64,000 nucleotides of DNA from Candidatus Gastranaerophilales bacterium (GTDB lineage: Bacteria > Cyanobacteriota > Vampirovibrionia > Gastranaerophilales > Gastranaerophilaceae): assembly GCA_944326585.1 (NCBI GenBank), contig CALVEN010000004.1:62001-126000 (forward strand). Reading direction: 5' to 3'. Shown one piece after another: positions 1 to 64,000 of the stretch. Numbering within the stretch: the first letter of the stretch is position 1; each line of letters starts with the position of its first letter. The notes below the pieces were generated by a model. That model was not told the origin of the DNA, made no database searches, and was given only the letters and a program-made list of their open reading frames with translations. A program made the position numbers and the translations under genes.

Positions 1-1
1 A

Positions 2-736
2 ATAAGATTTGTTGCGATTGTAATTGATGATTACCACGGAATCAGGGACTGCTTCGGCTTCAACGAAATTTCAAAATTTGAATGCGATAAAATAATCGAA
101 AGATTTTATAAAGACGAAAAAGAAGTCGCCATTACTCCCGAAAATCTAAAAACAATACTTTTAAATGCCGAAAAAATTTCTCAAAAAAGTTCAAACAACT
201 GGCTTTTGCCATACGAATACGTTTGCTGGAAAAACCTTTTAAATGATATTGACGGTGACAACAGATCATATAAAGAAATTCTTGCGGGAAAATTAACACT
301 TATTCCGCTGACGCAGGAAGATTTTGAAAAAATAACAGACATGGAATTTATTGACAGGTGGTTTTTAGATGCGGACTACAGCGATGAATTTCAGGATTTG
401 ACCCGGAATGTGCCGGAAGATTTTAACCTGTTGGTTGAAGATAACGTTGACAAAGTATTTTACGAAGAAGAAAATTTCATCTGGTCGCAAAGACTTTTGT
501 CCTCAGCGTATTTAAAACTTTGCGAAAATAAATCTGATGAGGCACAATTATTATACAGCCTGCATTTTGACGAAAATTTCAAGCGGGAATTTTTCAAATA
601 CATCCTTAAAAAAAGCATTTACGAATATTACGTAAGCCTAAAATTTAATACTGAACTGAATAACGGCAGATATACGCTTGATGAACTGGATAAAATCATC
701 GAAAAAATTGAGGATTTATGGGTATGTACAAAATAA
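2..736 (+). CDS. hypothetical protein, 5'-truncated by the window edge
   Basis: An open frame runs from the first bases of the window to a TAA at 734-736, giving about 244 residues with the N-terminus missing. The first in-window start (TTG at 206) is internal, because the frame is open upstream with normal residue composition. The sequence is soluble, charged and mostly helical by composition, with no signal peptide, membrane segment or catalytic motif that I recognise. Its 3' end overlaps the ruvX start by 13-19 bases, so the two are probably translationally coupled. I do not recognise the family. Confidence 0.75.
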   Translation: MRFVAIVIDDYHGIRDCFGFNEISKFECDKIIERFYKDEKEVAITPENLKTILLNAEKISQKSSNNWLLPYEYVCWKNLLNDIDGDNRSYKEILAGKLTLIPLTQEDFEKITDMEFIDRWFLDADYSDEFQDLTRNVPEDFNLLVEDNVDKVFYEEENFIWSQRLLSSAYLKLCENKSDEAQLLYSLHFDENFKREFFKYILKKSIYEYYVSLKFNTELNNGRYTLDELDKIIEKIEDLWVCTK

Positions 737-1134
737 TGGCGCTTGATATAGGCACAAAACGCATAGGAATCGCGCTGAGCGACTATTTACTCATGCTGGC
801 GTCCGGTCATTCATATATTGAAAGGATGCCTGAAGATAAAGCGCTTGAAGCAATCCGTAAAATAGCCAAAGAAAACAATGTAAAAAAAATAGTAATCGGT
901 TTACCCTTGAATATGGACAATTCGGAAGGTTCACAAGCAAAAGACTGCCGCGAATTCGCCCGAAAAATTGAGGGTTATGAAATAATATTTGAAGATGAAA
1001 GACTTACGTCTGACACAGCAGAAGAAAATTTACGCAATAAAAAAATAAATTTCAGAAAAGATAAAGGTCTGGTTGATATTGAGAGCGCTTGTATTATACT
1101 GGAACAATATCTTGCAAGAAGAAAGGAAAATTAA
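718..1134 (+). CDS. ruvX: RuvX/YqgF, RNase H-like Holliday-junction resolvase family (pre-16S rRNA nuclease)
   Basis: A 138-residue protein of the usual YqgF length. The family signature is clear: LDIGTKRIGIAL near the N-terminus carries the first catalytic Asp, VIGLPL with a following N/G loop is in the middle, DERLTS carries a Glu, and a late Asp sits in GLVDIESA. Members of the family process the 5' end of 16S rRNA and were first described as putative resolvases. Start choice is between ATG 718 and ATG 724; a GAGG at 710-713 gives spacing of 4 or 10, and 724 fits the family N-terminus slightly better. It overlaps the upstream gene and is followed after two bases by the DUF1292 gene, as in many Firmicutes and cyanobacteria. 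Confidence 0.93.
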   Translation: MGMYKIMALDIGTKRIGIALSDYLLMLASGHSYIERMPEDKALEAIRKIAKENNVKKIVIGLPLNMDNSEGSQAKDCREFARKIEGYEIIFEDERLTSDTAEENLRNKKINFRKDKGLVDIESACIILEQYLARRKEN

Positions 1135-1136
1135 TT

Positions 1137-1394
1137 ATGGAAGAAAAACAGTTAATTGAAACAACGGATGAAAACGGAAATGTCATTAATTTTGAATTAT
1201 ATGATATAGTAGAAGTGGAAGGACAGGAATACGCACTTTTAATTCCGGCTGATTCCGAAACCAAAGAGGAAGAAGAAGTTGTATTGATGAGACTTTCACA
1301 GGAAGGCGACGACTATATTTTTGAAAGTATAGATGACGACGCTGAATTTGACAAAGTAGCTGAATACATAGAAAGTATGGACGAGGAAGAATAA
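1137..1394 (+). CDS. DUF1292 family small acidic protein
   Basis: An 85-residue acidic protein (MEEKQLIETTDENGN start) in the DUF1292/YrzB style: a short beta-rich region with ELYDIVEVEGQEYALL followed by an acidic tail ending DEEE. A longer reading from TTG 1089 lies inside ruvX; ATG 1137 is preferred because AAGGA stands just upstream and the family begins there. Adjacency to ruvX matches the ruvX-DUF1292 pairing in other bacteria. The function of the family is unknown. Confidence 0.85.
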   Translation: MEEKQLIETTDENGNVINFELYDIVEVEGQEYALLIPADSETKEEEEVVLMRLSQEGDDYIFESIDDDAEFDKVAEYIESMDEEE

Positions 1395-1395
1395 T

Positions 1396-2754
1396 TTGTT
1401 TGAAAAATTTACCGAAAAAGCAATCAATGTAGTAACAGAAGCACAAAACACCGCAAAAGATGAGCATTCGACATGCGTTATGCCGGAGCATCTTCTTCTT
1501 GCGCTTGTAAAAGAGGCAAGAGGGATTTCTCTAAAGATTTTCAAATCATACAATATAGATTTCAAAGATTTGGAAACAGAACTTTTAAAAGAAGCCAAAC
1601 TTGAAACGACCGATTTGAATTTGCCGGCACTTGCTTTCAGCGATTCAATGAAAGTACTTTTAAGAAGAACTCTTGATTTGGCGGCACGCTCCGGAAATGC
1701 TACCGTTTTATACGAACATTTATTTCTTGCGGTAATAACTGATAAAAATTCAAACAATTGCAAAACCCTTGAAAGACTCGGGTTTGATCTTCAAAAATCA
1801 AAAGATTTACTGGAAAAACTTGTTCAACGAAAGACAAAACGGCTTTATCATCCGGAAATTGACGATACAAAAGAGCCTGAAATAAATCTTTCAAAAGAAA
1901 CCGATTCGATATTTGACAGCAAAGAATCGGGAGAAGTGTTTGAGCGCGCGGTTGCAAAACTTTCCGCCTCTAATTATGAAATTTTAGGGACGGAACAGAT
2001 TATTTCGTCAATTCTTGAAGATAAAAATTCCGATTTAACCAAAATATTTGCCGCATACGGGATAACGTCCGAAAACTTTGAAGAAAAACTTGCAAATATC
2101 CAGTCCCGAAAATCAGAATACGAGGGACGCCAGATAATTTTCACGCCGAACGCTTTCAGGACAATGAGCATGGCGCTTCAAACAGCTAAAGAACTCGGCT
2201 CGTCCGTAGTTTTGCCGGAACACATTGTTCTAGGGCTTTTAAAAACCAAAAAAGGCGTTGCATACGATATTTTAAAAGAATTACATATAAATGACGACGA
2301 TCTTGCACACAGCATTATAAAACCGATTGAAAAACAAATGCCGGAAACTCTGACTATTTTAAGGCTTGCCAAACAGGAAGCCCGCCGGCTCGGCAGATCA
2401 GTTGTCGGAACAGAGATGTTTCTGCTCGGTATAATCGGTGAAGCAACAGGTATAGGCGCCACAGTGCTTACCGAATTGGAAATAAACATAAAAGATGCAC
2501 GGGATGTTGTCGAAAAACTCATCGGCTTTGGAAATGAATATTTTGACAAAGAAATCGTATTCACCAAACGTGCAAAAAGAGTGCTGGAAAAAGCCTGGGA
2601 ATTTGCCAAAAAAGACAACAAAGAACGTATTGAATCCGAACATATGCTTCTTGCAATCACAACGGAACCGACATCTTTAGCAATGAAAGCACTTGAGCAG
2701 CTCGGAGTTGACGCCGTCGAAATTAAAGAAGGAATTAAAAAACATAAATGTTAA
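1396..2754 (+). CDS. Clp N-domain-only repeat protein (three Clp_N domains, no AAA+ module)
   Basis: A 452-residue protein starting at TTG 1396, one base after the DUF1292 stop. It contains three consecutive double-repeat Clp_N (Clp R) domains at about residues 1-143, 179-310 and 317-448, each recognisable by the TxxxxxxLxxAxxxAxxxxxxxVxxEHLLLAL pattern. The third is very close to the N-domain of cyanobacterial/Firmicutes ClpC (EARRLG, VGTE, LLGIIGE, KDAR, KRVLE). There is no Walker A or B, so it cannot be an unfoldase itself. By knowledge of ClpC N-domains, which bind adaptors and substrates, it may act as an adaptor, decoy or scaffold. Its stop overlaps the tilS ATG by seven bases. Confidence 0.88.
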   Translation: MFEKFTEKAINVVTEAQNTAKDEHSTCVMPEHLLLALVKEARGISLKIFKSYNIDFKDLETELLKEAKLETTDLNLPALAFSDSMKVLLRRTLDLAARSGNATVLYEHLFLAVITDKNSNNCKTLERLGFDLQKSKDLLEKLVQRKTKRLYHPEIDDTKEPEINLSKETDSIFDSKESGEVFERAVAKLSASNYEILGTEQIISSILEDKNSDLTKIFAAYGITSENFEEKLANIQSRKSEYEGRQIIFTPNAFRTMSMALQTAKELGSSVVLPEHIVLGLLKTKKGVAYDILKELHINDDDLAHSIIKPIEKQMPETLTILRLAKQEARRLGRSVVGTEMFLLGIIGEATGIGATVLTELEINIKDARDVVEKLIGFGNEYFDKEIVFTKRAKRVLEKAWEFAKKDNKERIESEHMLLAITTEPTSLAMKALEQLGVDAVEIKEGIKKHKC

Positions 2755-4049
2755 TTGACACGGTCAAATCATTTTTAGAAAAATATGATTTGCTTATGCC
2801 AGAAAGTAATATTTTGGTTGCTTTTTCAGGCGGCTATGACTCTATGTGTCTTTTGGACATTATGCAAAAACTTGCACCTGAATACAGACTGAATTTGTAC
2901 GCAATCCATCTCAACCACAATTGGCGTGGAAAAGAAAGCGACAGTGAAGAAGAAAATTGCAAAAAATTTGCGTCCGGCATAAATTTTTACAGCGAGAAGC
3001 TGCCCCCCGATATTCCGCATACTGAAACCGCCGCACGGGAAGCACGTTATGAATTTTTTGAAAGATGTGCCCAAAAATTCAAATCAAAAACAGTTCTGAC
3101 TGCCCATAACGCAAATGATAATGCTGAAACTGTTTATTACAGAATGCTGAAAGGAACGGGACTGACAGGATTAGAGGGCATTCAGGAAAAACGCGGGATA
3201 TACTATAGACCGCTTCTTGAAGTTTATAGAGCAGAAATTGAAGCCTACTGTAAAGAAAATCACCTTACCCCGAATATTGACAGCTCAAACTTTGATACGA
3301 ATTATCAGAGAAATAAAATCCGCTGCGAAATTTTTCCGAAATTAAAAGAATTTTCACCTGATATTGAAAAAAATTTGAATAAAATTGCAAAATCCGCACA
3401 ATTTGCGAATAAAATTATAGAAAAAAAAGTGAAAAAACTTGAAAAATACACCCCTGATGAATTTTCAAAGCTTGATGAATTTCTTCAAACAACCGCGGTT
3501 CACAAATTCGTCCGCCGGCTTAATCTTGATTATGACAGAAAAAAAATTGACGAAATAACACAATTTATAATTGCGAACAGAAATTCAAAATCAGGCAGAA
3601 CCTGCTCATTAACAAAAAACAAATGGCTTTTTGTAAACAATAAAAATATTTCCGTCATAACAAAAACCGCAAAAAACATATCCGAGATTCAAATAAAAAA
3701 TACAGGGATTTATGAAATATCAGGCTACAGATTTATAATAGAGCCTTGTACCAAAATGCCTGAAAAATTTCCGCCTGACAATGAATATGCTGCCTACGCA
3801 GAACTTGACGGGATAGATTTCACCCTCCGTACCCGAAAAGACGGCGATATAATTCAGCCGCTCGGTGTAAAAGGAACGAAAAAATTAAAAAAATATCTTA
3901 TGGAAAAACAAATTCCCAAACACCGGAGGGATAATCAGATATTTTTATGCCGGAATAGCGAAATTCTATGGGCGCCGGGACTCGGTATAAACGACAAAAT
4001 TAAGGTTGTAAATCATCCTACCCATGTGCTAAAATTAGAAAAGAGGTAA
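2748..4049 (+). CDS. tilS: tRNA(Ile)-lysidine synthetase
   Basis: A 433-residue TilS, which adds lysine to C34 of the CAU-anticodon tRNA-Ile using ATP so that it reads AUA. The PP-loop SGGYDS lies at about residues 28-33, and the N-terminal ATPase domain contains HLNHNWRG and TAHNANDNAETV. A TilS-type C-terminal domain is present (RTRKDGDIIQPLG, KKLKKYL, KIPKHRR-like segment). ATG 2748 overlaps the upstream stop. Gene order tilS-hpt is widespread (often followed by ftsH, which is absent here). Confidence 0.95.
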   Translation: MLIDTVKSFLEKYDLLMPESNILVAFSGGYDSMCLLDIMQKLAPEYRLNLYAIHLNHNWRGKESDSEEENCKKFASGINFYSEKLPPDIPHTETAAREARYEFFERCAQKFKSKTVLTAHNANDNAETVYYRMLKGTGLTGLEGIQEKRGIYYRPLLEVYRAEIEAYCKENHLTPNIDSSNFDTNYQRNKIRCEIFPKLKEFSPDIEKNLNKIAKSAQFANKIIEKKVKKLEKYTPDEFSKLDEFLQTTAVHKFVRRLNLDYDRKKIDEITQFIIANRNSKSGRTCSLTKNKWLFVNNKNISVITKTAKNISEIQIKNTGIYEISGYRFIIEPCTKMPEKFPPDNEYAAYAELDGIDFTLRTRKDGDIIQPLGVKGTKKLKKYLMEKQIPKHRRDNQIFLCRNSEILWAPGLGINDKIKVVNHPTHVLKLEKR

Positions 4050-4052
4050 ATT

Positions 4053-4589
4053 ATGGAAATAAAAAAGAGCGAGCTGAAAGTTTTATTTACGGAAGAACAA
4101 ATTCAAACAAGGATAGCGGAGCTGGCTGACGAATTAAACGATTTGTACGGCAATGATGAAGTAATTGCAATCTGTGTTTTAAAAGGCGCGGTTATGTTTG
4201 CGGTTGATCTTGTAAAAAATCTCAAAATGCCTTTGAAAATGGAATTTATCCGGCTATCAAGCTACGGCACGGGTACAGTTTCAACAGGGAAAGTCCATGC
4301 CGTTGATATTTCGCTTCCTGATTTAAACGACAAAAATGTTTTGATAATTGAAGATATTATTGACACGGGCCATACGGCGAAATTTTTGCTGGATTTTATA
4401 AATAACAATTTTAAGACAAAGAGTACAAAATTCTGCTCGCTTCTGGACAAAAAAATTTCCCGTGTTTCAGATATAGAACCTGATTATTACGGATTTGACA
4501 TAGACGACAAATTTGTTGTGGGCTACGGTCTGGACTATGAAGGCTATTACAGAAATTTACGCTACATCGGATATAAACCCAATGTATAA
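4053..4589 (+). CDS. hpt: hypoxanthine phosphoribosyltransferase
   Basis: A 178-residue 6-oxopurine phosphoribosyltransferase that salvages hypoxanthine and guanine to IMP and GMP with PRPP. The PRPP-binding motif LIIEDIIDTGHTA is present, as is the N-terminal AICVLKGAVMFA segment and the RLSSYGTGTVSTGKV flexible loop. The length is normal. Besides being three bases after tilS, it may have its own promoter: TGCTAAAAT at 4027-4035 followed by an AGAGG ribosome site. The 3' end overlaps the kinase start by eight bases. Confidence 0.95.
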   Translation: MEIKKSELKVLFTEEQIQTRIAELADELNDLYGNDEVIAICVLKGAVMFAVDLVKNLKMPLKMEFIRLSSYGTGTVSTGKVHAVDISLPDLNDKNVLIIEDIIDTGHTAKFLLDFINNNFKTKSTKFCSLLDKKISRVSDIEPDYYGFDIDDKFVVGYGLDYEGYYRNLRYIGYKPNV

Positions 4590-5640
4590 AAATGCTTTTG
4601 CAAAAATAAATAAATTTTTTGACCTTAACCTTCAAAAAAATCCCGAAGGAATATTTACGGTGCTAAAAGAAATACTGGATTTTGATTCCGGTACCATAAG
4701 CATTTCCGATAAATATTCATACAACAATAATCTTGAACCGAAATTTAAGATTTCAGCACCGCTAAAAATAAAAAACGCAGTTTTAGGCGAAATAGAAATT
4801 AAAAGGAATACAACCTTCACACAGGAAGAACGGAATATACTTGAAACATGCGCATCAATTATTGCCGGTATTATAAAGGATGCGGAAATGTCACAAATCA
4901 TCTCACAACAGATAAAAACCCTTGAAGAAGGAATTTATGAAACAAACAGGGCATACAAATCAGCCAAGAACCAAAATGATTTTTTCGCGAATTTTTCACA
5001 CGAATTAAGGACACCTTTGAATGCTGTAATAAGCTCCTCCGAGCTTCTGGCAGAAGGCATTTTCGGTCCGCTTAATAAAAAACAAACTGAATACATAAAT
5101 GACATCAGAATTTCCGCCCTGCATCTTCTCGGCATGATTAACGATATTCTTGATATGGCAAAATTGGACGCTAAGTCAATGAAACTCAACCCGACAACAT
5201 TTGAATTAAGCCAAACATCCGATGAAGTTTGCAATATAATAAAACCGCTTGCGCAGAAAAAAAATATTACAATTCAAAAACACTATGACAAAAATACCGC
5301 AATTACCGCCGATTATACCAAAATTCAGCAAATTTTGTTCAATCTGATTACAAATGCAATAAAATACACTCCCGAAAACGGGAAAATTGATATTTACATT
5401 GAAAGACAATCACCCGATATAATTCTGCGAGTCAAAGACAACGGCATAGGCATAGCACCGGAATTTCATGAAAAAATATTTGATAAATTTGTTCAGCTTG
5501 GCGGGGCAAAAAACTCCAACGGATTAGGCTTAACCATTACAAAAGAACTTGTAAAACTCCACAAAGGCAAGATATTTGTAGAAAGTTCACCATGTAAAGG
5601 CTCGGAATTCAAAATAATCTTGCCGGTAAAGTACTTGTAA
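4582..5640 (+). CDS. cytoplasmic sensor histidine kinase (GAF-like + HisKA + HATPase)
   Basis: 352 residues from ATG 4582, which overlaps the hpt stop; a longer reading begins inside hpt and is less likely. The N-terminal ~120 residues resemble a small GAF-like sensor, followed by a linker helix. The H-box NFSHELRTPLNAV carries the phospho-His, then come N-box LITNAIKYTP, G1 DNGIGIAP, F-box IFDKFVQ and G2 GLGLTI. There is no membrane segment, so it should sense an intracellular signal. No response regulator is adjacent, making it an orphan kinase. Family assignment is firm; its signal and partner are unknown. Confidence 0.93.
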   Translation: MYKNAFAKINKFFDLNLQKNPEGIFTVLKEILDFDSGTISISDKYSYNNNLEPKFKISAPLKIKNAVLGEIEIKRNTTFTQEERNILETCASIIAGIIKDAEMSQIISQQIKTLEEGIYETNRAYKSAKNQNDFFANFSHELRTPLNAVISSSELLAEGIFGPLNKKQTEYINDIRISALHLLGMINDILDMAKLDAKSMKLNPTTFELSQTSDEVCNIIKPLAQKKNITIQKHYDKNTAITADYTKIQQILFNLITNAIKYTPENGKIDIYIERQSPDIILRVKDNGIGIAPEFHEKIFDKFVQLGGAKNSNGLGLTITKELVKLHKGKIFVESSPCKGSEFKIILPVKYL

Positions 5641-5652
5641 TTTTTATAAAAA

Positions 5653-5663
5653 TATGATATAAT
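5653..5663 (+). promoter_or_regulatory. extended -10 promoter of the membrane-protein gene
   Basis: TATGATATAAT at 5653-5663 is an extended -10 (TGnTATAAT), followed about 20 bases later by an AGGAGGA ribosome site before ATG 5694. The same TATGnTAnnAT signature recurs before many genes in the window. Confidence 0.6.
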
Positions 5664-5693
5664 AAAATTGAACAATATTTTAGGAGGATAGCT

Positions 5694-6395
5694 ATGGCAT
5701 CAATTAAGGACGCTGTTGAAGAGTCTATAACCGATGATTATTCGTTTATAAAATATATCCTGTACGCAATACCTGTATTTATCTGCTATTTGTTATTTAC
5801 AAAGGGAAATATGGGCTGGTTTTATTTTCTGGGATTTATAACACTGCTTATGCTTATAACTATCCTTATACAATGCATCTATAATGTAAGGAACGGGGCT
5901 AATCACGTACTGCCCACATTTAATATTTTCACATTCTGCTTTTCAGCATTCAAAGCAATATTTGCGGTAGGACCGTTACTTGGATTGAGTCTATGGCTCG
6001 GAAGTTTAATCGTTTCCATAAAAATTCCCATTCCGATACCAAACATGCAGCTGATATATGCTATTATAGTCTGGCTTATTATAGGTTCAATTGTTGTAAC
6101 ATCACTGATTTTGTATGCTAAAACACAAAAAATAAAAGATGCGTACGATTTTGCTTTAATATCCAATACATGCATAGACATACTTGTAGCAATAATTTTC
6201 TTCATACCGCAGCTTTTACTTGTAAACGGCATAATAGTCGGTATAATAGCGTATCTTTTCGGAGTATTCTTCACGCTTGAAAACCCTGTATTTATATTTT
6301 TATGCTGTATGGCACTGGCAATAAACGTAGCAATTACAGGCAACTATTTTGCGCAAATAGACTATGAACTGGTACCGAGAGATGAGAACAACTAA
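5694..6395 (+). CDS. polytopic membrane protein, DUF4013-like
   Basis: 233 residues with six or seven hydrophobic segments (about 20-40, 45-66, 78-105, 114-138, 155-190, 198-220) and short charged loops. The pattern [19 protein letters not shown] followed by paired long hydrophobic stretches resembles DUF4013 proteins, a bacterial/archaeal family of unknown function; this is a resemblance by eye. It has a strong SD (AGGAGGA) and its own promoter. It converges with uvrB, the stops overlapping by four bases. Confidence 0.75.
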
Positions 6396-8377
6396 AGCAT
6401 TTCGCGTAATTTTTTAAGCTTATCTCTGATTTCTGCAGCGCGTTCAAAGTCAAGGATTTTAGCGGCTTTGTGCATATCTTTTTCAAGTTTGGAAATAAGT
6501 TTGGGCAAATCTTTGACATCAATTCCCAGATCAACCATTTCTTCGGCGACAACATCTTCAAAGTCGCGATAGCTTGCCACAAGGGATAGAAGATTATTTT
6601 CAACAGGCTTTTTAATTGTTTGCGGAATAATACCGTACTTTTTGTTGTAAGCTATTTGAATTTCGCGGCGGCGCTCGGTTTCGTCAATAGCCTTTTGCAT
6701 TGAGTCCGTAATTTTATCCGCATACATAATAACTTCACCGCATGCATTACGTGCAGCACGGCCTATTGTTTGGATTAAGCTTGTTTCCGAACGCAAAAAG
6801 CCTTCTTTATCCGCATCCATAATCGCAACAAGCGACACTTCCGGAATATCCAGCCCTTCTCTTAAAAGGTTAACACCAACAAGCACGTCAAATTCCCCCA
6901 GCCGCAAATCTCTGAGAATTTCCACACGCTCCAATGATTGAATTTCACTGTGCAGGTACCTGACGCGGATACCCTCCTGAATAAAGAAATCCGTCAAATC
7001 CTCTGCCATTTTTTTTGTCAAAGTCGTAATCAAAACTCTTTCGTTTTTATCAGCGCGTTTTTGAATTTCATTTTTTAAATCATTAATCTGGGTATCAATT
7101 GGTCTTACGGAAATTTTCGGATCAACAAGACCTGTGGGACGGATAATCTGTTCGACTAATTGATCGGATGTTTCACGTTCAAATTCGCCGGGCGTTGCGG
7201 AAATATAAATTTTTTGTCCGACTTTTTCAAAAAATTCTTTAGACGTCAAAGGTCTGTTGTCCTTTGCGCAGGGTAGCCTGAAACCATATTCCACAAGCAC
7301 GTCTTTTCTTGATGCGTCACCGTGGCTCATACCTTTCAATTGAGGCAAAGTAACGTGCGATTCATCAATTACGGTTAAAAAATCTCCCTTGAAATAATCC
7401 AGCAAAGTTGCAGGATGCGATCCTGGCGGACGACGTTCAATAATTCGGGAATAATTTTCAATCCCCGAACAATACCCCATTTCTTTAATCATCTCCATAT
7501 CATATTTTACCCGCTGCTCAAGCCTTTGCGCTTCCACGAGTTTATTTTGGGCATTCAATTCACGAAGGCGTTCCTGAAGCTCCGCATTAATTAAATCCAT
7601 TGTTTCATCAACGTTTTCATCATAAGAAAGATAATGAACGGCAGGATAAATCACAACACTTTCCGGAGTTTCCAGAATTTCCCCCGACACATTATCAATT
7701 CTCATAATTTTTTCAATTTCGTCCCCGAAAAAGTAAATTCTTGTAACAATTTTTTCATAAGCCGGCATAATCTCAACAATATCGCCGCGTGCGCGGAAAG
7801 TTGAGCGTTCAAGAACAAGGTCATTTCGCTTATACTGAACACTCACGAGATGCCTTAGCAAATCATCCCTGTCAATTTGGTCCCCGACTTTAAGCTCAAC
7901 CGACCCTTTAAAATAATTTTCAGGAAGTCCTAAACCGTAAATGCAGCTGACTGAGGCAACAATAATAACGTCGTTGCGTTCATTCAAACATCTTGTGGCA
8001 TTATGGCGCAAACGGTCGATTTCTTCGTTAATTGAGGCTGTTTTTTCAATATAGGTATCGGTTCGCGGGATATAAGCTTCCGGCTGATAATAATCATAAT
8101 AACTGATAAAATATTCGACCGCATTTTCCGGAAAAAGTTCTTTAAATTCATTATACAATTGAGCAGCAAGAGTTTTATTATGCGCAATAATAAGAGTGGG
8201 CATTTGCACACGTTCAATAACATTTGCAATAGTAAAAGTTTTGCCGGAGCCCGTGATGCCTAAAAGAGTTTGTGCGTCATCACCTTTATTAATCCCGTCG
8301 ACAAGCGCATCAATAGCCTTTGGCTGATCACCTGCAGGGCTGTATTTGGATTCAATTTTAAACTTTTTGTACTGCAT
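6392..8377 (-). CDS. uvrB: excinuclease ABC subunit B
   Basis: A full-length 661-residue UvrB, the damage-verifying helicase-like subunit of nucleotide excision repair. Walker [15 protein letters not shown] is near residue 39, the beta-hairpin region [10 protein letters not shown] is present, and helicase motifs include [42 protein letters not shown] and [11 protein letters not shown]-terminal UVR motif ([21 protein letters not shown]) binds UvrC. It lies 22 bases after an upstream small gene on the same strand and is probably the last gene of that operon. Confidence 0.98.
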
Positions 8378-8399
8378 TTATAACAAATTTCCCGAGAAA

Positions 8400-8711
8400 C
8401 TAAACTGAGGCAAGAATTCTTGTGACAAAAATATCTTTTTCGTCCTCTGTCAAAATCAATGCCGCATTTTCAGGCAGAGAAAGTCTTGCGTTAAGATAAT
8501 CTCTGATAAGCTTTTTCTGCTCATCCTCTGTAAATTCAAACCAGACCGGAGTATAGGCAATTTTATTTAACACCATACACTCAATATCCTCCAGCATTTC
8601 TAAATCCGCCTGAACATGTGACGGGTATGCTGATTTTTTCTCAACTTTTTTGTCTGTTTTTTTGGAAGAAGACTTTTTCTTTTCGTCCTTAAATCTGTCG
8701 CTTAAACCCAA
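8400..8711 (-). CDS. small protein resembling the CpaF N-terminal domain
   Basis: A 103-residue protein with a lysine/serine-rich N-terminal third (residues 8-28) and a helical remainder (LEDIECMVLNKIAY, DEQKKLIRDYLNARL, EDEKDIFVTRILASV). The helical part has the spacing of the helical N-terminal domain that precedes the ATPase of CpaF/TadA secretion ATPases; that is a weak resemblance by eye. It lies 8 bases downstream of a CpaE-like gene, which makes a link to Tad-type machinery plausible, but the ATPase domain itself is missing. A TCCTCC-complement SD lies before the start. Confidence 0.7.
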   Translation of the reverse strand: MGLSDRFKDEKKKSSSKKTDKKVEKKSAYPSHVQADLEMLEDIECMVLNKIAYTPVWFEFTEDEQKKLIRDYLNARLSLPENAALILTEDEKDIFVTRILASV

Positions 8712-8719
8712 AATACCTC

Positions 8720-9895
8720 CTAATTAATTATATTTTCATACCTTTTAATCAAATTTGTACGATAAATACTGTCCGTCAAATGCAAAGCCAAATCTCTATA
8801 GCTTTTTGCAACATTTGAATCAGGATTTATGTCACTTACCGGAATTCCTTTATTAATTGATGACATCATTGTAAAATAGTTATTCGGAATTTTCCAGTAA
8901 ACTTTCCTTTCCAGAACATTTTCAATATCATCAATACTGACTTCATCATTTTCCATATAACGGTTCAAAAGTATCTGTGTTTTATTTTTATCAAACCCGA
9001 GTCTTTCAAACAATTCAAGACATCTCTGTGCGTTTCTGAGCGCCGGAAGATTAGCAATAGTCACAAGAAAAATAAGGTCAGATTCTGTCAGCGCCGCAAT
9101 ATTTTTCGCGTCAAAACTGGATTCCGCATCCACAACGATATAGGAAAATGTTTTTTTAAGCATGGAAAACAATTTTGTAATATGTTCCGGCAAAATATCC
9201 GCAGCCTGCTTAAAAAACGGAGGATCCGCCAGTACATAAAGGCTTGTGCTTTTGTATTTTTCCATAGTGCTCAACAGAAAATCGTCGTTCATTTTGTCAA
9301 GATTTTCAAGCATATAGGAAATATTAAAAGACGGCTTCAAATCCATAAACGTTGTAATATCACCGAGCTGAAAATTCAAATCCAGAAGCGCGACATTTTC
9401 TTTTGTAATTTTTGCAAGCTCAAGCGCGAGATTAGATGCGATGGAGGTTTTACCTATACCGCCTTTATTGGAAAAAACAGAGATAATTTTGCATTTTGTA
9501 TTCTTTTTCGGCGCACAATAAAGAGATTCGTTAATTCTGCTCAAAGCTTCAATAAATTCCGTTTTAATCAAAGGCAGAGGCAAGAATTCTCTCGCACCGG
9601 CTCTCATAACTCTTACAATCAAATCAACGGACGGATTATCAGATAGCACGGCAATTTTACAATTATGAATATTTTGGCTGACATTAGATATAAAATCCAA
9701 TTTTGAATCGAAATTATCTGATACATCAACAATCAAAACCGATTTATCAAACATAGCCAAAGTATCGTATATTTCAGTATAATCCGCGAACTTATCAAGC
9801 ACTTCAAAATGTTCAAACTCACTTAAATACAATTCCAGAACCTTGCGAGTCTGAGTATTACCGGTTAAAATAATTATTGAAACCTTATTCTGCAT
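8720..9895 (-). CDS. CpaE/MinD-like ATPase with receiver-like N-terminal domain
   Basis: 391 residues. Residues 1-125 look like a receiver-type fold (SIIILTGN, VLIVDVSD, AVLSDNPSVD, MRAGAREFLPLPL), and the rest is a MinD/ParA ATPase with the deviant Walker A KGGIGKTS near residue 148, a Walker A' DLNFQLGD and VVDAESSFD. This is the CpaE architecture; CpaE positions Tad pilus assembly in other bacteria. No other tad/cpa genes are in the window apart from a possible CpaF-N-like neighbour. The ATG is exactly six bases from a TAGAAT -10 box, so the mRNA is probably leaderless. Confidence 0.88.
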   Translation of the reverse strand: MQNKVSIIILTGNTQTRKVLELYLSEFEHFEVLDKFADYTEIYDTLAMFDKSVLIVDVSDNFDSKLDFISNVSQNIHNCKIAVLSDNPSVDLIVRVMRAGAREFLPLPLIKTEFIEALSRINESLYCAPKKNTKCKIISVFSNKGGIGKTSIASNLALELAKITKENVALLDLNFQLGDITTFMDLKPSFNISYMLENLDKMNDDFLLSTMEKYKSTSLYVLADPPFFKQAADILPEHITKLFSMLKKTFSYIVVDAESSFDAKNIAALTESDLIFLVTIANLPALRNAQRCLELFERLGFDKNKTQILLNRYMENDEVSIDDIENVLERKVYWKIPNNYFTMMSSINKGIPVSDINPDSNVAKSYRDLALHLTDSIYRTNLIKRYENIIN

Positions 9896-9901
9896 ACATA
9901 A

Positions 9902-9912
9902 ATTCTAGCATA
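9902..9912 (-). promoter_or_regulatory. extended -10 box giving a leaderless start for the CpaE-like gene
   Basis: On the minus strand TATGCTAGAAT (extended TGCTAGAAT) ends six bases before the ATG at 9895. A transcript starting at the normal distance would begin at or beside the A of ATG. No SD precedes this ATG. Confidence 0.65.
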
Positions 9913-9982
9913 TTTTTTCAAATCAATCAACAAGGAAAACGGGGATTGAAAATTTCAACCCCCTTGAACATCCGGGGGGATG

Positions 9983-11944
9983 TTAAAAAAGTTTTTCTAA
10001 TTTTTTCAAACGCTTTTCAAAATCCTGATTTTGTTTTTTCAACGTTTCATTTTCAGCTTGAAGAGATTTAACTTCATCCTGCAAAGCTTTAATTTCTTCG
10101 TCACGCTTATCAATTCTTGCAATAACTGATTTAACTTCCTCAACAAGGGCTGTTAATTTTGCATCAAGTTCCTTTATTGCATTTACCATTGCGTAAAATA
10201 TATCATCTCTGCGGATTCGCAAATAACCCTCGTTATCTTTTGTTACAGCATCAGGAAATATTTTTTGCAAATCCTGTGCTATTACACCAACCTGAGGCTG
10301 TTTTGTTTTATCTTTCTTAAAAGTATAATTATACACTTTTAATTCGCGTATTTTTTCCAATCCGGATTTATTTTCACCTTTGATATTTTTTAGTCGTCTG
10401 TCAGAAGACTGCGGAGCAGTAAATGTACCTTTTACTTCTAAATTACCGGCAATACGCACTAAAGTATCCCCACCTCCTAAATATATTATTTTATCATCAT
10501 TTGTCCGCTCGGCAGCCGCATCATAACCAACAGGACCTGACCTTGGTCCTATACATGTTTTGTATGAGCCCGTAGTAATATACTGACATGCAAAATCACC
10601 TATTGCAATATTATGATGGCCTGTTGTATTTTTCTCCAAAGCATAATATCCGATTGCGATATTAGCATAGCCGGATGTATTATCATTCAAAGAAGCGTAA
10701 CCAATTGCCATATTGTTATAGCCTGTTTTATTTGCTTGAAGTACATGTGAGCCAATAGCTATATTTTGATTACCGGTAGTATTATTATTAAGCACATAAA
10801 TACCCAATGCAGTATTGTCATAACCTGTCGTATTTGAAGATAATGGATAATATCCAATAGCTATATTTTGATTACCGTAATAAGGATATAGAGGCGCACT
10901 AGAACCATCATTTTTTTCTAATGCCTTGTATCCGATTGCAATATTGTAATCTCCAATTTTATTGTAACTTAATGCGTCTTCACCAATTGCAATATTATTA
11001 ATACCTTCAATATTTGAAGTTAATGCACCATAACCGATTGCGGTGTTATAATTGCCGGATTTATTTCCATATAAAGCATTTCTACCTACAGCTACATTCC
11101 CGACTCCGGAATCATTCGAACTTAATGCATGACTACCCAATGCAGTATTATAGTCGCCTTCTTTATTCGCTCCCATGGCAAAATATCCGACTGCAGAATT
11201 TCCAATACCTTCCGTATTGCTATTCAATGCATAATACCCGATTCCAATATTATTAGAACCGCCTGAATTGCTATGCAATACATTAGTTCCTATTGCTATG
11301 TTTGAAGTCCCTGTTATCGCTGTCTGCATTGCATTTGTACCGACTGCTATGTTCTGTGATCCTGACGTCAATGATGATAACGTATTATAACCTATTGCAA
11401 TATTACTTGAGCCTGATGTATCCGATGCTAATGAATTATAGCCAAATGCTGTATTATACTTACCTGAGGTAAAGCTATTCAATGCATTTTTGCCGAATGC
11501 TGTATTGTATTGACCTGTCGATGAGACAGAAAGCAACTGTTTCGGCGTATTAAAAAGAAAATTATTATCATTGAAAGCTATTTGTCCGATTTTAGTATTA
11601 CCCGATTTAAATAAAATCGGAAGCATATCTTCATCCGGTGTTTTTATTATTAATCTGCTTCTGTGATCATTTGCATCTTTACTGTTTTGACCTATCATCG
11701 CGGTCTGTTCCGATGCAAGTCCGTAATAGATATCGCTGTTGTTTGCTGCGTATTTCCACGGGCTTGAATTATCTACCGTACGCCTTTTGGTCATCATAGG
11801 CGCAAATGCCGCCAGAACTATCGACAGTATAAGCATTACTACCATCATCTCAGCTAGTGTAAAAGCAGATTTTTTTACACTATCATGCCTTTTATTTTTT
11901 CTGTATAAACACATCAATACGCTAATAACAGCTGATTTTTTCAT
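9983..11944 (-). CDS. prepilin-like N-terminus fused to a 17-residue-repeat fibre and a Peptidase_S74 chaperone domain
   Basis: 653 residues. The N-terminus has a basic leader and a class III-like/type IV prepilin site, KKSA^FTLAEMMVVM (cleavage after A27, Glu at +5), then a hydrophobic helix. Residues roughly 145-460 are 18 repeats of 17 residues, consensus NxAIGxxALxxNxxGxx, as in YadA-head and phage tail-fibre beta-helices; one repeat carries a 9-residue insertion. Next comes a Peptidase_S74 intramolecular chaperone domain (SSDRRLKNIK, YTFKKD, VGVIAQDLQKIFPDAV), which trimerises and self-cleaves in phage endosialidases, and finally a coiled coil. SD AGGGGGT precedes ATG 11944. It likely makes a trimeric surface fibre. 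Confidence 0.92.
   Translation of the reverse strand: MKKSAVISVLMCLYRKNKRHDSVKKSAFTLAEMMVVMLILSIVLAAFAPMMTKRRTVDNSSPWKYAANNSDIYYGLASEQTAMIGQNSKDANDHRSRLIIKTPDEDMLPILFKSGNTKIGQIAFNDNNFLFNTPKQLLSVSSTGQYNTAFGKNALNSFTSGKYNTAFGYNSLASDTSGSSNIAIGYNTLSSLTSGSQNIAVGTNAMQTAITGTSNIAIGTNVLHSNSGGSNNIGIGYYALNSNTEGIGNSAVGYFAMGANKEGDYNTALGSHALSSNDSGVGNVAVGRNALYGNKSGNYNTAIGYGALTSNIEGINNIAIGEDALSYNKIGDYNIAIGYKALEKNDGSSAPLYPYYGNQNIAIGYYPLSSNTTGYDNTALGIYVLNNNTTGNQNIAIGSHVLQANKTGYNNMAIGYASLNDNTSGYANIAIGYYALEKNTTGHHNIAIGDFACQYITTGSYKTCIGPRSGPVGYDAAAERTNDDKIIYLGGGDTLVRIAGNLEVKGTFTAPQSSDRRLKNIKGENKSGLEKIRELKVYNYTFKKDKTKQPQVGVIAQDLQKIFPDAVTKDNEGYLRIRRDDIFYAMVNAIKELDAKLTALVEEVKSVIARIDKRDEEIKALQDEVKSLQAENETLKKQNQDFEKRLKKLEKLF
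10565..11510 (-). repeat. tandem 51-bp coding repeats (18 copies) encoding the fibre
   Basis: Eighteen imperfect 51-bp units, each coding one NxAIGxxALxxNxxGxx rung, fill this part of the fibre gene; the twelfth unit holds 27 extra bases. The copies are diverged at DNA level, so they are old rather than freshly expanded. The length (about 945 bp) equals 18 x 51 + 27. Confidence 0.85.
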
Positions 11945-11997
11945 AATTTTAACTACCCCCTAATCTTGCATAAAAATATTTTATCAAAACAAATAAA

Positions 11998-12141
11998 AAA
12001 AAGCAATATAAAAGCCCCGAACAAGCGCGATTTTGTTACCTGCCGGTCTCGCAGGTGGGTGAGCGCCTCGACAAATCCGTTTCCCGCTGGCGATGATTAA
12101 TCGGCGGGTATACTGCAATGTCAGACAGAGTCAACTCTCCC
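11998..12141 (-). ncRNA. candidate structured RNA (leader or stand-alone)
   Basis: The region is GC-richer than its surroundings and folds into at least three hairpins: AGAG/CTCT close to the 5' end; CCCGCCGAT paired with ATCG-CCA-GCGGG (12083-12108); and GATTTGT paired with ACAAAATC (12030-12037 with 12071-12077) enclosing a perfect ACCTGC/GCAGGT hairpin (12039-12057). A minus-strand TATACT box at 12146-12151 would start an RNA near 12140, and a U8 tract follows at about 12003-11995. It is either a leader 50 bases before the fibre gene or a separate sRNA. I cannot match it to tmRNA, RNase P, SRP or a known riboswitch. Confidence 0.5.
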
Positions 12142-12151
12142 TTTTAGTATA

Positions 12152-12330
12152 ATGTAGGAACAAAATTAACACCCGTCCGGAGCATTAACATGTTAACACA
12201 TGTTATTTGGCTTTTCAATAGTATTAAATCTTAATGCCTGATATATGTCTTTAAAAACTTGCTTCGGACCCTCTTTACAGAGATACTGAAACAAGTTCAG
12301 CATGACAAAAACCTTACTCTGCTTATGTTA
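12152..12330. other. intergenic stretch with one dispersed repeat unit
   Basis: The stretch between the candidate RNA promoter and the end of the 662-residue gene shows no coding frame. It includes the short palindrome CTGAA-N4-TTCAG followed by CATGACA (about 12284-12306), a unit that recurs at 33025-33050, and a palindromic AACATGTTAACACATGTT segment near 12186-12205. I see nothing else. Confidence 0.5.
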
Positions 12331-14319
12331 CTACCAATTCATTGCAAGAGTTTCCAGCGCCTGTTTTTCGGCTAAATCTGCTCTTGCAAGTGCTGCTTGA
12401 CCTTTTGTCGGATCTTCACCTTTAAGCTGAACACCAACCGGCGACGGAATATATGTTCTTACAGGTTCCAAAACCTTGCCGTCATCGTCTTTTTGTTCGC
12501 CGTTAATAATTGTTGTATTATTCACATTATTAGTGACTGTTGATTGCGGGGTTTGATATCTTTGACCGTTCTGATACATATTAAGAAGATTAGTCGGAGT
12601 GTTCGGGATTACTGTCGGCTGATTGTTGAACGGATTATTATTTGATTGCGAAGCAATCTGTTGTTCAGGCAGCTGTTCAGGTTCTTTTTCTTCATCAAGA
12701 ACTGATTTTGTCGGTTTGCCGAAAACTTTATTTTCTGCTTTTGTACAAGCTTTTGCAATAACCGGAACGATTACCATCATAGGCAATGCAATCCTGAGCG
12801 GTACCCCGCCCAAATTCTTCAAGAAATTAGGAATTTTTCTCAATAAATTCAAATTCATCTTAGATGCTGATTTATAAGCCGCGCGGGTTTCGTTACCCAT
12901 ATTGATAAATCTGCCTATACCTTTGAAGAAACGTGTTATCGGATTTTTTACATCAGCTTTTAACATACCTGACAAAGCTTTTTTAGCGGCTTTGTAATCT
13001 GCTTTTGTAGCAAATCCGCCGGCTTTTGCTTTTTCATTGAATGCTTTCAATGCTGCACGATATGTTTCAACACCTTTTTTATCAAGTCCCGCATATTTCA
13101 TACCGCCGACTTTATGCATAGCCATGTATGCAAAAGGCATAGCCATAAAGTATGAAAAATCATTTACAAATCGTTCCATAAAGGTTTTAAATTTTTCACC
13201 TTTTGGCGCAATAAATGAATTTGCAAGCATGTCACCAAAGATTGCAGCCTGCATGAATACAGCCAATTTGCCGCCCGCAAATCTGTTTGTTGTACCTTCT
13301 AAGAAATATCCGAATGCTTTCGGCAAAAATCTTCCGAGCCTTGTTTTGTTACCTTTGCCCAAAGTCGCAATAAATTTATTTCTTAATTCCGGAATCGCAA
13401 CTTTTCTGCCAAACAAATGCGCTTTTACTTTCCCGAACGTGCCTGATGCACGTTTTGCCGTAATACATAATTTATCATCCGCTTTGAGTAAAGCCTGATA
13501 CATCTTCTCAACATTAGCCAAACTGTCTTTTGTAACAGCTTCGTATTCCGCAAGATTTCGGAAACCTAATTTTCTCGCTTTTATGTGTTTGGAATACTCA
13601 TTAAGCCCGTGTACGCCTTTTTTATTGAAAATCTTATCTATACTTGCATCTTTAATCCCGAGAGCCTTTAATTCTTCTTTCGCAAGAGCTGCTGCTTTAT
13701 CGGTTTTATTCAAACCTTTTAATGAATTTGCAACCTTATCTATCTGATCTTTTGTATAGCCGAATTGTTCAAGCTTTTGGACATCATCAACAGGTTTCAT
13801 AAAATAGCCGAACAATTGATCGGTATCCATTGCCAAAAATCCTTTTAAACCGGCACCGGTACTTTTTGCGAATTTCCACTCGGCTTGAGTAGGAGTATTT
13901 GTAACCGCATAAGCGAGTTTACTTTTTCCGGTAAGCCAATTCCAGCTTTTTTCAACTCCATGCCAAACCTTTTGAACTCCTTTACCGACAGCTGTATTTG
14001 TAAATTTTGTCTGAACTTTGTCGCCCCAAGCGCCTATTCTGCCGAGAACCGATTTGTCATAATCTCCGGCACATTTCGGTCCGAATTTATCCATAGCCTG
14101 CGCTAAAGCATACCACGTTGCAAGAGTTAAACCCAAAGTCATATTCGGATTTCCTTCTTCAGATGCCTTTACACGATTTGCAAGGTATGAATGATCCACA
14201 CTCTGCTTTACAGCCTGTGCATCAATTCCTGCCTGCATTGAAGGATTCACCCCGCCCATTTGCGGCTGCCCTGCTGCCTGCATCGGTATATTATAAGGAT
14301 TTATATTATTACTAACCAT
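12331..14319 (-). CDS. large lineage-type protein of unknown function with hydrophobic patches
   Basis: 662 residues that I do not recognise. The N-terminal 40 residues are Q/G/P/N-rich; a lysine-rich helical body follows, with motifs such as WHGVEKSWNWLTGKSK. Three moderately hydrophobic stretches occur at about 350-370, 385-405 and 525-545 (the last reads LRIALPMMVIVPVIA), and the C-terminal ~120 residues are low-complexity, rich in N, Q, P and T. There is no signal peptide. It may be a membrane-associated or surface-layer-associated protein. Upstream TATAAT plus a GGCAGG site provides a promoter and SD, divergent from a 56-residue gene. Confidence 0.8.
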   Translation of the reverse strand: MVSNNINPYNIPMQAAGQPQMGGVNPSMQAGIDAQAVKQSVDHSYLANRVKASEEGNPNMTLGLTLATWYALAQAMDKFGPKCAGDYDKSVLGRIGAWGDKVQTKFTNTAVGKGVQKVWHGVEKSWNWLTGKSKLAYAVTNTPTQAEWKFAKSTGAGLKGFLAMDTDQLFGYFMKPVDDVQKLEQFGYTKDQIDKVANSLKGLNKTDKAAALAKEELKALGIKDASIDKIFNKKGVHGLNEYSKHIKARKLGFRNLAEYEAVTKDSLANVEKMYQALLKADDKLCITAKRASGTFGKVKAHLFGRKVAIPELRNKFIATLGKGNKTRLGRFLPKAFGYFLEGTTNRFAGGKLAVFMQAAIFGDMLANSFIAPKGEKFKTFMERFVNDFSYFMAMPFAYMAMHKVGGMKYAGLDKKGVETYRAALKAFNEKAKAGGFATKADYKAAKKALSGMLKADVKNPITRFFKGIGRFINMGNETRAAYKSASKMNLNLLRKIPNFLKNLGGVPLRIALPMMVIVPVIAKACTKAENKVFGKPTKSVLDEEKEPEQLPEQQIASQSNNNPFNNQPTVIPNTPTNLLNMYQNGQRYQTPQSTVTNNVNNTTIINGEQKDDDGKVLEPVRTYIPSPVGVQLKGEDPTKGQAALARADLAEKQALETLAMNW

Positions 14320-14380
14320 ACTACCTGCCTATATTATATATAAAAACAAAATCCTCTGCAGAATTGCCTTTTGAAAGCTA

Positions 14381-14397
14381 ATGTAACGAAATGTAAC
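14381..14397. promoter_or_regulatory. paired ATGTAAC direct repeat in a divergent promoter region
   Basis: ATGTAAC occurs at 14381-14387 and again at 14391-14397, one helical turn apart, between the divergent starts at 14319 (minus) and 14473 (plus). It has the look of a regulator site, but nothing identifies the protein. Confidence 0.3.
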
Positions 14398-14472
14398 AAG
14401 TTTTGCCTTATCTGAAATTTGAGGATGAGTATATACTTTATATATATGTAAGAACTGAGAGAGAGATTTAAA

Positions 14473-14643
14473 ATGGCAGTAGCTAATTTAAAAAAGATTG
14501 ACGACAAATTAAAAGATATGTACAGCGAACAGGTCACGACAACGACAAACAACGCACAGCCGTTTGTTGACAGATCGGAACTTCTGTTTGAACAGATGAA
14601 CTTTATTGCTATATATAACAAACAAGCATTGCATTTAATCTAA
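14473..14643 (+). CDS. 56-residue small protein of unknown function
   Basis: A 56-codon frame beginning MAVANLKKIDDKLKDMY with a purine-rich SD (GAGAGAGA) seven bases upstream, an AT-rich promoter (TATACT near 14432), and a strong intrinsic terminator 45 bases after the stop. This complete transcription unit supports a real gene despite its size. The N-terminal half is amphipathic-helix-like, the C-terminus is hydrophobic (FIAIYNKQALHLI) and the middle has a TTTT/NN stretch. No family is recognised. Confidence 0.6.
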   Translation: MAVANLKKIDDKLKDMYSEQVTTTTNNAQPFVDRSELLFEQMNFIAIYNKQALHLI

Positions 14644-14688
14644 CTACTATAACTAACTCCAATTAATTTTTCCCCTACAAATTTTGCA

Positions 14689-14719
14689 CCTGATTTTGAA
14701 AAAAAATCAGGTTTTTTTT
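14689..14719 (+). terminator. intrinsic terminator
   Basis: CCTGATTTT at 14689-14697 pairs with AAAATCAGG at 14703-14711, followed by eight T. It ends the 56-residue gene's transcript just before the nadD promoter. Confidence 0.85.
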
Positions 14720-14746
14720 ATGCCAATTAAGAATAATTTTTCGTGA

Positions 14747-14752
14747 TAAAAT
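14747..14752 (+). promoter_or_regulatory. extended -10 box, leaderless nadD
   Basis: TGATAAAAT (TG at 14744-14745, hexamer TAAAAT 14747-14752) stands exactly six bases before ATG 14759, with no SD in between. A transcript would begin at the start codon. Confidence 0.6.
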
Positions 14753-14758
14753 AAAAGT

Positions 14759-15352
14759 ATGAAATTATGCGTTTTTCAAGGAACTTTTAACCCGATACAC
14801 GTTGCCCATTTAAAAATGGCTGACTTTGTATTGAAAAATTACGGGTTTGATAAAATTATATTCATTCCTGCATACAAACCCCCGCATAAAAATTATGATA
14901 TTACACTCACCCCGCACAGGCTCAAAATGGTTGAACTTGCGGCACTTTCAAATCCAAACTTTAAAGTCTCCGATATCGAATACAAAAATGAACGGAATTC
15001 CTATACTTATCTTACAATTCTTGAACTTTACAAAAAATACGATATTGAAGGGAAAATTAATTTTATAATAGGAACGGATGCTTTCAAAAAAATTGACACC
15101 TGGTATGAGGCGGATAAATTAAAAAAACTTGTAAATTTTATAGTTTTTGTACGGGAAAACGAACTTGACAACAAAAAATATCATGAATTGAAAGAAAAAG
15201 GATACAATTTCACATTTGCCAAAATGGATTTTCAAGACATTTCATCAAGCAATATACGCAAAAATATCAGGGAAGGACACGATATAAGCGAATTTGTAAC
15301 TGACAAAGTAAAAGGATACATAGAAAAAAATGGATTATACAAAAATAAATAA
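14759..15352 (+). CDS. nadD: nicotinate-nucleotide adenylyltransferase
   Basis: A 197-residue NadD, converting nicotinate mononucleotide and ATP to deamido-NAD. The nucleotidyltransferase motif GTFNPIHVAHL (GxFxPxHxxH) is at residues 9-19, with the C-terminal ISSSNIRKNI (SSTxIR-type) motif and LKKLVNFIVFVRE. The length is normal. It overlaps yqeK by 23 bases, the conserved nadD-yqeK order of Firmicutes and relatives. Confidence 0.96.
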   Translation: MKLCVFQGTFNPIHVAHLKMADFVLKNYGFDKIIFIPAYKPPHKNYDITLTPHRLKMVELAALSNPNFKVSDIEYKNERNSYTYLTILELYKKYDIEGKINFIIGTDAFKKIDTWYEADKLKKLVNFIVFVRENELDNKKYHELKEKGYNFTFAKMDFQDISSSNIRKNIREGHDISEFVTDKVKGYIEKNGLYKNK

Positions 15353-15950
15353 AGACGAAATATTAAAATGGCTTAAAGAACACTTAACAGATGAAAGATA
15401 CAGTCATTGTCTCGGAACTGCCGAATGCGCCAAAGAGCTTGCGGAACAATTTCACGAAGATGAGAATAAAGCTTATGTCGCAGGACTTTTGCACGATTGC
15501 GCAAAATGTTTTGACAATGAAAAACTTCTTGACATAATCCATAAAAATCTAAAAGTCGACGAAAACGAATTAATGAATTACAAAACGCTTCACGCACCCG
15601 TGAGCGCATATTGCGCGAATAAAGATTTTGGAGTTTGCGACAATGAAATTTTATCCGCAATACGCTGGCATACTTTAGGCAAAAAAGATATGACCGATTT
15701 TGAAAAAATAATTTTTCTCGCTGATAAAATCGAACCCAACACCCGCGACAAAGAATACCGCGAAGAAATTTGTAAAATTTTAAAAGAAGATAACGGGCTT
15801 GATAAAGCTCTTTTAAAATGCTATAAAGAAACCATCAAAAGCCTTGTGAAGCGCGGCTTAAAAATCTGTCCGGTAACCGTTGATATTTACAACAACCTTA
15901 TTGATATAACAAATAGTAAAGAATGTGACAAAGTTAATAAAAAAAATTGA
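15330..15950 (+). CDS. yqeK: YqeK-type HD-domain bis(5'-nucleosyl)-tetraphosphatase
   Basis: 206 residues with HD-superfamily metal ligands: H near residue 26 (YSHCLGTAECA), the HD pair in GLLHDCAK, H in TLHAPVSA and D in IIFLADKIEPNTR. YqeK proteins hydrolyse Ap4A symmetrically to ADP. The start overlaps nadD, supporting translational coupling. The gene usually next in the series (rsfS) is missing; an unrelated gene follows after its own promoter (TGTTAGAAT at 15957-15965). Confidence 0.9.
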   Translation: MDYTKINKDEILKWLKEHLTDERYSHCLGTAECAKELAEQFHEDENKAYVAGLLHDCAKCFDNEKLLDIIHKNLKVDENELMNYKTLHAPVSAYCANKDFGVCDNEILSAIRWHTLGKKDMTDFEKIIFLADKIEPNTRDKEYREEICKILKEDNGLDKALLKCYKETIKSLVKRGLKICPVTVDIYNNLIDITNSKECDKVNKKN

Positions 15951-15988
15951 ATTTTGTGTTAGAATATTTCCATTGAGAGGGAAAACCT

Positions 15989-17962
15989 ATGAAATTATTG
16001 GAGATTAAGAATAATCTTGTAAAAATATCTTATACTGACGACGATAATATAGCTCTTGCTAAATTTATTGCGCTTGTTGACAACAACAAATCATATGTCG
16101 GGCAAATCGTAAATCTTAAAGCTGAAATCACGGCAAATTATGCGATTGCGAGGTTAATTTTTACATTTAACAATGAAGGAATCGTTGATAATTACGACGG
16201 TTCAATCCCCTCCATAAAATCGCAGCTTTCCCGGTTGAATTCGGAAGATATTCTGAAACTCCTTCCTATGGAAAAACCCGTTGCAATAGGAGAACTTGCA
16301 CAGCAAAATACAATGCTGAAAGTTGATGAAACTTTATTTGAAAAAAATCTTACTATTTGTGCGGAAAAATTTGATAACATAAACACAATTGTTAAAAATT
16401 CGACCTCTCAACTTGCCGCATACAGAGAAAAGATTGTCGTAATTGACATTGATCATACATTCGGAGAATTTGAACCGATAAGATTTAAAAGAAATTTCAA
16501 ACTTCCTCTGAATTATCAGATGATAGATTACATCTACGAAAACGACCTTACGGAAGTTGAAGCCGCAAGCAAAGCTGTTATTCAAGATATTTTTTATGAA
16601 GTTCAGGAATATACAAAAACTGTTGAAGGGAATTTCATACCTTTCGATACATTTTTAAACGTTGTATCACAGCAGTATGAACAGTCAAGTATCCCCGAAC
16701 TCGCGCTTTTGAAACATAAATTACTAAAATACTACGAAGAAAACGTGTTTGCACAAACACAAGAAGATATTGACGGACTGAAAAAGGCTATAGAAGAAAA
16801 TCAGATTACATATATTGATATAGCAGATGTATCAGACAACTTGCAAAAAGAGCTTATTTCATATATTCATACCGTTCTTGATAAATTTGATTCTTACATT
16901 TATGTATTTGTAAAACTTACAAACAGAAACGCCGACAAAAAATTGTTAAATAAAATTGTCAGCAATGAACATATATTTACAACAATAATTTGCAGCCACA
17001 ATTACAAATATTTGCCGGAGTTAAAACAGCGTGCGGAAAACCTTATATTCTTTGCACCGCAGACACTTCAACACGACTTTGCAAGCTATAACACACTTTT
17101 GAACAAATTAAACGCCAATGAATTTATAATATACGGCGAGCTTACGCAGAATGTACCGTTTATAGTCGGCTTGAGCGAATTATCTCAAGATATTCCGTCT
17201 GAAGAATATCAAGAACCGAATATTGAAGTTGAGCATCAAGAAGAAATTTCAGATGAAGAAAATACACCGAATTTTGAAGAGAGTGCTGAAGTCTATGATT
17301 TTGATAATACAGAAGAGTTTGAGATTCCGGAGACTAATGAAGAACAACCTGAACAATTGACTCATGATGAACTTGTTGAACAGGTAGCAAAAGACGTTGA
17401 TGAGGTTTTTTACACGACTCCGCAGGAACAGCCTTCCATTGAAGATATTACATCTCAAGACACTATAACTGAGGATGATTTAGACTTTATTGATGACCTT
17501 ACAATTGAACAGCCCGAAGAACAACCAGTTGAGGAGCAGCCGGTTGAAGAAGAATCTGTATTGGCTGAAGATGAAAGTTCTATCAACGATTACGAGGTTA
17601 CCGAAGAACTTCCGTTTGAAGAAGAACACCCTCTCACCGAAGAAATTCCGGATGAAACCGTCATAATGGATGAAGAACCTGTTTTGGAAGATATTCCGAC
17701 AGATTTTGAAGAAGAAAATTCAAATGACAATCTTGATGAGCCGCAGCCGCCGGTGGTGCCTGTTTACCCGTCTGACGAACCGGTATTATCCGACGATAAA
17801 CCCGCATTTGAACAAGGCGATATGGTAGCACATCCCAAATACGGTAACGGCGTTATTGAAAAATTAATCAAATACGGCAATAAAACACTTTGCTCAATAT
17901 CTTTTGAAAATGTTGGAAGGAGACTTCTGGATCCGGCAATCTCAGAATTGCAAAAGCTCTAA
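15989..17962 (+). CDS. HerA/DUF87-like protein with a lost P-loop, acidic linker and UvrD-tail-like SH3 domain
   Basis: 657 residues. Residues 1-65 look like a HAS-barrel, and the following region aligns by eye with HerA-type ATPases: LTICAEKFDNINTIVKN (121-137) sits where GxTGSGKS belongs, VIDIDHTFGEF (151-161) matches the vvxDxHGEY strand, and FKLPLNYQMIDYI matches the next segment. The Walker A glycines and lysine are absent, so ATP hydrolysis is unlikely. Residues ~395-600 are a Glu/Pro-rich acidic linker. The C-terminal 50 residues (GDMVAHPKYGNGVIEKL, ISFENVGRRLL) resemble the small barrel at the end of UvrD/PcrA or CarD-type proteins, suggesting a link to nucleic acids or RNA polymerase. 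Function is inferred only. Confidence 0.72.
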   Translation: MKLLEIKNNLVKISYTDDDNIALAKFIALVDNNKSYVGQIVNLKAEITANYAIARLIFTFNNEGIVDNYDGSIPSIKSQLSRLNSEDILKLLPMEKPVAIGELAQQNTMLKVDETLFEKNLTICAEKFDNINTIVKNSTSQLAAYREKIVVIDIDHTFGEFEPIRFKRNFKLPLNYQMIDYIYENDLTEVEAASKAVIQDIFYEVQEYTKTVEGNFIPFDTFLNVVSQQYEQSSIPELALLKHKLLKYYEENVFAQTQEDIDGLKKAIEENQITYIDIADVSDNLQKELISYIHTVLDKFDSYIYVFVKLTNRNADKKLLNKIVSNEHIFTTIICSHNYKYLPELKQRAENLIFFAPQTLQHDFASYNTLLNKLNANEFIIYGELTQNVPFIVGLSELSQDIPSEEYQEPNIEVEHQEEISDEENTPNFEESAEVYDFDNTEEFEIPETNEEQPEQLTHDELVEQVAKDVDEVFYTTPQEQPSIEDITSQDTITEDDLDFIDDLTIEQPEEQPVEEQPVEEESVLAEDESSINDYEVTEELPFEEEHPLTEEIPDETVIMDEEPVLEDIPTDFEEENSNDNLDEPQPPVVPVYPSDEPVLSDDKPAFEQGDMVAHPKYGNGVIEKLIKYGNKTLCSISFENVGRRLLDPAISELQKL

Positions 17963-18831
17963 GAACTGACCTCCCGCCGGCATCTGTTTTTCATAAATGA
18001 TTGCAAAAATACCGACGAAAGTATAAGTATCATTCCAAGATAAAAAGACAGGTTAAGCTCTTTGGATTCACCTAAAAATACTGCGGCAATACCGATTCCG
18101 TATAAAGGCTCAAGATTTCCGCACAATGATACTGTAAACGGCGATATTGTTTTTAATGCCTGAATATGCAGTATATAAAGCCCTATTGTACAAAAAAACG
18201 CCAGAATAATTAAATAACCAAAATCAGAATATGACGGCAAAACCGTTTGCACAGGATTAAAATACAAATAAAAAGGCATGACAAGTGTTATAAATAATGC
18301 GCCTCCGCCCATTTCATAAAAAAGCATGCTTTTTGAAGGACGGTTAATAATTTTGTTATAAATTGAAAACAAAGCAAAAACAGCGGCGGATAAAACGCCT
18401 AAAACTATTCCAAACCTGTTTCCCGTATCAAAATTAAATATCAATCCTATACCTAAAACCGCAATAAGACTGTATCCTAAATCAACACGGGAAAATTTAA
18501 ACCTTTCAATTAAAGGTTCAAAAATCACAGTAAAAAAACCGACCAATGAATAACAAACCACCCCTACAGATACATTTGCATATTTTATACTTCCGTAAAA
18601 TAACAAAAAATGAAGTCCTAAAAGCGCGCCTGTCAAAGAAAGTTTTAATGCGTCCTTAAAATTTTCTTTCGGGAATTTTTTTGCTATACAAAATAAAATA
18701 CAAAGAATTAAAAAAGCAAGCCAGAGTCTGTAAAACACCAGAAGCCCTTCATTAAGATGTATAAGCTTGCCAAAAATACCGGTAAATCCGGCAAGTACAA
18801 CCGATACGTGCAATTTAACATAATCATTCAT
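17959..18831 (-). CDS. DMT-superfamily (EamA) transporter
   Basis: About 290 residues with ten hydrophobic segments arranged as two EamA repeats, e.g. LSLTGALLGLHFLLFYGSIKYANVSVGVV in the first and LCGNLEPLYGIGIAAVFLGE in the second, the usual signature of drug/metabolite exporters. The substrate cannot be told. ATG 18831 (MNDYVKLH) is preferred over GTG 18837 because TAAAAT lies exactly six bases upstream; it also follows glgA by 28 bases. It converges with the HerA-like gene, overlapping by four bases. Confidence 0.9.
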   Translation of the reverse strand: MNDYVKLHVSVVLAGFTGIFGKLIHLNEGLLVFYRLWLAFLILCILFCIAKKFPKENFKDALKLSLTGALLGLHFLLFYGSIKYANVSVGVVCYSLVGFFTVIFEPLIERFKFSRVDLGYSLIAVLGIGLIFNFDTGNRFGIVLGVLSAAVFALFSIYNKIINRPSKSMLFYEMGGGALFITLVMPFYLYFNPVQTVLPSYSDFGYLIILAFFCTIGLYILHIQALKTISPFTVSLCGNLEPLYGIGIAAVFLGESKELNLSFYLGMILILSSVFLQSFMKNRCRREVSS

Positions 18832-18859
18832 AACCACATTTTATGCACGTATTAAAAAT

Positions 18860-20302
18860 TTATCCAGCAAGTTCTCTATAGATTTCCAAATATTTTTTAG
18901 CACTTTTATCCCAGGAGAAATCAGCCTTCATAGCGGATTTACGCATAGCATCAAGCGTAGGCTTTTCATGATACACTCCGAGAGCACAATTAACAGCCTG
19001 CATCATATCCCATCCGTCATATCGCCAGAATTTAAAACCTGTTGAATCATTTAAAGGATACCCGACAACCGTATCTTCCAGCCCGCCTGTTGCTCTTACA
19101 ATCGGCAAAGACCCGTAATGCATTGCAATAAGCTGGCTTAATCCGCACGGCTCAAATTTTGACGGCATAAGAAAGAAGTCACTCCCGGCATAAATAAGAT
19201 TTGCAAGTTCAGCCTTATACCCGATATAAGCGCGAATATTAGACGTATTATTTGAAAGCCAGATTAAAAGATTTTCATAATCGCTATTGCCGCTTCCCAA
19301 AAATACAAAATCAGCATTTGTATTTTTCATATCATTTTCCGCACATCTTATAAGATCTACGCCTTTTTGCTCAACAAGACGTGAAATAAGAGCTATCAAA
19401 GGTTTTTCCGGATTATATTTTAAGCCGAAAAATTCACAAACCGCTTTTTTATTTTCTTCTTTTTTATCAAGAGATTTATATGTATAATTTGCAGCGAGAT
19501 TTTTATCTGTTTTCGGATTAAATACGGTATAGTCAATGCCGTTCAGGATTCCGACGAGTTTATTTTGATTCATTCTGAGAGTGTAATCCATTCCCTCTCC
19601 GTATTCACCGGTCAAAATTTCACGTGCGTAATTCGGAGAGACGGCAATAACTTTGTCCGAATAATTTATGGCACCTTTCATCCAGTTAACTTTGCCGTAA
19701 TGTTCAACCCCCCATTCATTATAGACAATGTCTTTACGCATATTTGCAAAATCAAGAACATCTTCAAACCAGACGCCCTGATATGCAAGATTATGTATTT
19801 CAAAAACAGTTTTAGTATTTTTCCAGAAATCATCAAACCTGTAATTACTATGCAGATAAACAGGAATCATTGCAGTATGCCAATCATTTGCATGTATAAC
19901 ATCTGCTCTGAAATTCAAAGCTTTAGCATATTCCAAAACCGCGAGCGAAAATGCAATATATCTTTCATGTTCATATCTTGTATCCAGCCATTTCGGATAA
20001 ACTTCTTTAAAACATGTAAAATACCAGTCATTATGTACAAAAAATACATTTATATTTGTATCGGGCAATTTACACATAAACAGTCTGAATTTATGCCCCT
20101 GGTTTCCGAAAGTAAGCCACATCTCTGAATTTTCAAGTTCTTTGATTCCGTATTTATCGGCATCAATAAGACCGTGGAACGGCGTAAAAATAGCGATTTC
20201 AGCATCATCTTCAATATATTTGGGCAAACTGCCTACAACGTCTGCAAGCCCGCCCGCTTTTGAAAACGGTGCAACTTCGGCTGATGCAAATAAAATTTTC
20301 AT
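18860..20302 (-). CDS. glgA: glycogen synthase, ADP-glucose type
   Basis: A 480-residue GT5 enzyme elongating alpha-1,4-glucan from ADP-glucose. The N-terminal KAGGLADVVGSLPK motif binds the donor. Other GT5 landmarks are HANDWHTAMIPVYL, GILNGIDYTVFNP, SRLVEQKGVDL and the C-terminal SKFEPCGLSQLIAMHYGSLPIVRATGGLEDTV with its catalytic Glu. Length is typical. It abuts the stop of the 1180-residue gene (ATG overlaps), so it is cotranscribed with it. No other glg genes lie in the window. Confidence 0.97.
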   Translation of the reverse strand: MKILFASAEVAPFSKAGGLADVVGSLPKYIEDDAEIAIFTPFHGLIDADKYGIKELENSEMWLTFGNQGHKFRLFMCKLPDTNINVFFVHNDWYFTCFKEVYPKWLDTRYEHERYIAFSLAVLEYAKALNFRADVIHANDWHTAMIPVYLHSNYRFDDFWKNTKTVFEIHNLAYQGVWFEDVLDFANMRKDIVYNEWGVEHYGKVNWMKGAINYSDKVIAVSPNYAREILTGEYGEGMDYTLRMNQNKLVGILNGIDYTVFNPKTDKNLAANYTYKSLDKKEENKKAVCEFFGLKYNPEKPLIALISRLVEQKGVDLIRCAENDMKNTNADFVFLGSGNSDYENLLIWLSNNTSNIRAYIGYKAELANLIYAGSDFFLMPSKFEPCGLSQLIAMHYGSLPIVRATGGLEDTVVGYPLNDSTGFKFWRYDGWDMMQAVNCALGVYHEKPTLDAMRKSAMKADFSWDKSAKKYLEIYRELAG

Positions 20303-23300
20303 TATGCCTCACTTTCCGGGAGATTTTGTGTCTCTTCTTGCTCCTTGGTTAAAATTTCTTCATCACTGTTTAGGGAATTTTCACCGGCAGTTTCTTCGCC
20401 GGTATCTTCCGAAACTTGTTCCTCAATTATATAATGTTCGGGATTTACGTCAAACTCAAATTTTATGTTATATTTCTGCGTAATATAATGTGCCTGATTA
20501 AGACAAATCTGAGCTTTATCAACCTGTCCCATAAACATCATGATTTTAAACATATTATATTTAAACAACAAAATGACAAAATTGCTTGCTTTACCGTATC
20601 GCTCAAGCTGAATTATAGAATTATTAAGCATACCGTATGCAACATCAAATCTTTTTTGTCTGATATTCATCTCGCTTAAGAAATACCAACCCAAATGCTG
20701 CAGAAGATACATTCCCTGATTCTTAACCGATTTAATAATCTTATAAATAATTGAAGAAGCTTTTTTGTACGAATTCAAATTAATATACGTATAACCAATC
20801 AACAAATCGCAGAATATTTCAATTTGATGAAGATTTTTGGCCTTTGCATTCAATTTTGCAATATAAATTTCTTCGGCAAATTCTTCATAATTATCTTTAT
20901 GATTTATAAACGCATTAATAACATGATAAATAACTTTTGAGAATTTATCCTCGGATGTCATATCCTCGGATATAAACACTTCGCGTCCTGCCACAAGTTC
21001 CTGAAGCTGGACAATGATATCATAAGATTTCGGTATAAAGCTTAATGATGAATATGCAAGATCCAAAAATTCTCTGACGTTACCTTTCAGTTGAATTACG
21101 TTTGCAAGAGCTATATAACCGACACAGCCAGCTATTAATTCTTTAAATTGTGCCTCTGACATATGTTCCGGTTTAATTCGGTTAATATTTTCATCATTAA
21201 CAACATTTAAAACCTTATACCCGACATCAATACAATCTTCCATTGCACCTATATTAAACAAAATTTCAATATGCACAATAGACATCAACAAGAAATACAG
21301 ATTAAAATTAGGCGCATCAGGATCAATAGACGCATTCGGGATTAAAGACAGGACTTTATGAGTAAGGCAAAGCGCATGGGTATATCTTGCAGATGCGAGA
21401 GCACCGTGAATCATCTTTGAACATAATAAAATAATTTTATCGATATCAGTTGTATTTTCAAGATTTTTAAGAGTAATTTCCGCGATATTTTGAGTTTTTT
21501 CCGGAACATATTCATACAAATTCTCCGAAATATTTTCATAAAGCTTGAGCTTATATTGTTCAATATCTTCATCGGACTCTTCAGCGACCTTTTTCTTTTC
21601 CAGAAGATTCAAAATTTCAGTAGAACAATTCAAATAAGCACTGAAATCGCCGAGCGACAGATTGACTTTAGCAAGTTTTTCCCATTCCAAAAATGCATTG
21701 CTTTCATCTGACAAAAGATTATAAAGATATGACTTAACCGGACTCGGCATATTTTCAACGAAAACTTTTGAGAAAAGTTCATTTGCAATTTTCTGGAGGT
21801 CAATTTTATTCATAACCTCAAGCAAATTAGCTCTCAAAATATTATAATTCGGGAAATACATACAATTGTTATAGAAATAAACATAACCCATATCGGATAA
21901 TTTGTTTATAATTTCTTCGGCATTTTCATACCCAAGGCTGTCAATGGTTGCAACATCAATTCTGGTACCTAAAAGAAGAACCGACGCCAAAAAACGCATA
22001 GTCTGAGGATCGTCTTTCAAAAGATTCAAACGGCGCCGCATAAGTCTATCCAAATTTGACGGGATAATAATGGTTTTCGGGTTAACCATTTCAACACAAT
22101 CATCTTTATACTGATAAATCCCGGATTCAATAAGATATTGAATTGCAAAATCAAGGAATAAAATACTGCCGCAGGAATATTTCGCGATTCTGTGGAAATA
22201 GAAATCATTCATGATATTGCGGTAAAAATTCTTATTATCCTCAATTATTCTTTCAAACGGTGTCGGTTTGAGAGTAATTTCCGTATAATAAGGACGGGTA
22301 ATCAAGAAGTGTGATTGTTTGTGAAGTGAAAAATCTTTGTCATAAGATATCAAATAACTGATCTGAAGCTGATCAAACGCTTCAAATAAATACTTCATAA
22401 CATCATACGAACTTGAATCAACCTTATCAAAATTTTCAATAAAAATAAGCGTATTCGGAATAACTTTTAACAATGTCAGAAAAATATCAAAATATTGATT
22501 TCTCGTATCAACAGCATTTTTTATCTGGCGTTCCGTAAGCGTAATCAAGTCATGAATCATATGCTCGGGGTCAATATTGGAAAATGCCGAAAAATCGTTT
22601 TGATTAAAAAGTTTTTGAGAAACCGTGTATTCAAAAATAGCTGACACCAAATCTCTAAAAAACGCATATGGTGTATATTTCATCTCATCATAACAGGTTA
22701 TTGAGATAATATTATTATAGATTCCCAATTCTTCAATTTCATTGATAATTTTCAACGAATAAGGGACATACATAGGTGCCGTTTTAATTGCAATAATACC
22801 TTTCGGAACAGACTGCAGCTTATTTACGACATGATAAAATACATCAACGTTTTCCGTTCTTATAAAGTCACAGTTAATTTCGTTAAAGTTAATAGTTTCA
22901 ATATCATAGATAGCATCCGGATCATACGGATTTTCTGCCCTTATTAAGGCTTCGCCGTCCATTTTATCCTGTTCGATAAGCATATTTTGAACAAAATTAG
23001 GAATTTTAATTTCGTCATCTTCTTCTTCCTCAAACAAAGACGGATCAATTTCAACCAGATCTTTCAAATCAAGTTCATAAAACATTTTCATTTCGCCGTC
23101 AATCAAAACGGAATTTAACGGCGTCATTTTATAATTCTTTTCCAGAGGTTCAAAAATAGCAGAATCCGTAATTACCTGAAAAGAATTCAAAACCTTTTCT
23201 TCAGTCTTAGTTTTTTTATAAATCATGCTGATATTGAATCCTGATTGATAATCATTAGGATCATCCTCGACTGATTTTTTCATCAAAAACATATTACAGC

Positions 23301-23844
23301 GTACGGATGTATTTTTCTTTCTGGCAAGCTTACAATTCAATCTGGTAATCAAATTTAAGATTTCAATTGCTGAATTAACCGCAGTATTCACGGAACCGTT
23401 GAAGGTATAATCCTTATCAAAACGTATGACATAAGTTTTATCAATAATCTGACGTCTGAGCCCAACTGATTTTACATAATCTGCAATAACTTTATCCAGA
23501 TTAACCTTGAATTTGTTATATAACTTAACCGAACCTAAGGTATCTTTCATTTCAGAAAGATTCGGGAAATCAATTGTGAGCATGACAAAATCATCGGTGT
23601 TAGCTTCATTTAAAATAACACTTTTTTCCAGCGGGAACTTGCATTTAGAACACTTCTTATTTGCAGTCGGATTAACCTTGCCGCAATTATGACATTTTGT
23701 TACTATAACGTAACCGCATTTTTTACATGTATTGCTTTCGTTAATGGTCTTACAAATAGGACAGACAACCTTCAGCACCTTTTTACAGTTAGGGCATACA
23801 ATTGCTTTGTCATCAATTTCTAAACCGCATTTTGGACATTCCAT
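20302..23844 (-). CDS. zinc-ribbon, cyclase-like, STAND-like and TPR-like giant protein with degenerate ATP site
   Basis: 1180 residues. Six CxxC pairs in residues 3-68 form about three zinc ribbons (DZR type). Residues ~85-265 (MLTIDFPNLSE, ending at MKMFYELDLKDLVEID) have the layout of a class III nucleotidyl-cyclase homology domain, without recognisable catalytic metal or base residues. Residues ~335-640 resemble a STAND/AAA module, but the Walker A place reads IIAIKTAPMYVPYS with no GK[ST], while a Walker B-like LIFIENFDKVD survives near 466-476. The rest is helical, TPR-like. This is the layout of cyclase-AAA-TPR regulators, probably as a scaffold or signal receiver. The ATG lies six bases from an extended -10. 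It is followed by glgA. Confidence 0.8.
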   Translation of the reverse strand: MECPKCGLEIDDKAIVCPNCKKVLKVVCPICKTINESNTCKKCGYVIVTKCHNCGKVNPTANKKCSKCKFPLEKSVILNEANTDDFVMLTIDFPNLSEMKDTLGSVKLYNKFKVNLDKVIADYVKSVGLRRQIIDKTYVIRFDKDYTFNGSVNTAVNSAIEILNLITRLNCKLARKKNTSVRCNMFLMKKSVEDDPNDYQSGFNISMIYKKTKTEEKVLNSFQVITDSAIFEPLEKNYKMTPLNSVLIDGEMKMFYELDLKDLVEIDPSLFEEEEDDEIKIPNFVQNMLIEQDKMDGEALIRAENPYDPDAIYDIETINFNEINCDFIRTENVDVFYHVVNKLQSVPKGIIAIKTAPMYVPYSLKIINEIEELGIYNNIISITCYDEMKYTPYAFFRDLVSAIFEYTVSQKLFNQNDFSAFSNIDPEHMIHDLITLTERQIKNAVDTRNQYFDIFLTLLKVIPNTLIFIENFDKVDSSSYDVMKYLFEAFDQLQISYLISYDKDFSLHKQSHFLITRPYYTEITLKPTPFERIIEDNKNFYRNIMNDFYFHRIAKYSCGSILFLDFAIQYLIESGIYQYKDDCVEMVNPKTIIIPSNLDRLMRRRLNLLKDDPQTMRFLASVLLLGTRIDVATIDSLGYENAEEIINKLSDMGYVYFYNNCMYFPNYNILRANLLEVMNKIDLQKIANELFSKVFVENMPSPVKSYLYNLLSDESNAFLEWEKLAKVNLSLGDFSAYLNCSTEILNLLEKKKVAEESDEDIEQYKLKLYENISENLYEYVPEKTQNIAEITLKNLENTTDIDKIILLCSKMIHGALASARYTHALCLTHKVLSLIPNASIDPDAPNFNLYFLLMSIVHIEILFNIGAMEDCIDVGYKVLNVVNDENINRIKPEHMSEAQFKELIAGCVGYIALANVIQLKGNVREFLDLAYSSLSFIPKSYDIIVQLQELVAGREVFISEDMTSEDKFSKVIYHVINAFINHKDNYEEFAEEIYIAKLNAKAKNLHQIEIFCDLLIGYTYINLNSYKKASSIIYKIIKSVKNQGMYLLQHLGWYFLSEMNIRQKRFDVAYGMLNNSIIQLERYGKASNFVILLFKYNMFKIMMFMGQVDKAQICLNQAHYITQKYNIKFEFDVNPEHYIIEEQVSEDTGEETAGENSLNSDEEILTKEQEETQNLPESEA

Positions 23845-23850
23845 ACCGAA

Positions 23851-23861
23851 ATTATATCATA
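23851..23861 (-). promoter_or_regulatory. extended -10 box, leaderless start of the 1180-residue gene
   Basis: On the minus strand TATGATATAAT is followed by TTCGGT and then ATG at 23844. The hexamer TATAAT is perfect, the TGn extension is present and the gap to ATG is six bases, with no SD. Confidence 0.7.
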
Positions 23862-23946
23862 TATAATATTAATAAACAATAACCTTTTATTAAGAATTTT
23901 TCCAAACACAAATATTATGCTATTATTTTAAAAAGAAGGATACAAT

Positions 23947-25014
23947 ATGAGCATAATTGCGGACGACAACGAATTCAAAATTTCAAAAACCATAAAAAAT
24001 CCGGTAATAAAATCTGAATCAATTGAATTTGATAAAAACTTTGAGAACAGCATAAGACCGAAAACATTTGACGCTTATATAGGTCAGACAGCCTTAAAAG
24101 ACACCTTAAAAATAACGATAGAAGCAGCAAAAAAACGCGGACAGCCACTGGATCATTTGTTATTTTACGGTCCTCCGGGTCTTGGCAAAACAACAATTGC
24201 CGGAGTAATTGCGGAGCAAATGGGAGTTGACATCAAAATAACCTCTGCACCGGCGCTTGAAAGACCGCGTGATATTATAGGGATATTAATGTCTTTAAAA
24301 GGCGGTGAAATACTTTTCATTGACGAAATTCACAGGCTGAACAGGGTTGCGGAAGAAATATTATACCCGGCAATGGAAGATTTTATTCTGGATATGACAA
24401 CAGGTAAGAGCCGAACGGTCAAAACAATGCGCATACCGCTTCCGAAATTCACGTTAATCGGCGCGACAACAAAAGCCGGAGAGCTTTCCGGCCCGCTAAG
24501 AGATCGTTTCGGGATAATCCACAGGCTGGAATTTTATACCACGGACGAATTATCAGAGGTAATAAAACGCACCGCAGGAATTTTGAATATAGATATTGAC
24601 GAAAAAGGTGCCGCAGCGATTGCCGGAAGATCAAGAGGCACTCCCCGTATTGCCAACAGGCTTGTAAAACGCGTAAGCGACTTTGCACTTGTAAAACATG
24701 ACGGAAAGATTACGGAAGATATTGCAAACAGCGCCCTTGACACCTTGAAAATAGATGAATTCGGGCTTGATACAACAGACAGAACGCTTTTAAAACTGAT
24801 TATCGATAAATACGACGGCGGGCCTGTCGGGATTGAAACAATAGCCGCAGCAATAGGCGAAGATGTAAGGACAATAGAAGATGTCTGCGAGCCTTTTTTA
24901 CTGCAGGCAGGGCTTTTGCAGAGAACCCCGAGAGGAAGACGGGTATCACCGGAAGCATACAGACACCTTGGCTATAAAAATATTCAATTTACGGAACAAA
25001 AAGGGCTGTTCTAA
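23947..25014 (+). CDS. ruvB: Holliday junction branch-migration ATPase RuvB
   Basis: A 355-residue RuvB hexamer subunit that drives RuvA-bound Holliday junctions. Walker [10 protein letters not shown], Walker [10 protein letters not shown], sensor I GATTKAG, arginine-finger GPLRDRFGI and the C-terminal winged helix with QRTPRGR are all present. The start has an SD (AAGAAGGA) after an extended -10 TATGCTATTAT (23917-23927). An N-terminal extension of about 25 residues precedes the usual [11 protein letters not shown]. It converges with a pilin gene, overlapping by four bases. Confidence 0.98.
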
Positions 25015-25685
25015 TACGGGTAATCCTCCGGATATTCCCAGCCGTTTTTCATAATTGTATCCGCGCAAAATTCAGGATTTGTGTTACAATCTTTGCCGGG
25101 TGAGGAATAAGGCATGATACCCTTATCAGTTCTTATAAACATAAACACATCTTTTCCGCATTCATTAGGAGAAGAAGCACCGTTTACATCAATATAAAGC
25201 TGAGAAGCATATATTGGGGTACCGTCTTGCGCTTGAGAATTTCTGGGCAAAAATACTATAGTACCGTTTTTTAACCTGAAAAGCAATCTTGTATCATCGG
25301 TTAATATCCCCCACCTGGAGCCGCAGCTCCATTTTTCCCTGTCTAAATCATCATCATAACCGCAATCACTCTTTGTAGCGCACAATACAGGATTTGCAAA
25401 ATACGGTTTCAAATATTTGGTCCAATACGCATTTACATCCATTTCCGCTCCGGTCGGCCATATTGACATCGGACCGTTATCAACTTCCGAAAGCCGTATT
25501 GCATTTGAAACAACAGAAAAAGAATTTTTCAGCTGAACAAGAATTTGTTTTTTCTGATATTTTGCAATAAGCGTCGGAATTGTCATAGCTGCTACGATAC
25601 CAATGATGGCAAGGGTTATAAGAACCTCTGCTAAGGTAAAGGCGGCTTTTTTAGAAGATACTAAGTTACTAAGGCAGTACGGCAC
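25011..25685 (-). CDS. prepilin-like protein with a disrupted 5' end
   Basis: About 224 residues if started at GTG 25685, giving a 15-residue leader and KKAA^[24 protein letters not shown]-type N-terminal helix (Glu +5). The C-terminal part has paired cysteines ([23 protein letters not shown]) and a DVNG motif, typical of type II/IV pseudopilin-like proteins. The frame stays open upstream to 26090, but that extension is a chain of dispersed non-coding repeats, so it is unlikely to be translated. No ATG or SD exists near the leader. It may be functional from GTG, or a pseudogene whose leader was split off by the repeat insertion. Confidence 0.65.
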
Positions 25686-26107
25686 TAAGAAAGTATTTTT
25701 GTCATTCTGAGCTCTCTGCCGAGCAAAACAATTGAGTATTGTTTTGCGAGAGGAAAAGAAGAATCTCCTGATATTTTTATTGAGATCCCGCAATAAATGC
25801 GGGATGACGTTTATTACTTGACCAAAGTTAAGTATGGTGTCCTGCCTCAGGCAGTGCGGGATGACGGTTATAGGTTGACCAATGTCTAGTGTGTTGTCGT
25901 GCCTCTCTTGTTCGCTCGCATGAAACGGCGTTGCGGTCTTTGCCTTCGCAAAGCCCTTCAGCCTCTGCTCGCTCACGCTCAGGCACTTCAGGATGACATG
26001 TTGCAGGTCGGATTTACTAATCCGACAGTTACCTCTTAGTGCCTTAGTATCATAGTATCTTAGTAACTTTCCCCAGAATATACCGCCCAAACCCTTGCTA
26101 TTTCTAT
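25686..26107. repeat. dispersed short-palindrome repeat field inserted before the pilin core
   Basis: About 420 bp made of short hairpin units ending in GATGAC or AATGAC: CCCGCA-N6-TGCGGG near 25786-25806, CCTGCC-tca-GGCAG near 25841-25862, a GTCGGATT/AATCCGAC hairpin near 26007-26026, and two copies of a CTTAGTATC/TTAGTAACTT motif that flank the field (about 25656-25687 and 26033-26070). Several units recur almost exactly at 33145-33320. Bracketing by the same motif suggests insertion or recombination between copies. Confidence 0.75.
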
Positions 26108-26155
26108 CTAGGAGAGTCGCCCCCCCCCGAGTTTCTCTTTTTTCGTATTTTTCAT
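26108..26155 (-). pseudogene. orphan prepilin leader with G9 tract, out of frame
   Basis: ATG 26155 has a good SD (AAGGAG) and reads MKNTKKEKLGGGRLL then TAG, crossing a run of nine G. With ten G it would read on as GGGATLLDRNSKG, matching the leader ends of the other prepilins here (GGGDLLSRLRQG, GAAPLSRQDKG). Immediately after this leader the repeat field starts instead of FTLAE. It therefore looks like the detached start of the pilin gene at 25011-25685. Confidence 0.6.
26120..26128 (-). repeat. homopolymer G9 (C9 on the plus strand)
   Basis: Nine consecutive G on the minus strand inside a prepilin leader. One more G would join the SD-equipped ATG to the downstream leader frame. The same tract and same off-by-one state occur at 50905-50913. 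Confidence 0.9.
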
Positions 26156-26210
26156 TGGCTATCTCCTTATTTCTGGGTTTATTATATCAAAAATTTTAAT
26201 TTTAGGCAAT

Positions 26211-26240
26211 AAAAAAAGCGGATATAAAATCCGCTTTTTT
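26211..26240 (-). terminator. bidirectional intrinsic terminator after hydG
   Basis: AGCGGAT (26217-26223) pairs with ATCCGCT (26229-26235), flanked by A7 on one side and T6 on the other. It overlaps the hydG stop. Confidence 0.85.
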
Positions 26241-27657
26241 AAAATCTCAAATCTCTTGTTCCCGCTTCAATCTTAACAAGATCTTCTTCGACAGTAGTTT
26301 TAACCTTACCGTCAACAAGCGATTTCAATTCTTTATCTATAAGCTTGTAGCCGATTTCTTTAGTTTCCGGTGACGCATAATCTTCAAGATATTCTTTTAA
26401 AGTCAAAATTGCGTTTGGCTGGCAGAAATTATGAATTTGCTGCTGCTTACAGATTTCCATAAATCTGTCGCCCGTTCTTCCGCTTCTGTAGCATGCCGTA
26501 CAGAAACTCGGAATGTAATCCATCTGCATAAGCCATTTAATAACGTCATCAAGCGGTCGTCTGTCAGACACATCAAATTGCGCGGAATTTTCATCCTCGG
26601 GCATGGGGTTAAAATATCCGCCCACACTTGTTTTTGAACCGCCGCTGATTTGAGAAACACCAAGGTGTAAAAGACGTTTTCTGCATTCTTCGGTTTCGCG
26701 TGTTGAAATTATCATGCCGGTATAAGGCACGGCAATTCTGATACAAGCAACAATTTTTGCAAAAATATCATCGTCAATTCCGTTATCGAAATCCTCCGGA
26801 TTGATGTCATCGGCCTTTTTGATCCTCGGAACGCTTATGGCATGGGGGCCGACGCCGTGAACAGCTTCCAGATGTTCTGCGTGCATTAAAAGTCCAGCAA
26901 ATTCATATCTGTATGATTCAAGTCCGAAAAGAACACCGAGGCTTACGTCGTCAATACCGCCGGCCATGGCTCTGTCCATAGCTTCCGTATGCCATTTGTA
27001 ATTATGTTTAGGTCCTGTCGGGTGAAGTGTTTCATAAGATTCTTTATTATAAGTTTCCTGAAACAGAATATAAGTACCGATACCGATATCGTGTAGTTTT
27101 TTGTAGTTTTCCACGGTTGTAGCCGCAATATTAACGTTTACACGTCTTATTGAACCGTTTTTGTGCTTAACGCTGTAGATTGTTTTAATAGATTCAAGCA
27201 CATATTCAATCGGGTTATTAACCGGATCTTCGCCTGTTTCAATAGCAATACGTTTATGACCCATATCCTGAAGCGCTATAACTTCATTTCTGATTTCTTC
27301 CTGAGTAAGTTTTTTACGCGGTATGTGTTTATTTTTGAAATGATACGGACAATATACACAACCGTTTACACAGTAATTGGACAAATAAAGCGGCGCAAAA
27401 AGTACGATTCTGTTACCGTAAAAATCTTTTTTAATTTGTTCGGCGAGTTTATAAATTTCCTGATTTTTATCTTCCAGATCGCACGCAAGCAAAACGGATG
27501 CTTCACGGTGCGTAAGTCCGTTTTTCAATCTTGCTTTTTCCAATATACTGTCAATAAGTTCTCTGTTATGTTTATTTTTTTCGGCATAGTCAAGAGTATC
27601 CAGAATTTCTTCATGCGAAATAAACTCTTCGGCTTCCATAGATTTCGGGTTATACAT
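26239..27657 (-). CDS. hydG: [FeFe]-hydrogenase maturase HydG (radical SAM tyrosine lyase)
   Basis: 472 residues. HydG cleaves tyrosine to make the CO and CN ligands of the H-cluster precursor. The radical-SAM motif CVNGCVYC (CxxxCxxC) follows NY at about residue 93, and the C-terminal auxiliary cluster motif is CTACYRSGRTGDRFM with a later Cys in NFCQPNAI (CxxC-N22-C type). The N-terminal ThiH-like region is complete. SD AGGAGAAG precedes ATG 27657. Neither HydE, HydF nor a hydrogenase lies in the window, so the maturation genes are scattered. ThiH is an alternative, but the C-terminal motif favours HydG. Confidence 0.95.
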   Translation of the reverse strand: MYNPKSMEAEEFISHEEILDTLDYAEKNKHNRELIDSILEKARLKNGLTHREASVLLACDLEDKNQEIYKLAEQIKKDFYGNRIVLFAPLYLSNYCVNGCVYCPYHFKNKHIPRKKLTQEEIRNEVIALQDMGHKRIAIETGEDPVNNPIEYVLESIKTIYSVKHKNGSIRRVNVNIAATTVENYKKLHDIGIGTYILFQETYNKESYETLHPTGPKHNYKWHTEAMDRAMAGGIDDVSLGVLFGLESYRYEFAGLLMHAEHLEAVHGVGPHAISVPRIKKADDINPEDFDNGIDDDIFAKIVACIRIAVPYTGMIISTRETEECRKRLLHLGVSQISGGSKTSVGGYFNPMPEDENSAQFDVSDRRPLDDVIKWLMQMDYIPSFCTACYRSGRTGDRFMEICKQQQIHNFCQPNAILTLKEYLEDYASPETKEIGYKLIDKELKSLVDGKVKTTVEEDLVKIEAGTRDLRF

Positions 27658-27710
27658 CTTTCTTCTCCTCTTTTAACAACATGATACACCCCGCAAAAAT
27701 ATTTTACAAG

Positions 27711-28760
27711 TTATATAACAATTCCGCCGCCAATCAAGTGCCCGTCATGAATATCATACATGACACCCGATTGACCTGAGGTTACGGAAGAAACCGGTTC
27801 ATAAAACTCTATTTCAATCAAATCTTCAACAATTTTGCATTTAGCTTTTTGGGCCTGCATGTTATATCTTATTTTAACCATAGCGTCGTATTCAGAGATT
27901 TCTGGCGGATAAACAAAATTTATATCACGCAGTGCAAGCCTTGATTTATAATTATCTTCGTCTTTTCCGAGATATACAATATTTTGTTCGGCATCAATGT
28001 CAACCACATACAAAGGATACGGCGCGGAAATTCCGACACCTTTTCTTTGCCCGATAGTGTAAAGATAAGTTCCGTCATGCCTACCCAATTTTTTACCTGT
28101 ACCGATTTCAATAAAATCACCTGACTTAATGCCGAATTTATTCAGCAGATATTTTTTTGTCGTGTCAGGTTTTGGGATAAAACATATATCCTGACTTTCT
28201 TTGGAATCTTTCGGCGGAAGATCAAAATCAAAAGCCATTTGTCTGACTTCGGTTTTGTCAAATTCTGAAAGCGGAAAAATGGTTTTTGAAAGCTGTTTTT
28301 GTCCGAGCCTGTACAAAAAATACAATTGATCTTTATGTACGTCACGTGCAGGAAAAAGCTTATAATATCCGTTATCAAATCTTATATCAGCATAATGCCC
28401 CGTGGCAAAGACATCAGCTTTAAGAATTTCTGTCGCATAATCAAAAAGCCTGCCCCACTTGATAAATTGATTACACATAATACAAGGATTCGGAGTTTGA
28501 CCTATAGCGTAGGAATTTTCGAAATACTCAACAACACTTTTTTGAAAATCTTCGGTAACATCAAGGATATGAAGTTTTATTCCTAATTTATCCGCAACGC
28601 GCTTTGAATTTTCACAAATTTTTTGAGCTGCCGGTGTATTAATCATTTTTCCCGTAATTCCGGCAACTTCATAACCTTTATCCAGCAAAAGCTTTGCGGC
28701 AACTGAACTGTCAACCCCGCCGCTCATAGCTACTACTGCTTTTTTATTCATACCTGACAT
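27711..28760 (-). CDS. mnmA: tRNA-specific 2-thiouridylase
   Basis: About 349 residues. MnmA makes s2U34 in Glu, Gln and Lys tRNAs. It shows PP-loop MSGGVDSS near the N-terminus, NPCIMCNQFIKW with the first catalytic Cys, SQDICFIP with the second, the GTYLYTIGQRKG segment and a C-terminal barrel with SGQSGVMYD. A frame extension up to 29039 is rejected as it crosses promoter-like DNA. ATG 28760 (MSGMNKK) is chosen because TATAAT at 28767-28772 lies exactly six bases upstream; ATG 28751 is the alternative. Confidence 0.94.
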   Translation of the reverse strand: MSGMNKKAVVAMSGGVDSSVAAKLLLDKGYEVAGITGKMINTPAAQKICENSKRVADKLGIKLHILDVTEDFQKSVVEYFENSYAIGQTPNPCIMCNQFIKWGRLFDYATEILKADVFATGHYADIRFDNGYYKLFPARDVHKDQLYFLYRLGQKQLSKTIFPLSEFDKTEVRQMAFDFDLPPKDSKESQDICFIPKPDTTKKYLLNKFGIKSGDFIEIGTGKKLGRHDGTYLYTIGQRKGVGISAPYPLYVVDIDAEQNIVYLGKDEDNYKSRLALRDINFVYPPEISEYDAMVKIRYNMQAQKAKCKIVEDLIEIEFYEPVSSVTSGQSGVMYDIHDGHLIGGGIVI

Positions 28761-28766
28761 AAAATC

Positions 28767-28772
28767 ATTATA
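28767..28772 (-). promoter_or_regulatory. -10 box, leaderless mnmA
   Basis: Minus-strand TATAAT followed by GATTTT and ATG 28760. The gap is six bases and no SD is present. Confidence 0.6.
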
Positions 28773-28923
28773 CAGGAAAAATATACATACCTGAACAATA
28801 TAAAAATATTTCCTCAACGACGCTCTCACCTCCGGCTCCGCTATAGTTTCGGAAACATTTTTATATTGTTTTAGTATATTTTTATGAGCACTTGTGCTAA
28901 AATTAAACCAAAGGAGAAAATAT

Positions 28924-30192
28924 ATGGAATTAAAATCAATCATAATGGCAGCAGGCAAAGGTACAAGGATGAAATCCGACACGCCGAAAGTTTTGCATAA
29001 AATAATGGACAAACCTCTTTTGGGGTATATTTTGGACAACGTAAAAAATCTTGCGGATGAATCGTTTGTAATTGTCGGTCACAAAGCCGAAGATGTTGAA
29101 AAATTTGTAAAAGAAAATTATGAATGTGCAAAAACAGTTTTACAAAACCCTCAATTAGGCACGGGGCATGCGGTTTCCATGGTATGTCCGTATCTTGAGG
29201 ATTACAAAGGACTTGTAATAATTTTGAACGGCGATATACCCTTGATAAGGGAAACAACCCTCAAAAAATTCATTGACTACCACAACAGCACAAATTCAGA
29301 CCTGACAATTATGAGTGCAATTTTTGAGGATCCGGAAAAACTCGGCAGAATAATCCGCGAAAAAGACAACACCCTCAAAGGTATTGTAGAAGCAAAAGAC
29401 GCCACACCCGAACAATTGGAAATAAAAGAAATTAACGCTGGGATTTATTGCCTTAACTGGGATAAACTAAAAAAAGCTTTCGGCGAACTGAAAAACAACA
29501 ACGCACAGGGTGAATATTACCTGACAGATATAATTTCATGGGGCAAAAATAACGGACTGAGAGTCAATGCTTATGTTTTGGAAAATAACGAAGAAATTTT
29601 CGGGATAAATTCACGCCTGCACCTTGCCCAGGCAACAAAATTAATGAACGACAGAAAATTACATGAACTTATGGAAAACGGGGTTACGATAGTAGACCCA
29701 TCCTGCACGTGGATTTCGGATGACACGGAAATCGGTCGGGATACGATAATTTACCCGTCAACATATCTTGAAGGCAAAAATAAAATCGGCAAAAATTGTA
29801 AAATCGGGCCGTTTGCACACTTTAGAGGCGGAGTTGAAGTGGAAGATAACGTAAAAATCGGTAATTTTGTAGAAGTTAAAAAATCCAAAATCGGCTCAAA
29901 CACAAACGCAGGTCACCTGTCATACATCGGTGACAGCGAACTCGGGACACACGTTAATATCGGCGCAGGCACAATTACAGCAAACTTTAACCCGATTACA
30001 AACGTAAAAAGCAAAACAGTTATACAAGACGACGTAAAAATAGGCTCAAACGCCGTGCTTGTTGCACCGGTCACCATAAATAAAGGTGCAAACGTTGCGG
30101 CAGGCGCTGTTATAACCAAAGACATCAAATCATGGGCGCTTGCAATAACCCGCGCACCGCTAAAGGTAATTGAAAACTGGATAAAACATTAA
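28924..30192 (+). CDS. glmU: bifunctional UDP-GlcNAc pyrophosphorylase/GlcN-1-P acetyltransferase
   Basis: 422 residues from ATG 28924 (SD AAAGGAG, promoter TGCTAAAAT about 28898-28906). The N-terminal uridylyltransferase has AAGKGTRMKSDTPKVLH and LNGDIPLI; the C-terminal part is a left-handed beta-helix of hexapeptide repeats (IGRDTIIYPS, IGPFAHFRG, GHLSYIGDSELG, NIGAGTITANF) with the acetyltransferase HLSYIGD active-site region. It provides UDP-GlcNAc for peptidoglycan and lipopolysaccharide. It is about 30 residues shorter than E. coli GlmU, mostly at the C-terminus. Confidence 0.96.
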   Translation: MELKSIIMAAGKGTRMKSDTPKVLHKIMDKPLLGYILDNVKNLADESFVIVGHKAEDVEKFVKENYECAKTVLQNPQLGTGHAVSMVCPYLEDYKGLVIILNGDIPLIRETTLKKFIDYHNSTNSDLTIMSAIFEDPEKLGRIIREKDNTLKGIVEAKDATPEQLEIKEINAGIYCLNWDKLKKAFGELKNNNAQGEYYLTDIISWGKNNGLRVNAYVLENNEEIFGINSRLHLAQATKLMNDRKLHELMENGVTIVDPSCTWISDDTEIGRDTIIYPSTYLEGKNKIGKNCKIGPFAHFRGGVEVEDNVKIGNFVEVKKSKIGSNTNAGHLSYIGDSELGTHVNIGAGTITANFNPITNVKSKTVIQDDVKIGSNAVLVAPVTINKGANVAAGAVITKDIKSWALAITRAPLKVIENWIKH

Positions 30193-30224
30193 CTTTACTT
30201 AAATAAAAGCAAAGGCTCATACAT

Positions 30225-31631
30225 ATGTCACATCCCAAAGAAATCAAATGGACAATGTTTATAATCACGGCTGTCGGGAACTTTATCGGCATGCTCGATT
30301 CAACGACGGTAAACCTTGCACTTTATCCCATGGCAAAAGATTTGGGAGTAACATTATCGCAAATCCAGTGGGTTGTAGTTGGTTATATGCTGACATTAAC
30401 AATTTTCCTGCCGTTTTTCGGAAAATTAGGTGATATTTTCCCGAAAAATAAACTCTATTCCACGGGATTTGCTATTTTTGCACTCGGAGCTTTTTTCAGC
30501 TATATCTCGCCAAATTTTATATTACTTGTCGCATCAAGATGTTTTGAGGCGCTCGGGGCATCAATTATGGTATCAAATGCGCAGGCAATAATTGCAACTA
30601 TTTTCAAAAATGCCCGCAGGGGAAAAGCTCTCGGGCTTAACGGGTGTCTGGTAGCAATAGGCGGCATGCTCGGGCCTGCAATCGGCGGATTATTAATAAA
30701 CAACTTCGGCTGGCACTCCGTTTTTCTGCCGTGTATACCTGTTGCACTTCTCGGGGCATATTATGCATGGAAAATTCTGCCGACGCATGTTACAAAAGTT
30801 AAAACTTTTAAGTTTGATTACAAAGGATTTATTTATTTTACGATAAGCCTTATGTCGCTTTTACTTGCAATATCCGAAGGTTATCAATGGGGCTGGACAT
30901 CTTTAAAGATAGTAGTTCTCGGTGTAATAACCCTTATTTTCGGAAGCTTATTTTATATAAGGGACCACAGAATTCATTACCCGTTGATAAATTTTTCCAT
31001 GTTTCATATAAAACCATTTACTTTCGGGAATTTGGCGGTCATGTTTTCATATATGGCAATGTTCACAAACAGCATACTTTTGCCGTTTTATTTAATGGAA
31101 ATTTTAAGACTTGACGCGTTCACATCAGGGCTTTTAATTCTGCCGTATTCGGTCACATTATCGGTTGCGGCGCCTATCAGCGGAACACTTGCCGGCAGAT
31201 ACGGCTCAAGATACTTAACAATGGCGGGACCAATAGTTTACATAATTGCGCTGATTATCTTTACAACTTTTGACCAATCAACCCGCATGTGGCAGATTGT
31301 TTTCGCGTCAGGAATTATGGGGATAGGAAACGGACTTTTTCAATCACCCTCCAATAACGCAATTATGACAAGTGTACACAAAAAAGATCTGGGGATTGCA
31401 AGCGGAATTCTGGCTTTATCAAGGAATTTAGGCAATATTTTGGGCGTATCTGTTACAATTACGCTTTTTGAAGAATTCAGAGAATTTTTACTTTCACACG
31501 CTCAAGCCTACGAAACAGCTTTTCTGAACTCTTACCACATAACAATGGGGTTTGGAATACTTTTCGGGATTCTGTGTCTGACATTTGCATACATTGCATA
31601 TAAACCGCAAAAAATTGACAAGCCTGTATAA
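30225..31631 (+). CDS. MFS efflux transporter, DHA2 (EmrB/QacA) family
   Basis: 468 residues with about 14 membrane segments. The N-terminus has the DHA2 signature: a conserved Asp in LDSTTVNLALYPMAKDL, then QIQWVVVGYMLTL and the motif A-like GKLGDIFPKNKLY. Motif C-like GGMLGPAIGGLLINNFGWHSVFL follows. Such pumps export drugs or cationic compounds by proton antiport. The start is 32 bases after glmU and lacks a strong SD; readthrough from glmU is likely. Confidence 0.92.
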   Translation: MSHPKEIKWTMFIITAVGNFIGMLDSTTVNLALYPMAKDLGVTLSQIQWVVVGYMLTLTIFLPFFGKLGDIFPKNKLYSTGFAIFALGAFFSYISPNFILLVASRCFEALGASIMVSNAQAIIATIFKNARRGKALGLNGCLVAIGGMLGPAIGGLLINNFGWHSVFLPCIPVALLGAYYAWKILPTHVTKVKTFKFDYKGFIYFTISLMSLLLAISEGYQWGWTSLKIVVLGVITLIFGSLFYIRDHRIHYPLINFSMFHIKPFTFGNLAVMFSYMAMFTNSILLPFYLMEILRLDAFTSGLLILPYSVTLSVAAPISGTLAGRYGSRYLTMAGPIVYIIALIIFTTFDQSTRMWQIVFASGIMGIGNGLFQSPSNNAIMTSVHKKDLGIASGILALSRNLGNILGVSVTITLFEEFREFLLSHAQAYETAFLNSYHITMGFGILFGILCLTFAYIAYKPQKIDKPV

Positions 31632-31637
31632 AAACAA

Positions 31638-31643
31638 TATAAT
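31638..31643 (+). promoter_or_regulatory. -10 box of pilin gene
   Basis: TATAAT lies just after the MFS stop and is followed by GGAGG at 31651-31655, giving this pilin gene its own promoter and a normal SD. Confidence 0.5.
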
Positions 31644-31664
31644 TTAATTCGGAGGATTATGCAT

Positions 31665-32693
31665 ATGAAAAATTTATTAACAAAGAATCATAAAGCATTT
31701 ACGCTGTCGGAAGCACTTGTTACACTGGCAATTATCGGTGCTATAGCAATGATTATAATGCCGACTTTGACAACTTATTTCAGGAATAAAATCTGGAGCA
31801 CCTCGAACGAAGCGTTCAAAAACAAATTTGAAAATGCAATTCAGGATATGCATACTCAAGACACTCTGGGCGGGCACCCGAATACAATGAGCTTTGTCAA
31901 TGAACTTGCTAAAAATTACAGAATTAATAAAATTTGCACCTCCGACAAGATTACATCATGCTTTGAGGATAAAGTCTACTGGGGTGTCGAAAACGAAGAA
32001 GTTGACATGACAAAAATTAAAAACGCCAAAAATTTCGGTTGGGATGATTGGGGTACAGAAACCGTCGGGTTAATGTTTGCAAACGGCGTAACAGGAGTTG
32101 TGGCATATAATCCTGACTGCGATTTTGATAACAACTCGGATGAAGCAAATATTTCCGACTGTCTTGCTCTTTTGTATGACGTTGACGGATTTAAGCTGCC
32201 TAATACACAATCGAAAGATTTGCGTTCGATTAATGTTAAATCACTGAACGGAAATAATTGTGCGTTTGAAATTAACGGTACTTGTTTTACCGCTCCATTC
32301 TGGCCTGAGCCAATTACTAAGGCTGAGTGTGAAGAATTAAAAGGTGACCTTGGAATTAAAGAATGTTATTACGATGACGACTACTGGGCTGGAGCTGTTA
32401 AAGCTTGCGGCGGTGTTAGCAAAATGCCAACCCAAGCTCAATTAACTGCACTTGCAGAAGAAGTTTACGGTACATCCATAAATTCATCTGGTTACACATA
32501 TGATCTAAATTGGGACAAAGACAAACTTGAAGAGATGGGATTTGATACTTCTTCAGGCAAATTCGACGTTTGGGCCGGCAAGGAGTATAATGAAGACATC
32601 GCATACTACCGTCACTTCTCCAAGGGACTTACGCTCTGGAATTCCGGCTTCTGTGACGTTAGCGATCGGCAGGCGGTTTGCATAGGGGATTAA
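31665..32693 (+). CDS. prepilin-like protein, CFEDKVYWG/WAGAVKACG family
   Basis: 342 residues from ATG 31665 (SD GGAGG nine bases upstream; ATG 31659 is too close to it). Leader MKNLLTKNHKA^FTLSEALVTLAIIGAIA gives a prepilin site with Glu at +5. The body has the family blocks CFEDKVYWG, WGTETVGLMFANGVTGVVAY, CLALLYDVDGFKLPN, GTCFT and a C-terminal cysteine-containing domain with DDYWAGAVKACGGVSKMPTQAQL. It is a full-length paralogue of the protein at 40618-41661. Such pseudopilin-like proteins are presumably processed by a prepilin peptidase and displayed or assembled at the envelope; exact role unknown. Confidence 0.88.
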   Translation: MKNLLTKNHKAFTLSEALVTLAIIGAIAMIIMPTLTTYFRNKIWSTSNEAFKNKFENAIQDMHTQDTLGGHPNTMSFVNELAKNYRINKICTSDKITSCFEDKVYWGVENEEVDMTKIKNAKNFGWDDWGTETVGLMFANGVTGVVAYNPDCDFDNNSDEANISDCLALLYDVDGFKLPNTQSKDLRSINVKSLNGNNCAFEINGTCFTAPFWPEPITKAECEELKGDLGIKECYYDDDYWAGAVKACGGVSKMPTQAQLTALAEEVYGTSINSSGYTYDLNWDKDKLEEMGFDTSSGKFDVWAGKEYNEDIAYYRHFSKGLTLWNSGFCDVSDRQAVCIGD

Positions 32694-33420
32694 TTATATG
32701 TCATCCTGAGGTATCAAAGGCACAACAACATATAAGGTCATTATGGAACTTTACAGGTCATCCTGAGGGCGAAGCCCTCAGGATCTCATTAAACAAGAGA
32801 TTCTTCGCTAACGCTCAGAATGACACTATCTTGTCGTGCCTTTGGCACCCCTAACAAAGACTTGAATAGACATACCAAAATTATCAAACATGTTGTCGTG
32901 CCTTTGGCACCCCTCTACCTCTGGGAGAGGGTAGAATTTCTTAACGAGCACACGCGAGTTTAGAAATACGGGTGAGGGTTCTCATCCTGAGGCGCAACCG
33001 AAGGATCTCAAAAAGTTAATGAGATGCTGAAACAAGTTCAGCATGACAGAGTATTGTCACGGCTCAGCAGCTCCTCTCCCTGCGGGAGAGGGTAAGGGAG
33101 AGGGGGCAAATGTATGTTGGGCTTTCTGCCCAAATGTAAATCCTTAATGCCTTAGTATCTTTTTACATAAGATCCCGCAATAAATGCGGGATGACGTATA
33201 AAGGTTGACCAATGTCAAGTATAGTGTCCTGCCTCAGGCAGTGCGGGATGACGTGTAAAGATTGACCAATATTAAGTATAGTGTCCTGCCTTTGGCAGTG
33301 CTGGATGACGTTAGTATATTGTCATCCTGAGGCTTTAGCCGAAGGATCTCATTAAACAAGAGATTCTTCGCTAACGCTCAGAATGACATTGTCATATAAG
33401 TCCTATGGCAACGGGTTGCA
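32694..33420. repeat. intergenic field of dispersed short palindromic repeats
   Basis: About 0.7 kb without genes. A composite unit (hairpin CCTGAG-N-CTCAGGATCTC, then AAGAGATTCTTCGCTAACGC and CAGAATGACA) occurs at about 32758-32824 and 33321-33390. GTCGTGCCTTTGGCACCCCT occurs at about 32833 and 32893. CTGAA-N4-TTCAGCATGACA is at 33025-33050. A CCCGCA/TGCGGG unit is at 33171-33193, and two tandem 'TTGACCAAT...GTGTCCTGCC' units are at 33203-33310. An inverted GGGAGAGG/CCTCTCCC segment is near 33072-33105. Nearly all units end in (G)ATGAC. This matches repeat families common in uncultured gut bacteria. Confidence 0.8.
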
Positions 33421-33448
33421 AATTTTTTATTACTGTTCTAATATATAA

Positions 33449-33463
33449 GTGTACAATATACAC
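33449..33463. promoter_or_regulatory. inverted repeat over the typA promoter
   Basis: GTGTA-N5-TACAC is a perfect 5-bp inverted repeat overlapping a TACAAT -10 candidate (33452-33457), upstream of typA. It could be an operator, or chance in AT-rich DNA. Confidence 0.3.
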
Positions 33464-33480
33464 TCTAGGGATAATAATTT

Positions 33481-35277
33481 ATGACATCAAATGAAAATAT
33501 AAGAAATATAGCAATAATCGCCCACGTAGACCACGGCAAAACTACCCTTGTTGATTGTCTTTTGAAGCAGGCGGGAGTATTCCGCGAAAATCAGCACGTT
33601 GAAGAACGCGTGCTTGACAGCAATGATTTGGAACGCGAAAGAGGGATTACAATACTTTCAAAAAACATTTCAATCAATTATAAAGGCTGCAAAATCAATG
33701 TTGTAGACACTCCCGGCCACGCGGATTTCGGCGGAGAAGTCGAGCGCGTTCTGGGTATGGTTGACGGAGCACTGTTAATCGTAGATGCCGCAGAAGGTCC
33801 TATGCCCCAGACCCGTTTTGTACTTTCAAAAGCGCTTGAATTGGGTTTGAAAATCATTGTTGTCATAAACAAAATAGACAAACCCGCTGCAGAACCTTTG
33901 ACCGCTCTGGATAAAGTTTTTGATCTGTTTACGGAATTGACTGACCGCGAAGACTTAATTGATTTTCCGTTCATTTTTTCAAGCAGCTTGCAGGGCTTTG
34001 CGATTAAAGATTTGGACGATGAAAGAAAAGATATGGTGCCGCTGTTGGATTGTATTTTGGAAAACATTAAACCGCCTTTGGGTGACGAAAATCTGCCCTT
34101 ACAATTCAGAGCAGCGTCATTGGATTACAACGAATATGTAGGAAGAATTGTAATAGGACGTATTGCAAACGGCAAAATCAAGTCACAGGAACAGGTTTGC
34201 GTGGTTCATGCGGACGGAAGTCAGGAACGCGGCAAGATTTCAAAACTTTTCGGTTTCAAAGACCTCGGCAGAGTGGAAATTGAAGAAGCCTCAGCAGGTG
34301 ACATAGTAGGTGTTGCAGGATTTTCGGATATACAAATCGGCGAAAGCATCTGTGATATAAATAACCCTCAGCCGCTTCCGTTAATCCACGTCGATGAACC
34401 GACCCTGCAGATGAATTTTTCGGTAAACGACAGCCCGTTTGCAGGAACTGAAGGCAAATTCGTAACTTCAAGACAATTAAGAAAACGACTTTATAATGAA
34501 TTAGAAAAAAATGTAAGTTTAAGGGTGGAAGATACGGATTCAACCGATGTTTTCAGAGTTTCCGGCAGAGGCGAACTGCATTTGGGAATTTTGATTGAAA
34601 CAATGCGCCGTGAAGGTTATGAATTTGCGGTATCAAAACCGGAAGTTATTTATAAAGAAATTAACGGAGAAAAATGCGAGCCGTATGAAAATTTAATTGT
34701 GGATGTTCCTGAAAGCTATGCCGGAAGCTGTATTGAACGACTTTCAGGCAGAAAAGGCGAGATGAAAGAAATGAATAATGCCAAAGGCAGAACTACAATG
34801 ATTTTCCACATTCCGGCAAGAGGGTTAATCGGCTTCAGAAGTGAGTTTATCCGTATGACCCGCGGCGAAGGCATTATGTATCATACGTTTTTGCACTACA
34901 GACCCTACGCGGGCGATATTCCAAGACAGAGAAACGGTTCAATTATCGCACACGAACAGGGTGAGGCAATCCCTTACGCTCTTGCGCAATACGAAGACCG
35001 CGGAGTATTTTTCATAACCCCGAAAACAAAAGTTTACCGCGGAATGATTATCGGTGAATGCAACAAGCCGCAGGATATTGTCGTAAATATCTGTAAAACC
35101 AAAAAATTAACCAATATGCGCAGCGCAACCGCAGACGTTATGGTTACACTTCAGGCTCACAAGCAAATGGCGCTTGAAGAATGCCTCGAATATATTTCTG
35201 ACGATGAGCTGGTGGAAATTACGCCGGAAAATATCCGAATCAGAAAAGCTGATTTGAACAGAAAAATTTACAACTAA
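33481..35277 (+). CDS. typA: ribosome-associated translational GTPase TypA/BipA
   Basis: 598 residues, the family's usual length. G1 AHVDHGKTT, switch I with ERERGITI, G3 DTPGHADF, G4 NKIDKP and G5 SSLQG are present, followed by domain II, EF-G-like domains III and V and the BipA-specific C-terminus (ITPENIRIRKADLNR). TypA/BipA assists 50S assembly and stress adaptation. It stands alone between the repeat field and the mgtE promoter region, with an AGGGAT SD. Confidence 0.97.
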   Translation: MTSNENIRNIAIIAHVDHGKTTLVDCLLKQAGVFRENQHVEERVLDSNDLERERGITILSKNISINYKGCKINVVDTPGHADFGGEVERVLGMVDGALLIVDAAEGPMPQTRFVLSKALELGLKIIVVINKIDKPAAEPLTALDKVFDLFTELTDREDLIDFPFIFSSSLQGFAIKDLDDERKDMVPLLDCILENIKPPLGDENLPLQFRAASLDYNEYVGRIVIGRIANGKIKSQEQVCVVHADGSQERGKISKLFGFKDLGRVEIEEASAGDIVGVAGFSDIQIGESICDINNPQPLPLIHVDEPTLQMNFSVNDSPFAGTEGKFVTSRQLRKRLYNELEKNVSLRVEDTDSTDVFRVSGRGELHLGILIETMRREGYEFAVSKPEVIYKEINGEKCEPYENLIVDVPESYAGSCIERLSGRKGEMKEMNNAKGRTTMIFHIPARGLIGFRSEFIRMTRGEGIMYHTFLHYRPYAGDIPRQRNGSIIAHEQGEAIPYALAQYEDRGVFFITPKTKVYRGMIIGECNKPQDIVVNICKTKKLTNMRSATADVMVTLQAHKQMALEECLEYISDDELVEITPENIRIRKADLNRKIYN

Positions 35278-35348
35278 AATTTGAAAATTTTTTTAACTTT
35301 TATTTATATTATTAATCCTTATATTTTTATCTTTATTTTTATTTTTAA

Positions 35349-35385
35349 GGGTTACCAAAGGGTTAATAAAGGGTTAAAAATTAAC
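35349..35385. promoter_or_regulatory. three GGGTTA direct repeats with exact 11-bp spacing upstream of mgtE
   Basis: GGGTTA begins at 35349, 35360 and 35371, one 11-bp step each, ending in GTTAA-aaa-TTAAC. Read on the minus strand these are TTAACCCT-type octamers separated by three bases, which resembles the cyanobacterial Pho box (YTTAAYYW with 3-bp spacers) and generally the direct-repeat sites of OmpR/PhoB-family regulators. The array ends 50 bases before the mgtE -10 box. Confidence 0.5.
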
Positions 35386-35425
35386 ACTTTCGATTTTTTT
35401 TAATAGAAGAAAAATTTGTTTGTAA

Positions 35426-35431
35426 TATAAT
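35426..35431 (+). promoter_or_regulatory. -10 box, leaderless mgtE
   Basis: A perfect TATAAT with ATTCTT then ATG 35438: gap of six bases, no SD. Confidence 0.65.
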
Positions 35432-35437
35432 ATTCTT

Positions 35438-36805
35438 ATGATAAACATTCCAAACATAATTGAACGCCTCCGCGAAATCATGGAAGATGAAACGCAGGAT
35501 AAGCTCAGAGAAGAACTCGACAGCTATCACAGCGCTGATTTAGCGGACATATTTCAGGAAATGAAGCCCGAAGAAAGACTTCATTGTTTCAAGCTGCTTG
35601 ATCTGGAGAAACAGGCGGATTTGATGGAATATTTATCACCGCAATTGCAGGTGGAATTACTCGGCGATATTGATGAAGAACTCGCTTCCAAAATTATCAC
35701 AAAGCTTCCGCACGATGCTGCGGCTGACGTTTTAGGCGATATGGAAGACGATGAAAGCGAAACTTACTTAGATAAACTTCCGCATAAATTCTCCGCCGAA
35801 GTCAGAGAACTTTTGACATACAACGAAGACACCGCAGGCGGTATCATGAACCCGTCTGTTTTGACCGTAAACTGCGGAATGACTGTTCTTGACGTATTGA
35901 ACCATATAAGAATTAAAGCGGAACAGGATAATATGGAATTGTATTATGTCTACGTCGTTGATAAACAAAATCACCTGCTCGGCGTTGTGTCATTGAGAAG
36001 CCTTTTGACATCTCCCATAAACAAAAAAATTGAAGACATAATGATTTCCGACATTGTAAAACTTCACGTTGACGATTATCAGGACTACATTGCGGACGTG
36101 TTTATGAAATATCAATACAATGCCCTGCCGGTTGTTGATTTATATAACCGGCTCAAAGGAATGATTACCTGGGACGACGTTCAGGATATCGTTGAAGAAG
36201 AAACTACCGAAACCATCTACCAGTCATCCGGTATTTCAACAGAATTGGTTGACGAGGACGAAATTCTTTCAGGTAATATTTTTAATGCCATACGCGCAAG
36301 AACTCCATGGCTTTTTATCACGCTTATAGGTGAATTCATTGCGGTGAATGTTGCTCACCATTTTGATGCCACATTATCAGCATTACCGATAATTGCAATA
36401 TTTATGCCGCTTTTAGCAGGTCTTGGCGGTAATATCGGCACTCAAAGCATTACTCTTATGGTTCGCGGACTTTCAACCGGTCAGGTTACTTTGAGTTCCG
36501 CAATGTACCATATTATGAGAGAAATGCTTATCGGGCTTTGCATCGGAATATTTTTCGGAGCAATGACAACTCTTGTCACCTGGGGCTGGCAGCATAATGT
36601 TGAATTAGGTATTGTTGTCGGTATTGCAATGGCAATCAACATGACAATGGCAACAATTATCGGAACATTTACTCCGTTTGCGCTCAAAACCGTAAACGTA
36701 GACCCCGCAGTTGCATCAGGTCCCGTGATTGCAACAACCATTGATGTTGTCGGTCTTGCGGTCTATTTTACACTTGTATCAATATTTTTGTTACACGTTA
36801 TTTAA
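35438..36805 (+). CDS. mgtE: magnesium transporter MgtE
   Basis: 455 residues: N-terminal MgtE_N helical domain (LADIFQEMKPEERLHCFKLLD repeats), two CBS domains at roughly 135-260 (MNPSVLTVNCGMTVLDVLNHIR, DIVKLHVDDYQDYIADVF), a connecting helix, and a five-helix membrane domain with the selectivity segment LGGNIGTQSITLMVRGL. MgtE is a Mg2+-gated Mg2+ channel of the inner membrane. Fourteen bases separate it from the LCP gene, suggesting cotranscription. Confidence 0.96.
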   Translation: MINIPNIIERLREIMEDETQDKLREELDSYHSADLADIFQEMKPEERLHCFKLLDLEKQADLMEYLSPQLQVELLGDIDEELASKIITKLPHDAAADVLGDMEDDESETYLDKLPHKFSAEVRELLTYNEDTAGGIMNPSVLTVNCGMTVLDVLNHIRIKAEQDNMELYYVYVVDKQNHLLGVVSLRSLLTSPINKKIEDIMISDIVKLHVDDYQDYIADVFMKYQYNALPVVDLYNRLKGMITWDDVQDIVEEETTETIYQSSGISTELVDEDEILSGNIFNAIRARTPWLFITLIGEFIAVNVAHHFDATLSALPIIAIFMPLLAGLGGNIGTQSITLMVRGLSTGQVTLSSAMYHIMREMLIGLCIGIFFGAMTTLVTWGWQHNVELGIVVGIAMAINMTMATIIGTFTPFALKTVNVDPAVASGPVIATTIDVVGLAVYFTLVSIFLLHVI

Positions 36806-36818
36806 AAGGTAAGGAATT

Positions 36819-38159
36819 ATGACCAATAATAATCTACAAGAAGAAAGAGAAAACTTCCAAAATTCCCTGGATAATTACTTAAGACAGGCTGAAGAAGAAC
36901 GAAAAGAACAATCTTCTTTTTTTAAAATTCTGGCAGTCATGCTGATTACATTTGCCGCAGTAATTTTCGGACTGTTTTTATTTGCTGATAACAGAGAATT
37001 TCTGGAAGATGAATTCGGTCAGGACTCTTTCATCACAAAACTGTTCATTAAGCTGAGCAACAGCAGCAACAATAAAGAAAAAGCAGAATTTTCATTACCT
37101 TTCGGTCCCAGAAAACAAAATATTCTGCTTTTGGGTGTGGATTCAAACGGCGAAGGCGCTGACCTTTGGGAAGGGACAAGAACAGATACAATTGTACTTT
37201 TAAATATTGACCCGAAAAGCAGATCTCTTAACGCAATTTCAATTCCGCGCGACAGCAAAGTATATCTTCCGAAAGACGCCGGCATTCAAAAAATTAACGC
37301 AGCACACGCAATCGGCGGGATTAACATGACAATAAAAACAATTGAAGATACGCTCGGCGTTCGAATAGACCGCTATATTATGGTTCACGATGATGCCGTC
37401 AGAAAAATAGTAGAAGCTCTCGGCGGAGTTGATATTTATATTGAAAAAAATATGCACTATAACGATTATGCAGGCAATCTTCACATAAATTTAAGCAAAG
37501 GAGATCATCATCTTGATGCGGATGAAGCCGTAGGATATTTAAGATTCAGGCACGATGCCATGGGAGATATCGGCAGAACCCAGCGTCAACAATGGTTTTT
37601 AAGAGGCTTATTAAAGAAAATGCAGCAGCCCGAAACTATCGCTAAAATTCCGCAAATCTTGTCTATAGCGAAACAATACGTTAAAACCGACATGTCTTTA
37701 TATGAGATGTCACAATATGCAGCTCTTGCAAAACATTTTGATTTAGACAGTATAGAAATTGCAACGCTTCCCGGATCTCCTAACAAAAAAGGCTACACCA
37801 GCTACTGGATTCTGGATCCTGAAAAAACTCAGGAAGTCGTAAACAGGCTTATATACAGAGAACGCGTAAAAAGCGACAAAACCCAATTTGCCGCAAATAT
37901 CTTGTATTCAAATGACAAAACATCGGAAGCTCAAACACTTATCGAAACACTTGAAGCAAACAACGTAAAAGTAAAGTGCACCGGAACATCCAATGCTACG
38001 CACGCACAATTTATCGCTCACACAAAAGATGTTACGCCTGAATATTACAGCTGGCTCAGGAAAAAAGTTCCGGATATAAAATCTCGCCAGTTTGTTTATG
38101 ACCCGATAAATTACTATTGCTCTGATACCGATTTTACAATCATTGTTGCAGGGCAATAA
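36819..38159 (+). CDS. LytR-CpsA-Psr (LCP) family cell-wall glycopolymer ligase with LytR_C domain
   Basis: 446 residues with one membrane anchor at about 28-50 and an outside catalytic domain. LCP motifs are clear: LLLGVDSNG, RTDTIVLLNIDPKSRSLNAISIPRDS, INAAHAIGG, LGGVDIYI and the RFRHDAMGDIGRTQRQQ block with the conserved Arg and Asp residues. A C-terminal LytR_C domain follows (AANILYSNDKTSEAQTLIETL). LCP enzymes transfer glycopolymers from lipid carriers to peptidoglycan or protein. It has a promoter-proximal AAGG SD and sits after mgtE. Confidence 0.94.
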   Translation: MTNNNLQEERENFQNSLDNYLRQAEEERKEQSSFFKILAVMLITFAAVIFGLFLFADNREFLEDEFGQDSFITKLFIKLSNSSNNKEKAEFSLPFGPRKQNILLLGVDSNGEGADLWEGTRTDTIVLLNIDPKSRSLNAISIPRDSKVYLPKDAGIQKINAAHAIGGINMTIKTIEDTLGVRIDRYIMVHDDAVRKIVEALGGVDIYIEKNMHYNDYAGNLHINLSKGDHHLDADEAVGYLRFRHDAMGDIGRTQRQQWFLRGLLKKMQQPETIAKIPQILSIAKQYVKTDMSLYEMSQYAALAKHFDLDSIEIATLPGSPNKKGYTSYWILDPEKTQEVVNRLIYRERVKSDKTQFAANILYSNDKTSEAQTLIETLEANNVKVKCTGTSNATHAQFIAHTKDVTPEYYSWLRKKVPDIKSRQFVYDPINYYCSDTDFTIIVAGQ

Positions 38160-38219
38160 GTAATGGACAAAACTCAAAAAATATGCTAATATAAAAGTAT
38201 TAAAAACAGGAGGTAGATA

Positions 38220-38882
38220 ATGGAACCTGCAACAACCGCATCAAATATTGATATTAATACACTGGTAGAACAGGCGGCACGGGCTCAGGCTCAAGCTCAA
38301 TTACATGACACACTTGTTACAATAGCGGTTGTTATAGGAATTGTTTTAGTGCTGTTATATATAGCCTATGTAAGATTAATTGCTAAAAAAAATAAAGTCA
38401 GAGAAGCTCTTGCAAGTATTGACGTACAGCTCAAAAAAAGATATGACTTAATTCCGAATATCTTATTTATAGCCAATAAATTTATGGAGCACGAAAGAGG
38501 ACTTCTGGATGATATAACAAAACTCCGCACGGAAGCCGTCAAAATGACATCAGATTTGAATAACGTAAAAGAAAAAATTGCGCTTGATGCGGAGATTAAG
38601 AACAAAATGGGTCAATTGATGGTATCAGTTGAAAACTACCCTCAATTAAAATCCGATCAAACAATGATTCAGGCTATGTCAACTTATAACGAAGTTGAAG
38701 AACATATAGCAGCTGCTCGCAGATTTTATAACAGTGCAGTGCTGGAATTAAACAATGCAGTAGAAACGGTACCTACAAAATGGTTTGCGGAATCATTAGG
38801 TATAAAGTCAGAACTGCCGTACTTTGAAATAACAAATGAAAAAGAACGCGAAAGTATAGACGCAAAAGCGTATTTTTCATAA
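38220..38882 (+). CDS. LemA family membrane protein
   Basis: 220 residues: a short alanine/glutamine-rich N-terminus, one membrane helix at about 36-58, then the LemA helical bundle with the hallmark LASIDVQLKKRYDLIPNI and the late RRFYNSAVLELNNAVETVP. The very C-terminus (FFE-like PYFEIT) matches the family. LemA proteins are of unknown function in bacteria. A strong SD (GGAGGT) and an extended -10 (TATGCTAATAT near 38181-38191) indicate its own promoter. Confidence 0.94.
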   Translation: MEPATTASNIDINTLVEQAARAQAQAQLHDTLVTIAVVIGIVLVLLYIAYVRLIAKKNKVREALASIDVQLKKRYDLIPNILFIANKFMEHERGLLDDITKLRTEAVKMTSDLNNVKEKIALDAEIKNKMGQLMVSVENYPQLKSDQTMIQAMSTYNEVEEHIAAARRFYNSAVLELNNAVETVPTKWFAESLGIKSELPYFEITNEKERESIDAKAYFS

Positions 38883-38930
38883 AAAGAGTTGCAGGATAGA
38901 GGCTAAGCCTCACATTCCGAGACTTAATAA

Positions 38931-39004
38931 GTGCCTGTAGCTCAGTTGAATAGAGCGTCGGTCTCCGAAGCCGAAGGTCACGGGTTTGACTCCCGTCAGG
39001 CATA
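38931..39004 (+). tRNA. tRNA-Arg (anticodon CCG)
   Basis: 74 bases folding as a full cloverleaf: acceptor GTGCCTG/CAGGCAT, D stem GCTC/GAGC, anticodon stem TCGGT/GCCGA with loop CTCCGAA (anticodon CCG, reads CGG), T stem ACGGG/CCCGT. CCA is not encoded. Unusually, D-loop position 19 is A and T-loop position 56 is T, replacing the near-universal G19-C56 tertiary pair with a matching A-U. Confidence 0.93.
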
Positions 39005-39005
39005 G

Positions 39006-39079
39006 GGGTTCGTAGCTCAGTAGGATAGAGCAACGGTTTCCTAAACCGGAGATCGCGGGTTCGACTCCCGCCGGGCCCT
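39006..39079 (+). tRNA. tRNA-Arg (anticodon CCT)
   Basis: 74 bases, one base after the first tRNA. Acceptor GGGTTCG/CGGGCCC (two G-U pairs), D stem GCTC/GAGC with GG at 18-19, anticodon loop TTCCTAA (anticodon CCT, reads AGG), T arm GCGGG-TTCGACT-CCCGC. CCA is not encoded. Probably cotranscribed with the CCG tRNA as a pair reading the two G-ending arginine codons. Confidence 0.95.
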
Positions 39080-39104
39080 GTTTTTAATCAATATAGGAGA
39101 AAAT

Positions 39105-40568
39105 ATGTTTTTAAGAATTTTAAATGCAGTAAAAAATATCGGTTTATCAAGTATTATAGGTATAATAGTAATACTTGGACTTTTAATTTTCTCGGTGCTT
39201 GTGTGGCAGACCCCGCGGCAAATATATGCGTTTCCGACGGCTGAAGGTTACGGAGCCTTCACAAGCGGAGGAAGAAGCGGCGTTGTATACCACGTAAGAA
39301 CTCTTGAAGATAAAAATGAACTGGGCTCTTTGCGCTATGCAATAAACCAAAAAGGTCCCCGAACAATTGTTTTTGACGTATCCGGAATAATTGAATTAAA
39401 ATCGCCGCTGGTAATTCAAAACGGCGACCTTACAATCGCAGGTCAAACCGCTCCCGGTGACGGTATCTGCATAAAAGATTTTCCCGTAATAGTTGATGCA
39501 GACAACATAATTATAAGATTCATAAGATTCAGACTTGGCGACAAAACTGACGGAAGCGCACTTGTGGTAAAAAACAGACACGATATTATTATAGACCACT
39601 GTTCCATGAGCTGGGCAGCCATTGATAATGCAACCTTATATAATAACCGAAAACTCACAATGCAATGGTGTATAATAAGTGAAGCCTTGAATAAAGGTGT
39701 TCATAACGGATTAGGTGCAACCCTCGGCGGTTACAGCGCCTCATATCACCACAATTTATTTGCAAGCAACAGAACAAACAACCCGACTTTTTACAAATCT
39801 ACTCACACAAGCTTATTAGATATTGAAACAATTGATTTCAGAAATAACGTTTTGTATAACTGGGGGACTTCATCAATTGACGGTGCGGAAAGCGGCACCT
39901 ACAATATAGTCAATAATTATTTCAAATTTGGACCTGCGACCAATATTCCGTCAAGAGGACAGATTCTCGAAGTTCCAAATGCAAAAAGGCCCGGAATTGT
40001 TTATGTGAACGGAAATTACGTTCACACCAATCCGCTGCAGACAAACGACAACTGGATGGGCGTATACCCGAACATGGATTATATCAGAACCTCAAAAAAT
40101 CCGGTACTCACACGATCTGAATTTGACCACGAACCGGTGTCTACACAAACAGCATTACAGGCATATAATAACGTTTTAAAATTTGCCGGAGCCTCCGACA
40201 AACGTGATTTTGTAGATAATCGTATAGCTCAAGCTGTTGAAACATATATTTCAGGCGCAGAAGACAGCAAAGGGTTAATCAGATCGACTGCAGATGCGGG
40301 CGGATATCCTGAATATAAAAGCGATCTTCCGAGTGTTGATTCAGACGGTGACGGTATTCCTGATGACTGGGAATTCAGCCATAACCTTAACCCTTATGAC
40401 GGCGGTGACGGCAAAAGCATGACCGAATCAGGATACACAAATCTGGAAATTTATCTTAACAGCCTTGTTGCAGATTTAGTAAAACAACAAAATCAAAGAT
40501 CAATACCAACCTTTGATACACTGAAAATGCTCGTTCAGGCAACAGCTAATAAATTAAAGAAACATTAA
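39105..40568 (+). CDS. membrane-anchored pectate-lyase-like right-handed beta-helix protein
   Basis: 487 residues with an N-terminal membrane helix at about 14-36 and an extracytoplasmic polysaccharide-lyase family 1-like body: FPTAEGYGAFTSGGRSGVVYHV, GSLRYAINQKGPRTIVFDVSG, IAGQTAPGDGI, DHCSMSWA, HNLFASN and FRNNVLYNWG. A calcium-type DSDGDGIPDDWE motif lies near 412-423. Such proteins cleave pectin-like uronates; here activity is inferred by fold, and the catalytic Arg is not verified. SD AGGAG precedes ATG 39105. The tRNA pair lies directly upstream. Confidence 0.88.
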   Translation: MFLRILNAVKNIGLSSIIGIIVILGLLIFSVLVWQTPRQIYAFPTAEGYGAFTSGGRSGVVYHVRTLEDKNELGSLRYAINQKGPRTIVFDVSGIIELKSPLVIQNGDLTIAGQTAPGDGICIKDFPVIVDADNIIIRFIRFRLGDKTDGSALVVKNRHDIIIDHCSMSWAAIDNATLYNNRKLTMQWCIISEALNKGVHNGLGATLGGYSASYHHNLFASNRTNNPTFYKSTHTSLLDIETIDFRNNVLYNWGTSSIDGAESGTYNIVNNYFKFGPATNIPSRGQILEVPNAKRPGIVYVNGNYVHTNPLQTNDNWMGVYPNMDYIRTSKNPVLTRSEFDHEPVSTQTALQAYNNVLKFAGASDKRDFVDNRIAQAVETYISGAEDSKGLIRSTADAGGYPEYKSDLPSVDSDGDGIPDDWEFSHNLNPYDGGDGKSMTESGYTNLEIYLNSLVADLVKQQNQRSIPTFDTLKMLVQATANKLKKH

Positions 40569-40571
40569 TAA

Positions 40572-40601
40572 TAAAAAAAACACCGTTATGGTGTTTTTTT
40601 A
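40572..40601. terminator. bidirectional intrinsic terminator
   Basis: A8-CACC-GTTAT-GGTG-T7 between two convergent genes works on either strand. Confidence 0.85.
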
Positions 40602-40617
40602 TTATTTTACGACAACC

Positions 40618-41661
40618 TTAATTGGTTACACAAAGCACATTATAACCGGAATTAGCACGTGGTGAGTGGTCACATGAAGGACCACCCTCAAGGGATAAAC
40701 TGCAATATCGTGCATGATAACCCTCGTTGCCGGAATCGGAATACCCTGCCCAAAATCTGTAAACTTCTCTTGCAGAATCCAAACCTACATCTTCTATTGA
40801 AACATTTTTTTCGGCAAGTTCAATACCTAAAGCATGCAATTGAGAAACATCCGGCAAATTATTGACACTGCCGCAGGCTTTTACGGCACCTGCCCAGAAA
40901 TCATTATCGCGTTCACAAGAATCCGCGTCATTACCAAATCCACCGTCTGCAAGGGCTTTGCATTCATCCGCAGTTAACGCATCATAAGTAACCGATTTTG
41001 TAAAACACGTTCCGTCTGACAATTTGACGGCACAAGGTTTATGCCCGTCCAATTCGGGGACATTTAAATATCTCAAATCTTTACCGTCAGCATTAGGAGT
41101 TTTAAATCCGGATGTGTCGTATAATAAAGCAATACAACTTACACCTGAAAATTGATTTGAATAAGGATTTTCGCGGCATTGCGGATCATAAGCTATAATG
41201 CCGGTAGTACCGTTTGCAAACTGGACACCAATAGCTTCCGTCCCCCAATCAGCCTGACCGAGCTGTGCGGCTGTTTTTACATTTTCAACATTTACTTCAA
41301 GTTCATCTTTTCCCCAATAAACTTTATCTTCAAAACATGACATTATATCCGTATTGTTACAAATTTTATTAATTTTAAAATGTCTTGCTAACTCAGCCAC
41401 AAAATCCGCAGTAGATCTATAACCGGCAAGAGTTTGCTGTATATTCATAGTCTTGAGAGCTTCTTCCAACTTTCTTTCAAAAACCTGAGCTGACGTATTC
41501 CACGCACGAGTCTGGTAACTTGAAACAAGAGTAGGAATTGTCATAGCTGCGACAATACCTATGAGTGCCAAAGTTATTAAAACTTCAGCAAGCGTAAAGC
41601 CCTTGTCCTGTCTACTTAGAGGAGCCGCCCCCCTGTTTACCCTAAAATCAGCACTTTTCAT
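40618..41661 (-). CDS. prepilin-like protein, CFEDKVYWG/WAGAVKACG family
   Basis: 347 residues, SD GGAGG. The 21-residue leader ends RQDKG^[24 protein letters not shown]-style helix with Glu at +5, and contains a G6 tract (41628-41633) that is in frame. The body shares the blocks CFEDKVYWG, WGTEAIGVQFANGTTGIIAY, CIALLYDTSGFKTPN, GTCFT, FWAGAVKACGSVNNLPDVSQL with the protein at 31665-32693. Six or more cysteines suggest disulfides. It follows thyX by 12 bases on the same strand. Surface or pseudopilus role is inferred. Confidence 0.9.
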   Translation of the reverse strand: MKSADFRVNRGAAPLSRQDKGFTLAEVLITLALIGIVAAMTIPTLVSSYQTRAWNTSAQVFERKLEEALKTMNIQQTLAGYRSTADFVAELARHFKINKICNNTDIMSCFEDKVYWGKDELEVNVENVKTAAQLGQADWGTEAIGVQFANGTTGIIAYDPQCRENPYSNQFSGVSCIALLYDTSGFKTPNADGKDLRYLNVPELDGHKPCAVKLSDGTCFTKSVTYDALTADECKALADGGFGNDADSCERDNDFWAGAVKACGSVNNLPDVSQLHALGIELAEKNVSIEDVGLDSAREVYRFWAGYSDSGNEGYHARYCSLSLEGGPSCDHSPRANSGYNVLCVTN

Positions 41662-41673
41662 AACTTTCCTCCT

Positions 41674-42378
41674 TTAAAACCCCAGTTGTTCGCGCGTTTT
41701 CATTCTACCGCAGGATTTGTCCTCATCGCAAAAACCTAATCTTTCACATTTTGGAACCAGATAAGGTTTCAGCCACGGTTCTTCTGCGACAAGCGCATCA
41801 CACATCATCTTGACCATAGTTCTAATTTCATATTGAGCGCGGGTACACAGACGCAAATTTGCAAGATGAATCATTTCTCTTAAGTTTAGGCTTGCGACAA
41901 GCGAGCTTGCAGCAGCATTAGGCAGAACAAATCTTGCATCTTCAGCCGGAATTCCCGCCTCAACAAATTCCAGATATTGTTCTGAAATTTTATTCATAAA
42001 TTCAACGAATTTTGCCTTTAATTCATCATTTTTTTCAATTGTCGGGGGGATTATATAATCAAATTGACCTTTTTCCTTAACATATCTTTGAGATTTTTGA
42101 GAAAAAGACATGTGTCTGTGGCGTACAAGCTGGTGAGTGCAGGCACGAGAAACATTTGATATGGCAAAAGTAACCTGAATATGCTCAATTGTAGAATAAT
42201 GACCTGATGAAATTACTCTATTAATAAGCTTAAGCATTTTTTCTTCATCATCGGTGCTGTTATATATATTTATCGGATAATCAGCACTATAGCAGGTTCT
42301 GCAAGCCGTATAAACAGTCTTTAACATATTTTTAGGCTTTGATATTAAATTAACAACAGGTTTATTATTTTCTTCCAT
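41674..42378 (-). CDS. thyX: flavin-dependent thymidylate synthase
   Basis: 234 residues with the ThyX motif RHRHMSFSQKSQRY (RHRxxS...S.R), the FAD and dUMP residues in STIEHIQVTFAIS and ARFVLPNAAASSLVASLNLREMIHLANLRLC, and a C-terminal CDEDKSCGR tail. ThyX methylates dUMP using methylene-THF and FADH2, in place of ThyA. SD GGGAG with TATAAT upstream. Followed closely by a pilin gene on the same strand. Confidence 0.96.
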   Translation of the reverse strand: MEENNKPVVNLISKPKNMLKTVYTACRTCYSADYPINIYNSTDDEEKMLKLINRVISSGHYSTIEHIQVTFAISNVSRACTHQLVRHRHMSFSQKSQRYVKEKGQFDYIIPPTIEKNDELKAKFVEFMNKISEQYLEFVEAGIPAEDARFVLPNAAASSLVASLNLREMIHLANLRLCTRAQYEIRTMVKMMCDALVAEEPWLKPYLVPKCERLGFCDEDKSCGRMKTREQLGF

Positions 42379-42452
42379 ACAATCTCTCCCTTATAAAAAA
42401 TTATAGCCCGCTTTTTAAAAAGGGGCTACAATGTAAATTTTTGATAACAATT

Positions 42453-42659
42453 TTAAGCTTTTTTGCTGCCGTAACGTTTATTAAATCTTTCAACGCGACC
42501 TTCAGAGTCAAGAATTTTCTGCTGACCGGTATAGAAAGGGTGGCATTTGTTGCAGATTTCAACTGTAATATTGTCAACAACAGAGCCTGTTTCAATTTCG
42601 TTACCGCATACACACTTGATTGTTGTTTTCTTATAATCAGGATGTATACCTTGTTTCAT
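42453..42659 (-). CDS. rpmE: 50S ribosomal protein L31, zinc-binding type
   Basis: 68 residues. MKQGIHPDY start, zinc ligands in KCVCGNE and [10 protein letters not shown], and [17 protein letters not shown], the typical L31 ending. The four-cysteine form depends on zinc. SD GAGGT. The start at ATG 42659 is the family's normal N-terminus. Confidence 0.97.
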
Positions 42660-42765
42660 TTTCTACCTCATTTCTTTTTTATCAAGATTCCAAACTTGAA
42701 TATTTCGACTAATAACATTTTATATTGCTGAATTAGAAAACGCAAGTATTTGTTAAAATTAATTT

Positions 42766-42789
42766 TCATGCAAACGCATGAGAAATTTC
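42766..42789. other. hairpin between divergent promoters
   Basis: TTTTCATGC-AAAC-GCATGAGAAA forms a stem in the 213-bp gap between rpmE and the 55-residue gene. It could be an operator or a weak terminator. The rest of the gap holds AT-rich promoter-like DNA. Confidence 0.35.
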
Positions 42790-42872
42790 ATTCAATACAA
42801 TATAAAAGGTTGATGTAATTTTACCGTCGATTTGAAATAATATACAGGTAACCCGTTTTATAGGAAAAACAA

Positions 42873-43040
42873 ATGAATCTGCACGAAGAATGTTTATTAA
42901 GATATTTAAAAAGTCCCGATGAATTATCCTACACTACCGATATACTTAAATTAAACAATTTTATACAGGAAAAACGTTTTTTAATGAAAAATTTTGTTGC
43001 CAAATCTTTCACAATCGGCTATACTGATGAAATAAAATAA
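42873..43040 (+). CDS. 55-residue small protein upstream of the diguanylate cyclase
   Basis: A 55-codon frame, MNLHEECLLRYLKSPDEL to a TAA at 43038-43040, with an AGGAAAA site seven bases upstream and a possible promoter near 42836-42846. The sequence is charged, helical and has no membrane segment. It ends 17 bases before the CHASE2-GGDEF gene, so it would be cotranscribed. Nothing identifies a family. Confidence 0.5.
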   Translation: MNLHEECLLRYLKSPDELSYTTDILKLNNFIQEKRFLMKNFVAKSFTIGYTDEIK

Positions 43041-43057
43041 GATTTGGGAACTTTATC

Positions 43058-44836
43058 ATGCTAAAAAAAATAATGTATTCACTGTGGATATTGGTGTTTT
43101 TAATGTTTGTATTTTACACGGCAAAAAGTACGAACTTTAACACATTTTTGGATGCCGTTGAAAACAAAACTTTTGACCTCAGGCAAAGTATCATCGTAAA
43201 ATCGGATTACAAAAAACCTAACAGAAACATAGTAATCGTTGCAATAGATGACGCAAGCTACGAATACATTCTGGACAAATACGGCGAGTGGCCGCTTCCG
43301 CGGGATGTTTACGCAAAAATAATTGATTATATAGAAGCCCAGCATCCGAAAACAATTGCTTTTGACCTTATGTTTGTAAAATCCATAAAGAGTAAACCCG
43401 GTGCTGATGAAGCTCTTGCCGCAACTTTCAAAAAATACAATAATATTTATACGGCAATGAATCTTGACAATCAATCCGCAGAATTAAGAAAACCGATTGA
43501 ATTACCCAAAGGACTCAGCGTCAATGTGACAAACTATTCGCAGGATATAGATTTCGATTCGCTGTCTTTTCTAAATTGCCGCTCCATATTGCCTGAAATA
43601 ATAAAAAATACCACCAATATCGGCATGATAAATGTTTCAAGAGCAGAGGACGGTATACTAAGGAAAATGCCGATATTCGTAAAATATCAAGGCAGATTTT
43701 ATCCGCAGCTGGCATTCAAGGTTGGTATGGGACTTATAAAACAGGAAGAAAAATACAACCCTTCCGAATTTACAATAGACAGAAATTCAAATCTGCTTTT
43801 AAATAACAGAAAAATATATATAGACAAAGACGGAAGCGCTATTCTAAACTGGTACGGTCCTACGGGAACCTATCAGCAGATACCGTTATTCAGGCTGATA
43901 AAAGCAATTGAATCCGGTGAAAAACTCACGTACAATTTTTCGAACAAAATAGTATATTTTGGCACAACAGCCTCAAGCTTATTTGACATAAAAACAATTC
44001 CCGTTGCAAAAATCTACCCCGGCGTTGAAGTACAGGCAACATATGTAAATAACCTTTTAGACAACAATTTTATTGCAAAAGTAGATAAATTAATAACCGT
44101 ATTTCTCGGTATAATTTTAGCCGCACTTATCGGATATCTGGTAATCCACGTAGATTCAGCGGCAATTGTAACTCTGTCATTTGTTTCCGTGTATTCCATA
44201 TACATTCTGTTTGCATATTTTATAATGAAGTATCACAATTTGTGGATAGGTATTGTATATCCTCTAATGCTCGGGATTATAATATTCATCTCTGCATTTG
44301 TTGTTAAATACATTATTAAATCACGGGATTTTGAACAGCAGTATTTGCTTGCCACAACTGACGGGCTGACAGAATTATACAACCACAGATATTTTCAGGA
44401 ACAAATGAAAATGCAGGTTGAACAATGCAAAAGATACGAAACACCGTTTTCTTTAATAATTATTGACATAGACTTTTTCAAAAAATTCAATGATACATTT
44501 GGCCATCAAGCAGGCGATGCTGTTTTGCATCAAGTTGCACAGCTTTTAAAACAAAGTGTTCGTGCGACTGATATCGTATGCAGATACGGCGGGGAAGAAA
44601 TGAGCATAATCTTACCCAACACCTCCAAAGAAGTTTCGGTAACAACGGCTGAAAAAATATGCAAACGTGTAGCATCAAAAAGATTCAGACTTAATAACTA
44701 TCAGGAAAGCAATGTTACGATAAGTTTAGGCGTCGCAAGCTTTCCCGAGGACGGTCAAACTCCGTCCGAAATAATTGACGCTGCCGACAAAAGATTATAT
44801 CAATCCAAACATAACGGACGAAATCAAGTTACATAA
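43058..44836 (+). CDS. CHASE2-domain membrane diguanylate cyclase
   Basis: 592 residues: N-terminal membrane helix (6-24), an extracytoplasmic CHASE2 sensor (about 30-335: IVIVAIDDASYEYI, WPLPRDVYAKIIDYI, IAFDLMFV, YFGTTASSLFDIKTIP, YPGVEVQATYVNNLL), three membrane helices at about 345-425, and a C-terminal GGDEF domain (DGLTELYNHRYF, FKKFNDTFGHQAGDAVL, RYGGEEMSIILP). The active-site signature is GGEEM rather than GGEEF; the catalytic Glu is kept. RATD five residues before it is a typical product-inhibition I-site. It should make c-di-GMP in response to an external signal. Confidence 0.95.
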   Translation: MLKKIMYSLWILVFLMFVFYTAKSTNFNTFLDAVENKTFDLRQSIIVKSDYKKPNRNIVIVAIDDASYEYILDKYGEWPLPRDVYAKIIDYIEAQHPKTIAFDLMFVKSIKSKPGADEALAATFKKYNNIYTAMNLDNQSAELRKPIELPKGLSVNVTNYSQDIDFDSLSFLNCRSILPEIIKNTTNIGMINVSRAEDGILRKMPIFVKYQGRFYPQLAFKVGMGLIKQEEKYNPSEFTIDRNSNLLLNNRKIYIDKDGSAILNWYGPTGTYQQIPLFRLIKAIESGEKLTYNFSNKIVYFGTTASSLFDIKTIPVAKIYPGVEVQATYVNNLLDNNFIAKVDKLITVFLGIILAALIGYLVIHVDSAAIVTLSFVSVYSIYILFAYFIMKYHNLWIGIVYPLMLGIIIFISAFVVKYIIKSRDFEQQYLLATTDGLTELYNHRYFQEQMKMQVEQCKRYETPFSLIIIDIDFFKKFNDTFGHQAGDAVLHQVAQLLKQSVRATDIVCRYGGEEMSIILPNTSKEVSVTTAEKICKRVASKRFRLNNYQESNVTISLGVASFPEDGQTPSEIIDAADKRLYQSKHNGRNQVT

Positions 44837-44848
44837 AGAGGTATTACT

Positions 44849-45535
44849 ATGAAATTAAAATTATTAGCCCTGTTTTTGGCATTAATGACAACATTACAAA
44901 TAACCCTTGCGGGTCCTTTCAGCGCCAATGCAAAAACAAAAAGAATTCCTGCGGGGACCAAGCTGGAGATGAAACTATTGACACCTTTATCAACATCTGC
45001 GGGAGTTGAAGGCATGGGATTTTCCGCAATGCTTATAACCGACCAGACATCGGACAGTGATGTTATTTTGCCTATGGGTTCCGTTGTCAGAGGAACCATT
45101 AAAAAAATAGTTCCTGCCAAAAGAATGTCCAAAGGCTCTATAATTTACATGGATTTTGACCATGTTGTAACCCCTAACGGCAGACAATTACCGCTTTCAT
45201 TGAATATTACGGGCAGAACCGATTTAACTTACGACGGCGGGATTACAACAACACGCGGCTATGGCGATGCATTCAAATTAACATGTGAAAAATCCGCTGA
45301 AATCGCAAGAAATTCAACGCAATGGGGATTTGACGTAGGCGAGGACTACTGGAACGGTTATATGCAAATTATCACGGTACCTGTCGGAATAATAGGCGCA
45401 GGACTCGGCACTGCGGGCTATTTTATCTATGACAGCATTGCAGATATGATAAGAAAAGGCAAAGATGTTGAACTTAATAAGGGAGAAATATTCAGCGTAA
45501 TTTTAACAGATCCTATTGATGTTCCGGTAATTTAA
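44849..45535 (+). CDS. secreted protein of unknown function
   Basis: 228 residues with a cleavable signal peptide (MKLKLLALFLALMTTLQITLA, then SANA). The mature part has a beta-rich N-terminal module (IPAGTKLEMKLLTPLSTSAG, LPMGSVVRGTIKKIVPAKR, IIYMDFDHVVTPNGRQLPLSL) that resembles barrel modules found in secreted and conjugation-type proteins, then a glycine-rich hydrophobic stretch (IITVPVGIIGAGLGTAGYFIYD). It lies 12 bases after the cyclase gene and one base before the TPR gene. Confidence 0.8.
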   Translation: MKLKLLALFLALMTTLQITLAGPFSANAKTKRIPAGTKLEMKLLTPLSTSAGVEGMGFSAMLITDQTSDSDVILPMGSVVRGTIKKIVPAKRMSKGSIIYMDFDHVVTPNGRQLPLSLNITGRTDLTYDGGITTTRGYGDAFKLTCEKSAEIARNSTQWGFDVGEDYWNGYMQIITVPVGIIGAGLGTAGYFIYDSIADMIRKGKDVELNKGEIFSVILTDPIDVPVI

Positions 45536-45536
45536 T

Positions 45537-46466
45537 ATGTCAAAACTTGATAAAATAGAAGAATTACAGAATATATTAAAAGAAGATCCCGCCAATTTTC
45601 AGGTACGCAGGCAATTGGCGGTACTTCTTCTTGACACGGGATATCCTGAAGAAGCCCTGCAGCATTTTTTGTATCTGTCGCAAATATTTCAACAGGATAG
45701 CGGCATCTACTATAATCTCGGAATTACATATGAAAAGCTGAAAAATCTGGATAAAGCCGAAAATGCTTACTTGAAAGCTTTTGAATATGCACCGGAGGAG
45801 GTTGATGCCATGTATAATCTGGGGCTTGTGTATATTGAAAAGCAGGAATACAACAAAGCGATTCAATGCTTTGACAAAGTGCTTGAAACAGACGATAAAG
45901 ATTCAAATTCATACTTTAATATAGGCATAGCAAATTTCAAAAAAGGCGACCTGATTCAGGCTATGGATAACTTTCAGCATACGGTTGATTTGAATGATGA
46001 GGATATTTACGCCCATTTTTATATGGGGAATATATATAAAGAATTCGACGACAATGATTCTGCAAGAGAAGAATTCAATAAAGTGCTTTCAATCTCTCCT
46101 GATTACAGCTGGGCATATTATAACCTCGGCGTAATTGATTTTGAAGAAGGGAATATTGATTCAGCACTACACAACCTTGAAAAAACACTTGAGCTTAACC
46201 CTAAAGATGTTGAAGCGTATGAAATTTACATAAAAATAATTACGAAAAACGGCGACTTGCAAAGTGCTAATGACCTTGTCAAAACCGCACTAAAAAATTG
46301 CGGCTCAAACGGCGACCTTTTTTATATCTATGCGCAAATTAAAAAACTTATGAACGATAATGACTCCTACATAAAATACCTTAATAAAGCGCTTGAAAAT
46401 AATGATACACTATCGGTTACCCCGAAAATTGTAAAACAGGAAATAGATAAATTTTTAGCACAATAA
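45537..46466 (+). CDS. tetratricopeptide-repeat protein
   Basis: 309 residues with about seven TPR units in tandem (GIYYNLGITYEKLKNLDKAE, DAMYNLGLVYIEKQEYNKAI, SYFNIGIANFKKGDL, AHFYMGNIYKEFDD, AYYNLGVIDFEEGNIDSAL). No signal peptide or membrane segment, so a cytoplasmic scaffold. Part of the cyclase-secreted-TPR operon. Confidence 0.92.
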   Translation: MSKLDKIEELQNILKEDPANFQVRRQLAVLLLDTGYPEEALQHFLYLSQIFQQDSGIYYNLGITYEKLKNLDKAENAYLKAFEYAPEEVDAMYNLGLVYIEKQEYNKAIQCFDKVLETDDKDSNSYFNIGIANFKKGDLIQAMDNFQHTVDLNDEDIYAHFYMGNIYKEFDDNDSAREEFNKVLSISPDYSWAYYNLGVIDFEEGNIDSALHNLEKTLELNPKDVEAYEIYIKIITKNGDLQSANDLVKTALKNCGSNGDLFYIYAQIKKLMNDNDSYIKYLNKALENNDTLSVTPKIVKQEIDKFLAQ

Positions 46467-46505
46467 TTTTCAGCATGGTAAAATTGGATAAAGAGGTAAT
46501 ATATT

Positions 46506-48242
46506 ATGAAAATGTCAAAATTATTTGTGCAAACATTAAGGGAATATCCGTCGGATGCGGAAGTAGTTTCTCATAAAATGCTTGCACGTGCAGGTTATAT
46601 AAGAAAATTAACGTCAGGAGTTTATAACTTTCTGCCATTGATGTGGAGAGTTTTGAAAAAAATCGAAACCATAGTCAGAGAAGAAATGGACGCCTCAGGC
46701 GCGCAGGAACTTTTAATGCCGTTTGTACAGCCGAAAGAACTCTGGGAAGAATCAGGCAGATGGGACGCATACGGTAAAGAACTTATGCGATTGAAAGACC
46801 GCCACGACAGAATAATGTGTCTTGGTCCGACCCACGAAGAAGTAATTACGGCAATAGCAAGGGACGGCTTGAAATCATACAAACAATTGCCTGTAAACCT
46901 TTATCAAATTCAATCAAAATTCCGTGACGAAGTTCGTCCCAGATACGGGCTTTTAAGAGGACGTGAATTCATTATGAAAGATGCTTACAGCTTTGATACG
47001 GATGAGGCGGGGCTTGACAAAGAATATGAAAATATGGCACGTGCATATAAAAGAATTTTTGACCGTTGCGGACTTGATACAAAAATGGTTCAATCCGATT
47101 CCGGCGCAATAGGCGGTTCCGTATCGCATGAATTTATGGTAATAACTGACACAGATGCCGGCGAAAACGACGTTTTCTACTGCAACAATTGCGATTATTC
47201 GGCAAACTCCAATCACGCAGTATCAAAACTTCCGCCTGCAGTTGTTGACGGCAAAGAATATTTTTCAAAAACCGAAATCATTGACACTCCCAATACCCAT
47301 TCAATTGAAGAATTAAGCAAATTTTTAAATATTCCGTCAACTTTGATTTTAAAAACCCTTGTGTATATAGTTGACAAAAAGCCCGTTCTGGCTTTAATCA
47401 GAGCTGATAGAGCAGTTGAAGAAACAAAATTAATGAACGCAGTCGGCGGAATTGAAATAAGAATTGCCTCAAGCGCAGAAATTGCAGAATTAATGGCAAA
47501 CAAAGGCTTTGATGCAGTTCCCGGTTTTATCGGTCCAAAAGGAATGGACGGAATTACAATTATTATTGATGAAACCGTACGCGATATGAAAAATTTCGTA
47601 GTCGGAGTAAACCAAACCGACAAACACCAAGTTGGTGCAAACCTTTCTGACTTGGGAATAAAAGAGTTTAATTACCACGACATCCGTCTTGTTGAAGAAG
47701 GCGACATCTGCCCAGAATGCGGCAAACCGCTTTTGGTCACAAAGGGTATTGAAGTCGGAAATATTTTCAAACTCGGAACTAAGTATTCAAAACCGATGAA
47801 CGCAGTATATACAGATATAAACGGTGAAATGAAACCATATATTATGGGCTGCTACGGTATAGGAATTTCAAGAACGGCAGCTGCTGCTGTTGAGGCTCAC
47901 CACGATGAATTCGGCATAAAATGGCCTCTTTCCATTGCGCCTTACCACGTCGTAGTCGTTCCTGTAAGTACAAATGACGAATGCCAGATGTCGACAGCCG
48001 AAAAAATCTACGAAGATTTACTCAAATCAGGCGTAGAAGTCGTTCTTGACGACAGAGATGAACGTGCAGGCGTTAAGTTTAAAGATGCAGATTTAATCGG
48101 ATTCCCTTATAGAATTACGGCGGGGAAAACCCTCACAGAAGGGCTTGTGGAATGCAAAATCCGTGAAACGGGTGAAGTTATGAAACTTACACCGGAAAAA
48201 GCCGTTGAATTTGTCAAAAATGCAGTAGCAAATATCAAATAA
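46506..48242 (+). CDS. proS: prolyl-tRNA synthetase (bacterial type)
   Basis: 578 residues, bacterial-type class II ProRS. Motif 1 near EEMDASGAQELLMPFVQP, motif 2 FRDEVRPRYGLLRGREFIMKDAYSFD, and motif 3 GCYGIGISRTAAA are present, with an YbaK-like editing insertion between motifs 2 and 3 (SNHAVSKLPPA ... VGVNQTDKHQVGANLSDL) and a C-terminal anticodon domain. It has its own promoter (TGGTAAAAT near 46475) and SD AGAGG, and ends in a terminator at 48266-48290. Confidence 0.97.
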   Translation: MKMSKLFVQTLREYPSDAEVVSHKMLARAGYIRKLTSGVYNFLPLMWRVLKKIETIVREEMDASGAQELLMPFVQPKELWEESGRWDAYGKELMRLKDRHDRIMCLGPTHEEVITAIARDGLKSYKQLPVNLYQIQSKFRDEVRPRYGLLRGREFIMKDAYSFDTDEAGLDKEYENMARAYKRIFDRCGLDTKMVQSDSGAIGGSVSHEFMVITDTDAGENDVFYCNNCDYSANSNHAVSKLPPAVVDGKEYFSKTEIIDTPNTHSIEELSKFLNIPSTLILKTLVYIVDKKPVLALIRADRAVEETKLMNAVGGIEIRIASSAEIAELMANKGFDAVPGFIGPKGMDGITIIIDETVRDMKNFVVGVNQTDKHQVGANLSDLGIKEFNYHDIRLVEEGDICPECGKPLLVTKGIEVGNIFKLGTKYSKPMNAVYTDINGEMKPYIMGCYGIGISRTAAAAVEAHHDEFGIKWPLSIAPYHVVVVPVSTNDECQMSTAEKIYEDLLKSGVEVVLDDRDERAGVKFKDADLIGFPYRITAGKTLTEGLVECKIRETGEVMKLTPEKAVEFVKNAVANIK

Positions 48243-48265
48243 AATACGGAACAAAATTTTTACAC

Positions 48266-48290
48266 GCCGTCATGACTCTGACGGCTTTTT
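48266..48290 (+). terminator. intrinsic terminator after proS
   Basis: GCCGTCA (48266-48272) pairs with TGACGGC (48279-48285) followed by T5. It overlaps the 3' end of the convergent gtrA gene. Confidence 0.8.
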
Positions 48291-48683
48291 AAACGCAAAG
48301 TATTTAAATAACACATAAGTTATGACAGATACCAGAAATATTGAGATAAATTGGGCAATATAGGCGTTTTTAAACACGAATTTCATCAACAATTCAAGGA
48401 TAACCGCATTTACGAGATAGCTAACAAGCCATGTAGTGCAGCATTTAAGGTATTCTTTAACATAATTACCTTTAGTGCAAAAAACAAAAAATTTCTGATT
48501 AAGATAAGAAAAAATTGACGAAATTCCCCACTGGAGCGCAACACAAACCTGATAATAAGCTTCACCGATTAAAAAAAGAGCGGCAGCGAATATAACGTAA
48601 GAAATCACAGCATTCAAAGCGCCAATAATTAAAAATCTTATCTTATCATCAATTTTGCACCACAAAGAGAATAAATTTTTCAT
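48270..48683 (-). CDS. GtrA family membrane protein
   Basis: 137 residues with four membrane helices (about 14-37, 42-65, 78-100, 108-130) and the GtrA features RFLIIGALNAVISYVIF, QWGISSIFSYLNQKFFVF and ITYVLFKYFAFK. GtrA proteins are thought to move lipid-linked sugars across the membrane. Its ATG coincides with the end of gatD, so the two are coupled; a polysaccharide or cell-wall role is plausible. Confidence 0.9.
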   Translation of the reverse strand: MKNLFSLWCKIDDKIRFLIIGALNAVISYVIFAAALFLIGEAYYQVCVALQWGISSIFSYLNQKFFVFCTKGNYVKEYLKCCTTWLVSYLVNAVILELLMKFVFKNAYIAQFISIFLVSVITYVLFKYFAFKKPSES

Positions 48684-49417
48684 TAATAAGCCTTATCTAC
48701 AAGCATTTGATGCGCTTTATTTTCTATAGTATCATCAAGCTTTGCCAATTTAATTTTTTCGCCATAGCGTTTTTCAAGCGCAAGCTCTATTAAAAAATCT
48801 GCAAAATGCGGATTTTTAGGCAAAAACGAACCGTGCAAATAAGTTCCGAAAACATTTTTAAAATATGCCCCCTCGGTTTTATCCTTACCGTTGTTGCCGT
48901 TTCCTGTTGTAACAACAGCAAGCGGTTTTGTGTCACCTTGAAGATAAGTTAAACCGCTGTGGTTTTCAAAGCCCACAAGGGTTTCCGGCGTTACAAGATC
49001 TGTCTTTGCCGTAACGTTACCGATAAATCGCTTTTTACCTGCAACCGTATATGCATCCAATAAAGAAATCCCCTTTAATTTTTCACCGTCAAACGGCTGA
49101 TAGTAATGTCCCAGAAGCTGATAACCGCCGCAGATTCCCAAAAACACCGAACCATTGTCACGCTGAGTAAGCAAATTTTCTTTATTTTTATAAAGTTCTC
49201 TTGCAACATCCTGCTGCTGCTTATCCTGACCGCCGCCTATAAAATACAGGTCATGGTCAATTATGGAATCGCCTATATCTATTTCATCAAATTCAACCTC
49301 AATACCGCGCCACTCGCAACGTTTCTTAAGCGTAATAACATTTCCGATATCGCCGTAAAGATTGAGCAATTTCGGATAAAGATGTGCTATGGATATCTTT
49401 AAATTTTGTTCTCTCAT
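48683..49417 (-). CDS. gatD: lipid II isoglutaminyl synthase glutaminase subunit-like (GatD, CobQ-type GATase)
   Basis: About 244 residues. A class I glutamine amidotransferase of the GatD type: LYGDIGNVITLKKRCEWRGI at the N-terminus, the nucleophile in FLGICGGYQLLG (Cys) and the His in FGTYLHGSFLPKNPHFAD. GatD with MurT amidates the D-Glu of lipid II; MurT is not adjacent here. Start ATG 49417 (MREQNLK) rather than 49435 because a perfect TATAAT at 49424-49429 lies six bases upstream. Confidence 0.88.
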   Translation of the reverse strand: MREQNLKISIAHLYPKLLNLYGDIGNVITLKKRCEWRGIEVEFDEIDIGDSIIDHDLYFIGGGQDKQQQDVARELYKNKENLLTQRDNGSVFLGICGGYQLLGHYYQPFDGEKLKGISLLDAYTVAGKKRFIGNVTAKTDLVTPETLVGFENHSGLTYLQGDTKPLAVVTTGNGNNGKDKTEGAYFKNVFGTYLHGSFLPKNPHFADFLIELALEKRYGEKIKLAKLDDTIENKAHQMLVDKAY

Positions 49418-49423
49418 AACACA

Positions 49424-49429
49424 ATTATA
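49424..49429 (-). promoter_or_regulatory. -10 box, leaderless gatD
   Basis: Minus-strand TATAAT, then TGTGTT, then ATG 49417: gap of six, no SD. Confidence 0.65.
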
Positions 49430-49439
49430 TAACAAATAT

Positions 49440-50915
49440 TTAAAATATTTTTATAGGTTCTTTAACCATCATTCTGCAATCGCGCGTCGTATCTTTGCAC
49501 AAATCATACTGGACTTTGCCGTCACAGTATTTAGAACTTTTGATATAACCGACGGCACATGCCGCACTTCTGAAATTCGCGTCTTTCATTAATAATTTTA
49601 AGGCTCTGTTCGGTCCGCTGTAGTCGTCATATACTACATTTACTTTTAAATGCTCCATATTGTTTCCGCCTGACGGTGACGATTCATTATACGCAGCTAT
49701 AACTTTCCCCGATTTTAACAAGTAAAACGGAAATACGTCTTCCCATAATATACTTTTGCCCGATTCCCCGTTTACATCTATATATATTTCAAATCCCTCT
49801 CTGTCTAATTCGTCCTCTGCGTCAGACAACTCGCTTATTGTTACTAAATCTGAACCGATATATAATTTCAACCCGTTTGAAAATACTATATGCGGAGTCA
49901 ATGAACTGAAATTTTTTGAGGAAACTTTGTTATTCACAGTTGATACATCAATTGAACAGTCGCTTGAATCTATATTATAATTGTCTTTTATATATTCGCA
50001 AAGCTTTAGACCATATGAGACATCCTCAATTGGAGGTTCTTCTTCCTCAGGTTCTATACGCTCATAACACATTGAATACACAAGTGACTGATCAGGATAT
50101 GTCCATTCAGACCAGCATGGCATCCATTCTTGACACCCATAATCGCCTGTAGAACTGTTAAATCTAGGCGTATAATCATCCATGTAAACAGAAAAAAATT
50201 TTCCGTTCTCATCTCTTAATGTAATTTGATAAAATTCATCATGAGTACCATACGAAGTGTAGTTAAAAATATAGAATGAATAATTCGTACCTGAGTATTG
50301 CTTTCCAAAATAATCTGTACGAATAACATTTTGTACATCATAAGTATCTATACCCAATTCAGCCAATTTTTCAGTTGATGTAACTCCTGCTACATGACTT
50401 TTTAAATAACTCTTAGAAAAAGGTACAGTAGTTTCAGCTTCTACTGCACTCACATAACTGCCGCAAATTTCAAGTGTATCCGTGATATATTTATACGGTG
50501 TTTTGCAAAAATTTATAGGTTTATAATTCGTATATTTTTCTATTGCATTTTCGCATTCAGCTTGAGAGCTCGGATAAATATGAAATGCTGGAAGTTGTGC
50601 ACAATCGATTGTACCATCAGACCAGGTCGAACACGGTCTGTCCGCAAATTCATCTTCTTCATCCTCGTCAGGCTTATTGTTTTTCAACTCCTCATATTCA
50701 GATATAAAATCCAACAAATCAGCTAATACATTTGCAGAAATACTTTTTACTGCATTATATCCCATATAATACGAATAATAATCAACTTTTTTCATCTTAC
50801 TGAGCGTTATGGGTAAAGTAACCATGACAACAAGCGTCATCACGACAAGCACAATTGACAACTCACCCAGTGTAAACCCTTGTCTTAAGCGGCTAAGAAG
50901 GTCGCCCCCCCCCAA
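49440..50915 (-). CDS. mosaic prepilin-like protein (FTLGE type), start out of frame through a G9 tract
   Basis: The open frame starts at TTG 50915 with a short leader GGGDLLSRLRQG^FTLGELSIVLVVMTLVVMVTLP (Glu +5), 491 residues. The better start, ATG 50944 with SD GGAGAG (reading MKRLCCLVFSW), is out of frame across nine G and stops at 50885; ten G would join it. The body has a variable middle (residues ~55-330) and a C-terminal ~150 residues almost identical to the protein at 62095-63450 (ISELSDAEDELDREGFEIYI ... DCRMMVKEP). Expression may be phase-variable. Confidence 0.82.
   Translation of the reverse strand: MGGGDLLSRLRQGFTLGELSIVLVVMTLVVMVTLPITLSKMKKVDYYSYYMGYNAVKSISANVLADLLDFISEYEELKNNKPDEDEEDEFADRPCSTWSDGTIDCAQLPAFHIYPSSQAECENAIEKYTNYKPINFCKTPYKYITDTLEICGSYVSAVEAETTVPFSKSYLKSHVAGVTSTEKLAELGIDTYDVQNVIRTDYFGKQYSGTNYSFYIFNYTSYGTHDEFYQITLRDENGKFFSVYMDDYTPRFNSSTGDYGCQEWMPCWSEWTYPDQSLVYSMCYERIEPEEEEPPIEDVSYGLKLCEYIKDNYNIDSSDCSIDVSTVNNKVSSKNFSSLTPHIVFSNGLKLYIGSDLVTISELSDAEDELDREGFEIYIDVNGESGKSILWEDVFPFYLLKSGKVIAAYNESSPSGGNNMEHLKVNVVYDDYSGPNRALKLLMKDANFRSAACAVGYIKSSKYCDGKVQYDLCKDTTRDCRMMVKEPIKIF
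49456..49891. repeat. 436-bp near-identical repeat, copy 1 (pilin 3' end)
   Basis: Matches 62111-62546 in the same orientation without gaps and with about ten mismatches counted by eye. It ends abruptly at the border of the variable pilin middle. Confidence 0.9.
50757..50879. repeat. 123-bp near-identical repeat, copy 1 (pilin N-terminal helix)
   Basis: Matches 63247-63369 with one mismatch seen. It codes for the mature N-terminus and hydrophobic helix plus the MKKVDYYSYYMGY segment. Confidence 0.9.
50905..50913 (-). repeat. homopolymer G9 in a pilin leader
   Basis: Nine G on the minus strand between an SD-equipped ATG (50944) and the prepilin frame. n=10 or 7 would put them in frame; n=9 does not. 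Confidence 0.9.
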
Positions 50916-51008
50916 CTAAAAACTAGACAGCATAACCTTTTCATAAACTCTCCTTTTTTATTTATAATATCAATATTAATCGAAAAAATCAATAGTTTGA
51001 ATTTATGT

Positions 51009-51014
51009 TATAAT
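51009..51014 (+). promoter_or_regulatory. extended -10 box, leaderless tatD
   Basis: TGTTATAAT (hexamer 51009-51014) is followed by TTGCTT and ATG 51021, a gap of six bases with no SD. Confidence 0.7.
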
Positions 51015-51020
51015 TTGCTT

Positions 51021-51782
51021 ATGAAAAGCTGCTTAATTGATACACACGCACATATTGACATGCTTGATGATATTGAAAGCGCCATTACAAACGCTGCTGC
51101 CAGCGGCGTGAACAAGATTATTCTGCCCTGCGCATACCCGAAAGATCTTGAAAAAATTTACGAAATCTCAGAGAAATATCCTTACGTATACGGGCTTTTA
51201 GGAGTTCATCCTACAGAAGCCAAAGACTGGGATAATACAATTATTGATAAAATTAAAACTCTTGCAAAATCTCCCAAAATCATCGGTATAGGTGAAATAG
51301 GGCTGGATTATTACTGGGACAAAAGTTTTAACGACATCCAAAAAGATATTTTTATAAAACAAATTAAACTTGCAAATGAATTAAATCTTCCGATATGCGT
51401 TCACGACAGAGAAGCGCATAAAGATACATTTGATATTTTAAAGGAGTATAATCAAAATTCCGACGTAGTAATGCACTGTTTTTCAGGAAGCGTTGAATTC
51501 TCGCGAGAATGTGCAAAACAAGGCTGGTACCTCGCACTCGGCGGAGTGGTAACATTTAAAAATGCAATAAAAATGAAAGAAGTTGCAAAAGATATACCAC
51601 TTGATAAATTGCTTTTGGAAACCGATTCGCCCTACTTGACACCGGTTCCGTACAGAGGAAAAGAAAATCAGCCGGCTTACGTCAAATACGTTGCCGGAGA
51701 AATCGCTAAACTTCGCGGAATAACTTTTGACGAAATAGCAGATATAACAACGCGAAATGCCGAAAAGGTTTATAAAATATGA
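51021..51782 (+). CDS. tatD: TatD family metal-dependent deoxyribonuclease
   Basis: 253 residues from ATG 51021 (MKSCLIDTHAHIDML); a reading from TTG 50997 would include the promoter and is rejected. The TIM-barrel metallohydrolase ligands are visible: DTHAHID (HxH), GEIGLDYYW (Glu), CVHDREAH, VMHCFSGS and ETDSPYL. TatD enzymes act as 3'-5' exonucleases or deacylases. The stop overlaps the tlyA ATG (ATGA). Confidence 0.95.
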   Translation: MKSCLIDTHAHIDMLDDIESAITNAAASGVNKIILPCAYPKDLEKIYEISEKYPYVYGLLGVHPTEAKDWDNTIIDKIKTLAKSPKIIGIGEIGLDYYWDKSFNDIQKDIFIKQIKLANELNLPICVHDREAHKDTFDILKEYNQNSDVVMHCFSGSVEFSRECAKQGWYLALGGVVTFKNAIKMKEVAKDIPLDKLLLETDSPYLTPVPYRGKENQPAYVKYVAGEIAKLRGITFDEIADITTRNAEKVYKI

Positions 51783-52588
51783 AAAAAGAACGATTGGACA
51801 AATACCTTACGGATTTGGGTTATTTTGACACAAAAAGCAAGGCCTCGGCCGCAATTCTTGCGGGTCAGGTAAAAATTGATGACGAATACATTACAAAAGC
51901 AGGTTTTCAAATTAATATTGAAAAAGAACACGAAATCACGGTCAAATCAATGCCGTATGTATCGCGCGGAGGATTTAAACTAAAAAAAGCGCTTGATACA
52001 TTTCCTGTAAAGGTCGAAGACAGGATTTGCCTTGATGCCGGAGCCTCAACCGGCGGTTTTACGGATTGTCTTTTGCAAAACGGAGCAAAATTTGTTTATG
52101 CGGCAGACGTCGGATACGGTCAACTGGATTGGAAAATCCGCTCCGATAAAAGAGTCAAAACAATAGAAAAAACCAATCTCAAAATTTGTTCGTATTCGGA
52201 TATTTATGATGAAAACGACCCTCCTGCGGATCTTCTGGTCAGCGATTTGTCATTTATTTCGCTCACTAAAGTTTTGCCAAACCTGAAAAAACTTCTGTCG
52301 CCCGATTTTCACGAAATGATTTGTCTTATAAAACCGCAATTTGAAGCCGGAAAAGAAAATGTTGAAAAGGGCGGAGTCGTAAAAGACAAAAAAGTCCACA
52401 CTGGCGTAATCGAAAACGTAATTGACTGCGCAACCGGTTTGGGATATTCAGTAAAAGGTCTGACATACTCATCAATCAAAGGACCTTCCGGCAATATTGA
52501 ATACCTTTTGTGGATTTCGACAACACCGGACAGCTTTGATTACAATATTCAACAGATTACAGATGAAGCTTTCTGCACATTGAATTAA
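51779..52588 (+). CDS. tlyA: TlyA family rRNA 2'-O-methyltransferase (S4 + FtsJ-like)
   Basis: 269 residues: N-terminal S4 RNA-binding domain (RLDKYLTDLGYFDTKSKASAA), then a Rossmann methyltransferase with YVSRGGFKLKKAL, the SAM-binding DAGASTGGFTDCLLQNG, VYAADVGYGQLDWKIR and LVSDLSFISLTKVLP. TlyA methylates 16S/23S rRNA cytidines in actinobacteria; other family members are called haemolysin-like. Coupled to tatD by a 4-base overlap. Confidence 0.95.
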   Translation: MKKERLDKYLTDLGYFDTKSKASAAILAGQVKIDDEYITKAGFQINIEKEHEITVKSMPYVSRGGFKLKKALDTFPVKVEDRICLDAGASTGGFTDCLLQNGAKFVYAADVGYGQLDWKIRSDKRVKTIEKTNLKICSYSDIYDENDPPADLLVSDLSFISLTKVLPNLKKLLSPDFHEMICLIKPQFEAGKENVEKGGVVKDKKVHTGVIENVIDCATGLGYSVKGLTYSSIKGPSGNIEYLLWISTTPDSFDYNIQQITDEAFCTLN

Positions 52589-53011
52589 TCACAAATTGGT
52601 TTTAATTGCCACGGGTCTTACGGAATTATTCAAATCAATATATCGGAAAATATTCAGCACAATCCCCGGCTGGAAATAATAAACATTATTCGTAGGAGTT
52701 ATCCTCAATAAAGAAGTCTTGTTGTCAAACTTCACGACAGATGCCAAAAATTCTTTGTTCACCGCATTAAAAAGCACATACCCCGTTTTGGATTGAATTT
52801 CGTCAATTGTAAAACGGTTAGCGTTAATACTTGCGATTGTAAGATAAAAAAGATTTTCAGCATTCATATTAAAAACACGCGTACATTCTTCAAACGGAAC
52901 ATTTTGAACCGTCACAAGAGTGCTTAAGCTTACCGGCTGAGTTTGAGCTTGCACTCCTGACGGAATAAACATCAATATGAAAATAATCAATAATTTCACT
53001 ATTCTTGCCAA
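52589..53011 (-). CDS. secreted small protein of unknown function
   Basis: 140 residues with a signal peptide (KLLIIFILMFIPSGVQAQ, cleavage likely after AQA/Q). The mature 115 residues are beta-rich (FTIDEIQSKTGYVLFNAVNKEFLASVV, SLLRITPTNNVYYFQPG) and lack cysteines. Its start overlaps the polA stop by 13 bases, so it is the last gene of the tig-clpP-clpX-polA series. Function unknown. Confidence 0.82.
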   Translation of the reverse strand: MARIVKLLIIFILMFIPSGVQAQTQPVSLSTLVTVQNVPFEECTRVFNMNAENLFYLTIASINANRFTIDEIQSKTGYVLFNAVNKEFLASVVKFDNKTSLLRITPTNNVYYFQPGIVLNIFRYIDLNNSVRPVAIKTNL

Positions 53012-55842
53012 GTTTCACCTACGCTTATATCTATTATCAACGGTACCGATAACGGCTGATTTAATTCCATTGCCTCACGAACCAATTTTTGAACAATTTC
53101 AAGCTCATCTTTATAAACTTCCAGAACCAGTTCGTCATGAACCTGCATTATAAGTTTGGATTTTAAATTATTTGCATACATTTTTCTGTCGAGATCAACC
53201 ATAGCCAATTTTATTAAATCAGCAGCTGTTCCCTGCATAGGATGATTAATTGCCGCACGCTTGGCAAAATCTCTTACCATTCCGTTGGAACTGTTCAACT
53301 CACCTGCAAGATAACGTTTCCTGCCGAACATTGTTTCGACATATCCTTGTTCGGAAACCTTTTGCACAATATCTTCCATATATTTTTTAACGTTCGGATA
53401 TGTCGCAAAATATCTGTTTATAAAATTTTCCGCATCATAAATGCTGATATTTAAAGCCTTTGCAAGTCCGTATTTGCTCTGTCCGTAGACAATACCGAAA
53501 TTGACCGCCTTTGCTTTATAACGCATTTCTTTTGTGACCTTGTCCAACGGTACATCAAAAACTTTTGAAGCGGTAATTCTATGGATATCCTCACCCGATT
53601 TAAAAGCCTCAATCAAATGTTCATCGCCTGTCACATGAGCAAGAAGTCTTAACTCAATTTGTGAATAATCCGCCGACAAAATCAAACCGTTTTCTTTGTC
53701 ACGAGGAATAAACGCTTTACGAATTTTATTACCTTCTTCAGTTCTCACGGGGATATTCTGCAAATTAGGTTTGGATGAAGACAACCTGCCTGTAGCCGTT
53801 GTTGTTTGATTATACGTTGTGTGTATACGACCATCAACAGGACTTATTAATTCAGGCAAAGCATCAGTATAAGTTGATTTCAACTTGGCATATTTTCTTG
53901 ATTGCAAAATAAGACGCGCAATTTCATGTTCCTGAGCCAATTCCTCAAGAACTGCAGCACTCGTTGAAAATTGTGATTTGTTACGTTTTTTCAAAGGTGT
54001 TATCTGTAATTTATCAAATAAAATTTCAGAAACCTGTTTTGGTGATGCCACATTAAAAGCCTGACCTGCAATTTTATATATTTGGAATTCCGTTGAACGC
54101 AATAAATCAGCCATTGTACGGGATAATTCATTCAAATATTTAACATCAACAGAAATTCCGGCATACTCCATATTCGCAAGAACAACAGCAAGCGGAACCT
54201 CAATCTCATACAGGATTTTTAATTCTTTTTCATCCAGCCTGTTTATCCAAAACTTTGTAAGCTCAAAAATTGTTGAAAGCAAATCTGAAACAAATTTAAG
54301 GGCATTTTCTGTTGAAACATTGGAAATTGACTGATTAGTCTTAACATTACGGGATATTGGAGCTATATCACTTATAATATGCTCAACATTTTCTATAGAC
54401 TGAATATCCAGAGAATGAGTTCTGCTGGAATCTTTCACATAACTTGCAAGCAATGTATCAAAAATTATCCCTTTAACATTAACCCCCAGCGTAAGCAAAA
54501 AATTATGCTCAACTTTTGCGTCATGAGTAATTTTCTTTATATTTTCATCTTCAAATATCGGTTTTAACACAGAAATAACATCATTTTGCTTTAACTGATT
54601 TTCAATATGATGTCCGATAGGTATGTAAAAAGTTTTTGTTATATTTCCGTTATCTTCATAACATACTCTTTCGTCAGCCGAAAAATTATCATTATAAGCA
54701 ATGTCAATACCAAAAAGACTACCGCTCACAGCACTTTTAATATCACATTCCGTTCTGAAAACAAAAACTTTTTTTGATTTCAAAACCTCCGCAAGCTCCT
54801 GCAAATCAGAAGGATCAGTAATCAATTTTGATTCAAAATCTATATCCACTTTGTTAATTTCAGCTTTCACAGCTTCAGAAAACAACCCCAGCTGGCGCTG
54901 ACCTGATTGGGGTATAATCAGAGGCTGCGCAACCTTTGCATCTTTATCAAACGATGACAGAATTGAATCAATATTTTTCAAAAAACTGAAAAACTGCATT
55001 TTTTTAAGAAAAGCTGTAACTTTTGTAAGATCCGGCAGTTCAATTTTTGCACTGGAAAAATCAAAATCAATGTCAAGATCTCTTACAATAGTTGCCAGAA
55101 AATAACTTAATTTTGCAGATTCAATATTTGCGCAAAAACATGCTTTTATATTTTTTTCAGTAATTTCATCCGCGTGTGCAATAATATTATCCAGATGCCC
55201 GAACTTAGTAAGAAGTTTGATGGCACTCTTTTCACCGATACCTTTTACACCCGGGATATTATCGGACGAATCGCCTCTAAGACTCTTATAATCGACAATC
55301 TGATCCGGATAAACCCCGAATTTTTCATGAACTTTTTCCCAGTCATATTCCGTCAATTCGCCTTTTGCCGGAATAATAACTTTTACACAGCCTTCTTTAT
55401 CAACAAGCTGAAAAGAATCCTGATCACCTGTCAATATTAAAACTTTATGTCCCAATTCACATGCGCGTTTTGAAATAGTTCCGATAACATCATCCGCTTC
55501 ATATCCCGGTTTTGTATAAACAGGAATATTAAAAGCATCCAAACCTTCATATATCAAGTCCATTTGAACACGCATGGCATCCGGCATAGCTTCACGATTT
55601 GCTTTATATTCGGGATATTTTTCAACACGGAAAGTGTCATGGCTTACATCAAATGCAACACATATAGCATCCGGTTTTAAAGTCTTGTTTTTCAACAAAT
55701 CAAAAACAGCTTTAAAAAAACCGAACACCGCCCAGGTAGGTGTGCCGCCTGACGTCTTCATATTAGTGCGTTCCAATGCAAAAAACTGCCTAAAAGCCAA
55801 TGCGTGACCGTCAATAAGTATTAAAGTTTTTTGTTCTTCCAT
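52999..55842 (-). CDS. polA: DNA polymerase I with degenerate proofreading domain
   Basis: 947 residues. The 5'-3' exonuclease domain (LILIDGHALAFRQFFAL, GYEADDVIGTI, GDQDSFQLV, GDSSDNIPGVKGIG) and the polymerase domain (motif A DYSQIELRLLAHV, motif B RYKAKAVNFGIVYG with Phe, motif C QVHDELVLEV) are complete. The 3'-5' exonuclease domain is present but altered: exo I reads FRTECD where FDTET is expected, and exo II has HDAKVEHN with Glu in place of Asp. Proofreading is therefore doubtful. It follows clpX on the same strand. Confidence 0.97.
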   Translation of the reverse strand: MEEQKTLILIDGHALAFRQFFALERTNMKTSGGTPTWAVFGFFKAVFDLLKNKTLKPDAICVAFDVSHDTFRVEKYPEYKANREAMPDAMRVQMDLIYEGLDAFNIPVYTKPGYEADDVIGTISKRACELGHKVLILTGDQDSFQLVDKEGCVKVIIPAKGELTEYDWEKVHEKFGVYPDQIVDYKSLRGDSSDNIPGVKGIGEKSAIKLLTKFGHLDNIIAHADEITEKNIKACFCANIESAKLSYFLATIVRDLDIDFDFSSAKIELPDLTKVTAFLKKMQFFSFLKNIDSILSSFDKDAKVAQPLIIPQSGQRQLGLFSEAVKAEINKVDIDFESKLITDPSDLQELAEVLKSKKVFVFRTECDIKSAVSGSLFGIDIAYNDNFSADERVCYEDNGNITKTFYIPIGHHIENQLKQNDVISVLKPIFEDENIKKITHDAKVEHNFLLTLGVNVKGIIFDTLLASYVKDSSRTHSLDIQSIENVEHIISDIAPISRNVKTNQSISNVSTENALKFVSDLLSTIFELTKFWINRLDEKELKILYEIEVPLAVVLANMEYAGISVDVKYLNELSRTMADLLRSTEFQIYKIAGQAFNVASPKQVSEILFDKLQITPLKKRNKSQFSTSAAVLEELAQEHEIARLILQSRKYAKLKSTYTDALPELISPVDGRIHTTYNQTTTATGRLSSSKPNLQNIPVRTEEGNKIRKAFIPRDKENGLILSADYSQIELRLLAHVTGDEHLIEAFKSGEDIHRITASKVFDVPLDKVTKEMRYKAKAVNFGIVYGQSKYGLAKALNISIYDAENFINRYFATYPNVKKYMEDIVQKVSEQGYVETMFGRKRYLAGELNSSNGMVRDFAKRAAINHPMQGTAADLIKLAMVDLDRKMYANNLKSKLIMQVHDELVLEVYKDELEIVQKLVREAMELNQPLSVPLIIDISVGETWQE

Positions 55843-55860
55843 AACATATCCCCAGAAAAA

Positions 55861-57171
55861 CTATGCAATAATTTCTTCGGTGCCGTCATTTCTTTTTGTC
55901 GGCAAAGGAATTAATTCTGCGGAATTTCTGTTTTTTACAGCGTCTGCTGTTACGACATATTTTTCCATATTTTCTTTAGTCGGAACATCATACATTACAT
56001 CCAACATAATTTCTTCAACAATAGATCTCAAAGCTCTTGCGCCGGTTTTACGTTTCATTGCTTCCTGAGCAATCAAATCAATTGCTTCAGGCTCAAATTC
56101 CAAATCCACACCGTCCATTTTTAATAAACATTGATACTGTTTTACAATGGCATTTTTAGGTTCCGTTAAAATCATTTTTAAGGTCTTTTCATTCAACTGA
56201 TCCAAAACCGCATAGGTAGGAATACGTCCGATAAACTCAGGAATCAGACCGAATTTCAACAAATCCTCTGGCTGAAGTTTTTTCAGCAGCTTATTAGCAT
56301 TAGCTTCACGTTCTGCCTGCGACATAGGAGCTTTTGCGCCAAAACCTACGGTATTACCTTCACCGGCGCGTCGTTCAACAATTTTTTCCAATCCGACAAA
56401 AGCACCGCCGACAATAAATAATATATTGCTTGTATCTATTTCGATAAATTCTTGATGCGGATGTTTTCTGCCGCCTTGAGGAGGAACATGTGCAACGGTT
56501 CCTTCAATCATTTTCAACAAAGCCTGCTGAACACCTTCGCCGGAAACATCACGGGTTATTGATGTGTTTTCGGATTTTCTTGAAATTTTATCAATTTCAT
56601 CAATATAAATAATGCCGCGCTCAGCCTTTGCAGCATCAAATTCTGCATTTTGATACAAGCGCAAAAGAATATTTTCAACGTCATCACCGACATAACCGGC
56701 TTCCGTCAAAGTTGTAGCATCTGCAACGGCAAAGGGGACATCAAGCATTTTTGCAAGCGTCTGAGCAAGTAAAGTTTTACCTGAACCTGTCGGACCTACA
56801 AGAAGAATATTCGACTTTTGGATTTCAACATCATCTTTTGAATTAGCCGATTTGTTGTGTTTTAAACGTTTATAATGATTGTAAACAGCCACAGACAGAA
56901 CTTTTTTAGCCTCATCCTGACCCACAATATACTGATCAAGATAATCTTTTATTTCATGAGGTTTCGGAATCGGTTTTTCAGAAACATTTTCTCCGCCATC
57001 TTGATTTTCTTTATCTTTTGACTCGAAAAATTCTTCATCCAGAATCTCATTACAAAGTTCAACACATTCATCGCAGATATAAACTTCCGGACCTGCGATT
57101 AACTTTTTAACCTGGTCCTGAGATTTACCGCAAAATGAACATTTTAGTCTGCTGTCATCATGTTTAGGCAT
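55861..57171 (-). CDS. clpX: ATP-dependent Clp protease ATPase subunit ClpX
   Basis: 436 residues: N-terminal zinc-binding domain (CSFCGKSQ and CDECVELC), AAA+ core with Walker [16 protein letters not shown], Walker [12 protein letters not shown], the [15 protein letters not shown] region, an [10 protein letters not shown] sensor/IGF-loop area and the C-terminal [12 protein letters not shown]. It unfolds substrates for ClpP, encoded just upstream. Confidence 0.98.
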
Positions 57172-57193
57172 TATTTATATTCTCCGAAATTTA

Positions 57194-57787
57194 CTAACCT
57201 TTAACGATATCTCTTGATACGACTTTATCAATCATACCGTATTCAAGCGCTTCTTGAGGTGTCATGATATAGTCACGATCAGTATCTTTTTCAATTTTTT
57301 TCAAAGATTGACCGGTATTATTAGCAAGAATTTCATTCAAGCTTTTCTTAATTCTTACAATTTCAGCTGCCTGAATTTCGATATCGGTTGCCTGACCCTG
57401 CGCACCGCCGAGAGGCTGGTGAATCAAAACTCTTGAATGCGGCAGCGCCATTCTTTTGCCTTTTGTACCGGCAGCAAGCAAAAACGCACCCATAGATGCT
57501 GCCTGCCCCAAACAAATAGTTGAAACATCAGCTCTGATATGCTGCATTGTATCATAAATTGCGAAACCTGCCGTAACACTTCCGCCCGGGCTGTTGATAT
57601 ATAACATAATATCTTTTTCCGGATTTTCACTGTCCAGCAAAAGCATTTGCGCAACAACCAGATTGGCGACCATATCATCAATAGGGGTTCCCAAAAAGAT
57701 AATTCTCTCTCTCAAAAGTCTTGAGAATATATCAAAGGAACGCTCACCGCGGCTTGATTGTTCAATTACAACAGGTACAAAACTCAT
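57194..57787 (-). CDS. clpP: ATP-dependent Clp protease proteolytic subunit ClpP
   Basis: 197 residues. Catalytic Ser in [14 protein letters not shown], His in [11 protein letters not shown], and Asp in [18 protein letters not shown]. It forms the tetradecameric peptidase with ClpX. SD AAAGGAAA. Sits between tig and clpX, the classical tig-clpP-clpX order. Confidence 0.98.
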
Positions 57788-57822
57788 GATTTAATTTCCT
57801 TTCTTATATTATAACGTTATAA

Positions 57823-59148
57823 TTATTTTGATTCAACCTTTTGTTTTTTAGGAGGAACAATTTCTACAGTATTATTTGAAACGAGAAAATCTCTGACTTT
57901 ATCATTCAAAGCCTGCTGAGAAATTGAACCGAGCATTTCGGGATTTTGACCGATTTGCTTTATAACATCAGGCTGCTGCAGTCCGTACATTGCAGACAAC
58001 TGAGCGAATTTTTGTTCCAAATCTTTCGGCTCAAGCTTGATATTTTCTTCTTTGGCTATTTTATCAATTACTAAAGAATTTTTAATTCTATGCTCCGCAT
58101 CCTCTTTTAAAGTTGCTTCCAAATGATCGACCCCGCCCTGTGATTTTACGAGAGTTTCCCAGTCAATCCCCTGATATGCAAGTCTTTGTTTATAATCAGC
58201 TTTCAAAGATTCAACTTCGCGCGAAATCATACTTTCCGGAATATCAACTTTTGCAGCGTCAATAACAGTTTTGAAAAGTTCATTTTCCGTATTTTGTTTA
58301 TTTGTTCTTTCTCTTTGAGATTCCAGATATTTTTTAACATCGGCTTTTAAATCATCCACTGTTTTAAACGGACCGACTTTTTGAGCAAAAGCATCATTTA
58401 ATTCCGGCAAAATTTTCTCTTTAATTTCATGAATTTTAATTTTAAAAACAGCCGGCTGACCTTTCAGTTTCTCATCATGATATTCTTCCGGGAAGGTAAC
58501 ATTTATTTCAAACTCGTCATTAACATTTTTACCGACAATTTGTTCTGCAAAACCGGGGATGAAGTTTGAGTGTCCCAAATCTAACGGATAGTTCTTACCT
58601 TCACCGCCTGCGATTTTTTCGCCGTTAACGAAACCTTCAAAATCAATAACGGCAGTATCTGTATCTTTAGCGGGCCTATCCACAACCAGCTCAAGAGTTG
58701 CATGCTGTTCAAGAAGATTATCAAGCGATTTTTGTTCGGCATCATCCGGAATCGGAGAATCTTCGACTTTCAAATTCAAACCTTTGTATTCGCCCAATGT
58801 AACCTCAGGACGTGTCTCGACTTTTACGCTTACAGTTAAATCCTTGCCCACTTCAAAATCATAAGAAGTAATTGAAGGCTGAGTAATAACATCCAACTTA
58901 TTTTCCTGAATTGCCTGAGAAATTGTTTTAGGCATTAAGCTTTCTATAGCTTCTATTTTAATTCTTTCGGTACCTACATGTTTTTCAACGATAGCTCTGG
59001 GAGCTTTACCTTTTCTAAAGCCGTCAATATTAACATACTGCGAAATCTTGGCCGCAGCTTTATTATAAGCTTCAGCAGCTTCTTTTGCCGGTATCACGAT
59101 ATCTAAATCAACTACATTATCTTTTCCGTTTTTCAAACTAACTTTCAT
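57823..59148 (-). CDS. tig: trigger factor (ribosome-bound peptidyl-prolyl isomerase chaperone)
   Basis: 441 residues. The N-terminal ribosome-binding domain has the signature GFRKGKAPRAIVEK; the FKBP-type PPIase domain follows (DTAVIDFEGFVNGEKIAGGEGKNY, IPGFAEQIVG) and then a long helical C-terminal domain. It chaperones nascent chains on the ribosome. SD AAAGGAAAGAG precedes ATG 59148. First gene of the tig-clpP-clpX-polA operon, divergent from the acyltransferase gene. Confidence 0.97.
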   Translation of the reverse strand: MKVSLKNGKDNVVDLDIVIPAKEAAEAYNKAAAKISQYVNIDGFRKGKAPRAIVEKHVGTERIKIEAIESLMPKTISQAIQENKLDVITQPSITSYDFEVGKDLTVSVKVETRPEVTLGEYKGLNLKVEDSPIPDDAEQKSLDNLLEQHATLELVVDRPAKDTDTAVIDFEGFVNGEKIAGGEGKNYPLDLGHSNFIPGFAEQIVGKNVNDEFEINVTFPEEYHDEKLKGQPAVFKIKIHEIKEKILPELNDAFAQKVGPFKTVDDLKADVKKYLESQRERTNKQNTENELFKTVIDAAKVDIPESMISREVESLKADYKQRLAYQGIDWETLVKSQGGVDHLEATLKEDAEHRIKNSLVIDKIAKEENIKLEPKDLEQKFAQLSAMYGLQQPDVIKQIGQNPEMLGSISQQALNDKVRDFLVSNNTVEIVPPKKQKVESK

Positions 59149-59282
59149 TTATCTCTTTCCTTTTTACACTACATCTTTTCAAATTATACATCAAAAAAGA
59201 ATATGTGCAAGTCGTTCAAAGGGATGAAATATACGATTCATGCCGACAAAAGGTAAGAATTAACATGCCTTAAATTTTATGA

Positions 59283-59288
59283 TACAAT
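59283..59288 (+). promoter_or_regulatory. extended -10 box seven bases before a start codon
   Basis: TGATACAAT (hexamer 59283-59288), then AGACAAT and ATG 59296, without an SD. Another leaderless candidate. Confidence 0.55.
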
Positions 59289-59295
59289 AGACAAT

Positions 59296-59967
59296 ATGGT
59301 CAGATTAATAAACAAATCAAATATAGATAAACTGGCGGCAATAGTTAACAAAATATTAGTGTTGCAAAGATTTTTCACGCATATTATAGAAATAAATAAT
59401 CCTCAAATTAAACCGTGTATATATGCAATGTGGCACGAAAACCAATTTTGTATATACGGAATAGAAGACAAAGCTCATTTGAATGTTTTAATAAGCAATT
59501 CATCGGACGGAGAGATTATCGCAAGAACTGTTGAAGACTGGGGTTTCAAAGTGGTAAGAGGTTCAACCGCGAGAAAAGGCTGTGTAACCTCAACAATGCA
59601 GCTGATTACAAGGCTTAAAGAAGGTGAATGCGCGGCTTTAATGGTAGATGGTCCGCATGGTCCTCTGCATAAAGTCAAAAAAGGCGCTTATACACTTGCA
59701 AAAGAAACAGGTGCGCCGATTGTGCCTGTTCACTGGTATTCAAAAGAAAAAACTTTTATAACACTTCCCTCCTGGGACAAAATGAAAACACCTTTCGGCC
59801 GTTGTAATATCATAAATATCTATGGAGAACCAATTTATGTCAACCCGGAGGACAACGAAGAAGATGTGGCACAACGTTTAAAAGCTGCCCTTTTTGATCT
59901 TGAAAAACGCGCGCCGGAAGAATTTCAAAAAGCTAAAAAATTAAAATTATGGAAAAAAGGAAAATAA
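59296..59967 (+). CDS. DUF374 lysophospholipid-acyltransferase-like protein
   Basis: 223 residues, no membrane helix beyond a weak hydrophobic N-terminus. The DUF374 blocks are present: AMWHENQFCIYGI (with the HxxxxD-like WH motif), VLISNSSDGEIIARTVEDWGFKVVRGSTARKG, and MVDGPHGPLHKVKKGAYTLAKETGAPIVPVHWYS. DUF374 proteins are related to the LPLAT/LpxL acyltransferases, suggesting lipid or lipid A modification. Overlaps the nitrilase gene by 19 bases. Confidence 0.9.
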   Translation: MVRLINKSNIDKLAAIVNKILVLQRFFTHIIEINNPQIKPCIYAMWHENQFCIYGIEDKAHLNVLISNSSDGEIIARTVEDWGFKVVRGSTARKGCVTSTMQLITRLKEGECAALMVDGPHGPLHKVKKGAYTLAKETGAPIVPVHWYSKEKTFITLPSWDKMKTPFGRCNIINIYGEPIYVNPEDNEEDVAQRLKAALFDLEKRAPEEFQKAKKLKLWKKGK

Positions 59968-60761
59968 AAATTTCAGCGGTTCAAATGTGTGCCGCCATAG
60001 GCGATAAAAAATCCAATTTTGAAAAAATAAAACAACTTACATCTTTAATTGAAAAAACTGATGTCATTGTTTTGCCTGAAGTTTGGACTGTCGGCTGGTC
60101 ATGCAAAGATTTTATCAAGAGCGGCGAATATCTTGAAAATTCCGAAACTATCAAATTTTTATCCGAAATTGCAAAAGAAAAAAAATGCAATATTATCGGC
60201 GGAAGCTTTGTCCGAAAAGTTGACGAAAAAACTTACTTCAACACCTGCCCGGTAATAGACAGACAAGGTCAATTAAAAGCTTTATACGACAAAAACCATC
60301 TGTATTCATATTACGGCTGCGGCGAAGGGGAATATATAACAAAAGGCGAAAATCCCGTTATGGTAAATCTTGACGGAATAAATTTCGGACTGACAATCTG
60401 CTATGACATACGTTTTCCGGAGATTTACAGAGCGTATAGAAAGTCGGGTGCCGATATTTTTATAAACAGTGCTGCCTGGGCTTCGACAAAACCGATGCAA
60501 TGGGAGATGATGACCCGTTCACGGGCAATTGAAAACCAGACATTTATGGTTGCGGTTAACCAGTTCGGACCTATGAGAAACAATGAAACAAATCTTGGAC
60601 ATTCAAGAATTATTGACTATAATGGAAGTGTACTTTCTCAAATTTTATCCGGCGAAGGAGTTATTCAAGCCGAATTAAATCTTGTTGAAATGTACAAATT
60701 TAGGGAAAAATGCACAATTTTAAATGATATTCAAAAGTCTTATGAGGTAAAATCCGTATGA
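59949..60761 (+). CDS. carbon-nitrogen hydrolase (nitrilase superfamily)
   Basis: 270 residues with the Glu-Lys-Cys triad in its usual places: VIVLPEVWTVGW (Glu), LYDKNHLYSY (Lys) and LTICYDIRFPEIYR (Cys). The CYDIRFPE context resembles NIT2/omega-amidase and deaminated-glutathione amidase members, so a dicarboxylate monoamide amidase is likely; the exact substrate is open. Coupled to both neighbours by overlaps. Confidence 0.92.
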   Translation: MEKRKIKISAVQMCAAIGDKKSNFEKIKQLTSLIEKTDVIVLPEVWTVGWSCKDFIKSGEYLENSETIKFLSEIAKEKKCNIIGGSFVRKVDEKTYFNTCPVIDRQGQLKALYDKNHLYSYYGCGEGEYITKGENPVMVNLDGINFGLTICYDIRFPEIYRAYRKSGADIFINSAAWASTKPMQWEMMTRSRAIENQTFMVAVNQFGPMRNNETNLGHSRIIDYNGSVLSQILSGEGVIQAELNLVEMYKFREKCTILNDIQKSYEVKSV

Positions 60762-62098
60762 AAAAATTTTTAAATCTGGTATTTGCGCTTATTTTAACCG
60801 TAACAACAGCAAATGCCGAAAATATTAATAAAGCTATTTCGGATTCCCGAATAAATAAAGGTGCCGTATCAATTTCCGTAAGAGACGCAGAAACAGGCAA
60901 AATACTTTATGAACTTAACAGCGATAAACCCGTTTCTCCGGCATCCACTCTAAAATCAATAACTTTAGCTGCCGCTTTAAATGAACTGGGAAAAGATTTT
61001 GAATTTACAACAGAGCTTTATAAAAATACAAATAACGAATTAATCTTAAAACTCGGAGCTGACCCGTTTTTAAAAGCAAACGACTTAAAAACGCTGTTAA
61101 AGACAGCACATGAAAAAAATATAATTGAGCCAAAAGCATTTTTTATAGATGACACAATTATCGACCAAACCGAATGGGGCGAAGGCTGGCAGTGGGATGA
61201 CGATTTAAATCCGCTTATGCCCAAATTCAGTGCATATAATATTGACAATAACCTTTTAAAAATAACGGTGGAGCCGACTTTCAAAGGCGCCCCCGCAGAA
61301 ATAAAACTTGACGTGTTTTATCCTGCAACATTTGTAAACCTTGTCACGACAGGCAGCGCAAATGACGTTAAAATAAGCAGAAACAACAGCATCGCACCGA
61401 ATGTTCTGAATATTGAAGGAACTGTTGCAAAACGTGAACAAATTGAAATTCCGATTAATTACCCGAAAAGATATTTTATATTAAGACTTGAAGATGCAAT
61501 ACGGGATGAAAATATAGAATACTACGGGAATTTCGCTATAGAAAAACTCCCCGCACAGAATATATACCTTGTAGCAAAAACTGCCAACCCGATTAAAAAA
61601 GCAGTTGATGCCATAATGCAGGAAAGCAATAATATGGCTGCGGAAACCGTGTTTAAAATTGCGGGAGGACATTACATGCAAAAAACAGGTTCCGCTGAAG
61701 ATGCCGTAAAAATGCTGCTGGATTACTGCAGGCAGCTCGGTATTGATACAAAAAACATTAAAATAGTTGACGGAAGCGGAGTTTCTAAAAACAATCTTGT
61801 AACAGCGGACTTCATGACATCTTTTTTAACCGCGCAGTATAAAAAAGATCCGGCTTATAAAGATATATTCGCATCCTCGGGTGAGGGCACCTTAAAAGAC
61901 CGCATGCTGTATTTTAAAGATAACCTGAGAGCTAAAACCGGAACCCTTACTGACGTAAGCGCAATAGCAGGCTTTCTCACAACAGCCCGCGGCAGACTTG
62001 TTGCCTTTGATATTATGACAAATGACCCGCAAACAAAAAATTCCGACAAAAAAATGCTTGAGGAATATATATTAAGAGCGATTCATTCATCATACTAA
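60758..62098 (+). CDS. dacB: D-alanyl-D-alanine carboxypeptidase/endopeptidase (PBP4, DacB-type)
   Basis: 446 residues with a signal peptide (MKKFLNLVFALILTVTTANA). The penicillin-binding motifs are SPASTLKSIT (SxxK), ESNNMAAETV (SxN) and KTGTLTDVSA (KTG), with the long insertion between SxxK and SxN that marks class C PBP4. It trims or cross-link-hydrolyses peptidoglycan in the periplasm. It is the last gene of the acyltransferase-nitrilase-PBP4 operon and converges with a pilin gene with a four-base stop overlap. Confidence 0.95.
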   Translation: MKKFLNLVFALILTVTTANAENINKAISDSRINKGAVSISVRDAETGKILYELNSDKPVSPASTLKSITLAAALNELGKDFEFTTELYKNTNNELILKLGADPFLKANDLKTLLKTAHEKNIIEPKAFFIDDTIIDQTEWGEGWQWDDDLNPLMPKFSAYNIDNNLLKITVEPTFKGAPAEIKLDVFYPATFVNLVTTGSANDVKISRNNSIAPNVLNIEGTVAKREQIEIPINYPKRYFILRLEDAIRDENIEYYGNFAIEKLPAQNIYLVAKTANPIKKAVDAIMQESNNMAAETVFKIAGGHYMQKTGSAEDAVKMLLDYCRQLGIDTKNIKIVDGSGVSKNNLVTADFMTSFLTAQYKKDPAYKDIFASSGEGTLKDRMLYFKDNLRAKTGTLTDVSAIAGFLTTARGRLVAFDIMTNDPQTKNSDKKMLEEYILRAIHSSY

Positions 62099-63450
62099 AA
62101 TATTTTAACAGGTTCTTTAACCATCATTCTGCAATCGCGCGTCGTATCCTTACACAAATCATACTGGACTTTGCCGTCACAGTATTTAGAGCTTTTGATA
62201 TAACCGATGGCACATGCCGCACTTCTGAAATTCGCGTCTTTCATCAATAATTTCAAGGCTCTGTTCGGTCCGCTGTAGTCGTCATATACTACATTTACTT
62301 TTAAATGCTCCATATTGTTTCCGCCTGACGGTGACGATTCATTATACGCAGCTATAACTTTCCCCGATTTTAACAAGTAAAACGGAAATACATCTTCCCA
62401 TAATATACTTTTGCCCGATTTCCCGTTTACATCTATATATATTTCAAATCCCTCTCTGTCTAATTCGTCCTCTGCGTCCGACAACTCGCTTATTGTTACT
62501 AAATCTGAACCTATATATAATTTCAACCCGTTTGAAAATACTATATTAGGAGTTAAACCCGTAAAATTCTTCGACGTAACCTTACTCTGTACGTTTGCAG
62601 GAGATACACTGCAATCAGAAGCTGATATATTATAATCTTTTTTAATCTTATCACATAATACATCGTTGTATGAATCAAGGACTTCATCAGACTCATCCGG
62701 TTCAACTTCTTCTATAGGGGTTAAACAGGCAGCATAAACTGTTGAATTATTTCTATGTGCCGCAGAATCTCCGCCCATTCCTGATGACTCTGTAAAAACA
62801 GAAGCTCTTATTCCGTCTGTATGTGTACCCTTAGCAAACCAGAACGCTGTGTAATCCATTGGGCAATCATAATATTCTCCTTTTCCAGAAAGACAAAGCG
62901 ATACAAATTTTATAGGATTAAGCAAATTCAATTTTTCTAAAGTCTCGATATCCGTTCCGTCATTAGTCAGCTTATATATTTCCGCAGCACCATAGGCACT
63001 CGGTAGTAAACCGTTACATGCCTTTACTGCACCTGCATAATAGTCCTCTTCATAATAACAGCCGTAGATATTATCGTAAATTTTCGCTAATTCCTCACAC
63101 TCACTTTTACTGACCGGCACAGGAATAAATGCAGGTTCATTAATACATTCATCAGAAAATTGCACAAGACATTGCTTGGCAGGTTCTTCCAAAGGAGTAT
63201 TCAACACAGTCTGTAATATATTTGCAGACATGTCCTTTACCGCCATATATCCCATATAATACGAATAATAATCAACTTTTTTCATCTTACTGAGCGTTAT
63301 GGGTAAAGTAACCATGACAACAAGCGTCATCACGACAAGCACAATTGACAACTCCCCCAGTGTAAACCCACGTCTAAAAAGGCTTAAATTCACCTCATCC
63401 CCGGTTTCGGGTCTGCTAATCACAACTCTTTTCATACCTTTCTTCTGCAT
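62095..63450 (-). CDS. mosaic prepilin-like protein (FTLGE type)
   Basis: 451 residues from ATG 63450 (MQKKGMKRVV), which lies seven bases from a TATAAT box; ATG 63435 is the alternative. The 28-residue leader ends LSLFRRG^FTLGELSIVLVVMTLVVMVTLP (Glu +5). The N-terminal helix and the C-terminal ~150 residues are nearly identical to the protein at 49440-50915, while the middle differs and contains the EDYYAGAVKACNGLLP block seen in the other pilin family of the window. This leader has no G tract. Likely a surface-exposed pseudopilin that recombines with its paralogue. Confidence 0.9.
   Translation of the reverse strand: MQKKGMKRVVISRPETGDEVNLSLFRRGFTLGELSIVLVVMTLVVMVTLPITLSKMKKVDYYSYYMGYMAVKDMSANILQTVLNTPLEEPAKQCLVQFSDECINEPAFIPVPVSKSECEELAKIYDNIYGCYYEEDYYAGAVKACNGLLPSAYGAAEIYKLTNDGTDIETLEKLNLLNPIKFVSLCLSGKGEYYDCPMDYTAFWFAKGTHTDGIRASVFTESSGMGGDSAAHRNNSTVYAACLTPIEEVEPDESDEVLDSYNDVLCDKIKKDYNISASDCSVSPANVQSKVTSKNFTGLTPNIVFSNGLKLYIGSDLVTISELSDAEDELDREGFEIYIDVNGKSGKSILWEDVFPFYLLKSGKVIAAYNESSPSGGNNMEHLKVNVVYDDYSGPNRALKLLMKDANFRSAACAIGYIKSSKYCDGKVQYDLCKDTTRDCRMMVKEPVKIF
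62111..62546. repeat. 436-bp near-identical repeat, copy 2 (pilin 3' end)
   Basis: Direct copy of 49456-49891, 12,655 bp away, with about ten mismatches and no gaps. Confidence 0.9.
63247..63369. repeat. 123-bp near-identical repeat, copy 2 (pilin N-terminal helix)
   Basis: Copy of 50757-50879 with one mismatch seen. Confidence 0.9.
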
Positions 63451-63457
63451 ATTTAAT

Positions 63458-63463
63458 ATTATA
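63458..63463 (-). promoter_or_regulatory. -10 box of the second mosaic pilin
   Basis: Minus-strand TATAAT then ATTAAAT and ATG 63450: gap of seven and no SD before this ATG. Confidence 0.5.
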
Positions 63464-63564
63464 TAGAATTTAATAAAAATTTGCAAGATAGTATTCAAAT
63501 AAAACCGGTTAAGATATTTTTACAATTAGAAAATCTTTAAATCTTATGCTACACTAAAAATATC

Positions 63565-64000
63565 ATGGAACCTTTAGTAAGTATAATTACAACAACGCAC
63601 AATATTGTGGAAAAAGGTCAGGCTGATGATTTCAGCCTTCTTGTCACCCTGCTTGACATGCAAACTTATCCGAATATTGAACATATTATCATTGATAATG
63701 CTTCAACCGATGACACGGTTGTTTTGTTAAAAGATTACAAAAATAAAGGCTATATACAATTTTATTCCGAGCCTGATACTGGCAAATTCAATGCCTTTAA
63801 CAAAGGTATTTTAAGAGCAAAAGGCAAATATATCTCCTTTATCAGCTGTGATGATTTTTATCACGACATTACAGCCATAACGGATTTAGTTAATCTGATG
63901 GAAGCAGAAAACGCCGATTTTTCATTTTCTCCTTCGTATTGCAGGCATTCAGAAGGCTTTGTATTTCTGTTTACGCCTGCCATGCACAATGCCTTTCAGG
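63565..64000 (+). CDS. family 2 glycosyltransferase, 3'-truncated by the window edge
   Basis: The first 145 residues of a GT-A/GT2 enzyme: VSIITTTHN start strand, YPNIEHIIIDNASTDDTV with the nucleotide-sugar Asp, SEPDTGKFNAFNKGILRAKGKYISFISCDD with the metal-binding DD motif. Similar to WcaA-type glycosyltransferases that build surface polysaccharides. An extended -10 (TGCTACACT, 63547-63555) stands nine bases before ATG 63565. The gene continues past the window. Confidence 0.93.
   Translation, partial: MEPLVSIITTTHNIVEKGQADDFSLLVTLLDMQTYPNIEHIIIDNASTDDTVVLLKDYKNKGYIQFYSEPDTGKFNAFNKGILRAKGKYISFISCDDFYHDITAITDLVNLMEAENADFSFSPSYCRHSEGFVFLFTPAMHNAFQ

Follow-up and report, generated by a model that had tools for sequence, protein, structure and literature searches.

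The window analyzed here, that is, the whole stretch of 64,000 nucleotides from a Candidatus Gastranaerophilales bacterium, contains a prepilin-like gene whose Shine-Dalgarno (SD)-equipped ATG is separated from the prepilin frame by a run of nine G, which raised the question of whether this tract could work as a slipped-strand phase switch. The following elements were observed at the locus:

50945..50958, minus strand: Shine-Dalgarno region AAAAAGGAGAGTTT, which contains GGAGAG at 50953-50948
50885..50944, minus strand: short OFF-phase open reading frame MKRLCCLVFSWGGATFLAA, from ATG 50944-50942 to the stop TAA 50887-50885
50905..50913, minus strand: G9 tract, the putative frame switch, at which 7 or 10 G would restore the prepilin frame
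49440..50903, minus strand: prepilin-like gene of 487 codons that needs +1, with its F codon at 50876 and an N-terminal hydrophobic helix

This arrangement coincides to the base with that given in a preliminary description of the sequence, i.e. an SD, ATG 50944, nine G at 50913-50905, a stop at 50887-50885 and, one G short, the prepilin frame. The spacing from ATG 50944 to the tract is 31 nt. The peptide DLLSRLRQG^FTLGELSIVLVV, with its F at 50876, is encoded in the long frame, which extends from 50903 to its stop at 49440, and with ten or seven G the ATG at 50944 would read MKRLCCLVFSWGGGDLLSRLRQG^FTLGE. Dinucleotide shuffling of the window gave 0.07 expected G9 runs versus two observed, both of them within prepilin leaders.

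The product of the gene fulfills the sequence definition of a prepilin, i.e. a leader ending in G or A followed by F, an E at +5 and a hydrophobic stretch, and in its cleavage context DLLSRLRQG^FTLGELSIVLVVMTLVV the F1 and E5 residues are invariant in eight relatives. Family members with FTLAEVLIT score above the cut-off of PF07963 (N_methyl); the window protein remained under it (E 0.22, 11.6 bits versus 21.2, and 16.4 bits in the genome search), and it is therefore termed prepilin-like. Its AF2 model shows helices at 3-28 and 33-66 and strands later in the chain with a mean pLDDT of just 51, and owing to this low confidence no fold search was based on the model. The genome encodes one prepilin peptidase (PF01478 match over the cut-off). 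Other prepilin loci were found in the window:

25011..26155, minus strand: second tract-bearing prepilin gene (L037), with ATG 26155 and, at 26128-26120, a G9 that puts it one base off frame
40618..41661, minus strand: tract-less prepilin, locked in frame, with the same leader cassette, MKSADFRVNRGAAPLSRQDKG^FTLAE, and G6 only
62095..63450, minus strand: paralogue of the window gene without a G tract

In L037, the open frame runs for 368 codons from 26117 and carries FTLAEVLIT, with the F at 25640, after a 159-codon leader. The window protein and the tract-less paralogue are almost identical in the N terminus and in the C-terminal half, including a common C-terminal domain, and diverge in the middle. 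This pattern, in 49440-50876 set against 62098-63366, suggests, as far as an alignment can tell, gene conversion or segmental exchange. The leader match to this paralogue that had been claimed earlier was confirmed for the MKR leader only, since the two are otherwise unlike and the paralogue lacks a G tract.

A rival explanation for this locus would be that translation begins inside the prepilin frame, at TTG 50915 or at other internal starts, the tract being irrelevant. TTG 50915 lies in frame at the tract edge and is the sole in-frame start at the window locus, as the preliminary description held, but it has no SD. The frames downstream of every G/C tract of at least 8 in a set of loci from this genome and close relatives were analyzed without making an open frame a requirement. 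A prepilin motif was located at most 900 nt from 198 of the 232 tracts, and at 185 loci the motif frame was open from the tract, with 0 stops in 12,115 codons, whereas stops made up 9.8% of the codons in the two remaining frames. Such a frame, open right to the tract, would be unneeded if starts were internal, and its lack of stops indicates that ribosomes read the prepilin frame from the tract onward instead of initiating internally. The commonest cassette, AATAAC-G9, has a TAA in the prepilin frame immediately before the tract, and the codons that come next include no ATG, GTG or TTG, so that the SD-ATG is the only visible start. Internal initiation is, accordingly, very unlikely.

The arrangement is not restricted to the window locus. 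The genome (1.70 Mb, 16 contigs), which was inspected only in stretches around tracts and prepilins, has about 45 G/C runs of at least 9 and 68 N_methyl (prepilin) matches, and nearly all of these runs sit between an SD-equipped start and a frame open to the prepilin motif FTLAEVLIT, which is found 7 to ~190 codons downstream. Sequence relatives belong mostly to Candidatus Gastranaerophilales assemblies. Within the genus, every genome sampled had, at unequal frequency, the cassette ATG-(~15-48 nt)-G9-CGACTCTCCTAAGTAG or a related version, in which both off frames soon run into a stop. When 146 genomes of the order were drawn, many genera of the same family had tens of occurrences per genome of an SD followed by a G run of at least 9, and this combination was nearly absent in the other families of the order (2/22, with at most 3 matches). 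Genera other than that of the window have different leader sequences and other tract lengths, i.e. G10 in genome G048, G11-G12 in G119, G9-G12 in G073, G12-G14 in G054 and G10-G16 in G135. A single-gene accident or an assembly slip is rejected in view of this recurrence together with the dependence of tract length on flank register described below.

Other features of these leaders were observed. Some prepilin leaders (L088, L079, L014, L017, L021 and L027) form a second set in which poly-C (C7-C11) replaces poly-G, and most of these are off by one too. From tract to cleavage site, the leaders are up to ~190 codons long in this genome (L009-L051; in the window, 25640-26117) and up to ~250 in G054, and they are mosaics of the repeat fragments MLKRVQHD, VIPHLLRDL, HPEAIAEGSQK and PTLTLPLKGGRE in which the frame is kept open; related repeat DNA is also present elsewhere in the window (12241-12311, 28802-28862 and 32696-33388). 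In some leader families (L013, L024, L046 and L071 of the same genus, and also in G050 and G048), the SD (GGAGGTTAA, AGGAGTT, AAGGAGA) is perfectly complemented just after the tract (TTAACCTCC, AACTCCT, TCTCCTT). This complementarity is suggestive of a hairpin that could mask the SD in some leader families. No clear excess of such an SD-sequestering hairpin (CTCCT after the tract) was found over all leader families. In several genera, CTCC follows the tract more often than expected.

The states of the tracts were determined in 276 tract-bearing leaders from 18 genomes and 8 genera, with starts assigned by a scripted SD-and-ATG rule that may have misassigned a few loci, and from assemblies that report the majority tract length only. 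Among them, 158 need +1, 76 need +2 (-1) and 42 (15%) are in frame. Hence, both ON and OFF lengths occur, and a slippage-prone repeat sets the frame between ATG and prepilin at the window G9 as well as at these 276 similar loci, a layout that recurs in at least eight genera. Differing states of like leaders were seen directly: in this genome, L009, L026, L031 and L040 have G10 and are in frame as opposed to ~25 off-frame loci, and the L034 leader has G9 in this genome and G10 in G002 with identical neighbouring sequence, one case of near-identical leaders with G9 or G10 across species. In relatives of the window locus itself, where a mixture of 9, 10 or 11 G had been put forward as support for phase variation, only part of that mixture was found: in G002, G9 at two loci (both need +1) or G11 (needs +2), and in others no tract. 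Short-tract genes were dropped as locked-ON controls, being too few (8 genes).

In a first locus set, G tracts with flanks in frame at 10 (residue-2) had lengths of 9 (100 loci), 10 (18), 11 (6) and 8 (2), and those with flanks in frame at 9 (residue-0) had lengths of 10 (9) and 9 (1), which makes tract length dependent on flank register (Fisher p=6e-6). In-frame loci numbered 23 of 175, as compared with 38.6±3.1 when lengths were permuted (0 of 5000) and with 31.3±2.5 when they were permuted within genomes (10 of 5000). These counts overstate independence, because leaders in one genome share ancestry. The in-frame avoidance observed here is, judging from tract lengths, what selection for an OFF majority beside ON would give.

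The same avoidance bears on the possibility of a one-base error in the assemblies, with real tracts that are in frame. Long G runs are hard for Illumina sequencing, tract lengths in databases may err (PMC9187656), and within a genome the offset often has a single sign. A constant base-calling error is nevertheless disfavored by the avoidance of the in-frame length in each flank register: in the same genus, flanks in frame at 9 are reported with 10 and flanks in frame at 10 with 9. Moreover, both offset signs are present in the single G007 assembly, and in-frame loci lie beside off-frame ones. A sequencing or assembly artefact is thus extremely unlikely. In the assembly of genome G059, gaps (NN) were noticed inside many G tracts, as would follow from either length heterogeneity or poly-G sequencing trouble.

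A more serious alternative is programmed recoding, in which the genes would be out of frame by design and each cell would make a constant proportion of full-length prepilin because RNA polymerase slips, or the ribosome shifts frame, on the G run. This explanation draws on the constancy of lengths and offsets per lineage: 14 of 14 tracts are G12 in one register of G119, 13 of 14 are G10 in G048 and most are G9 in the genus of the window; the offset is +1 in most of this genus and in G048, and -1 in G119, G073 and most of G054; and the three leader registers of G073, with lengths 9, 11 and 12, share one common offset. Programmed transcriptional slippage also resembles the present case in placing a homopolymer of at least 8 bases between two frames, but in known bacterial examples it usually occurs at A or T runs and with a fixed frame relation (PMC3711429), unlike the poly-G loci studied here, where in-frame and off-frame tracts are mixed. 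The requirement for one fixed frame relation across homologues was not met, since +1, -1 and in-frame loci coexist, even though the relation is fixed in several lineages. The offset varies between lineages, and G007 combines C tracts that need +1 with G tracts (length 10) that mostly need -1; in-frame tracts exist in most genomes sampled, and in G135 half of the loci are in frame over the broad range of 10 to 16. A fixed +1 programmed frameshift at all loci is excluded by the -1 loci (G007 G tracts, G119, G073 and G054). Shared leader ancestry weakens the uniform offsets as independent evidence. Although we regard recoding as unlikely, directional slippage or frameshifting is not excluded and stays a real rival.

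An intermediate reading, which we find doubtful, is that a family-wide prepilin repertoire is kept just out of frame by lineage-fixed leader poly-G and is expressed via directional slippage on DNA or RNA. Part of the same reading, and just as tentative, is that dozens of pilins are under joint control by contingency and recoding, with leaders that comprise up to ~250 residues of repeat fragments. In G073, G119, G048 and G054, tract length was seen to be near-constant per genome or leader family and to differ between genera (G9 to G13), MutS1 notwithstanding. Loss of mismatch repair as a cause is rejected, given that MutS1-type genes are present in all tract-rich family members tested. The genome of the window has both MutS1 and MutS2, and because MutS1 is intact the slippage rate may be modest.

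Taken together, the explanation that we favor, with a probability of about 0.72 and without read or RNA evidence, is that this genome has ~40 slipped-strand ON/OFF contingency switches, OFF by default, that act on its large pilin repertoire, and that the window G9 is one of them. The phase switch proposed in the preliminary description is supported as the best reading, by the open downstream frames, by in-frame G10 copies of the same cassette, by near-identical leaders with G9 or G10 in different species and by the avoidance of the in-frame length in each flank register, and is not proven. The finding reaches beyond the one locus, to ~40 loci in this genome and usually tens in each related one. 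At nearly all loci the tract is placed between an SD-equipped start codon and a putative type IV prepilin cleavage site. Replication slippage would add or remove a single G; ribosomes would enter the prepilin frame at a tract length of 10 (or 7) G (ON) and would meet a stop within a few codons at 9 G (OFF). The cytoplasmic leader would be removed by the prepilin peptidase, and for this reason the mature pilin should, by inference, stay unaltered by the tract-encoded glycines. With most loci OFF and ~15% ON, each cell would show a few members of a large pilin repertoire, in a combination that changes at random, and pilins are probably flipping on and off at random in individual cells. Actual switching, length variation within populations, tract-dependent expression, pilus display and a benefit in host, phage or adhesion diversity are inferred. 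Against the switch, tract lengths vary less than those of classical contingency loci and are lineage-specific.

Replication slippage at poly-G is a known ON/OFF mechanism, in Neisseria also (PMC4085013), and related systems have been reported. In the gut commensal Bifidobacterium breve, G-tract length variants decide the expression of a sortase-dependent pilus, and an early intragenic G tract likewise splits signal sequence and pilin into two frames; these are, however, Gram-positive sortase pili with two loci in the strain studied (PMC9187656), whereas the genes described here are type IV prepilins, with tens of loci per genome and the tract in a leader that should be cleaved off. The Opa proteins of Neisseria are also a multicopy surface-protein family in which a separate repeat tract lies within the leader-peptide coding part of every copy, but the repeats are CTCTT pentamers in ~11 adhesin genes (PMC3745409) instead of poly-G/poly-C in ~40 or more prepilin genes. 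In Campylobacter jejuni and Neisseria, poly-G/C tracts with a modal length near 9-10 switch surface functions, with 29 loci in C. jejuni NCTC11168 and ~15-18 poly-G tracts in Neisseria pathogens, of mixed function in both (PMC4965091, PMC5953494); in contrast, most tracts described here are in one gene family, and their lengths are narrower.

A literature search, which left most subscription journals outside, revealed no paper joining Gastranaerophilales with phase variation, and the family-wide pattern is unreported there. Because start codon and pilin are in different frames, gene callers would miss or truncate these pilin genes. The switch hypothesis is directly testable with public gut reads. 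If it is true, ~40 or more pilins per genome would be among the largest single-family phase-variable repertoires yet seen, and uncultured gut relatives of cyanobacteria would have evolved such switches outside the pathogens in which they are best known.
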